This document shows positions 1 to 38,840 of a stretch of DNA of 38,840 nt, in pieces. A model generated the notes under the pieces. It saw only the letters and a list, made by a program, of their open reading frames with translations, was not told where the DNA came from and did not search any database. The stretch's first letter is position 1; the number at the start of each line of letters is the position of its first letter. The position numbers and the translations under genes were made by a program. The DNA is from Flavobacteriaceae bacterium (GTDB taxonomy: Bacteria > Bacteroidota > Bacteroidia > Flavobacteriales > Flavobacteriaceae), in assembly GCA_018608425.1 (NCBI GenBank), contig JABAZL010000075.1, forward strand, positions 1 to 38,840. The letters run 5' to 3'.

Positions 1-14
1 AATTGTGGCTTAAT

Positions 15-2087
15 TTATTCGGGATATTCTATGCGTAAATGATAAATATTAATCAACTTATCAATGAATACTTTTTTGACAGTTTCGATCTCCGCTAGAG
101 TGATATTTGAATTCATGAATTGCTTTTCTTCCAACTGTTGATTTACAATCTTATTGACAAAATTTTTCAATAATTCGATGGTGGGTTCTTTCAAGCTTTT
201 TGAGGCAGCCTCTACACTATCGGCCATCATTAAGATGGCAGTTTCTTTAGAAAATGGCTTAGGTCCTAGGTAGCTAAAATCTTCTGAATTCGCTTCCCCA
301 AAAAGTTCTTCTTGTTTTTTATAAAAAAAATAAACCCTAGATGTCCCATGGTGTGTTCTTATAAAATCGACTACACGATCTGGAAGTTTGATTTTCTTAG
401 CGGCTTCAACCCCTTTAATGACATGATCAATGATGATTTGAGCACTTTCTTTGGGGCTAATGTCATTGTGAGGAGAAATACTACCTCTTTGGTTTTCGCT
501 AAAAAAGACAGGGTTACTGATCTTGCCAATATCGTGGTACAAAGCCCCTACTCTGGTTAGTAATGCGTTCGCTCCGATTGCACTTGCTGCAGATTCGGCA
601 AGGTTAGATACTTGTAAAGAATGATGAAAGGTTCCGGGTGCTTTGTCTGAAAACTCCTTGAAAAAATCAGAATTGGTGTCAGACAATTCTAAAAGTGAAA
701 CATCAGAAACTAAATTGAATAGTTTTTCAAACAAATAGATTAGCGGCTGAACGAATAAAGTAAACACACCGTTGAGCACAAACAACCCTATGATTGTAAA
801 TGAAATTCCATCGATTCCCCCTTCATGAATTACAAAGAAGGCAAAATAACCGATTAGATAGATGCATATAATTTGTCCGACAGAAATGAACAGATTGGCT
901 CTTTTATATAATTCAGATACCGACAAGACCGTTACAATACCAGCCATAATTTGCAGGAAAATATACTCAAAACTATTGGGCACAATAAAACCTAACAATA
1001 AAACGGTTAACACGTGCACGAAGAGGCCTACTCGTGCATCGAAAAATGCTTTTAAAATCAAAGGCAAAATACAAATAGGCACGATATACAGAAAAGAACT
1101 ATCGAAATTTAAAACTGTTATTGTAGAGACCACAACCAACATAACATTAAAAAAGATGAAGGTCAGTTTGGTGTTGTTATTGAATATTATGGGGCGGTAT
1201 TTATATATGAAGAGAAACAGCATCAAAAGCGTGAGTCCAACCAATATGATATAGCCCACTAGAATCCAATAGATGTTAGCATCCGTATAAAGACGTGTGT
1301 CGTATTGTAGCTTCAAGGACTCTAATTCCTGAAAATTAGTTTCATCTACCAGCTCCCCCTTAGAAATCAGAATACTTCCCATGACAATTAAGTCGCGAGA
1401 AATCGCAAGTTTCGAATAAGCACTTTCTAACAACTGTTCATTGAATCGTTCATCATAGACTAAGTTGGGCTCTATGACTTCAAACAGAAGTTTATAATAT
1501 TCGTTTTTAAAACGCACATATGAAGTAGAAGATAATTTTTGATCTAAAAATCTAGAAAGTTCAGCAGGTTTTAGCAATTGATCAAAATTCAACTCTGTCT
1601 CTGCATGGTCTTGAATGAGCCCAACACGGTCTCCGCCTTCATGATTGTAATTTAGAGGGAGAACACCTGTACTGTATATTTCCTGAATAATATTCAAACC
1701 AAATTCAAAATATCTTTTGTATCGCGTAGAATTTACCGGATATGTAAAATATGAAGAAAATTTCTGAGCATACTGCACCTTCGCCTGTTCCTCAACGGCA
1801 GTATTTTGATTAAAATAGGTAGGGATTTCTTTTTTCAGTTGAACGCGTTCCAACAAAAGCTCTTTTTCTGATTTTAAAATCGCAAAGTCAAAAGGAGCAT
1901 ATAAATTTTCATATTCCCAAGCTTGACCTTTACTGAATTCATATTTAAATTGACCTTTTGTGGGAAAGAAATAAACAATAAACAAGCAGGTAAAGACGAA
2001 TAAGAACGCCTTGTAAATCATGGATTGGTAATTGAAAAACGATTGTAATAATTTTTTCATAAATCTAAACCTAACTTTTAAAATCAA
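15..2087 (-). CDS. 7TM receptor-type HD-domain phosphohydrolase (PgpH-like, putative cyclic-di-AMP phosphodiesterase)
   Basis: Multiple TM segments followed by an HD domain: FHHSLQVSNLAESAASAIGANALLTRVGALYHDIGK, HGTSRVYFFY; N-terminal periplasmic 7TMR-HDED-like region. Confidence 0.88.
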   Translation of the reverse strand: MILKVRFRFMKKLLQSFFNYQSMIYKAFLFVFTCLFIVYFFPTKGQFKYEFSKGQAWEYENLYAPFDFAILKSEKELLLERVQLKKEIPTYFNQNTAVEEQAKVQYAQKFSSYFTYPVNSTRYKRYFEFGLNIIQEIYSTGVLPLNYNHEGGDRVGLIQDHAETELNFDQLLKPAELSRFLDQKLSSTSYVRFKNEYYKLLFEVIEPNLVYDERFNEQLLESAYSKLAISRDLIVMGSILISKGELVDETNFQELESLKLQYDTRLYTDANIYWILVGYIILVGLTLLMLFLFIYKYRPIIFNNNTKLTFIFFNVMLVVVSTITVLNFDSSFLYIVPICILPLILKAFFDARVGLFVHVLTVLLLGFIVPNSFEYIFLQIMAGIVTVLSVSELYKRANLFISVGQIICIYLIGYFAFFVIHEGGIDGISFTIIGLFVLNGVFTLFVQPLIYLFEKLFNLVSDVSLLELSDTNSDFFKEFSDKAPGTFHHSLQVSNLAESAASAIGANALLTRVGALYHDIGKISNPVFFSENQRGSISPHNDISPKESAQIIIDHVIKGVEAAKKIKLPDRVVDFIRTHHGTSRVYFFYKKQEELFGEANSEDFSYLGPKPFSKETAILMMADSVEAASKSLKEPTIELLKNFVNKIVNQQLEEKQFMNSNITLAEIETVKKVFIDKLINIYHLRIEYPE

Positions 2088-2234
2088 TTTAGCACATAAT
2101 ACTGCTCAACTTGATTTCAAAGGTAAGAAAATGATTCTTCACACTTATTTTAAATCATCATCTCTCTGGATGGATTAAAATTGATTATTTTAGCTTCAGT
2201 TTTAAACGAGTTCTTATTAATTATACTTTTTAAA

Positions 2235-2981
2235 TTGAAGTACGGTATTTGTCCTTTAGGAATTATTCCTCTTAGAAATGATTTTAATCACGCAAGTGAG
2301 CAGGTTTCCCAGCTCCTGTATGGAGATTGTTTTAAAATCATTGATCATAGGAAAGACTGGCTTAAAATAAGAAATCAGTGGGACAGTTATGAAGGTTGGA
2401 TTTGTTCGAATCAATGTGTTGAAATTTCCGAAGATATTTACAAAAGCAATTCAGAACTTGAAGTTAAAAATTCAGCCAATCTACTGGGCTATGTGAGCCT
2501 ACCGAATTCAGAGTTATTCCCTATTCCACTTGGCAGTGACCTAAGGCAGATTGATGTTTTAAATCATCAATTTGAGGGAGAATTCACCAGCACAAGAGAT
2601 AAAAATCAGCTGGTAAAAACTGCTTACTCATATTTAAACGCTCCTTATTTATGGGGAGGAAAAACACCCTTCGGTATCGATTGCTCTGGGTTTTCACAAA
2701 TGGTGTATAAACTCAATGGAATACAACTAAAAAGAGATGCTTCTCAACAAGCTAAACAGGGAACAACGCTCAGCTTTATTGAAGAAAGCGAACCAGGTGA
2801 TCTAGCTTTTTTTGATAATAAAGAAGGTGCAATAACACATGTAGGCATTTTACTCCAAGACCACAGAATTATTCACGCCCACGGGAAAGTACGAATTGAC
2901 CCAATAGATCAGACTGGGATTTACAATAAAGAAATTCAGAATCATTCGCACAAACTTCGAATGATTAAGAAAATAATCTAA
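2235..2981 (+). CDS. NlpC/P60 family C40 peptidase with N-terminal SH3-like region
   Basis: DCSGFSQMVYKLNGIQLKRDASQQ catalytic Cys motif, THVGILLQDHRIIHAHGKVRID His motif. Start placed at TTG 2235 (MKYGICPLGIIPLR) rather than TTG 2181 of the ORF track. Confidence 0.8.
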   Translation: MKYGICPLGIIPLRNDFNHASEQVSQLLYGDCFKIIDHRKDWLKIRNQWDSYEGWICSNQCVEISEDIYKSNSELEVKNSANLLGYVSLPNSELFPIPLGSDLRQIDVLNHQFEGEFTSTRDKNQLVKTAYSYLNAPYLWGGKTPFGIDCSGFSQMVYKLNGIQLKRDASQQAKQGTTLSFIEESEPGDLAFFDNKEGAITHVGILLQDHRIIHAHGKVRIDPIDQTGIYNKEIQNHSHKLRMIKKII

Positions 2982-2990
2982 ACTTATTTG

Positions 2991-3030
2991 AAAACAAAAA
3001 AACCTTCATTTCTGAAGGTTTTTTTGTTTT
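2991..3030. terminator. Bidirectional intrinsic terminator between convergent genes
   Basis: Perfect 18-bp arms AAAACAAAAAAACCTTCA-TTTC-TGAAGGTTTTTTTGTTTT. Confidence 0.9.
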
Positions 3031-3048
3031 GATTCGTATGATTTGAAT

Positions 3049-4272
3049 CTATTCTAGCAATTTTTTCATTTCCATAAAGCCCTCATTATTACCTAAAGTT
3101 GCATAGATATTCATAAGAGTTCGAGCTGCTTCTTGATTTGAATCAGAAATTGACATGAGTTTTTTAAGAATCGGTACACATTCAGAATACACACTCTCGC
3201 GCTTTTCTTTCAATATGTCATACTTTGCATTATCAGCTCTAGAATTTCCTAAAGAATTCATTTCCTCAACAATTGAAGTTTCATCTTCTAAAATGAGAGC
3301 TACTAAATTCAAGTAACCGTTCTCCATAGAAGGATCAAGTTCGATTGCTTTTTCATAATAAGCTCTTGCGTTTTCTTTATCTCCTAGGTCTGCAGTAACA
3401 ACGCCAAGGTTGTAATACAAGTTTGCATTTTCTGGATCTTGAGCAATAGCCTCACCCATCAACGTTTTAAATTTTTCTTTCTCACCTAACTCGATATAAA
3501 TATTCGCTTCGGTTAGAATTAAACCTAAATCATTTGGGCTTTCAGCGCGTGCATCTTTCACAGCAGCAATTGCTTTCTCTTTTTCTCCCAATTGGTTATA
3601 AATTAGAGCAATGTTCTTAACAATCTCTGGGAATTTAGATTCTGTATCTTCTGTTCTAAAATTGGTGTAATCTTTAGACTTTTGGTAAATAGAATACTCT
3701 GACGCTGAAACTTCTATTTCGGTATTGTTAGCTACCTCAGTAACATAATGCTTTACGGTTATCCCAGTGTATTTGATGTCTTTTAATATTTGGTAATATT
3801 TAAGTGACAATTTATATTCAGATGCATTTACTGCATTTGAAGCTGCGTAATAGAGATAATCTAAATTCGCTACAGGATCGATCACATAGGATAGATATAA
3901 GTTTTCTGCAGAAGCAACAAATTCTTTGTTTTCTGATTGCTCAATAGCTGTATTAATTACTGCAGAAATCAAAAGTCTTTTTTGTTCGTCTGTTTTAGAA
4001 CTTAGTCCAGAACTTTTTTGAGCTAATTGTAAATAATCATAAGAAGCCTGATACGCTTCTTCTGCTAAAGAGATTTGAGAACGTAAAAGGTTATAAGGAG
4101 CAGCATATTTCAATTCAGCAGATTCTAAAAGTGCCTGATTAGCGTCTAATGAAGCCTTGGCTTCTGATATCTTAGCTGACTTATATAGTTTTTGCGCCTG
4201 TTTAAGTTCTTTTTTCTGCGCCCACCCAAGGGTTACAACTAGAGTTAAAAGAAATGTAAAAAAATGTTTCAT
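3049..4272 (-). CDS. Secreted tetratricopeptide-repeat protein
   Basis: Signal peptide MKHFFTFLLTLVVTLGWAQ; TPR units such as ANLYYNLGVVTADLGDKENARAYYEKAIELDPS. Confidence 0.85.
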   Translation of the reverse strand: MKHFFTFLLTLVVTLGWAQKKELKQAQKLYKSAKISEAKASLDANQALLESAELKYAAPYNLLRSQISLAEEAYQASYDYLQLAQKSSGLSSKTDEQKRLLISAVINTAIEQSENKEFVASAENLYLSYVIDPVANLDYLYYAASNAVNASEYKLSLKYYQILKDIKYTGITVKHYVTEVANNTEIEVSASEYSIYQKSKDYTNFRTEDTESKFPEIVKNIALIYNQLGEKEKAIAAVKDARAESPNDLGLILTEANIYIELGEKEKFKTLMGEAIAQDPENANLYYNLGVVTADLGDKENARAYYEKAIELDPSMENGYLNLVALILEDETSIVEEMNSLGNSRADNAKYDILKEKRESVYSECVPILKKLMSISDSNQEAARTLMNIYATLGNNEGFMEMKKLLE

Positions 4273-4298
4273 TGTAGATGTTTTATTATTGGTTGGTT

Positions 4299-6806
4299 TT
4301 ATTCAAGATTCGTGCCATCAGTTTCTGAAGTCGGAACATCATCCTCAGAAACTTCAGGAATTTCTTCGTCGTCTTTCATCACTTTAGCGACAGCTGCAAT
4401 GGTATCACTTCCTTTAAGGTTAATCAACTTAACCCCTTGAGTAGCTCTTCCCATCACACGTAAATCGGCAACATCCATTCGGATAGCAATTCCCGATTTA
4501 TTAATAATCATTAGGTCATCCAAGTCGCTTACGTTTTTAATCGAAACCAGCTCCCCTGTTTTGTCTGTAATTGATAACGTCTTCACTCCTTTACCACCTC
4601 TATTGGTTGTACGGTAGTCATCTAAGCTAGAACGTTTCCCATAACCATTCTCAGAAACAACTAAGATTTCAGTTTCAGAATCACTAACAGATACCATACC
4701 GATAACTTCATCAGAAGGACCATTCAAGGTTATTCCTCGAACTCCAGATGCACTTCGACCCATAGGTCGTGTTTTATCTTCTTCAAATCGAATGGCTTTA
4801 CCGGACTTAACTGCAAGTAGAATCTGACTGTTACCTGTTGTTAATTTTGCTTCAAGTAATTCATCTTCATCTTTAATTGTGATGGCGTTGATACCGTTGG
4901 CTCTCGGTCGTGAATATTGCTCCAATAAGGTTTTTTTAACTTGTCCTTTCTTGGTAGCCATAATTACATAATGACTGTTGATGTATTCTTCATCCTTAAG
5001 GTCTTGCGTATTGATGAAGGCTTTTACCTTATCATCTTGCTCGATATTGATCAAATTCTGAATGGCTCTACCTTTAGCCGTTTTAGATCCTTCTGGAATT
5101 TCATAAACACGCATCCAGAAACACTTCCCTTTTTGTGTAAAGAACAGCATGTATTGGTGATTCGTTCCTACAAACAAATGCTCTAAGAAATCTTCGTTCC
5201 GTGTTGTAGATGCTTTTTGACCTACTCCACCTCTATGCTGTGTTTTGTATTCTGAAAGTGGTGTACGTTTGATATAACCTGCATGAGAAATTGTAATTAC
5301 AACTTTCTCATCTGGAATCATATCTTCAATACTGAAGTTTCCTCCTGCAAATTCGATTACAGATCTGCGTTCGTCTCCGTATTTATCTTTGATAACAAGA
5401 AGCTCATCAGTAATGATTTGCATTCTACGCTCTTTTTTATCTAAAATATCTTTAAGATCTTCGATGGTTTTCATTAACTCATCATACTCTGTTCGAAGTT
5501 TATCTTGCTCAAGACCGGTAAGCTGACGCAAGCGCATCTCAACAATTGCTTTGGCTTGAATTTCAGACAACTTGAAGTTCTCAATTAACTTAGCTCGGGC
5601 TTCATCTGCATTAGACGACGATCGAATCAGAGCGATCACCTTATCTATATTGTCCGAAGCGATGATCAATCCTTCTAGTATATGAGCGCGTTCTTCCGCT
5701 TTCTTCAATTCATACTTTGTTCTTCGAACAACCACTTCGTGGCGGTGTTCAACAAAATAATGAATCATTTCTTTCAAGTTTAACAACTGTGGTCTCCCGT
5801 TTACAAGTGCAATATTGTTTACACTAAAAGAAGATTGAAGCGAAGTATACTTGTATAATTTGTTTAGAACTATATTAGGAATAGCATCGCGTTTTAGGAT
5901 GTAAACCACACGCATTCCATTTCTATCAGATTCATCTCTAATGTTAGAGATTCCTTCGATTTTCTTGTCATTAACCAATTCAGCTGTCTTACGGATCATT
6001 TCCGCTTTATTCACCTGAAACGGTATTTCAGTTACAATAATACATTCACGTCCATTTACTTCTTCGATATTGGCTTTAGCGCGAAGGACAACCCTTCCTC
6101 TCCCAGTATGAAAAGCATCACGAACGCCATCGTAACCATAAATTGTACCTCCAGTAGGAAAATCTGGCGCTTTAATGGTTTGTATTAATTCGTCAATGGA
6201 AATATCATTGTCGTTTATATACTGAATTGTTCCATCAATTACTTCCGTAATGTTGTGCGGCGGCATGTTGGTTGCCATCCCTACAGCAATACCCGAAGCG
6301 CCATTAATAAGCAAATTGGGAACCCGTGTTGGAAGTACCTTTGGTTCTTTTAGCGTATCATCAAAATTCAACTGATGATCTACCGTATCTTTGTCAATAT
6401 CCGCTAAGAGATCCTCAGACATCTTGCGCATACGAGCTTCGGTATAACGCATTGCAGCTGGACTATCGCCATCAATTGATCCAAAGTTACCTTGACCATC
6501 GACGAGTAAATATCGTAAACTCCATTCTTGAGCCATACGAACCATAGCATCATAAACAGAGGTATCACCGTGTGGGTGATACTTACCAAGTACCTCACCT
6601 ACTATTCTTGCAGATTTCTTAAAAGAAGTATTGGAACGAATACCCAATTCGTGCATTCCAAATAAAACGCGTCGATGTACTGGTTTTAAGCCATCCCGAA
6701 CGTCAGGAAGTGCACGTGACACAATGACAGACATTGAATAATCAATGTAAGCCGATTTCATTTCATCCTCAATGTTGATGGGTATCAGTTTTTCACCTTC
6801 AGCCAT
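4299..6806 (-). CDS. gyrA: DNA gyrase subunit A
   Basis: [62 protein letters not shown] active-site region, C-terminal GyrA beta-propeller repeats. Confidence 0.97.
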
Positions 6807-7033
6807 AAAATGTATTTTTTTAATCCTATCTGCTAAAATATGGATTTAAACCAGAAATACTAGCCCAAATTCGACTTTTTGTGTTTGAATTTATCAACAT
6901 TATTTATGTGTAAAAAATACAAAATTTAACAGCCTGCCGTTTTGGTATTTCAAAAATATTTTGTCTATTAGCTAGTGTACAGAATCAACTGGAATAGTTT
7001 TTGACTATTTAATGAAAAAGAAACCTTATAAAT

Positions 7034-9565
7034 ATGGATGATAATTTTTCACCTAGAGTAAAAGATGTAATTTCTTTCAGTAAAGAAGAAGCATTACGTT
7101 TAGGACATGATCATATTGGAACGGAGCATTTAATGCTTGGTATTTTAAGAGATGGAGGAGGAAAAGCAATTTCAATTTTCAATGCTATTGATGTAGATCT
7201 TGAGAATTTAAGAAGAAAAGTTGAAATCCTAAATCCTGCCTTGCTAGACAGTACTGGCCTTGGGAATTCTAAGAAAAACCTCCACTTGACTCGTCAGGCA
7301 GAACGCGCACTCAAAACCACCTTCTTAGAAGCTAAGTTATTCCAAAGTGATTTGATCAATACCGCGCATCTATTGTTGTGTATTTTAAGAAATGAAAATG
7401 ACCCTACAACCAAGTTGCTCGAAAAACTAGACATCAATTATGACTTAGTAAAAGAACAATTCAAGTTGTTACTTACTTCCGATAGTGAATATACAGACTT
7501 CAACCCTGCTGCTTCTTTTCCAGATGAAAAAGAAGATGAAGCTGGAGATAGTAAAGAAAATCCGTTTGTACCCACTTCAGAATCAGCCAAAGGAAAAAAA
7601 TCTAAAACACCCGTTTTAGATAATTTTGGAAAAGACATAACGGCACTCGCCCGTCAAGACAAACTGGACCCTGTAGTTGGTCGTGAAAAAGAAATTGAAC
7701 GTGTTTCTCAGATTTTGAGTAGACGTAAAAAGAACAACCCCTTACTCATTGGAGAACCTGGAGTTGGTAAATCTGCTATAGCCGAAGGGTTAGCCCTGCG
7801 GATTATTGAGAAAAAAGTTTCTCGTGTTTTGTACGGAAAACGACTAGTCACTCTCGACTTAGCTAGTTTAGTTGCTGGAACTAAGTACAGAGGTCAGTTT
7901 GAAGAACGCATGAAAGCTGTGATGAATGAGTTGGAAAAGAATGATGATATCATTTTATTCATCGATGAAATACATACCATTGTAGGTGCAGGGGGAGCAA
8001 CTGGAAGTTTAGATGCCTCCAATATGTTTAAACCCGCCCTAGCGCGAGGTGAAATCCAATGCATTGGTGCTACTACCCTCGATGAATATCGTGGAAGTAT
8101 TGAAAAGGATGGCGCATTAGAGCGTCGTTTTCAAAAAGTAGTTGTAGAACAAACTACGGAAGAAGAGACCATAGAAATTCTTCAGAACATAAAAGACAAA
8201 TACGAAAGTCATCACAACGTAACCTATACTGACGAAGCGTTAGTTGCCTGTGTTGAATTGACAAGTCGTTATGTTTCGGATCGTTTTCTTCCAGACAAAG
8301 CAATTGACGCTTTAGATGAAGCTGGATCACGAGTTCACATCAACAACATGAACGTTCCACAAGACGTTATTGATCTTGAAGAAGAGCTGGAACGCGTGAA
8401 AGAACATAAAAATGACGTTGTTAAAAAACAAAAATACGAGGAAGCTGCTAAACTCAGAGATGATGAAAAAAGAGTAGAGCGCAACCTTTTAACAGCACAA
8501 GAAAAATGGCATGAAGAATCTAAACTGAATCGTGTTGAAGTAACCGAAACGCATATTTCAGACGTAGTGTCTATGATGACGGGTATCCCTGTAAATAAGA
8601 TTGTTAAGTCAGAGAAAAACAAACTTTCAAAACTTAATGAAATCATAGGTAATAAACTTATCGGTCAGCAGGATGCAGTTGAAAAAGTGGTTAAAGCAAT
8701 TCAACGAAATCGTGCTGGATTAAAGGCAATTGACAAGCCTATTGGATCTTTTATTTTCCTTGGTCAAACTGGTGTTGGTAAAACACAATTAGCTAAAATT
8801 TTGGCTAGTGAAATGTTTGAATCTGAAGATAATTTGATTCGAATTGATATGAGTGAATACATGGAGAAATTTGCAATCTCACGACTCATTGGAGCACCTC
8901 CGGGCTACGTAGGCTATGAAGAAGGAGGACAACTGAGTGAAAAAGTGAGACGTAAGCCATATTCGGTAATCTTACTCGATGAAGTTGAAAAAGCACATCC
9001 TGATGTGTTCAATATGCTGCTTCAGGTTTTAGATGATGGTTTTTTGACCGATAGTTTAGGTCGAAAGATTAATTTTCAGAACACCATTATCATCATGACC
9101 TCTAACATTGGTGCCCGTCAATTAAAAGACTTCGGTACAGGCGTTGGTTTCTCAACTGCAGCTCAAAAAGCACAAACCGATGATATCGAAAGAGGGGTTA
9201 TCGAAAGTGCATTAAAGAAGACATTTGCACCTGAGTTTCTCAATCGTGTAGACGACATTGTTATCTTTAACGCTCTAGAAAAAGAAGACATCATGAAAAT
9301 TGTTGATCTGGAACTTGATAAATTACAAATTCGAATAAAGAAACTGGGCTACAACATGAGTCTTACTGAGAAAGCAAAAGAATTTATTGGCGAAAAAGGG
9401 TTCGACAAAAAATACGGAGCAAGACCTTTATCACGCGCAATTCAAAAATATCTTGAAGATCTAATTGCAGAAGAAATTGTAAACAGTCGTACAAAAGACG
9501 GTGATCAATTTCAGCTGGATTGGGATGGAAAAGAAGAAAAACTATCTCTTGAGATAAGCGCATAA
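7034..9565 (+). CDS. clpC: ATP-dependent Clp protease ATP-binding subunit ClpC
   Basis: Clp N domain, two AAA+ modules ([27 protein letters not shown]), UvrB/UvrC motif ([14 protein letters not shown]). Confidence 0.95.
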
Positions 9566-9573
9566 ATCAAAAT

Positions 9574-9618
9574 AACCGTCATTTTTTACGAATATTCTGT
9601 AAAACTGGCGGTTTTTTT
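9574..9618 (+). terminator. Intrinsic terminator of clpC
   Basis: AACCGTCA ... TGGCGGTT inverted repeat (one G.U) followed by a T run. Confidence 0.75.
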
Positions 9619-9650
9619 ATGCAAAAAAAAGAGCTAATAAGTTTCAAGTC

Positions 9651-9663
9651 AGGTCTATTTGAA
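9651..9663 (+). promoter_or_regulatory. Possible -7 element for thr leader transcript
   Basis: TCTATTTG resembles the Bacteroidota TAnnTTTG -7 box with one mismatch, about 15 nt upstream of the leader ATG; no clear -33 TTG. Confidence 0.25.
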
Positions 9664-9676
9664 TTAATTTTACCTC

Positions 9677-9778
9677 ATGAAGTTACAATCGAACCTTACT
9701 TTTGGCTCTTACAAAAACAATACAACTGTATTAACAGGAACTTCTACCTTTATTTCAACTACAGCTATTACCCCATAG
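9677..9778 (+). CDS. Putative thr operon leader peptide (33 aa, 9 Thr, 2 Ile)
   Basis: ATG..TAG encodes MKLQSNLTFGSYKNNTTVLTGTSTFISTTAITP*, 130 nt upstream of thrA; composition parallels proteobacterial ThrL. Confidence 0.72.
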   Translation: MKLQSNLTFGSYKNNTTVLTGTSTFISTTAITP

Positions 9779-9805
9779 GGGTATTCATTAACATATAATC
9801 TGTAG
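9759..9805 (+). promoter_or_regulatory. Nested inverted repeat over the leader-peptide stop codon (candidate attenuator hairpin)
   Basis: CTACAG (9759-9764)/CTGTAG (9800-9805) enclosing TACCCC-ATA-GGGGTA (9769-9783). Confidence 0.5.
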
Positions 9806-9843
9806 CTCTTGAATTCATTTCAAAAAAATAATAATTATCGTGC

Positions 9844-9889
9844 AACTAAAAGCAAAGTGTTCAACGCTTTTGTAAACCTGTTTTTAGTT
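9844..9889 (+). promoter_or_regulatory. Second inverted-repeat block immediately before thrA
   Basis: AACTAAAA (9844-9851)/TTTTAGTT (9882-9889), overlapping the alternative stem AAAAGC (9848-9853)/GCTTTT (9866-9871). Confidence 0.4.
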
Positions 9890-9908
9890 TCTCACAAAAC
9901 ACTAACAT

Positions 9909-12353
9909 ATGAAAGTCCTTAAATTTGGTGGAACTTCTGTAGCCAATTCTAAAAACATAGATCAAGTATCTGCCATTGTAGCATCCCAAGATAAAAACAA
10001 TGTCGTTGTTGTATCTGCACTAGGAGGCATTACCGATTTACTCATGTCTGCTTTACAAATTGCAGCAAAAGGAGAATCTAGTTTTACACAAACTTTAAAA
10101 GAAATTGAAGAACGGCACTTAGAACCTATTCGAGCAAGTGTACCACCAGAAAAACAAAGTGGCGTTATAAGTTTTGTAAAAGCTGAGCTGAATCGTTTAG
10201 AAACCATCTTAGAGGGGGTAATGATGCTCAAAGAAGTTACAACGAAAGCCACAGCAACAATTACTTCCTACGGAGAGCGCTTATCCAGCACTATCATTTT
10301 TGAGATATTCAAAAACAAAGGTTATGATGTTGTTCTAAAAGACGGGCGTGATCTTATTGAAACTCAAATTCAAAACAACAGAACCGTAGTAAATTGGGAT
10401 GCAACTCAAATAAAAACACAAGAATTTTTCAAAAACAACAGCAGTAAATGTACCCTTGTGCCAGGATTCGTTGCTCGGGATGCAGCAGGAAACTCAACAA
10501 CGCTTGGAAGAGGTGGATCTGATTTTTCAGCAGCTATTTTAGCCCATGTGCTGAACGCTGATGTTCTTGAAATATGGACCGATGTAAGTGGAATGTACAC
10601 CGCAAACCCAAAATTAGTTAAACAAGCTACTCCAATTGAAAAGCTTTCCTACCTCGAAGCAATGGAGTTGTCTCATTTCGGAGCAAAGGTTATCTTCCCT
10701 CCTACGCTTCAACCTTTGGTAGAGAAACAAATTCCCGTTCGAATCAAAAACACCTTTGCCCCTGAAGATAACGGTACGCTAATTGACAATCGTACTTCAG
10801 AACAAAACGGTGTAGTTGTCAAGGGAATCAGTCATATCGATCAGATTAGCTTAATCAGCCTTGAAGGGAGTGGAATGGTTGGAATTCCTGGGTTCTCAAA
10901 ACGATTATTCGAAGCCTTGTCTATTGCGCATATCAATGTGATAATGATTACACAGGCATCTTCAGAACACTCCATCTGTATTGCTGTCAGGAATCATAAT
11001 GATGCGGAAGCCAAACTCGTAATCGACACTGAATTTGCCTTTGAAATTTCATTGAACAAGGTTGCTCCTGCTAAAGTTGAAAATGATCTTGTAAACATTG
11101 CCATTGTTGGGGATAACATGAAGAATCATCAAGGGATCAGTGGTAAAATGTTCAGCTCTCTGGGGGCAAATAACGTCAATATTCGTGCTATTGCACAAGG
11201 AGCATCGGAACGTAATATTTCCATCATGATCAATAAAAAGGATACTCAAAAAGCATTGAACACCTTGCATGAGACCTTCTTTGAAAATGATATCAAAGAG
11301 CTAAACTTATTCATTGTTGGAGTAGGAAATGTTGGTAGCAAACTCCTATCACAAATCCAACAACAACAACAATATTTAAAAGACAATCTTCTACTTCGAA
11401 TTCGAGTAATCGCAATCTCCAATTCGCGCACCATGGTTCTTGGCGAAGATGCACTAGATCTCAACCAATGGAGTACAGCTCTCGAAAACGGAAAACCCAC
11501 CGATATCAATGCGTTCTTTGAACATGCAAAAGGATTGAATTTACGCAACAGCATCTTTGTAGACAATACTGCAAATGCAGGCATCGCATATGAATACGAA
11601 CGATATTTGAACAATAACATCGGGGTAGTTACCTGTAATAAAATTGCATGTGCTGACAGCCTAGAAAACTATATGAGTTTGAAACGGTCGTCACGTAAAT
11701 ATGGAAGCCCATTCCTTTTTGAAACCAATGTAGGCGCTGGATTACCCATAATTGACACCCTTAACAATCTAATTGCATCTGGGGATCAAGTAGTCAAAAT
11801 TCAAGCTGTGCTTTCCGGAAGTTTAAACTTTGTTTTCAATAACTTCAAAGAAGGTACTTTATTTAAAGACGTTGTAGTCCAAGCGCAAAAAGAGGGCTAC
11901 ACAGAACCTGACCCGAAAATTGATTTGAGCGGTATCGATGTAGCTCGGAAAATACTTATTCTAGCACGTGAAAGCGGATTGAAAATTGAATTGAAAGACA
12001 TCGAGAATGTGCCTTTTTTACCAAAAGCGTGTTTAGATACTCCAGATAACGAAACCTTTTTTGATTCTCTAATTGACCACAAAGATCATTTTGAGAAACT
12101 TCTTGATGATGCGCGCTCTAAAAACGCACGCCTAAAATACGTTGCTCAACTTGAAAACGGAGTTGCCAAAGTGGGACTACAAGAAATTCCAGAAGGGCAT
12201 GACTTTTATAATCTTGAAGGGAGTGATAATATCATCTTATTTTATACCAATCGCTATACAGAACAACCTCTGATTGTCAAAGGGGCTGGTGCTGGTGCTG
12301 AAGTAACAGCTTCAGGGATTTTTGCAGACATCATAAGAATTGGAAAACGTTAA
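9909..12353 (+). CDS. thrA: Bifunctional aspartate kinase / homoserine dehydrogenase I
   Basis: MKVLKFGGTSVANSKNI aspartokinase motif; ACT domains; C-terminal NAD-binding IVGVGNVGSKLL and homoserine dehydrogenase GAGLPIIDTL. Confidence 0.96.
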   Translation: MKVLKFGGTSVANSKNIDQVSAIVASQDKNNVVVVSALGGITDLLMSALQIAAKGESSFTQTLKEIEERHLEPIRASVPPEKQSGVISFVKAELNRLETILEGVMMLKEVTTKATATITSYGERLSSTIIFEIFKNKGYDVVLKDGRDLIETQIQNNRTVVNWDATQIKTQEFFKNNSSKCTLVPGFVARDAAGNSTTLGRGGSDFSAAILAHVLNADVLEIWTDVSGMYTANPKLVKQATPIEKLSYLEAMELSHFGAKVIFPPTLQPLVEKQIPVRIKNTFAPEDNGTLIDNRTSEQNGVVVKGISHIDQISLISLEGSGMVGIPGFSKRLFEALSIAHINVIMITQASSEHSICIAVRNHNDAEAKLVIDTEFAFEISLNKVAPAKVENDLVNIAIVGDNMKNHQGISGKMFSSLGANNVNIRAIAQGASERNISIMINKKDTQKALNTLHETFFENDIKELNLFIVGVGNVGSKLLSQIQQQQQYLKDNLLLRIRVIAISNSRTMVLGEDALDLNQWSTALENGKPTDINAFFEHAKGLNLRNSIFVDNTANAGIAYEYERYLNNNIGVVTCNKIACADSLENYMSLKRSSRKYGSPFLFETNVGAGLPIIDTLNNLIASGDQVVKIQAVLSGSLNFVFNNFKEGTLFKDVVVQAQKEGYTEPDPKIDLSGIDVARKILILARESGLKIELKDIENVPFLPKACLDTPDNETFFDSLIDHKDHFEKLLDDARSKNARLKYVAQLENGVAKVGLQEIPEGHDFYNLEGSDNIILFYTNRYTEQPLIVKGAGAGAEVTASGIFADIIRIGKR

Positions 12354-12356
12354 GCT

Positions 12357-13286
12357 ATGAATGAAATTAAAATTTTCTGTCCGGCTAGTGTTGCCAATGT
12401 CTCCTGTGGTTTTGACGTTCTAGGTTTTTGTTTAGATCCAATTGGAGATGAAATGGTGATCCGAAAAACTACCGAAAAAGGTATTCGAATCACTAAAATA
12501 GAAGGTCAAAACCTACCTCTTGAAACTCAGAAAAATGTAGCCGGAGTTGCAGGTATGGCATTGTTAGAGGCGCATCCGAGTTCTTTTGGATTTGAAATAG
12601 AAATCATCAAAGGGATTAAAGCTGGTAGTGGTATTGGAAGCAGTGCAGCAAGTTCAGCTGGAGCTGTATTTGGAATCAACGAACTTTTAGGAAGACCTTT
12701 TTCTCGGACTGAACTGATCAAGTTTGCAATGAAAGGAGAAGAACTTGCGAGTGGCTCTCCACATGCAGATAATGTCGCTCCAGTTTTATTAGGCGGCTTT
12801 ACTCTAGTACGATGTTCAAAAAGTATCGATATAATTGGCTTACCTAGTCCCTCAGAATTATACACAACTATTTTGCATCCTAAAATTGAGTTGAAAACTT
12901 CGCACGCTCGAGCTGTTCTCAAGAAAAACATTATGCTAGAAAAAGCAATTGAGCAATGGGGAAACCTCGCCGCATTGGTAAGCGGACTATACACAGATGA
13001 CTATGATTTAATCGGAAGATCGCTTGTAGATGTTGTTATTGAACCGCATCGATCTGCATTGATTCCTGGCTTTCAAGAATTAAAAAAAGCAGCTACCGAT
13101 TCGGGTGCACTTGGAAGTGGAATTTCTGGATCTGGACCATCTATGTTTGCCCTGTCTAAAGGAAAAGAAACCGCCATTCGAGTAGGAGAATGCATGCAAC
13201 AAGCGTTTTTAAAATACAATATTGAGTTTGAACTTCATATTTCTAAAATTAATCCAAAAGGGATTCACATTATATCTTCCAAATGA
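12357..13286 (+). CDS. thrB: Homoserine kinase
   Basis: GHMP kinase motif GIKAGSGIGSSAASSAGAVFGINELLG; operon position between thrA and thrC. Confidence 0.95.
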   Translation: MNEIKIFCPASVANVSCGFDVLGFCLDPIGDEMVIRKTTEKGIRITKIEGQNLPLETQKNVAGVAGMALLEAHPSSFGFEIEIIKGIKAGSGIGSSAASSAGAVFGINELLGRPFSRTELIKFAMKGEELASGSPHADNVAPVLLGGFTLVRCSKSIDIIGLPSPSELYTTILHPKIELKTSHARAVLKKNIMLEKAIEQWGNLAALVSGLYTDDYDLIGRSLVDVVIEPHRSALIPGFQELKKAATDSGALGSGISGSGPSMFALSKGKETAIRVGECMQQAFLKYNIEFELHISKINPKGIHIISSK

Positions 13287-14578
13287 TTTACAACAGTTTA
13301 AATAAAAAATCAAAAGCAGCAGAGTTCCCAGAAGCTGTAGTTCGAGGTATTGCTCCAGATAGAGGCTTATATTTTCCAGAAAAAATACACCGTTTACCCG
13401 ATTCTTTCTTCGAAAACATAGAGCAGGAATCTATTCCAGAAATTGCTTTTCAAGCGATTGCTCCTTTTGTTGAGGGAAGTATTCCTGAGAATGAGTTGAG
13501 AAAAATCATTGAAGAAACTTTAGATTTTGATTTTCCAATCGTACCCATTACCAATCAAATGGGAACTTTAGAATTGTTTCAAGGCCCTACCCTTGCTTTT
13601 AAGGATGTTGGAGCACGCTTTATGGCACGTTGTCTCGGCTATTTCAATAGGGAGAATACTTCTCAAAAGATAACCGTACTTGTTGCAACCTCAGGAGATA
13701 CTGGCGGAGCCGTTGCCAATGGATTTCTTGGCGTACCCGGAATTGAGGTTGTTATTCTTTACCCAAAAGGAAAGGTAAGTGAAGTTCAAGAACAACAACT
13801 AACAACTCTAGGGCAAAACATTACTGCATTGGAAGTAGATGGTGTTTTTGACGATTGCCAAGACATGGTCAAAACAGCATTTCTAGATGAAGACATCACA
13901 AAACACAAACAACTTACTTCTGCCAATTCAATTAATGTAGCCCGATGGTTACCACAAATGTTCTATTATTTCATCGCCTATAGAGCACTTAAAAAAATTA
14001 ATAAACCACTTGTGGTTTCTGTTCCTAGTGGAAATTTTGGAAACATTTGCGCTGGCCTAATGGCACGTGAAATCGGGTTACCCATCGACCATTTCATTGC
14101 AAGTACAAACATTAACGATGTAGTACCAGATTTTTTATCTTCAGGAGTATATACCCCTAAAAAATCTTCTCCGACGATATCAAATGCTATGGATGTTGGA
14201 GATCCTTCTAATTTCATTCGCATTCTAAAAATCTTTGGCGATGACTTCGAGAGTTTAAAAGAGACATTTTCGGGCTATCGCTTTACAGACGATGAAACAC
14301 GTGAAGCACTAAAAGAGATTCATGAAATATCGGGCTATGTAGCAGATCCGCACGGGGCAGTTGGTTATTTGGGGCTAAAAGAGTATCTCAAAGATCATCC
14401 AGAAAAGTATGGGATTTTCTTAGAAACGGCTCATCCTGTAAAATTCCTAGATACCGTTGAAGATACTTTAAACATAAAGGTTGACATTCCAGAACGACTC
14501 AAAGAAACTCTTTCTAAGACCAAAGAAAGTATCGAAATTCAAGATTATCAAGGGCTTAAAAATTTCTTGCTTCGCTAA
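13283..14578 (+). CDS. thrC: Threonine synthase
   Basis: LAFKDVGARFMAR PLP-lysine motif, VATSGDTGGAVANGFLGV; ATGA overlap with thrB. Confidence 0.96.
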   Translation: MIYNSLNKKSKAAEFPEAVVRGIAPDRGLYFPEKIHRLPDSFFENIEQESIPEIAFQAIAPFVEGSIPENELRKIIEETLDFDFPIVPITNQMGTLELFQGPTLAFKDVGARFMARCLGYFNRENTSQKITVLVATSGDTGGAVANGFLGVPGIEVVILYPKGKVSEVQEQQLTTLGQNITALEVDGVFDDCQDMVKTAFLDEDITKHKQLTSANSINVARWLPQMFYYFIAYRALKKINKPLVVSVPSGNFGNICAGLMAREIGLPIDHFIASTNINDVVPDFLSSGVYTPKKSSPTISNAMDVGDPSNFIRILKIFGDDFESLKETFSGYRFTDDETREALKEIHEISGYVADPHGAVGYLGLKEYLKDHPEKYGIFLETAHPVKFLDTVEDTLNIKVDIPERLKETLSKTKESIEIQDYQGLKNFLLR

Positions 14579-14579
14579 A

Positions 14580-16187
14580 TTATTTTTCTAATTCTGGTAA
14601 GAGAAACTGATCTAAAGGACTGGACTCTTTCATCAACTCTTCAATGGCTTCCCAAGATCGCGGGGCGTTTGCTGACAAGTTGATTGGTCCATTTTCAGTA
14701 ATCAAAACATCATCTTCAATACGAATACCTATACCCCACCATTTAGGGTCACAGGGACTGTCTTTAGGAACATAAATCCCCGGTTCTACAGTAATGATAG
14801 CATCTGCTTTGAAAGGTCCGTAGTTGGACAAGTCATGAACGTCCAAACCAATATGATGAGCAGCACCATGAGGGTAATAGGTTCTGAATTCGTCTTCTTT
14901 TGTTATGATTCCCAAACGAACCAAGCCTTTTGCAACAACTTCTTGCGTAATACGTGTAATTTGACCTGAAGTACTCCCAATTACTGCGGCTTTTATACCA
15001 GCTTCTTGAGCATCATATACAATTTGATATATTAGTTTCTGTTCCTCTGAAAATGTTCCGTCTTTTGGAATTGTTCGGGTAATATCGGCTGTATACCCTT
15101 CATATTCTGCACCAAGATCCATCAACATCAAATCAGAGTCCAAACCAACATCATCGTTCTCAATATAGTGCAACACACAAGCATTAGACCCAGCACCAAC
15201 TATGGATGGATATCCTTCGTAGGCAGCACCGTATTTTTTAAATACAAATTCGTGAATACCTTGAATTTCACGTTCAGACATATCGGGTCGCATGGCTTTC
15301 ATTACTTCGCGTTGACCAACTACCGAAATACCAATTGCCTTCTTCAACAACGCTATTTCTTCAACAGTCTTTACCTCTCGTTGATCTCCAAGGAGCTGCC
15401 CTAAGAGTTCAACATCAAAATATTGGTCTTTTAAAAGAAATGCTACTTGCATTTTTAGGTCCTCAGGAACTTCTAAAGTTGATGATTCAAGAAAATTCTT
15501 AATTGCAGGATCAGCAGCAATAGATTCATTTCTGCCTGCATACCACTTAATTTCATTTTTGAGAGTTTCTACATCTTCTTTACTAACGGTACGTATACTT
15601 TTCAATAGGCGGTGGCGTAAACGATTAAAATCTTGTGGGTAATTTATGTTTTCCTTAAACGTTCGTTGCAGATCATACAGATCATATGGATCTGACTTAT
15701 CATCACGTACATCGTTTTCGAATTCAAAAATCAAAACCTCTTCAAAAGAAGTGAAGTTGGCTTGGTTCTTAATGAACTCCGATCGTAGCAATACACGATC
15801 AACGCCCAAGGCTTCTGCTCCTTCTACCCCCAAACGATAACCATTCCACTGCTCTTTAGCAGCGTCACGTTCTTGTACAAAAAGCTGATCAACGTACTGT
15901 CCCAGCTCATCTTGTTGTGGGTTTTTATAAACAATCAAAACTGATTGTGGCTCTTTAAAGCCTGTCAAATAATAAAAATTTGGATCGGGATGATACACAT
16001 AATCCACATCATTTGCTCGATTTCGTACGGGATTGGAAAATAAAACAGCAACACTATTTGCGGGCATTTTAGCACGTAATTCATCTCGTTTTGACTTATG
16101 AAACTCAGGCGTTAAAACAGCTTCTTGAGCAACAAGTGGTGACCATAGAAAGGTTAACAGAAAATAAAATAGGAATAATTTATGCAT
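14580..16187 (-). CDS. Secreted Xaa-Pro aminopeptidase / aminopeptidase P family (M24B)
   Basis: Signal peptide; LMLMDLGAEYEGYTADITRTIP, HGAAHHIGLDVHD, TVEPGIYVP metal-binding motifs. Confidence 0.92.
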   Translation of the reverse strand: MHKLFLFYFLLTFLWSPLVAQEAVLTPEFHKSKRDELRAKMPANSVAVLFSNPVRNRANDVDYVYHPDPNFYYLTGFKEPQSVLIVYKNPQQDELGQYVDQLFVQERDAAKEQWNGYRLGVEGAEALGVDRVLLRSEFIKNQANFTSFEEVLIFEFENDVRDDKSDPYDLYDLQRTFKENINYPQDFNRLRHRLLKSIRTVSKEDVETLKNEIKWYAGRNESIAADPAIKNFLESSTLEVPEDLKMQVAFLLKDQYFDVELLGQLLGDQREVKTVEEIALLKKAIGISVVGQREVMKAMRPDMSEREIQGIHEFVFKKYGAAYEGYPSIVGAGSNACVLHYIENDDVGLDSDLMLMDLGAEYEGYTADITRTIPKDGTFSEEQKLIYQIVYDAQEAGIKAAVIGSTSGQITRITQEVVAKGLVRLGIITKEDEFRTYYPHGAAHHIGLDVHDLSNYGPFKADAIITVEPGIYVPKDSPCDPKWWGIGIRIEDDVLITENGPINLSANAPRSWEAIEELMKESSPLDQFLLPELEK

Positions 16188-16268
16188 ATTGATTTTGGTT
16201 TAGAGCATCTAAAATAAGTTAAAAACAACTTACCTTTACGCTCAAATATACCAATAAATTAAAATAGA

Positions 16269-17354
16269 ATGTTAAAAACTACACTTTACGATACGCATAT
16301 TGCATTAGGAGCAAAAATGGTTTCTTTTGGAGGTTTCTTAATGCCTGTTCAATATGAAGGGGTAACTAAAGAACATCTTTGCGTTCGAGATGGAGTTGGA
16401 GTTTTTGATGTTTCTCATATGGGTGAATTTTTCGTTGAGGGAGCTCAAGCACTTTCTTTCCTTCAACACCTGTGCAGTAATGATATTGAAAAGTTAGTGC
16501 CTGGAAAAGCACAATACAACTACCTCCCTAATACTACTGGTGGAGTAGTCGACGATTTGATTGTTTATCAATTGGCCGAAGAGCGCTTTTTATTGGTTGT
16601 CAATGCATCGAATATTGAAAAAGATTGGAATTGGGTAAGCAAACAAAATGAAGCTTTTGGCGCAACAATTCGCAATGCATCTGAAGAATACGCTTTACTG
16701 GCTATACAGGGTCCTAAAGCAATTGAAGCAATGCAGTCTTTAACAGATGTCGTATTAGCTAAACTCCCTTTCTATGCTCATCAAACTGCTGCTTTTGCAG
16801 GTATAGAAGATATATTAATCGCCACAACAGGTTACACTGGTTCTGGTGGGTTAGAATTATACATACCCACCACTCACGTTCAAGAGGTTTGGGATGCCGT
16901 ATTTAAAGCTGGAGAAGCGTTCGGAATTGCTCCTATTGGCCTAGCAGCTCGGGACACACTCCGTCTTGAAATGGGCTATTGTTTGTATGGCAACGAAATA
17001 AACGAAGACCAATCGCCAATTGAAGCAGGATTGGGATGGGTAACCCGCCCACAAACAAATTTCATCAATGCTGTCGCCCTTGGAAAAGAAAAAACAGAAG
17101 GAACTGCAAACTGTCTGGTTGGATTTGAATTACAAGAACGTGGAATCCCAAGAACAGGACACGAGCTTTTTGATACAGAAGGAACCTCAATCGGCCGAGT
17201 AACTTCAGGTACCCAAGCACCAAGCCTTGGAAAAGGTATTGGATTAGGATATGTTATTAAAGAACATAGCACTATTGGATCAAAAATACAACTTCAAGTT
17301 CGCAACAAAATGCTTGCAGCAACCGTAGTCTCTTTACCTTTTTATAAGGCCTAA
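16269..17354 (+). CDS. gcvT: Glycine cleavage system aminomethyltransferase (T protein)
   Basis: LYDTHIALGAKMVSFGGFLMPVQYEG, GVFDVSHMGEF, YTGSGGLELY. Confidence 0.95.
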   Translation: MLKTTLYDTHIALGAKMVSFGGFLMPVQYEGVTKEHLCVRDGVGVFDVSHMGEFFVEGAQALSFLQHLCSNDIEKLVPGKAQYNYLPNTTGGVVDDLIVYQLAEERFLLVVNASNIEKDWNWVSKQNEAFGATIRNASEEYALLAIQGPKAIEAMQSLTDVVLAKLPFYAHQTAAFAGIEDILIATTGYTGSGGLELYIPTTHVQEVWDAVFKAGEAFGIAPIGLAARDTLRLEMGYCLYGNEINEDQSPIEAGLGWVTRPQTNFINAVALGKEKTEGTANCLVGFELQERGIPRTGHELFDTEGTSIGRVTSGTQAPSLGKGIGLGYVIKEHSTIGSKIQLQVRNKMLAATVVSLPFYKA

Positions 17355-17366
17355 TCGATTTACATT

Positions 17367-18179
17367 TTGAAAAAAATATTAATTCTTGGTGGGAGTGGTT
17401 TTATAGGCAACTGTTTGTATAGAGAATTGTATCCGTACTTCAGCCTTTTTGGAACCTATTGTAGTGCAAGTCGTTTTTCGAAACAAAAGAATTTTTTTTA
17501 TTACAACGTCGAAGATGACAACGTTTTAACAGTTGTTAAAAAGGTAAAACCACAACTAATAATTTCTTGTTTAAGAGGACCATTTGAAGCCCAAGTTGCC
17601 TGCCACAAACACTTGGTCGATTACATACAAAATTTCGATTGCCGCTTGATGTTTATTTCTTCAACCAATGTGTTTGATGCTTTTGAGCATTACCCCTCTT
17701 ATGAATTTGACAAGACTTTATCAGAAAGTCCTTATGGGCGTTTTAAAATAAAAATAGAAAACAGCTTATTGAACTTAGCTCCGAGTAAGTATGTCATTGC
17801 CCGCTTGCCTATGGTTTTTGGAACCAACGCTCCTAGAACAAAAGAAATAGAAGCACAAGTTGCTTCGGGTATACCCATTGAAGTTTTCCCGAATACCATT
17901 GTAAATGTAACTAGTGATAGAAAGCTGAGCCAACAAGTGCATTACATCATCAATCAAAAATTGACAGGAATTTTCCACCTCGGAAGTTCTGACTTGATTA
18001 CCCATTTTGACTTCATCAAACGAATTGTTTCTAGAAGGAAACTCAAGGGTGCAGTTTTCAAACAAATTTTCACAACCAATCAAATGCGATATTTGGTAGC
18101 TCTCCCAAAAGAAAACAAACTCCCACCCCATTTACATGTTTCTTATGAATCCATCTTAGAAGATTTATATTTACCCTAA
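17367..18179 (+). CDS. NAD(P)-binding SDR / RmlD-like sugar nucleotide reductase family protein
   Basis: TTG start, MKKILILGGSGFIGN Rossmann motif, FISSTNVFDAFEHYPSYEFDKTLSESPYGRFKIKIE. Confidence 0.75.
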   Translation: MKKILILGGSGFIGNCLYRELYPYFSLFGTYCSASRFSKQKNFFYYNVEDDNVLTVVKKVKPQLIISCLRGPFEAQVACHKHLVDYIQNFDCRLMFISSTNVFDAFEHYPSYEFDKTLSESPYGRFKIKIENSLLNLAPSKYVIARLPMVFGTNAPRTKEIEAQVASGIPIEVFPNTIVNVTSDRKLSQQVHYIINQKLTGIFHLGSSDLITHFDFIKRIVSRRKLKGAVFKQIFTTNQMRYLVALPKENKLPPHLHVSYESILEDLYLP

Positions 18180-18207
18180 AGGGGTTCCTCAAAGCGCAAT
18201 ACTTTTT

Positions 18208-18215
18208 TATATTTG
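18208..18215 (+). promoter_or_regulatory. Candidate -7 promoter box for yebC
   Basis: TATATTTG, exact match to Bacteroidota TAnnTTTG, 22 nt before the ATG. Confidence 0.5.
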
Positions 18216-18236
18216 TAACAATACAAAAAAACTGAA

Positions 18237-18953
18237 ATGGGAAGAGCCTTTGAATTTAGAAAAGCAAGAAAAATGAAACGTTGGTCAGCAATGGCCAAAA
18301 CCTTTACCCGTATAGGAAAGGATATTGTAATTGCTGTAAAAGATGGAGGCCCAGATCCAGACAATAATGCGCGTCTTCGAGCTGTTATTCAAAATGCCAA
18401 GGCGGCCAACATGCCTAAAGACAATGTAGAGCGTGCCATCAAAAAAGCATCGGATAAGAATACAGAAAATTATAAGGAGGTTTTGTTTGAAGGGTATGCT
18501 CCCTTTGGTATTGCTGTTCTAGTTGAGACTGCAACGGACAACAACAACAGAACGGTTGCCAACGTTAGAAGCTATTTCAACAAAGCCAATGGAAATATGG
18601 GAACATCGGGTTCTGTAGAATTCATGTTCGATCGCACTTGTAACTTTAGAATCAATCCTGAAAACATAGAGCCAGAAGAATTGGAATTAGAATTCATTGA
18701 CTTTGGTGTTGAAGAAGTATTTGCGGACGAAGATGGTGTTTTACTTTACGGTCCTTTTGAGCAATTTGGAGCAATTCAGAAAGAATTGGAGCACCGCTCT
18801 TTTGAGATTTTATCTTCAGGCTTTGAACGGATTCCACAGACGCTAACAAAGTTGAGTGCTGAACAAGTAGAGGAAGTTGAAAAATTACTCGAAAAAATAG
18901 AGGAAGACGACGATGTAATGAATGTCTACCACAATTTAGATCTTACAGATTGA
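18237..18953 (+). CDS. YebC/PmpR family DNA-binding regulatory protein (TACO1 family)
   Basis: MGRAFEFRKARKMKRWSAMAKTFTRIGKDIVIAVKDGGPDPDNNARLRAVIQNAKAANMPKDNVERAIKKA. Confidence 0.95.
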   Translation: MGRAFEFRKARKMKRWSAMAKTFTRIGKDIVIAVKDGGPDPDNNARLRAVIQNAKAANMPKDNVERAIKKASDKNTENYKEVLFEGYAPFGIAVLVETATDNNNRTVANVRSYFNKANGNMGTSGSVEFMFDRTCNFRINPENIEPEELELEFIDFGVEEVFADEDGVLLYGPFEQFGAIQKELEHRSFEILSSGFERIPQTLTKLSAEQVEEVEKLLEKIEEDDDVMNVYHNLDLTD

Positions 18954-19494
18954 GGATTCCGTTTTCAGGATTTTTACCCTTTATACCTACAAAATAACTT
19001 TTCATAGTCTTGTAGTCTTTTTTGATATCGTCAGTTGGAGTAAATAAAGGATAAAAATGTATTGTCCTTTTTGAATAATCGAACCCCACCAACAGTATGG
19101 GAACTTTTGCACCTTTTGCTATATAATAAAAGCCCGTTTTCCATTCTTCTACCCTTTTTCTAGTGCCTTCGGGAGCAATTGCTAATCGAAACGTTTTTCT
19201 TTTATTATAGATATTTACAATGCTTTCGACAACATTTTGGTTTCCTTCTCTACTCAGAGGAGCCCCACCCAAGCCTTTAAAAAACCAAGACGTAAGAGGG
19301 TTGAATAATTCTTTTTTTCCAACATAATTAATTTCTTCTCTCAGTACACTTCTGATAAAAATACCAACAAAAAAATCATAGTTACTGGTATGTGGAAATA
19401 CCGCAATAACAAACTTTGGAATCTGAGGGAAAGACCCCACCACCTTCCATTTCAATATTTTAATTAATATTAATTTTGCGAAAAAACGAAACAT
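18943..19494 (-). CDS. PlsC-like 1-acylglycerol-3-phosphate O-acyltransferase family protein
   Basis: FPHTSNYDFF (HxxxxD), IAPEGTRKRVEEWKTGFYYIA motif. Confidence 0.87.
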   Translation of the reverse strand: MFRFFAKLILIKILKWKVVGSFPQIPKFVIAVFPHTSNYDFFVGIFIRSVLREEINYVGKKELFNPLTSWFFKGLGGAPLSREGNQNVVESIVNIYNKRKTFRLAIAPEGTRKRVEEWKTGFYYIAKGAKVPILLVGFDYSKRTIHFYPLFTPTDDIKKDYKTMKSYFVGIKGKNPENGILNL

Positions 19495-19504
19495 AATATA
19501 GTAC

Positions 19505-19765
19505 TTAAGAAAGGTTATTTAAAAATTGTTTTACTTTTTTCTGGTCCTCAGAGGTGTCTATTCCAATAGCTGCTTGAGGGTTAACAACCATTTTTATTTT
19601 GGATTGCATCGCTCTCTGTTGCAACAAGCACTTCTGAAAACAAGCCTGTTGCTACCACATTTTGATAGGTATGCTCAATTACTGTTGTCTTTCCGAGTTT
19701 CTGCATTAGTTTCCCGTAAAACGTGAAGCTTAGTAACGAGCTGGAATAACAGCGATTATTTTCAT
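19505..19765 (-). pseudogene. kdsB: Relic of kdsB (3-deoxy-manno-octulosonate cytidylyltransferase): N- and C-termini retained, middle deleted
   Basis: Minus-strand conceptual translation MKIIAVIPARY*ASRFTG/KLMQKLGKTTVIEHTYQNVVATGLFSEVLVATESDAIQ//KMVVNPQAAIGIDTSEDQKKVKQFLNNLS*; matches the KdsB N-terminal signature and the C-terminal GIDTPEDL-type motif. Confidence 0.85.
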
Positions 19766-19825
19766 AAAGTGCTAATGTGTTTCAAAAATACTAAGTGTAA
19801 GTGTAAATATGGCTTTAGATCGTTA

Positions 19826-21250
19826 TTATTTCTTGAAAAAATCGTTCTGAAACCCTACTAAATATAAATTTGTTTGCGCACGAGTCAAAGCGGTGTATAG
19901 CCATCTGAAGTAACTCAAATCGGGCCCGTCGGGTAAATAGGGTTGCTCGATAAAAACATTTTCCCACTGGCCACCTTGCGACTTATGACAGGTAATGGCG
20001 TAGGAGTATTTAACTTGTAAAGCATTGAAGTAGGGATTGTTTTTTACTGCTAAAAAACGTTTGTATTTTGTACTGAGGTGCTGGTAATCTTCTTGAACTG
20101 CCTGATACAACTGATTTCCTTCTTCATAAGTCAACGAAGGGCTTTCAGAACTTAAGGTATCTAACAATACAACTGTTTCAAAAGGTTTTTCGTCTGGGTA
20201 ATCGACCAACTGAACTTCAACTTTCGCAAATTTAAAATTATACAATTCGTGGTGGCTAAAAATGCGGAGTACTTTCACCAAATCTCCATTGGCAATAAAA
20301 CCAGGGTCAGATTCCGGTTCTAACCAAAAATAATTATTCTTCACAACCATTAACTGGTCACCAACTGACAAATCGGCTTCTAAAAACAAAATCCTACCTC
20401 TAATTTGCTGGTTGTATAAATTGGCTCTTTTGTTCGATCGAACTATAAAAACTGTTTCTTCTAAGCCACCATTGCGAAGTGCGTCATCTAATAATTCTAG
20501 AATTTCGTTCCCATCTTGCAAACGCTGTACATCGTTTGCAATGGTAAGATCAAATAAAAATGAGTCCAAATGTTCTTCGTTCATCTGCAATCTTAGTTGG
20601 GTAGCGTTGGCTAAAATTCCGGAATCTTGTTGCTGACGAACAACTTCTTTCAACTCCCATTCGATTACCTCTTTATTGAACTTGTTTTCTAAGTATTCCC
20701 CATCTAAAGCTGGGCTTATTGTTAGGTGAACAGGAGGAAGCTGGGCAGGATCACCTACTAAAAGTAACTTACAATTGGTTCCTGCATCCACATACTGCAT
20801 CAAATCATCTAATAAAGATCCGTTTTCAAATAACTTAGCACTCTGGCGGTCATCACCAATCATAGAGGCTTCATCTACAATGAAAAGTGTGTTTCTATAT
20901 TTATTGGGTTTTAACACAAACTGCACTCCTGAACCCTTTTCTGTCTTGGTGAAATAAATTTGCTTGTGAATTGTAAATGCTTTTTTACCAGAATAATTAG
21001 CAATTACTTTTGCTGCGCGCCCCGTTGGCGCCATTAATACAGCTTTGTAATTGGCCATACTGAGGAGCTTGACAAGATGTCCAATGAGTGTAGACTTTCC
21101 TGTTCCTGCATAACCCTTAAGCAAATACAAAATATTTTTATCGGGTGTGTATAAAAAATCAACAATCGATTCCAACCAATATTTTTGTGAATCAGTAGCA
21201 ACAAAAGGGAATCTTTGACTTAGTAGTTTTTTAAATTCTGAAGAATCCAT
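19826..21250 (-). CDS. ATP-dependent RecD-like DNA helicase (AAA_30 / UvrD_C_2)
   Basis: LLKGYAGTGKSTLIGHLVK Walker A, FIVDEASMIGD Walker B, C-terminal YSYAITCHKSQGGQWENVFI. Confidence 0.9.
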   Translation of the reverse strand: MDSSEFKKLLSQRFPFVATDSQKYWLESIVDFLYTPDKNILYLLKGYAGTGKSTLIGHLVKLLSMANYKAVLMAPTGRAAKVIANYSGKKAFTIHKQIYFTKTEKGSGVQFVLKPNKYRNTLFIVDEASMIGDDRQSAKLFENGSLLDDLMQYVDAGTNCKLLLVGDPAQLPPVHLTISPALDGEYLENKFNKEVIEWELKEVVRQQQDSGILANATQLRLQMNEEHLDSFLFDLTIANDVQRLQDGNEILELLDDALRNGGLEETVFIVRSNKRANLYNQQIRGRILFLEADLSVGDQLMVVKNNYFWLEPESDPGFIANGDLVKVLRIFSHHELYNFKFAKVEVQLVDYPDEKPFETVVLLDTLSSESPSLTYEEGNQLYQAVQEDYQHLSTKYKRFLAVKNNPYFNALQVKYSYAITCHKSQGGQWENVFIEQPYLPDGPDLSYFRWLYTALTRAQTNLYLVGFQNDFFKK

Positions 21251-21316
21251 TTGTGATTATTAATTTTTGGGAAGATAATTCATTTCCTAAATACTTTCAT
21301 GAATAAAAAAAAATTG

Positions 21317-21324
21317 TAGATTTG
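21317..21324 (+). promoter_or_regulatory. Candidate -7 promoter box
   Basis: TAGATTTG, exact TAnnTTTG, 22 nt upstream of ATG 21346. Confidence 0.5.
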
Positions 21325-21345
21325 TTTTCAACAAAAATTAAAATA

Positions 21346-21993
21346 ATGAAGATTGCATTACAAGCTGTACTTTGGATTCTAATTGTATTTTTTAGCTATA
21401 AAATATACGATTCAATCAATGGTCCTATAAATTTTAACGAAACTAAGAACGAGCGTTACGCTGACGTAATTTCTCGCCTTAAAGAAATTAGAAAAGCTGA
21501 GATTGCGCACAAAGACGTTAAAGGTTTTTATGCTGACAATTTCGATAGCTTAGTTAGTTTTATTGATAACGGTATTTTCACCTTAATCCAAAAACGTGAC
21601 TCTTCTTATCTTGAATATGATAGAGTATATCGTATTGATATGTTAAAAGAAGTTATTGTTGTTGACACTCTTGGTTTCATACCAGTGAAAGATTCCTTAT
21701 TCCGCAACTCGACTGATTATGCTGACTTGAGTAAAGTACCCGTAGAAGGTATCGATGCAACATTTTCAATCAAAGCAGATATCATTGACAAGAATGGATA
21801 TAGTGTTCCTGTATTTGAAGTTAAAGTTTCGAAAAACGTGATTTTACACGATCAGAATAAAGACTTGTTAAAACAAGAGAACGAAACATTTTCTGTCGAC
21901 GGTGTAAATGGTCCTGACATTGTCTTAGGTTCATTAACTGACGTAAGCGAAAACGGTAACTGGCCTTCTATATTTGATGGTCCTAAAAACTAA
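21346..21993 (+). CDS. Conserved hypothetical protein with N-terminal TM anchor
   Basis: MKIALQAVLWILIVFFSYKIYDSINGPINF; start moved from 21322 because that start lies within the putative -7 box. Confidence 0.75.
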   Translation: MKIALQAVLWILIVFFSYKIYDSINGPINFNETKNERYADVISRLKEIRKAEIAHKDVKGFYADNFDSLVSFIDNGIFTLIQKRDSSYLEYDRVYRIDMLKEVIVVDTLGFIPVKDSLFRNSTDYADLSKVPVEGIDATFSIKADIIDKNGYSVPVFEVKVSKNVILHDQNKDLLKQENETFSVDGVNGPDIVLGSLTDVSENGNWPSIFDGPKN

Positions 21994-22741
21994 AAAACAT
22001 CAACCAAATGAATTATCCATCCTTGTACTCAGGGATGGATTTTCTTTTTGTACCCAAAAGAAATCATGCTTCTACCCCACAGAAGATTCTAACAACATCG
22101 ATCCTAAGGCAATTTCAGATTTTCTAGACCAAGAAGAATTGGTTTCTGAAACAGTGTCGCTAATCCATTTGGATGGCCTTTCTAGTATTGTTCCGTTAGA
22201 ATTGTTTGAAAAAGAAAACGCTGCATTTTATTTATCCAAAGGACTGACCTTAGCACCAAATCAACAAGTTGTGTTTGATGTATTGGAGTCCTACAATCAG
22301 GCTGTGGTTTATCCAAGAGATGTTAAAAAATGGAATGTGTTAAAAGAGCTATTTCCTACCCTAGAAGCAAAGCATGCCACCACTACCGTACTAGCTCCAC
22401 TAACGGACTTCTCAATGGGAACTCCAAAGAAGCAACTCTTCGTTCACCTAAGAGAAGGTGCATTTGAATTATTTCTCTTTCAAGGAGCTCAACTTTTATT
22501 TTTCAATTCTTTTGAGCAACAGCATGTTGATGAATTTTTATACTATCTTTTTTACATAACCGAACAGTTTTATTTGAAACCAGAGGGTTTTAAATTAGCG
22601 TTCCTTGGAGCATACGATCATTACAAAGAATACTATGAAGGTGTTCAAGAATATCACAGCGATGTTATTTTCCTAGATGCTCCATCCGAAAACCGTCAGA
22701 CAAAACATCCAGTTCCATTTTTAGAAAATAAAACACTCTAA
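21974..22741 (+). CDS. DUF3822-like family protein
   Basis: Size, position directly upstream of rsmD and internal sequence consistent with the Bacteroidota DUF3822 family; the exact start is uncertain because the 5' end overlaps the preceding ORF. Confidence 0.65.
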   Translation: MMVLKTKKHQPNELSILVLRDGFSFCTQKKSCFYPTEDSNNIDPKAISDFLDQEELVSETVSLIHLDGLSSIVPLELFEKENAAFYLSKGLTLAPNQQVVFDVLESYNQAVVYPRDVKKWNVLKELFPTLEAKHATTTVLAPLTDFSMGTPKKQLFVHLREGAFELFLFQGAQLLFFNSFEQQHVDEFLYYLFYITEQFYLKPEGFKLAFLGAYDHYKEYYEGVQEYHSDVIFLDAPSENRQTKHPVPFLENKTL

Positions 22742-23274
22742 TGCGCATTATTTCAGGCTCCTTAAAAGGAAGGCGAATCACAGCTCCCAAGAAGCTTCCA
22801 GTTCGCCCTACCACCGATCGTTCCAAAGAAGCCCTATTCAATATCCTAACCAATTGGGTGGAATTTAGTGAAATTCGAATCCTGGACTTATTTTCAGGTA
22901 CAGGAAACATCAGTTACGAATTTGGATCTAGAGGTGTAAACGATATCGTGGCAGTTGATCAAAACAAATACTGTACACGCTTCATTGAAGAAACCAGTAC
23001 GAATTTAGATTTGAATGTTGCCGTAGTATGCAAAAATGTTTTTGATTACCTCAAAAAACCACACCAGAGTTTTGACGTGGTCTTTGCAGATCCACCCTAT
23101 GACCTTCCAGAAGAAGAGTTTATGAAACTTGTTACCTTAGTGTTCGAAGGAAACTGGTTGAAAGAAAACGGGCAACTGGTTGTAGAACATTCCAAACAAT
23201 ACAAATTGGATGATCACCCAAATTTTGAGTCTTCACGGAATTATGGCAGCAATACGTTTAGTTTTTTTGAATAA
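22741..23274 (+). CDS. rsmD: 16S rRNA (guanine966-N2)-methyltransferase RsmD
   Basis: MRIISGSLKGRRITAPK..RPTTDRSKEALFNIL, DLFSGTGNISYEFGSRG, VFADPPYDLP. Confidence 0.95.
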   Translation: MRIISGSLKGRRITAPKKLPVRPTTDRSKEALFNILTNWVEFSEIRILDLFSGTGNISYEFGSRGVNDIVAVDQNKYCTRFIEETSTNLDLNVAVVCKNVFDYLKKPHQSFDVVFADPPYDLPEEEFMKLVTLVFEGNWLKENGQLVVEHSKQYKLDDHPNFESSRNYGSNTFSFFE

Positions 23275-23279
23275 AAAAA

Positions 23280-23570
23280 GCAGGCCATAAGCCGGATTCT
23301 GTCGAGTCTTATCATTTATCTAGGCTTTTGATTACTCAAAAGCTCGAACCGCCTACCCTTTTACATCGAGCGAGCCGCTCTCAATCGCAAATTTACTTGG
23401 CGTTGCACCGTATAGAGTTTACCTGGTTTCACTACAGCCTTACCTGTACATACTTTCTGTTGCACTAGTCCTATTCGCCGAGGCGAACGACGGGAGTTAC
23501 CCGCTATACTGCTCTATGGTGTCCGGACTTTCCTCTCCTCATCTAGGATGAGCAGCGATAAGAGACCTGC
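23280..23570 (-). ncRNA. rnpB: RNase P RNA component, bacterial class A
   Basis: Minus strand contains GAGGAAAGTCCGGACACCATAGAGCA (P4 5' part), GGGTAAACTCTATACGGTGCAACGCC-type core, and 3' GACAGAATCCGGCTTATGGCCTGC; ends are approximate. Confidence 0.95.
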
Positions 23571-23575
23571 TTGCG

Positions 23576-23583
23576 CAAAGGTA
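23576..23583 (-). promoter_or_regulatory. Candidate -7 promoter box for rnpB
   Basis: Minus strand TACCTTTG (TAnnTTTG) just upstream of the mature 5' end. Confidence 0.55.
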
Positions 23584-23663
23584 CATATTATGTTAATAAT
23601 TTAGATGTTATTTTGAAGCAGTATAGTCGAATATCCGTCTAGATTTTTTTACTTTTATAGGAT

Positions 23664-24749
23664 ATGGAACCCTTTATAGTATCTGCTTTAAAATATCGTC
23701 CGCAACAATTCAAAGATGTTGTTGGGCAATCGGCTATCACCGAAACTTTACGCAATGCTATTCTTAAGAATCAACTTCCACAAGCATTACTTTTTTGTGG
23801 GCCAAGAGGGGTAGGAAAAACTACTTGCGCTCGTATTTTAGCTAAGCAAATCAACAGCAAAGATCATGAGAACATAGATCCTGATCAGGATTTTGCTTTC
23901 AATATTTTTGAACTGGATGCAGCTTCGAACAATTCGGTAGATGACATTCGAAGTCTCAATGATCAAGTTCGAATTCCGCCACAAACCGGAACACACAAAG
24001 TGTATATCATCGATGAGGTACATATGCTTTCTACTGCTGCCTTCAATGCGTTTTTAAAAACCCTAGAAGAGCCACCAAAACATGTAATCTTTATTTTAGC
24101 TACGACAGAAAAGCATAAAATAATACCCACCATATTATCGCGTTGTCAAATCTTTGAATTCAAAAGGATTACGGCTAGCGATACACAAAGTTATTTAGCT
24201 GATTTAGCCAAAGAGCAAGGCATTGCTTACGAGGATGAAGCCCTGCATTTGATTGCACAAAAAGCAGATGGTGCCATGCGTGACGCCTTGTCTATTTTCG
24301 ATCGAATGAGTAGTTTTTGTAATCAGAATTTAACAGCAGAAGCTGTTGCTGAGAATCTAAATATTTTAGATAAAGGTGCCTATTTAGAATTTACAGATCA
24401 CCTCATAACAAACAACATACCGGATAGTTTAATACAATTCGATACCATTCTGCAAAAAGGAATAGAAGGCCACCAATTCGTGGCTGGTCTTGCTGCACAT
24501 TTTAGAGATTTGCTAATAAGTAAAAACCCTAAAACAATTCCGCTGCTCGAAATAAGTGAAAGTCTTCAACAGGCTTATGCAGATCAGGCAACAAAACTCA
24601 GCTTGAGCTATCTAATGGATGCAATTGACTTAGCCCATAGTTGTGAACTGAATTTCAAAAACAGCAACAACAAGCGCTTACACGTCGAATTATGCATCAT
24701 GCAGCTTGCCTCACTCCACTTCGATGGAGAAAAAAAAAAGGGCAGCTAA
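23664..24749 (+). CDS. dnaX: DNA polymerase III subunit gamma (short dnaX frame, 361 aa)
   Basis: FKDVVGQSAITETLRNAI, GPRGVGKTTCARILAKQIN, YIIDEVHMLSTAAFNAFLKTLEEPP; terminates right after ...GEKKKGS*. Confidence 0.93.
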   Translation: MEPFIVSALKYRPQQFKDVVGQSAITETLRNAILKNQLPQALLFCGPRGVGKTTCARILAKQINSKDHENIDPDQDFAFNIFELDAASNNSVDDIRSLNDQVRIPPQTGTHKVYIIDEVHMLSTAAFNAFLKTLEEPPKHVIFILATTEKHKIIPTILSRCQIFEFKRITASDTQSYLADLAKEQGIAYEDEALHLIAQKADGAMRDALSIFDRMSSFCNQNLTAEAVAENLNILDKGAYLEFTDHLITNNIPDSLIQFDTILQKGIEGHQFVAGLAAHFRDLLISKNPKTIPLLEISESLQQAYADQATKLSLSYLMDAIDLAHSCELNFKNSNNKRLHVELCIMQLASLHFDGEKKKGS

Positions 24750-25384
24750 TCCCAACCCATAAACTCAATCCCACCAAAACAAATACGGCGGTTTCAGTAC
24801 CAAAAGCCGAAGAGCCTAAAACTGTTAGTGAACCTGTGGCTGAAGTATCTCCTGAAGCAACTCCAATCGAGACACCGAAAGAGGTTATTCCAAAGCCCGA
24901 AATAAAAATAAAACCCCTTCAACCCAATCAGGTATCGAGCATGTCCCTTTCCAGTATCAAAAAGAAAAAAGATTGGGAACAACAACAAAAACCGACTGAA
25001 GTTGTAAAAGACCTACCGACCGAAACCTTTAGCGAAGAAGAACTCTTAAGCTTTTGGAATGCGTATCAAGCGATGAAATTCGAAAAGGGAGATCAAAACA
25101 TTGCTTCACTTCTCAAGATAAGTAAACCTGTTCTTGCCGATAGTACAACAGTTCATTTTAATGTACCCTCAGATCTCAACAAGGTAGAACTAGAACGAGA
25201 ATTTACAACCTTCGTTCCTTATCTAAGAGCAAGTTTAAAAAATTATGATTTGTCCGTAAAAGTTATTGTTGATGAACTTACAGAAAAGAACTTCATCTAT
25301 ACGCCAGACGAAAAATATGAGCGTTTAAAAGAAATCAATCCTGTTATTGATTTACTAAAACAAGAGTTTGATTTGGATGTATAA
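24720..25384 (+). CDS. dnaX: Tau-specific C-terminal part of dnaX, reached by a -1 frame change at the A10 run
   Basis: The -1 frame continues KKKGQLIPTHKLNPTK... for about 210 codons with a Pro/Lys/Glu-rich linker and a C-terminal folded-looking domain; the ATG at 24692 is internal to the upstream dnaX reading frame. Confidence 0.8.
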
Positions 25385-25386
25385 GC

Positions 25387-26277
25387 TTAGGCATTAAATT
25401 TCTTATACATCATCTTAATCATTCCATCAGCTAAACCAATTTTAGGAACGAATACTTTGGTTGCGCCACTCCATTTCAAAGCTTTGAGGTATATTTCTAA
25501 TGCTGGTAAAATAACATCTGCACGATCTAAATTGAGATTGTATTTTAAAATTCGTTGTTCATACGTTAGCATTTTCAGATCTTGATAAAAAGTATTGATC
25601 TTGATGTAGGTAAGCGGCTTCCCTTCTTTAGTATTGGAAAGTTTAAAAATCTTATTGATATTTCCTCCAGATCCTAATAGTGCGATTTTTTCAATCCCAG
25701 CGGTATGGGTTTGTATCCATTTTTCAATTTCAAACCAGACCTTTTCGTTGACCATATTATTGATCATTCGGACAGTTCCTGTTTTAAAAGATTTTGAGAC
25801 AATTCGTTTCCCATCCTGAAGCACACTGAATTCGGTACTACCTCCACCAACATCGACATAGAGGTAATTTCTGTTTTGCCCGAAACTATCTAAAATAGTT
25901 GTGTTAGAAATAATCTCGGCCTCTTTACGTCCGTCAATAACTTCAATTTTGATTTTTGATTTTTTCTTTACTCGAGCGACAAGTTCGTCTGCATTATTGG
26001 ACTCACGGAGTGCTGAAGTTGCGCATGCCATATAATGTTTCACGCCATTGACCTTCATAATCAGCTTAAAAGCCTTCATAGCTTTCACAACACGCTTCAT
26101 ATTTTTCTTTGATATTTCACCAACAGTAAATGAATCTTGTCCTAATCGAATCGGCACTCGAATCATTTCACTTTTCATATAAACAGGATGATCTCCCACT
26201 TCTTGAACAACGTTTGCAATTAGTATTCGAATTGCATTGGATCCAATATCGATTGCTGCTAGTTTTTTTACTTTCAT
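25387..26277 (-). CDS. Ppx/GppA exopolyphosphatase family protein
   Basis: LAAIDIGSNAIRILIANV, YLYVDVGGGSTEFSVL. Confidence 0.92.
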   Translation of the reverse strand: MKVKKLAAIDIGSNAIRILIANVVQEVGDHPVYMKSEMIRVPIRLGQDSFTVGEISKKNMKRVVKAMKAFKLIMKVNGVKHYMACATSALRESNNADELVARVKKKSKIKIEVIDGRKEAEIISNTTILDSFGQNRNYLYVDVGGGSTEFSVLQDGKRIVSKSFKTGTVRMINNMVNEKVWFEIEKWIQTHTAGIEKIALLGSGGNINKIFKLSNTKEGKPLTYIKINTFYQDLKMLTYEQRILKYNLNLDRADVILPALEIYLKALKWSGATKVFVPKIGLADGMIKMMYKKFNA

Positions 26278-26282
26278 TACTT

Positions 26283-28334
26283 CTATAGGGCTTTATAGTA
26301 TTCGTGCATTTCCCACTGGGAACGATATGGTTTACCGGTTGTTTCCTTGAATTTATTTTGGATTGGCCCATTCAAAATACGAGCCTTCACGTTGTCGTTC
26401 CAACTGATCATAAAGGTGTCTACGATTTGTTTTTGCAGATCCAAGTCATAAATTGGGCAAGCTACCTCTACTCTATTTTCGATATTACGGGTCATCAAAT
26501 CTGCAGATGAAATGTACATTTTTGGCTCGCCTCCATTTTCAAAAATATAGACTCTAGGATGTTCCAGATATTTATCCACTATACTAATAACTTCGATACG
26601 TTCGCTCATTCCCTTAATACCCGGAATCAAACAACACACTCCACGAACGATCATATGAATTTCAACACCAGCATTGCTGGCTTCATAGAGCTTATCAATG
26701 ATTTTGTAGTTTGTAATGCTGTTGAGTTTTAGCTTTATTTTCGCCGTCTTCCCCAACAACGCGTTCTCTATTTCATTTTCAATCAGTCGATTCAATACTA
26801 TAGCGGTATAATGCGGAGAAACGATCAAATGTTTGTAGGAATTAATCTTATAATTTACTTCGAAAAAACCAAACACCTTTCCAACATCTTTCAATACTTT
26901 TTGATGGGAAGTAAACAAAGTGTAATCTGTATAAACTTTTGCTGTGCTTTCATTGAAATTCCCTGAACTAATGAAGCCGTAGCGTTTCAATTTTTTACCT
27001 TCTTCTCGTTCTACTAGGCAGATTTTAGTGTGGACTTTCAGTCCTGGAACACCAAAAATAAGTTGTACCCCAGCAGCATCTAAACGTTCCGCGAAGATGA
27101 TGTTGTTCTTCTCATCAAAACGTGCTTGCAATTCGATTTGTACAGTAACCTTCTTCCCGTTTTTAGCGGCATTGATTAAGGCACTCACAACCTGAGAATT
27201 TTGAGACAAACGGTAGAGGGTTATTTTTATATTTCGAACCTTAGGATCCAAGGCAGCCTCCCGTAAAAATTTGATGATGTAGGCATAGTTATGATAAGGA
27301 GCATAAAGGAGATAGTCTTTTTCTGCAATCGATTTAAAAATATTACCATCCAAACGCAAACCTTTTATCGGCAAAGGAGCTACAGAAGGGTACATCAAGT
27401 CATCCCGATCCAAACTTGGGAAATTCATATAATCTCTTCGGTGGTGGTACCTACCTCCAGGAATTAGGCTGTCAGTTGTTCCAATCCCTAGTTTTTTCAT
27501 GATGAAATTCAATGTGTCCTCGGTAATGGTTTTATCATATACCAATCGAACGGGATCGCCAATCATTCGATCTTTAACACTATTCATTATTTTTTCAACA
27601 TAACTTTTCCCAACATCTTCCTCCAAGTCAAGTTCAGCATCACGGGTTATTTTTACCATATGCGCTTCAATCGAAGAATAATTGAACATGTTGAAAATCA
27701 AATGAAAATTATAGCGAATCAAATCATCTAAGAGCATTACATACTGCTTGTCTCCTTCTTTGGGAAGCACTACAAAACGATCCAATTGCTTTGGCAACTC
27801 AATCAAAGCATATAAGGGGGATGATTCACCCTGTTCGTCAACTGTAAGTGTTACAACTAAAAAAGCTTTATTGTCACTCAAATCCTGTACTTGATCGTGC
27901 AGGATAACGGTTACCAATGCAGGTCCAACCTTTTCAATGAAAAATTCATTTAAAAATTGCTCTTGATCTGGACGGACTTCTTTTTCATTTAAAAAGATAA
28001 TATTCTCTTCGGCTAACTCCTTTTCTATGTTTTGTAGAATATCAAGGCTTTCGCGTTGTTGATCAATAACAATTTGTGTTATTTCTTCTAACAACTCAGA
28101 AGCTGCTATACCTCCAAGAGCTTTTTTACCTGTCAAAACGGACTGAGAAATACGTTTTACAGTAGCAAATCGGACTTGAAAAAACTCATCTAAGTTATTA
28201 GAAAATATACCTAAGAAACGAAGACGTTCAATTAAAGGAACTGACTTTTCAGATGCTTCTTGAAGTACACGAGCGTTAAAATCCAACCAGCTTATTTCGC
28301 GATTGACGTATCGTTTAGACTGAAGTTCTTTCAT
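26283..28334 (-). CDS. ppk1: Polyphosphate kinase 1
   Basis: RYVNREISWLDFNARVLQEA, FLGIFSNNLDEFFQVR, VHTKICLVEREEGKKLKRYGFISSGNFNE. Confidence 0.96.
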   Translation of the reverse strand: MKELQSKRYVNREISWLDFNARVLQEASEKSVPLIERLRFLGIFSNNLDEFFQVRFATVKRISQSVLTGKKALGGIAASELLEEITQIVIDQQRESLDILQNIEKELAEENIIFLNEKEVRPDQEQFLNEFFIEKVGPALVTVILHDQVQDLSDNKAFLVVTLTVDEQGESSPLYALIELPKQLDRFVVLPKEGDKQYVMLLDDLIRYNFHLIFNMFNYSSIEAHMVKITRDAELDLEEDVGKSYVEKIMNSVKDRMIGDPVRLVYDKTITEDTLNFIMKKLGIGTTDSLIPGGRYHHRRDYMNFPSLDRDDLMYPSVAPLPIKGLRLDGNIFKSIAEKDYLLYAPYHNYAYIIKFLREAALDPKVRNIKITLYRLSQNSQVVSALINAAKNGKKVTVQIELQARFDEKNNIIFAERLDAAGVQLIFGVPGLKVHTKICLVEREEGKKLKRYGFISSGNFNESTAKVYTDYTLFTSHQKVLKDVGKVFGFFEVNYKINSYKHLIVSPHYTAIVLNRLIENEIENALLGKTAKIKLKLNSITNYKIIDKLYEASNAGVEIHMIVRGVCCLIPGIKGMSERIEVISIVDKYLEHPRVYIFENGGEPKMYISSADLMTRNIENRVEVACPIYDLDLQKQIVDTFMISWNDNVKARILNGPIQNKFKETTGKPYRSQWEMHEYYKAL

Positions 28335-28819
28335 AAATTTGATAGCGATTTTCGTGAACCATTTAAAGATGTTCCTTGTTTAATTTCTGACCAGTGGTTG
28401 GCTTCAAAAGTAAGTTGAGCCCAACAAGCTGTGCTGAGTTCTGGAACGTTATTACTGGATAATTCTTGGGCGACTTCTGAAAAGGCAGGATTGTGACCTA
28501 CAATCAATAGGTGATCATAAACGTCGTCTAACCTTTTAATATAGGAGATTATATCGCTGGAACTAAAAGTGTACAGCGCTTCATCAATTTTAATTTTATT
28601 CATATCATAGCCCAGAGTATGAGCCAAGATGGTTGCTGTGTGTAATGCTCTATTTGCCGGACTAGACATGATACACTGTGCAGCACTAAAAGTATCTTTC
28701 CAATGCAATGCTACTTGCTGAATCGCTTTTACACCAGAACTTGAAAGCGGTCGATTACGATCCGAAACCGGGCTATCCCAATTGGACTTAGCATGTCTTA
28801 AAAAGATCAGGTTTTTCAT
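28331..28819 (-). CDS. SixA-like histidine phosphatase family protein
   Basis: MKNLIFLRHAKSNWD (RHG motif), LLIVGHNPAFSEVAQEL. Confidence 0.9.
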   Translation of the reverse strand: MKNLIFLRHAKSNWDSPVSDRNRPLSSSGVKAIQQVALHWKDTFSAAQCIMSSPANRALHTATILAHTLGYDMNKIKIDEALYTFSSSDIISYIKRLDDVYDHLLIVGHNPAFSEVAQELSSNNVPELSTACWAQLTFEANHWSEIKQGTSLNGSRKSLSNL

Positions 28820-28820
28820 T

Positions 28821-29474
28821 TTATGGTGCTAGACGTGTTGTTGTCCAGATTTTTTTTTCATTTAAAGAAAACTCCATTCGATCATGTAAACGATTGGGTC
28901 TGCCTTGCCAAAATTCATAACTATGGGGTACCACTAAAAAACCACCCCAATAATCAGGACGTTTTATTTCTTCTTGCTCGTATTGTACTTGAAATTTCTG
29001 GAGACGGTTTTCTAAAAAATCACGATCATCAATGGGTTGGCTTTGTGGAGAAACAATAGCTCCTAATTGACTTCCAATTGGGCGGGAATAGAAATAGGCA
29101 TCAGAAGTTTCTTCTGAAACTTTTTGAGCTACACCTTTAATTATGATTTGACGTTCCATTGCTGGCCAGAAAAAAGTTAATCCAACTTTGTTGTAGGCTT
29201 CAATTGCTTGACCTTTTTGACTTTTATAGTTGGTGTAAAAAACAAAACCCTCTGAACTGAACTGTTTTAACAATACCACACGAGCCTTTGGAAATCCATC
29301 TGCACCAAGTGTAGCAATACTCATTGCATTGGCTTCTTCTACTTCGGGATGAGCATCAGCAGCTGCAAACCAATCTTGAAACAACGCCGTCGGATGCATT
29401 GTTTTTTTATCATCGCCTAGAGCACCTTTTTCGTATGACTTCCGTAGGTGTCCAATGTCGTTCTCTTCCTTCAT
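28821..29474 (-). CDS. pdxH: Pyridoxamine 5'-phosphate oxidase
   Basis: PKARVVLLKQFSSEGFVFYTNYKSQKGQAIEAY, VSPQSQPIDDR, EFWQGRPNRLHDRMEF. Confidence 0.95.
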   Translation of the reverse strand: MKEENDIGHLRKSYEKGALGDDKKTMHPTALFQDWFAAADAHPEVEEANAMSIATLGADGFPKARVVLLKQFSSEGFVFYTNYKSQKGQAIEAYNKVGLTFFWPAMERQIIIKGVAQKVSEETSDAYFYSRPIGSQLGAIVSPQSQPIDDRDFLENRLQKFQVQYEQEEIKRPDYWGGFLVVPHSYEFWQGRPNRLHDRMEFSLNEKKIWTTTRLAP

Positions 29475-29564
29475 AACTGCAAGTTACAATAACCGAGAAA
29501 GAAATTTAAATTTTGAGCACTGAAAGGGAGTAAAATTCGTGTTTATTCAGATAAACTAGTACCA

Positions 29565-30470
29565 CTATATATCGAAAACCTTGTTGTCTTCGGCTAAATA
29601 TACGTTTTGGAAAGACTCTTGTGCTTCTGCAACAAATGCATTTAAATCGCCATAACGCGTAGAATAATGCCCAAGAATTAGGCCGCCGACTTGAGCCTTG
29701 GCTGCAATTTGTGCTGCTTGCCCTGCTGTACTATGCTTGGTTTTTGCTGCTAAATCGAGATGATTTTTTAAAAAAGTAGATTCGTGATACAACATTGTAG
29801 CGTTTGCAATGATGGGAACGATATCTTCTTTATAAGCAGTATCGCTACAAAAGGCATACGACTTTGGTGGTTCAGGGTCGAATGTTAACTGTGCATTTGA
29901 AATTAATTCGCCCGCAGTGTTTATAAAATCTTTCCCAGATTTTAGGTTTTCCATATCACAAACCTCAACACCGTGATTTTTTGCAGCTTCGCTATTAATT
30001 TTACGTGAACCGACTTTTTCTTCAAAAAAATAACCGTTGGTATATACACGGTGATCCAAAGGAACGGTAGAAACTTTTATTTTCTCGTCATCAAAAACAA
30101 CTACGGATTCTGTATGGTCCAATTCATGAAAGTAGAGCGCATAATCCGTCCAAGATTTAGCCAATTTGAGTTGCAGGGTAATAATTTCTTTGATTCCCTT
30201 TGGTCCATATATATGTAAATCAGCTTCTCTTCCCAGTAAACGAAACGTACTGATCAGTCCGATTAAGCCATAAAAATGATCTCCATGAAGGTGTGAAATA
30301 AAAATGTGCTGAATACGAGCAAATTTAACCCCCAACTTACGCAACTGCATTTGTGTACCCTCTCCACAATCGATTAGCATCAAATGTCCTTTTATTTCAA
30401 GTAATTGAGCAGTGGTTTGAGCGTTTTTACGTGGGGTTGCGGCATGACAGCCGATGATGGTTAATTGCAT
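29565..30470 (-). CDS. rnz: Ribonuclease Z
   Basis: IFISHLHGDHFYGLIGLIST, AFCSDTAY, YHESTFL, LILGHYSTRY. Confidence 0.94.
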   Translation of the reverse strand: MQLTIIGCHAATPRKNAQTTAQLLEIKGHLMLIDCGEGTQMQLRKLGVKFARIQHIFISHLHGDHFYGLIGLISTFRLLGREADLHIYGPKGIKEIITLQLKLAKSWTDYALYFHELDHTESVVVFDDEKIKVSTVPLDHRVYTNGYFFEEKVGSRKINSEAAKNHGVEVCDMENLKSGKDFINTAGELISNAQLTFDPEPPKSYAFCSDTAYKEDIVPIIANATMLYHESTFLKNHLDLAAKTKHSTAGQAAQIAAKAQVGGLILGHYSTRYGDLNAFVAEAQESFQNVYLAEDNKVFDI

Positions 30471-30474
30471 AAAT

Positions 30475-30804
30475 CTAAAATCCTAAGTCGCGTTGAATAC
30501 GCTCCAATTCGATAAAATCGTGAGCTTCTTCTAGTGTTGGGACAAAAACCCAAGCCTCTGGAAAGTCACTGTATTGTTTGGGTAAAGCAACGGCAACACA
30601 AGTATTGTTTTCGTTTTGGAAGGACGTTAAAACTAAATCTAGCGCCTCTTTGTACGCATTCAGGTTTGGAAGTTGTAGCGCGTCTAGGACAACATCACCC
30701 CCCTCTACTTCCTTAATATATTCCGAACAAAAAGTTTTTGAATCTCTAATGTTTTCCTCATCTAATCGCAAAACAAGGGTATTATTTTCTTTACTTAAAA
30801 TCAT
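30475..30804 (-). CDS. Conserved small protein upstream of rnz
   Basis: Intact 109-aa ORF packed between pyrB (0 to 1-nt gap) and rnz; possible STAS-like fold, inferred only. Confidence 0.7.
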   Translation of the reverse strand: MILSKENNTLVLRLDEENIRDSKTFCSEYIKEVEGGDVVLDALQLPNLNAYKEALDLVLTSFQNENNTCVAVALPKQYSDFPEAWVFVPTLEEAHDFIELERIQRDLGF

Positions 30805-31739
30805 TATGCAGGTATCATTATTTTTGAGGCTAAAAGATAAATCACAGCCATGCGAATCGCAACGCCATTTTCTACTTGATCTAAAATGATGGCTTGGTCA
30901 GAATCGGCTACTTGAGAACTGATTTCGACACCTCGATTGATTGGTCCGGGGTGTAAGACAACAATTTCTTTATTTAAACTTTTAAGTAATGGGAGATCCA
31001 AACCATAAAGCTGCGTATATTCTCGGATGGAAGGGAAATAACTCTTATCCATACGTTCATTCTGTACACGGAGCATATTCGCCGCATCACACCATTGAAG
31101 GGCTTTCTTAAGGTCTAATTCAACTTCAACACCTAAAGACTCATAATGCTTAGGCAAAAGGCTTTTAGGTCCGCATAGCTTAACTTCTGCGCCTAGTTTC
31201 TTTAAAGCAAAAATATTGGAGAGCGCTACTCGCGAATGCAAGATATCTCCAACAATTACTATTTTTTTACCCGCTACCTCTCCGAATTTTTCTCGTATAG
31301 AAAAAGCGTCAAGTAAGGCTTGGGTTGGATGTTCGTGGGTTCCATCACCAGCATTGATTATACAGGCATCGACATTCTTAGATAAAAAAGAAGCTGCACC
31401 CGGATTGGGGTGACGCATCACAACCATATCGACCTTCATGGCCAAGATGTTGTTTACCGTATCGATAAGAGTTTCTCCTTTTTTAACAGAAGATTGAGCC
31501 GCAGAAAAATTAATAACATCTGCACTTAAGCGTTTTTCGGCTAACTCGAAAGAAAGCTTTGTTCGGGTACTGTTTTCAAAAAAAAGATTGGCAATTGTTA
31601 CATCTCGTAGGGTTGGTACCTTCTTTATCTTTCTGTTGATTACTTCTTTGAAATGATCCGCAGTTTCAAAGATGAGATGAAGGTCATCTTCTTTCAGGTA
31701 TTTTATTCCCAATAAATGGTCTACACTTAATTCACTCAT
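30804..31739 (-). CDS. pyrB: Aspartate carbamoyltransferase catalytic subunit
   Basis: FFENSTRTKLSFELAEKRL, HPTQALLDAFSI, VLHPGPINRGVEI. Confidence 0.96.
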   Translation of the reverse strand: MSELSVDHLLGIKYLKEDDLHLIFETADHFKEVINRKIKKVPTLRDVTIANLFFENSTRTKLSFELAEKRLSADVINFSAAQSSVKKGETLIDTVNNILAMKVDMVVMRHPNPGAASFLSKNVDACIINAGDGTHEHPTQALLDAFSIREKFGEVAGKKIVIVGDILHSRVALSNIFALKKLGAEVKLCGPKSLLPKHYESLGVEVELDLKKALQWCDAANMLRVQNERMDKSYFPSIREYTQLYGLDLPLLKSLNKEIVVLHPGPINRGVEISSQVADSDQAIILDQVENGVAIRMAVIYLLASKIMIPA

Positions 31740-32281
31740 AGGGTTTCTTTAATCAGATATACAGAATCTTCGTCTGTTATTTCTTTCCACTTCACTTCAA
31801 CCTTATCATTTTGAAGAGAATCTATTTGGCGTCCAACATAATCGGGTTGTATGGGAAGATGACGGCTAAAACGACGATCGATTAGGGTTAATAATTCAAT
31901 TTCACTAGGTCGTCCGTAGGATTCAATTGCCGTTAGGGCTGCTCGAATACTTCTTCCAGTATATAAAACATCGTCTATAAAGACAATACACTTGTCTTCA
32001 ACAGAAACATTCATTTGGGTTGCATTGGCCGCGTGTGGTTTATCTGCTCTTCTAAAATCATCTCTAAAAAAGGTAGTGTCTAATTTTCCATGGGCTACAT
32101 CAACGATACCATAGTTTTTGGAAAGCAGATTGATCAATCGATCCAAAACAAAAGCACCTCGGGGTTGCAAGCCAATAAGCACAGTTTTTGAAAAATCGAG
32201 ATGGCGTTCTATTAATTGACATGCAAGGCGATGCAATAGTATGTCTATTTGGTGTGCATTAAGAAGTAGCTTGGGTTGCAT
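31736..32281 (-). CDS. pyrR: Bifunctional pyr operon transcriptional regulator / uracil phosphoribosyltransferase PyrR
   Basis: CIVFIDDVLYTGRSIRAALTAIESYGRPSEIELLTLIDR PRPP motif. Confidence 0.94.
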   Translation of the reverse strand: MQPKLLLNAHQIDILLHRLACQLIERHLDFSKTVLIGLQPRGAFVLDRLINLLSKNYGIVDVAHGKLDTTFFRDDFRRADKPHAANATQMNVSVEDKCIVFIDDVLYTGRSIRAALTAIESYGRPSEIELLTLIDRRFSRHLPIQPDYVGRQIDSLQNDKVEVKWKEITDEDSVYLIKETL

Positions 32282-32299
32282 GCCTTTTGTTTTATACTA

Positions 32300-32307
32300 C
32301 AAAAATA
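32300..32307 (-). promoter_or_regulatory. Candidate -7 promoter box for pyrR-pyrB
   Basis: Minus strand TATTTTTG (TAnnTTTG), 18 nt upstream of the pyrR ATG. Confidence 0.45.
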
Positions 32308-32345
32308 TTATTTTTTATCTAGCCCACTTGATTTATGGGCATAAA

Positions 32346-32372
32346 AAAACCCCCTTTAAAAAAGGGGGTTTT
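32346..32372 (-). terminator. Intrinsic terminator of rpsA
   Basis: Perfect AAAACCCCCTTT-AAA-AAAGGGGGTTTT inverted repeat, 20 nt past the rpsA stop, followed by T run on the minus strand. Confidence 0.9.
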
Positions 32373-32391
32373 AAGAATAAAGAAAAAAGGA

Positions 32392-34212
32392 TTACTTCCC
32401 TTCCATCTTTTGTTTCAATTCAGCTAAAGCGTCAAGATCTCCAAGAGTTGTTTTTTCAGAGTTACTTGCAGCTATTTTCTTAGTTGCTTTGCGTATGTTA
32501 TTACGCTCTTCTTCTTTGAAAAGTGCTGTATGAGAAGCTACTACACGTTTGAATTCTTTATTGAATTCAATGATTTTGAATTCAATTTCTTCACCCAATC
32601 CGAGTTTGCTTCCATCTTCTTTTTCAAGGTGACGTGAAGGAACAAAAGCAACAACGTGTTCGTTGAAGTTAATTGTCGCTCCTTTGTCTACGATTTCAGC
32701 TAATTCAGCTTTGTGTGTTGTATCTAGTGCAAATTCAGTTTCGTATTTATCCCATGGATTGTCCATTGTTTGTTTGTGACCTAAACTAAGTTTACGTCCT
32801 TCAACATCCAATTCTAATACTAGAACTTCGATTGTATCACCAACCGTCAGAATTTCTGATGGGTGCTTCACTTTCTTAGTCCAAGATAAATCAGAGATGT
32901 ATACTAAACCGTCGATTCCTTCTTCTAGTTCGATGAATACACCGAAGTTAGTGAAGTTTCTTACGATTCCAGAATGCTTCGATTGTACAGGATATTTAGA
33001 AGTAATATCGGTCCAAGGATCTTGAGTCAATTGCTTGATTCCAAGAGACATTTTACGTGTCTCACGATCTAAGGTTAAGATAACTGCTTCTACTTCGTCT
33101 CCAACTTTCACAAAATCTTGAGCCGAACGCAAGTGCGTAGACCAAGACATTTCAGAAACGTGGATAAGACCTTCAACACCATCTTCGATTTCGATAAATG
33201 CGCCATAATCTGCGATCACAACAACTTTACCTTTTACTTTTTGACCTTCTTTGATTGTATCTCCCAATTGATCCCACGGATGAGCGCTCAATTGTTTTAA
33301 TCCTAATTGGATTCTAGATTTGTTATCATCAAAGTCTAAGATTACCACGTTGAGTTTTTGGTCTAATTCCAAAATCTCGTTCGGGTGATTGATACGACTC
33401 CAAGAAAGGTCTGTAATGTGGATTAATCCATCTACACCTCCAAGGTCGATGAATACTCCGTATGAAGTAATGTTTTTAACAGTTCCTTCAAGAACTTGAC
33501 CTTTTTCAAGTTGTCCAATGATTTCTTTTTTCTGTTCTTCGATATCAGCTTCGATCAAGGCTTTATGCGATACAACAACGTTTTTGAATTCTTGGTTAAT
33601 TTTAACCACTTTGAATTCCATTGTTTTATTTACATACTGATCGTAGTCACGGATAGGTTTAACGTCGATTTGAGATCCTGGTAAAAATGCTTCGATTCCG
33701 AAAACATCTACAATCATTCCCCCTTTAGTTCTACATTTAACAAAACCATTAACGATTTCACCTGTATCATGTGCATTGTTAACACGATCCCATGCCTTAA
33801 TCACACGTGCTTTACGGTGAGAAAGAATCAATTGACCTGTTCTGTCTTCACGAGCATCAACGATAACCTCTACGGTATCTCCTACCTTAAGGTCGGGATT
33901 GTAACGGAATTCGTTTAATGAGATAACTCCTTCAGACTTTGCATTGATATCAATGATCGCTTCACGTTCTGTCATAAAGACTACCGTTCCATCAATCACA
34001 TCCTCATCAGCTGTGTCTACAAAATTTTCTTTTACTAGGGTTTCAAACTCTAATAATTGAGCATCTTCGATTACGTCGATACCTTCTTCGTAATTGTGCC
34101 AGTTAAAGTTTGAAAGGAAATCCTCTGCATTATTTGCAGTAGGTTGTGCTTGGGCTTCTTGTGGAGCTGCTTGCTCATTAGCCTCTTGCGGTGTGTTATT
34201 TTCTTCAGCCAT
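32392..34212 (-). CDS. rpsA: 30S ribosomal protein S1
   Basis: Tandem S1 domains (GVFIDLGGVDGLIHITDLSWSRINHP; GAFIEIEDGVEGLIHVSEMSW; GVFIELEEGIDGLVYISDLSW); MAEENN start at 34212 preferred over 34236. Confidence 0.95.
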   Translation of the reverse strand: MAEENNTPQEANEQAAPQEAQAQPTANNAEDFLSNFNWHNYEEGIDVIEDAQLLEFETLVKENFVDTADEDVIDGTVVFMTEREAIIDINAKSEGVISLNEFRYNPDLKVGDTVEVIVDAREDRTGQLILSHRKARVIKAWDRVNNAHDTGEIVNGFVKCRTKGGMIVDVFGIEAFLPGSQIDVKPIRDYDQYVNKTMEFKVVKINQEFKNVVVSHKALIEADIEEQKKEIIGQLEKGQVLEGTVKNITSYGVFIDLGGVDGLIHITDLSWSRINHPNEILELDQKLNVVILDFDDNKSRIQLGLKQLSAHPWDQLGDTIKEGQKVKGKVVVIADYGAFIEIEDGVEGLIHVSEMSWSTHLRSAQDFVKVGDEVEAVILTLDRETRKMSLGIKQLTQDPWTDITSKYPVQSKHSGIVRNFTNFGVFIELEEGIDGLVYISDLSWTKKVKHPSEILTVGDTIEVLVLELDVEGRKLSLGHKQTMDNPWDKYETEFALDTTHKAELAEIVDKGATINFNEHVVAFVPSRHLEKEDGSKLGLGEEIEFKIIEFNKEFKRVVASHTALFKEEERNNIRKATKKIAASNSEKTTLGDLDALAELKQKMEGK

Positions 34213-34260
34213 TGCCGATAAATATTTGTATTCCATTGTTTTGTAGAACTTTAAATGAAA

Positions 34261-34276
34261 AACAACAGAAGTTGTT
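34261..34276 (-). promoter_or_regulatory. Hairpin in rpsA 5' UTR
   Basis: AACAAC-AGAA-GTTGTT perfect inverted repeat between the promoter and rpsA start. Confidence 0.4.
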
Positions 34277-34323
34277 CTTAATTTTCTTTTTGTACTCTCG
34301 TTCTATTTAATCATAAGAGTGCG

Positions 34324-34331
34324 CAAATGTA
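34324..34331 (-). promoter_or_regulatory. Candidate -7 promoter box for rpsA
   Basis: Minus strand TACATTTG (TAnnTTTG). Confidence 0.5.
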
Positions 34332-34410
34332 AGGATAATCTGTTGACAGACAAAGACCATAGTGCTGTTTTATATTTATTCCGTATTTTTGCGAAACCAA
34401 ATTTCATCCT

Positions 34411-34536
34411 ATGCAACTAAACCTCCCTATCCAAGGGGAATTGTCTGTGCTCCGTGGAGCAAAAACAAAGCCTGTATTTTACTGTAGATCAATAAAAAAA
34501 CCATGCTGCATTTCTAAATGGAATTCAGATGAATAG
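34411..34536 (+). CDS. Possible 41-aa small ORF overlapping the next gene start
   Basis: ATG..TAG: MQLNLPIQGELSVLRGAKTKPVFYCRSIKKPCCISKWNSDE*, stop overlaps the ATG at 34529 of the acyltransferase. Confidence 0.3.
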   Translation: MQLNLPIQGELSVLRGAKTKPVFYCRSIKKPCCISKWNSDE

Positions 34537-35395
34537 ATTGCTTTACCTCCCCCTGTACTTTATCTCAATTCTCCCATTTCCGTTTCTGTTTTTCCTTTCT
34601 GATTGCGTTTATTTCCTTTTCTACTACATCCTACAGTATCGAAAAAAAATTGTCCGTATGAACCTAGAAAATTCATTCCCGTTACTTTCCCTATCGGAAC
34701 TTAAAACAATTGAACAAGAATTCTATCATCATTTTTGTGATGTGCTTTTTGAAGCTATTAAAGCGCTAACTATTTCTAAAAAAACCATTCTCAAACGCTT
34801 TAAAATCACAAACCCAGAAATGCTGGAGCGGTTTTATCTTGAAAATAGGAGCATCATGCTCTACACCGCACACATGGGCAATTGGGAGTGGCTCTCTTTC
34901 ATTCCTCATTACACTCGTTTTGCAACCTCAACATTTTATCAACCCTTATCAAATAAGTACATAAACAAATTAATGTTTCACATCCGCAGTCAATTTGGCA
35001 CCCACTGTATTCCGTCAAAACAAGGGTACAAGGAGTTATTGAGGTTTAAAAACGAAGGAGTACTTTCACTGAATTGCCTTATAGGAGATCAGAGTCCCAA
35101 ACACAATTCGCAGCGACACACCGCTACTTTTATGAATCAAGAAACTGATTTTATGGTAGGCGGCGATCGAATTGCTACTAAACTGAAACAGGCAGTACTT
35201 TACCCAGAAATCATTAAGCCCAAACGCGGGCATTATGAATTGACTTTTAAAGTCATTGAAGAAAGGCCAACACACGAAGAAAAAAACAAATGCATCAATG
35301 CGTATATTGATTTATTGGAACAGAATATAATGAAGCAGCCCGCACTTTGGCTATGGAGTCATCGTCGTTGGAAAGACAAACACCAGTATATTTAA
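34529..35395 (+). CDS. LpxL/HtrB-family lysophospholipid / lipid A acyltransferase
   Basis: YTAHMGNWEWLSF (HxxxxE/D), GDQSPKHN, LWSHRRWKDK. Confidence 0.9.
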   Translation: MNRLLYLPLYFISILPFPFLFFLSDCVYFLFYYILQYRKKIVRMNLENSFPLLSLSELKTIEQEFYHHFCDVLFEAIKALTISKKTILKRFKITNPEMLERFYLENRSIMLYTAHMGNWEWLSFIPHYTRFATSTFYQPLSNKYINKLMFHIRSQFGTHCIPSKQGYKELLRFKNEGVLSLNCLIGDQSPKHNSQRHTATFMNQETDFMVGGDRIATKLKQAVLYPEIIKPKRGHYELTFKVIEERPTHEEKNKCINAYIDLLEQNIMKQPALWLWSHRRWKDKHQYI

Positions 35396-35441
35396 TATTA
35401 TACCTTTATAACACTATCTTAGAACGCAATTAAATTTTACT

Positions 35442-36053
35442 ATGCAGCTAGAAAAAAAAGAACATTGGGAAAAGGTATATGAAACGAAGACTCCTAACCA
35501 AGTAAGTTGGACCCAAGAGAATCCCAAAACATCTCTTGATTATATCAAGGCTAGTAAGCTCCCTAAAAATGCTGCACTAATTGATATTGGTGGAGGCGAT
35601 AGTCTTTTGGTTGATTATTTACTAGAAGAAGGCTATAGCCAAATAACGGTGTTGGACATTTCAGAGCAAGCCATCAAAAGAGCGCAAGAACGTCTGGGAG
35701 CAGCAGCAGACAAAGTAACGTGGATCGTTTCCGATATTCTTGACTTTAAACCCAAAAAGACCTACGACCTCTGGCATGATCGAGCAACATTTCATTTTCT
35801 TACAACTACATCTGAAATTGAAACCTATAAAAACACTGTCAAACTATGGGTAGAATCTTTTATGGTTTTGGGCGTTTTTTCAAAAGAAGGTCCTTTAAAA
35901 TGTAGTGGATTGCCTATTACACAATATAATGTTGCTGAGCTTACAACTTGTTTTGGTGATGCATTTGAAGTATTACATGCTCAAACCGAAGACCATTCGA
36001 CGCCATTCGATACCCTTCAAAATTTTCAATTTGCACATTTAAAGAAAAAATAA
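35442..36053 (+). CDS. Class I SAM-dependent methyltransferase
   Basis: ALIDIGGGDSLLVDYLLEEGYSQITVLDIS. Confidence 0.9.
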   Translation: MQLEKKEHWEKVYETKTPNQVSWTQENPKTSLDYIKASKLPKNAALIDIGGGDSLLVDYLLEEGYSQITVLDISEQAIKRAQERLGAAADKVTWIVSDILDFKPKKTYDLWHDRATFHFLTTTSEIETYKNTVKLWVESFMVLGVFSKEGPLKCSGLPITQYNVAELTTCFGDAFEVLHAQTEDHSTPFDTLQNFQFAHLKKK

Positions 36054-36057
36054 AAGC

Positions 36058-36453
36058 ATGCAAGTCGTTATTCTCATCTGTATACTAAGCTTCGTTTTTA
36101 TTGGAGTTGGTTATCTAATAACCGAAAAAAATGCACCCTACCTACTCTCAGGATACAATACAATGAGTAAAGGAAAACAAGAGCAAGTAGACCTAAAAGG
36201 GCTTTTACGTTTTTCAAAGAGGTTTCATATCAACTTAGGAGTTTCACAAGCTATTATTGGTTTTACTCTTTACTATTTAGGATATGATAAAGGGCTAAAT
36301 TTATTCCTTTCTACCTATTCTATTGTAGCGTATATCTATTTTATTTGGAAGAGTGCTCCCTTTCAACCGCAACAACAAATTCGCTCTGTTTACATAGGAA
36401 TTGCAGTATTGAGCATTTGTCTCTTGGGAATTCTTAGCACATTTTTCTCCTAA
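36058..36453 (+). CDS. DUF3784-like small membrane protein
   Basis: Four predicted TM segments with YLLSGYNTMSKGKQEQVDLKGLLRF motif. Confidence 0.75.
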   Translation: MQVVILICILSFVFIGVGYLITEKNAPYLLSGYNTMSKGKQEQVDLKGLLRFSKRFHINLGVSQAIIGFTLYYLGYDKGLNLFLSTYSIVAYIYFIWKSAPFQPQQQIRSVYIGIAVLSICLLGILSTFFS

Positions 36454-36541
36454 TTCTGAACCAATTCCGTCAAAGATTTTTTTGGTAGTGGGTACTTGTT
36501 TTTAAAATTTTATTTACATTGAAATCACCCAATTTTAAATC

Positions 36542-37000
36542 ATGAATATCCCAAACATCTTCCAAGCAACCGAAGTTGCCCAACTAATCGAACGAATCAA
36601 CATGCTCAGTCCAAGTACCAAACCTCTTTGGGGAAAAATGTACTCAGATCAGATGTTGGCTCATGTTAATGTAGCCTATGAAATGGCATTCGAAGACCTC
36701 CATCCAAAACCCAAAGGATTTAAAAAGTTAATCCTAAAATTATTCGTAAAAAAAGCAGTCATAGGTCCTAAGGCATATTCCAAAAATTCAAGAACTGCTC
36801 CGGTATTCATCATCAAGGGATCTCGTGATTTTGAAGTTGAACGAAAACGCTTGATCAACTACCTGAATAAGGTTTTGTCACTGGGTAAAGAACATTTCGA
36901 GCAATTAGAATCGCATGGATTTGGTCCTCTCAGTTCCGAAGAATGGAATACTTTATTTGCTAAGCACTTGGAACATCACCTCCAGCAATTCGGAGTTTGA
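36542..37000 (+). CDS. DUF1569-like (DinB-superfamily) protein
   Basis: KPLWGKMYSDQMLAHVNVAYEMAF ... SSEEWNTLFAKHLEHHLQQFGV. Confidence 0.78.
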   Translation: MNIPNIFQATEVAQLIERINMLSPSTKPLWGKMYSDQMLAHVNVAYEMAFEDLHPKPKGFKKLILKLFVKKAVIGPKAYSKNSRTAPVFIIKGSRDFEVERKRLINYLNKVLSLGKEHFEQLESHGFGPLSSEEWNTLFAKHLEHHLQQFGV

Positions 37001-37002
37001 TT

Positions 37003-37674
37003 TTAGGCTTTTACTACTGACATCATTTGCTCAAAAACTTCTTCTACAGAAAATAATGTGGTATCAATTTCGACAGCCTCTTCTGCTTTTCTGAGAGGAG
37101 ATATTGCTCGGGTACTATCTTGATGATCCCGATCGACAACATTTTTTAAAATCTCTTCAAAAAGTACTTCTTCCCCTTTTGCTTGCAATTCATCGAAGCG
37201 GCGTTGTGCACGAACCTTGGGGTCTGCAATTAAGAAAAATTTGAAGTCTGCGTTTGGAAAAACAACAGTACCAATATCGCGGCCATCCATTACAACGCTT
37301 CCCAATTGAGATAAAATACGCTGCTGATTGACCAGATGTTCTCGAACAAAGCCCAATTGTGCAATACGACTAACCCACGAAGAAATTGCTAGCGTTCTTA
37401 GTTCGTCTCCGTATGCCTTTCCGTTAAACAACATTTGCTTTGGACCTGCAGCTGTACTCCAGCTAAACGAGGTCTCAGAAAGTGCAACTTCAAGTGCTTG
37501 TTCTTGAATAACGTCTCCTTGTATCAAATCGGTAGTCAAGGCAAAATAACTCACTGCACGATACATATACCCTGTATCCATATAAGTGAAATCAAGTGCC
37601 TTTGCTAAGCGCTTAGATAAGGTGCTTTTACCCGTAGAGGCAAAACCGTCTACTGCAATTACTGTCGTTTTCAT
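37003..37674 (-). CDS. cmk: (d)CMP kinase
   Basis: IAVDGFASTGKSTLSKRLAKALDFTYMDTGYMYRA, VMDGRDIGTVVFPNADFKFFL. Confidence 0.95.
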   Translation of the reverse strand: MKTTVIAVDGFASTGKSTLSKRLAKALDFTYMDTGYMYRAVSYFALTTDLIQGDVIQEQALEVALSETSFSWSTAAGPKQMLFNGKAYGDELRTLAISSWVSRIAQLGFVREHLVNQQRILSQLGSVVMDGRDIGTVVFPNADFKFFLIADPKVRAQRRFDELQAKGEEVLFEEILKNVVDRDHQDSTRAISPLRKAEEAVEIDTTLFSVEEVFEQMMSVVKA

Positions 37675-37707
37675 AATTCAAAGATAAGAAAGAGATTGTA
37701 GTATCGC

Positions 37708-38430
37708 TTATTTGATTTGGACTGACTTTTCTAATTGTACAGATGCATCTTTTCTTTTGTATTGAAATTCAAAAGCATTCTTATTCCCGTGAATGGATGA
37801 AACGCTTAGGGTTTCAACAGGAACATCATCTGGAACTCGGTCTCCATAGATCGCTTCTAAAGCAGAGCGCTCAAAGGGAAATTCAGAACGTTGAAAATCC
37901 ATAACCTCCGCTTGGGTGCGTTCCTTTTGTTCTGTCCAGTTTTTCAGTAGTTTAAAACGTGTTTTTTGCCAAGAGGTAGGATACAGCGTAGCCGATGACC
38001 AAAGGTGGAATGCGGATGTAGAAAGCATTTTTTCATGCAACTCTTTTTCATCCCAACGAAGTTCGATTAATGTTCCTTGATCGTAAATGATAAAGGTGAA
38101 AGGTTCCATGCCTTCAAACTCGAACGTATTGATGAAGTCACGATGATCTGCGTATTCAAAAAACTGAACCGCCATCTTACCTCTACTCAATCGATATGAT
38201 CCTTCGGGCAAATGAGGCTCAAAAGCACCGTTGAGCACACACACAAATTGATTGGTGTTCGAAAACACAAACCAACTCCCTTTGGCTTGTGCATCTTGCG
38301 GAAAAAAGAGGGTCTTCCCTTCTACTTCCAACTCGTGCAATGCGGTTGCAGCTCGATTTGGATTCTCATCTCGATTAGAAGTGAATATAAATCGTTCGTC
38401 GGCTAAAGGAATAAAACTAACTGTACACAT
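37708..38430 (-). CDS. NRDE (TANGO2-like) family protein
   Basis: MCTVSFIPLADERFIFTSNRDENPNRAA. Confidence 0.9.
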   Translation of the reverse strand: MCTVSFIPLADERFIFTSNRDENPNRAATALHELEVEGKTLFFPQDAQAKGSWFVFSNTNQFVCVLNGAFEPHLPEGSYRLSRGKMAVQFFEYADHRDFINTFEFEGMEPFTFIIYDQGTLIELRWDEKELHEKMLSTSAFHLWSSATLYPTSWQKTRFKLLKNWTEQKERTQAEVMDFQRSEFPFERSALEAIYGDRVPDDVPVETLSVSSIHGNKNAFEFQYKRKDASVQLEKSVQIK

Positions 38431-38436
38431 ATAAGC

Positions 38437-38840
38437 TTATAACTTTTTAGTGTTTTTTACATTTTGAGTAGTCAAGGCCAAGGCAAGTACTTCTCCCATT
38501 TCTTTTACAAAAAGAAAGGTGAGCCCTTTGAGGTAAGAATCCTTGATTTCTTCAATGTCTTTTCTATTGCTTTCACACAAGATAATTTCTTTGATCTTAG
38601 AACGTTTTGCTGCTAGGATTTTTTCTTTAATCCCGCCAACAGGCAGTACCTTCCCCCGAAGGGTGATTTCTCCAGTCATAGAAAGATTCTTCTTGACTCG
38701 TTTCTGTGTTAAAAGAGAAACCAATGATGTAAGGATGGTAATTCCAGCACTAGGACCATCTTTAGGCGTAGCACCTTCTGGAACGTGAATGTGGATGTTG
38801 TATTTATCAAACTTAAAATCTGCTAAACCAAGCTGAAGTG
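38437..38840 (-). CDS. lon: ATP-dependent protease Lon, C-terminal part, truncated by the window edge
   Basis: Open frame runs to the window end: [66 protein letters not shown] (catalytic Ser in PKDGPSAG); the track's 38724 start is internal. Confidence 0.95.

Follow-up and report, generated by a model that had tools for sequence, protein, structure and literature searches.

In the E. coli-type thrL system (Rfam Thr_leader), a short Thr/Ile-rich ORF lies directly before thrABC, its control codons lead into a hairpin close to the stop, and the textbook layout comprises a 2:3 antiterminator and a 3:4 terminator. Some attenuators of Bacteroidetes were reportedly described by Vitreschak et al. 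in 2004. As a rule, it is the terminator that gives a ribosome-mediated attenuator away. In tnaC of E. coli, a Rho-dependent uORF attenuator, control by an upstream ORF that senses translation needs no intrinsic terminator. The topAI-yjhQ system of E. coli is a further Rho-dependent uORF attenuator of this kind (PMC12121999). For F. psychrophilum, leader-peptide attenuation has been proposed for amino-acid operons in a report whose main text gives no thrA details, and hisG appears there as a conserved structured 5' element (PMC9723704). Our literature search found nothing on a Bacteroidota thrA leader. The principle treated below has long been established, whereas we know of no prior description of a layout without a terminator or of the conservation of such a layout.

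The window, that is, the whole 38,840-nt stretch of DNA analysed here, carries such a leader ahead of thrA (Table 1). From thrA loci in named records, with 92-96% protein identity, its genome was assigned to Candidatus Arcticimaribacter or a lineage very close to it. The leader ORF encodes MKLQSNLTFGSYKNNTTVLTGTSTFISTTAITP and then a stop codon, with nine Thr and two Ile codons, and 130 nt separate the stop codon from the thrA ATG. These values confirmed the coordinates and counts of the original prediction, which had described a 33-codon Thr-rich ORF with nine Thr at that distance. The clpC ORF ends at 9565, leaving a whole gap of 343 nt before thrA; measured from a terminator-like repeat of clpC, seen by eye only, the gap is about 288 nt, close to the 290 nt claimed earlier.

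Table 1 Features of the thrA leader region and of the genes that follow it
Feature	Position	Strand	Remarks
Candidate Bacteroidota sigma-A promoter	9642..9672	+	TTTC (9642-9645), 19 nt, -7-like box TAATTTTA (9665-9672); read from sequence
Thr/Ile leader peptide ORF	9677..9778	+	33 codons; control codons are the final 6-7 sense codons
Helix extension TTCAA:TTGAA	9754-9758 with 9809-9813	+	predicted
Long-range helix CTACAG:CTGTAG	9759..9805	+	predicted; CTACAG (9759-9764, Thr-Thr codons) with CTGTAG (9800-9805); encloses P1
P1 hairpin ACCCC-ATA-GGGGT	9770..9782	+	5' arm opens with last Thr codon; loop overlaps TAG stop; in 85/96 family loci
Linker from P1 to thrA	9783..9908	+	family-wide G-poor, C over G, without intrinsic terminator
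YATAT element (CATAT)	9792..9796	+	9 nt after P1
Small hairpin TTGAA-TTCAT-TTCAA	9809..9823	+	mutually exclusive with the TTCAA:TTGAA extension
P2 interrupted hairpin	9844..9889	+	some 20 nt ahead of thrA; stem not followed by a U-run, which lies inside 3' arm
thrA, regulated gene	9909..12353	+	814 aa; read as aspartate kinase-homoserine dehydrogenase from the original prediction and the sequence
Two ORFs right after thrA (12357-13286, 13283-14578)	12357..14578	+	read as thrB and thrC after the original prediction

To compare this region among relatives, thrA upstream regions were taken from the genus of the window and about 100 further Flavobacteriaceae genera, and 96 of them allowed the thrA start to be located. 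A leader was defined as an ORF of 10-60 codons that runs into a hairpin of the form ACCC(C)-N3-5-GGG(G)T and ends there. Results showed that 85 of the 96 regions contained such an ORF with the hairpin at the leader stop, while five shuffled sets of 96, passed through the identical procedure, yielded 0, 1, 2, 0 and 1. The procedure weighed Thr content when picking among overlapping ORFs, and Thr was also counted without any ORF choice, in all three frames of the six codons ahead of the hairpin. Thr made up 37% and Ile 21% of these codons in the leader frame, while the other two frames held 0.6% and 2.2% Thr, and the background in 14 genes of the window was 5.0%. Per codon, Thr stood at 33-41% from position -1 to -6 and at 11% at -7; this fall beyond codon -6 fits a ribosome footprint that reaches P1. 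The ACC of the hairpin shared the reading frame of the leader ATG in 85/85 loci, and codon usage for Thr varied among leaders (ACA 144, ACT 121, ACC 55, ACG 41). Leader and hairpin were kept in Dokdonia, Leeuwenhoekiella, Aquimarina, Tenacibaculum and Arenibacter. A comparison of relatives had been proposed earlier as a check, and it bore the claim out, with start, frame and Thr run conserved across genera while the Thr codons vary.

Short ORFs are common, and 3009 of 20,000 shuffles contained an ATG-initiated ORF of 33-50 codons, which could be held to favour a chance ORF without function. When the ATG ORF had to span 15-50 codons and to consist of Thr to 27% or more, however, 29 of 20,000 dinucleotide-shuffled versions of 9566-9908 qualified, and the retention of frame, Thr run and hairpin across many genera, including those named above, refutes the chance reading, to which we assign a negligible probability. 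The comparison strongly supports a putative Thr/Ile leader peptide for ribosome-mediated control, and it is very probable that this peptide senses Thr. Among the 11 loci without a match, two (L109 and L110) have classical Thr attenuators instead, two (L083 and L093) resemble the common type by eye with a different start call, and in the rest, including the small genomes L042 and L057, the leader is apparently absent. A second clade of the genus (L009-L018 except L012) kept the hairpin and the TPWG-type end with few Thr codons, and has a promoter box 13-20 nt ahead of the leader; this clade may sense less strongly.

P1, whose 5' arm opens with the final Thr codon, overlaps or adjoins the leader stop codon in most loci of the family. 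Of the structured elements, it alone is common to all 85 and would necessarily be disrupted by a ribosome sitting on the Thr codons. Covariation of its outer pair was weak (42/80 complementary against 34.4 ± 4.0 in shuffles). Past P1 lies a YATAT element, for which an anchor was found in 58/80 loci and which sits 7-11 nt beyond P1 in most family members having it. The standard deviation of its spacing was 2.0 nt from P1 and 5.3 nt from the stop codon, indicating that its position is tied to P1 and not to the stop codon. As a genome-wide module the combination was rejected: ACCCC-GGGGT with ATAT occurs mainly at thrA, the other matches look scattered, and the elements of hisG leaders are of another kind. 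At ilvD in the same genus, no Leu/Ile/Val leader was present at the loci with a readable start, roughly half of the total.

In the predicted ensemble, P1 formed with a probability of 0.90 when the RNA was free and 0.11 with a ribosome mask over the final Thr codon ahead of P1, a fall that follows largely from the mask itself. Predicted access to the thrA start was the same in both states (0.58 free and 0.57 stalled, 78 loci), and sequestration of that start was rejected as a candidate. A mask that lowers P1 and leaves thrA start access unaltered points to transcription, not to thrA initiation, and control at transcription elongation is likely. Bacteroidota initiate translation without Shine-Dalgarno sequences and depend on open start regions, which speaks for translational control, in which the leader would make the thrA start more or less accessible, or translation would reinitiate at thrA after the leader. 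That reading has the unchanged access against it, as well as a linker of 60-126 nt (all loci tallied), long for reinitiation, and is very unlikely.

No intrinsic terminator was detected before thrA in any of 82 leaders of P1 type with a uniform detector, or in a scan of the window. The same detector was positive in 29/29 hisG leaders of Flavobacteriaceae, including that of the window's own genome. There, the hisG leader (L183, G000:C169) encodes MQLNTTHNHHHFTNSSEL, ends with AACCCGTTTGA-TTTT-TCAAACGGGTTTTTTT and has a candidate antiterminator segment as well as a U-run terminator; the other 28 hisG loci tested also combine a His-rich leader with a terminator. By their sequences, the hisG leaders of Flavobacteriaceae are textbook attenuators, so the thr leader does not stand alone in Bacteroidota. 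The hisG and thr leaders are alike in having a run of control codons (HHHH in hisG) before a biosynthetic operon. They differ in that hisG leaders have a strong U-run terminator, which P1-type thr leaders lack, and in that the segment past the His codons (CUCAAGCG) can pair with the terminator 5' arm (CGUUUGAG) in several hisG leaders examined by eye, a pairing without counterpart in thr leaders of that type. Since the hisG terminator occurs in the window's own genome, the bacterium has the machinery of textbook attenuation, and its thr leader probably works in another way. One genome offers a natural pair, a hisG leader that has a terminator and a thrA leader that lacks one, and scans based on terminators would miss the thrA leader despite its conservation in most of the family.

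Classical layouts do occur before orthologous thrA genes. In other Bacteroidota families, classical Thr/Ile leaders with terminators identified by eye were found at L157 (with a weaker U-run), L158 and L162, with peptides such as MIFNTSIITTIIITTGINQRG and MYNSTIIITIIITTGRNLAEE and with terminator hairpins followed by T (GCGTCCCGAT..ATCGGGACGCTTTTTTTTT in L158, GCCTTCCT..AGGAAGGCTTTTTT in L162). These three and L109 and L110 share with the window a Thr/Ile leader before thrA, but are without the ACCCC-GGGGT and YATAT unit. The ACCCC-GGGGT type was found outside Flavobacteriaceae at L151, L154, L163 and L164, and its replacement by classical attenuators with intrinsic terminators at L109 and L110, from two Flavobacteriaceae genera, indicates that both layouts interchange within the family. 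A textbook thrL-type switch in the window would use P2 as the 3:4 terminator, with TTTTTAG, inside its 3' arm or following it, as the U-run. These classical relatives, together with the covariation of P2 in the window's clade, lend it some credit. The terminator scans count against it, as do the limited distribution of P2 and the linker, to which the P1 3' arm (GGGGT) is slightly less complementary than to shuffled linkers, leaving no 2:3 helix; pairing of GGGGT with the linker as an antiterminator was accordingly dropped as a candidate. We consider the textbook switch improbable. Rfam returned no match of the window to Thr_leader at the gathering threshold or at E up to 5, and none for related loci at E up to 1. 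Besides its lack of a detectable intrinsic terminator or antiterminator, the leader differs from thrL in having no Shine-Dalgarno sequence and, in the window's clade, a probably leaderless start. Because terminator, antiterminator and Rfam match were all sought and none was found, we do not class it as a member of the thrL family. Of the thrL-like ribosome-mediated attenuation first proposed, then, the Thr/Ile leader stood (85/96 loci) and the terminator/antiterminator layout did not (0/82).

The linker is rich in C and poor in G. C exceeded G in 80/82 leaders, and the C/G ratio was 2.1 at positions 8-60 compared with 1.0 upstream of other genes of the window, reaching 3.1 at positions 32-68; this is evidence of composition and not of a rut site. 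The last 35 nt before hisG likewise have C over G (0.168 vs 0.112), and part of the G-poverty of the linker may stem from selection to keep the region around the thrA start open. Compensatory changes in P2 were found in the Flavobacterium-like clade, with weaker ones in the clade of the window. P2 is frequent but not universal, being absent in other groups. It is a real hairpin in several clades, which counts against our preferred explanation, given below, where P2 has no role. A pairing GGACAT:GTCCGT, seen by eye in a few genera (e.g. L035, L036 and L054), was rejected as not general.

The long-range helix suggests a switch between competing helices, in which the Thr-codon segment would pair with the downstream CTGTAG...TTGAA once the ribosome has gone, or be covered by the ribosome during starvation, which would let the downstream hairpin form. 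Whichever helix forms, and not P1 alone, would set the output. Its 11 pairs are kept in 9/9 members of the clade; in the Flavobacterium-like clade, whose P2 itself covaries, an analogous ATTACAA can pair with the P2 5' arm, with 93% of cells paired. However, the helix is kept without compensatory changes and its covariation does not exceed that of shuffles (being invariant in the clade, it yields no covariation evidence), leader-linker pairing is better than with swapped leaders by just some 0.6 kcal/mol (2-3 standard errors), and the arrangement is not recognisable in other clades. Such a switch is unlikely.

A TAnnTTT[GA] box ends 4 nt ahead of the leader ATG in 10/10 members of the window's clade, and about 13-22 nt ahead of it in most other genera. 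The consensus of the -7-like box is TAnnTTTG, from which the box of the window departs at the final base (A in place of G). In F. psychrophilum this box was mapped to -12 to -5, a position that would place +1 at 9677, exactly at the A of the leader ATG, and hence predicts a leaderless translation start in the window's clade. The prediction is sensitive: if it is off by a base or two, the start could fall past 9677. Translation of the leader is probably leaderless in this clade, which would answer, for the window's clade only, the question raised earlier of how initiation without a Shine-Dalgarno sequence is achieved.

The explanation that we favour, and hold to be reasonably probable, is that thrABC is governed by a ribosome-mediated attenuator responsive to Thr (and Ile), with 9677-9778 encoding its leader peptide, and that this attenuator acts in three steps that leave Rho unfixed. 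First, as the promoter box suggests, transcription would begin at the leader ATG and the first ribosome would load on a leaderless AUG. Second, and with strong comparative support, the last approximately seven sense codons, rich in Thr and Ile, would run the ribosome into P1. Third, with ample Thr-tRNA the ribosome would reach the stop inside P1 and depart, P1 would form behind RNA polymerase, in the window's clade along with the CTACAG:CTGTAG helix, and elongation would break off within the linker, rich in C and poor in G, the most likely agent being Rho on a paused polymerase. With low Thr, the ribosome would park on the Thr codons and cover the P1 5' arm, and thrA would be transcribed; a ribosome stalled on the Thr-Thr codons would also block pairing of CTGTAG in the window's clade, acting in the same direction.

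In this model, off would amount to Rho-type termination or to pausing. With no U-run, the composition suggests that the off step would most simply be Rho in the G-poor linker, possibly with P1 as a pause hairpin. We advance an off step of this terminator-free, Rho type only tentatively. In tnaC and topAI-yjhQ the signal is arrest by a peptide-antibiotic or by tryptophan, whereas here Thr codons would be the signal and the role of Rho is inferred. The thr leader may instance a widespread Bacteroidota design, in which P1 alone reads ribosome position, its 5' arm opens with a control codon, YATAT follows at a near-fixed distance, there is neither terminator nor antiterminator, textbook hisG attenuators coexist, and the AUG is leaderless in this clade; we put this wider reading at slightly short of even. 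The thr leader also offers a clean test of ribosome timing against RNA polymerase in a phylum without Shine-Dalgarno initiation.

A rho gene scored above the cut-off in 16/19 genomes of the genus and was not found in the window's own assembly, which is incomplete. In one relative rho looks broken, with pieces containing internal stops (G017:C1:618173-619785), which could be a sequencing error. Elsewhere in the window, a bacterial RNase P class A RNA lies at 23273-23573 on the minus strand (Rfam RF00010, 201 bits).
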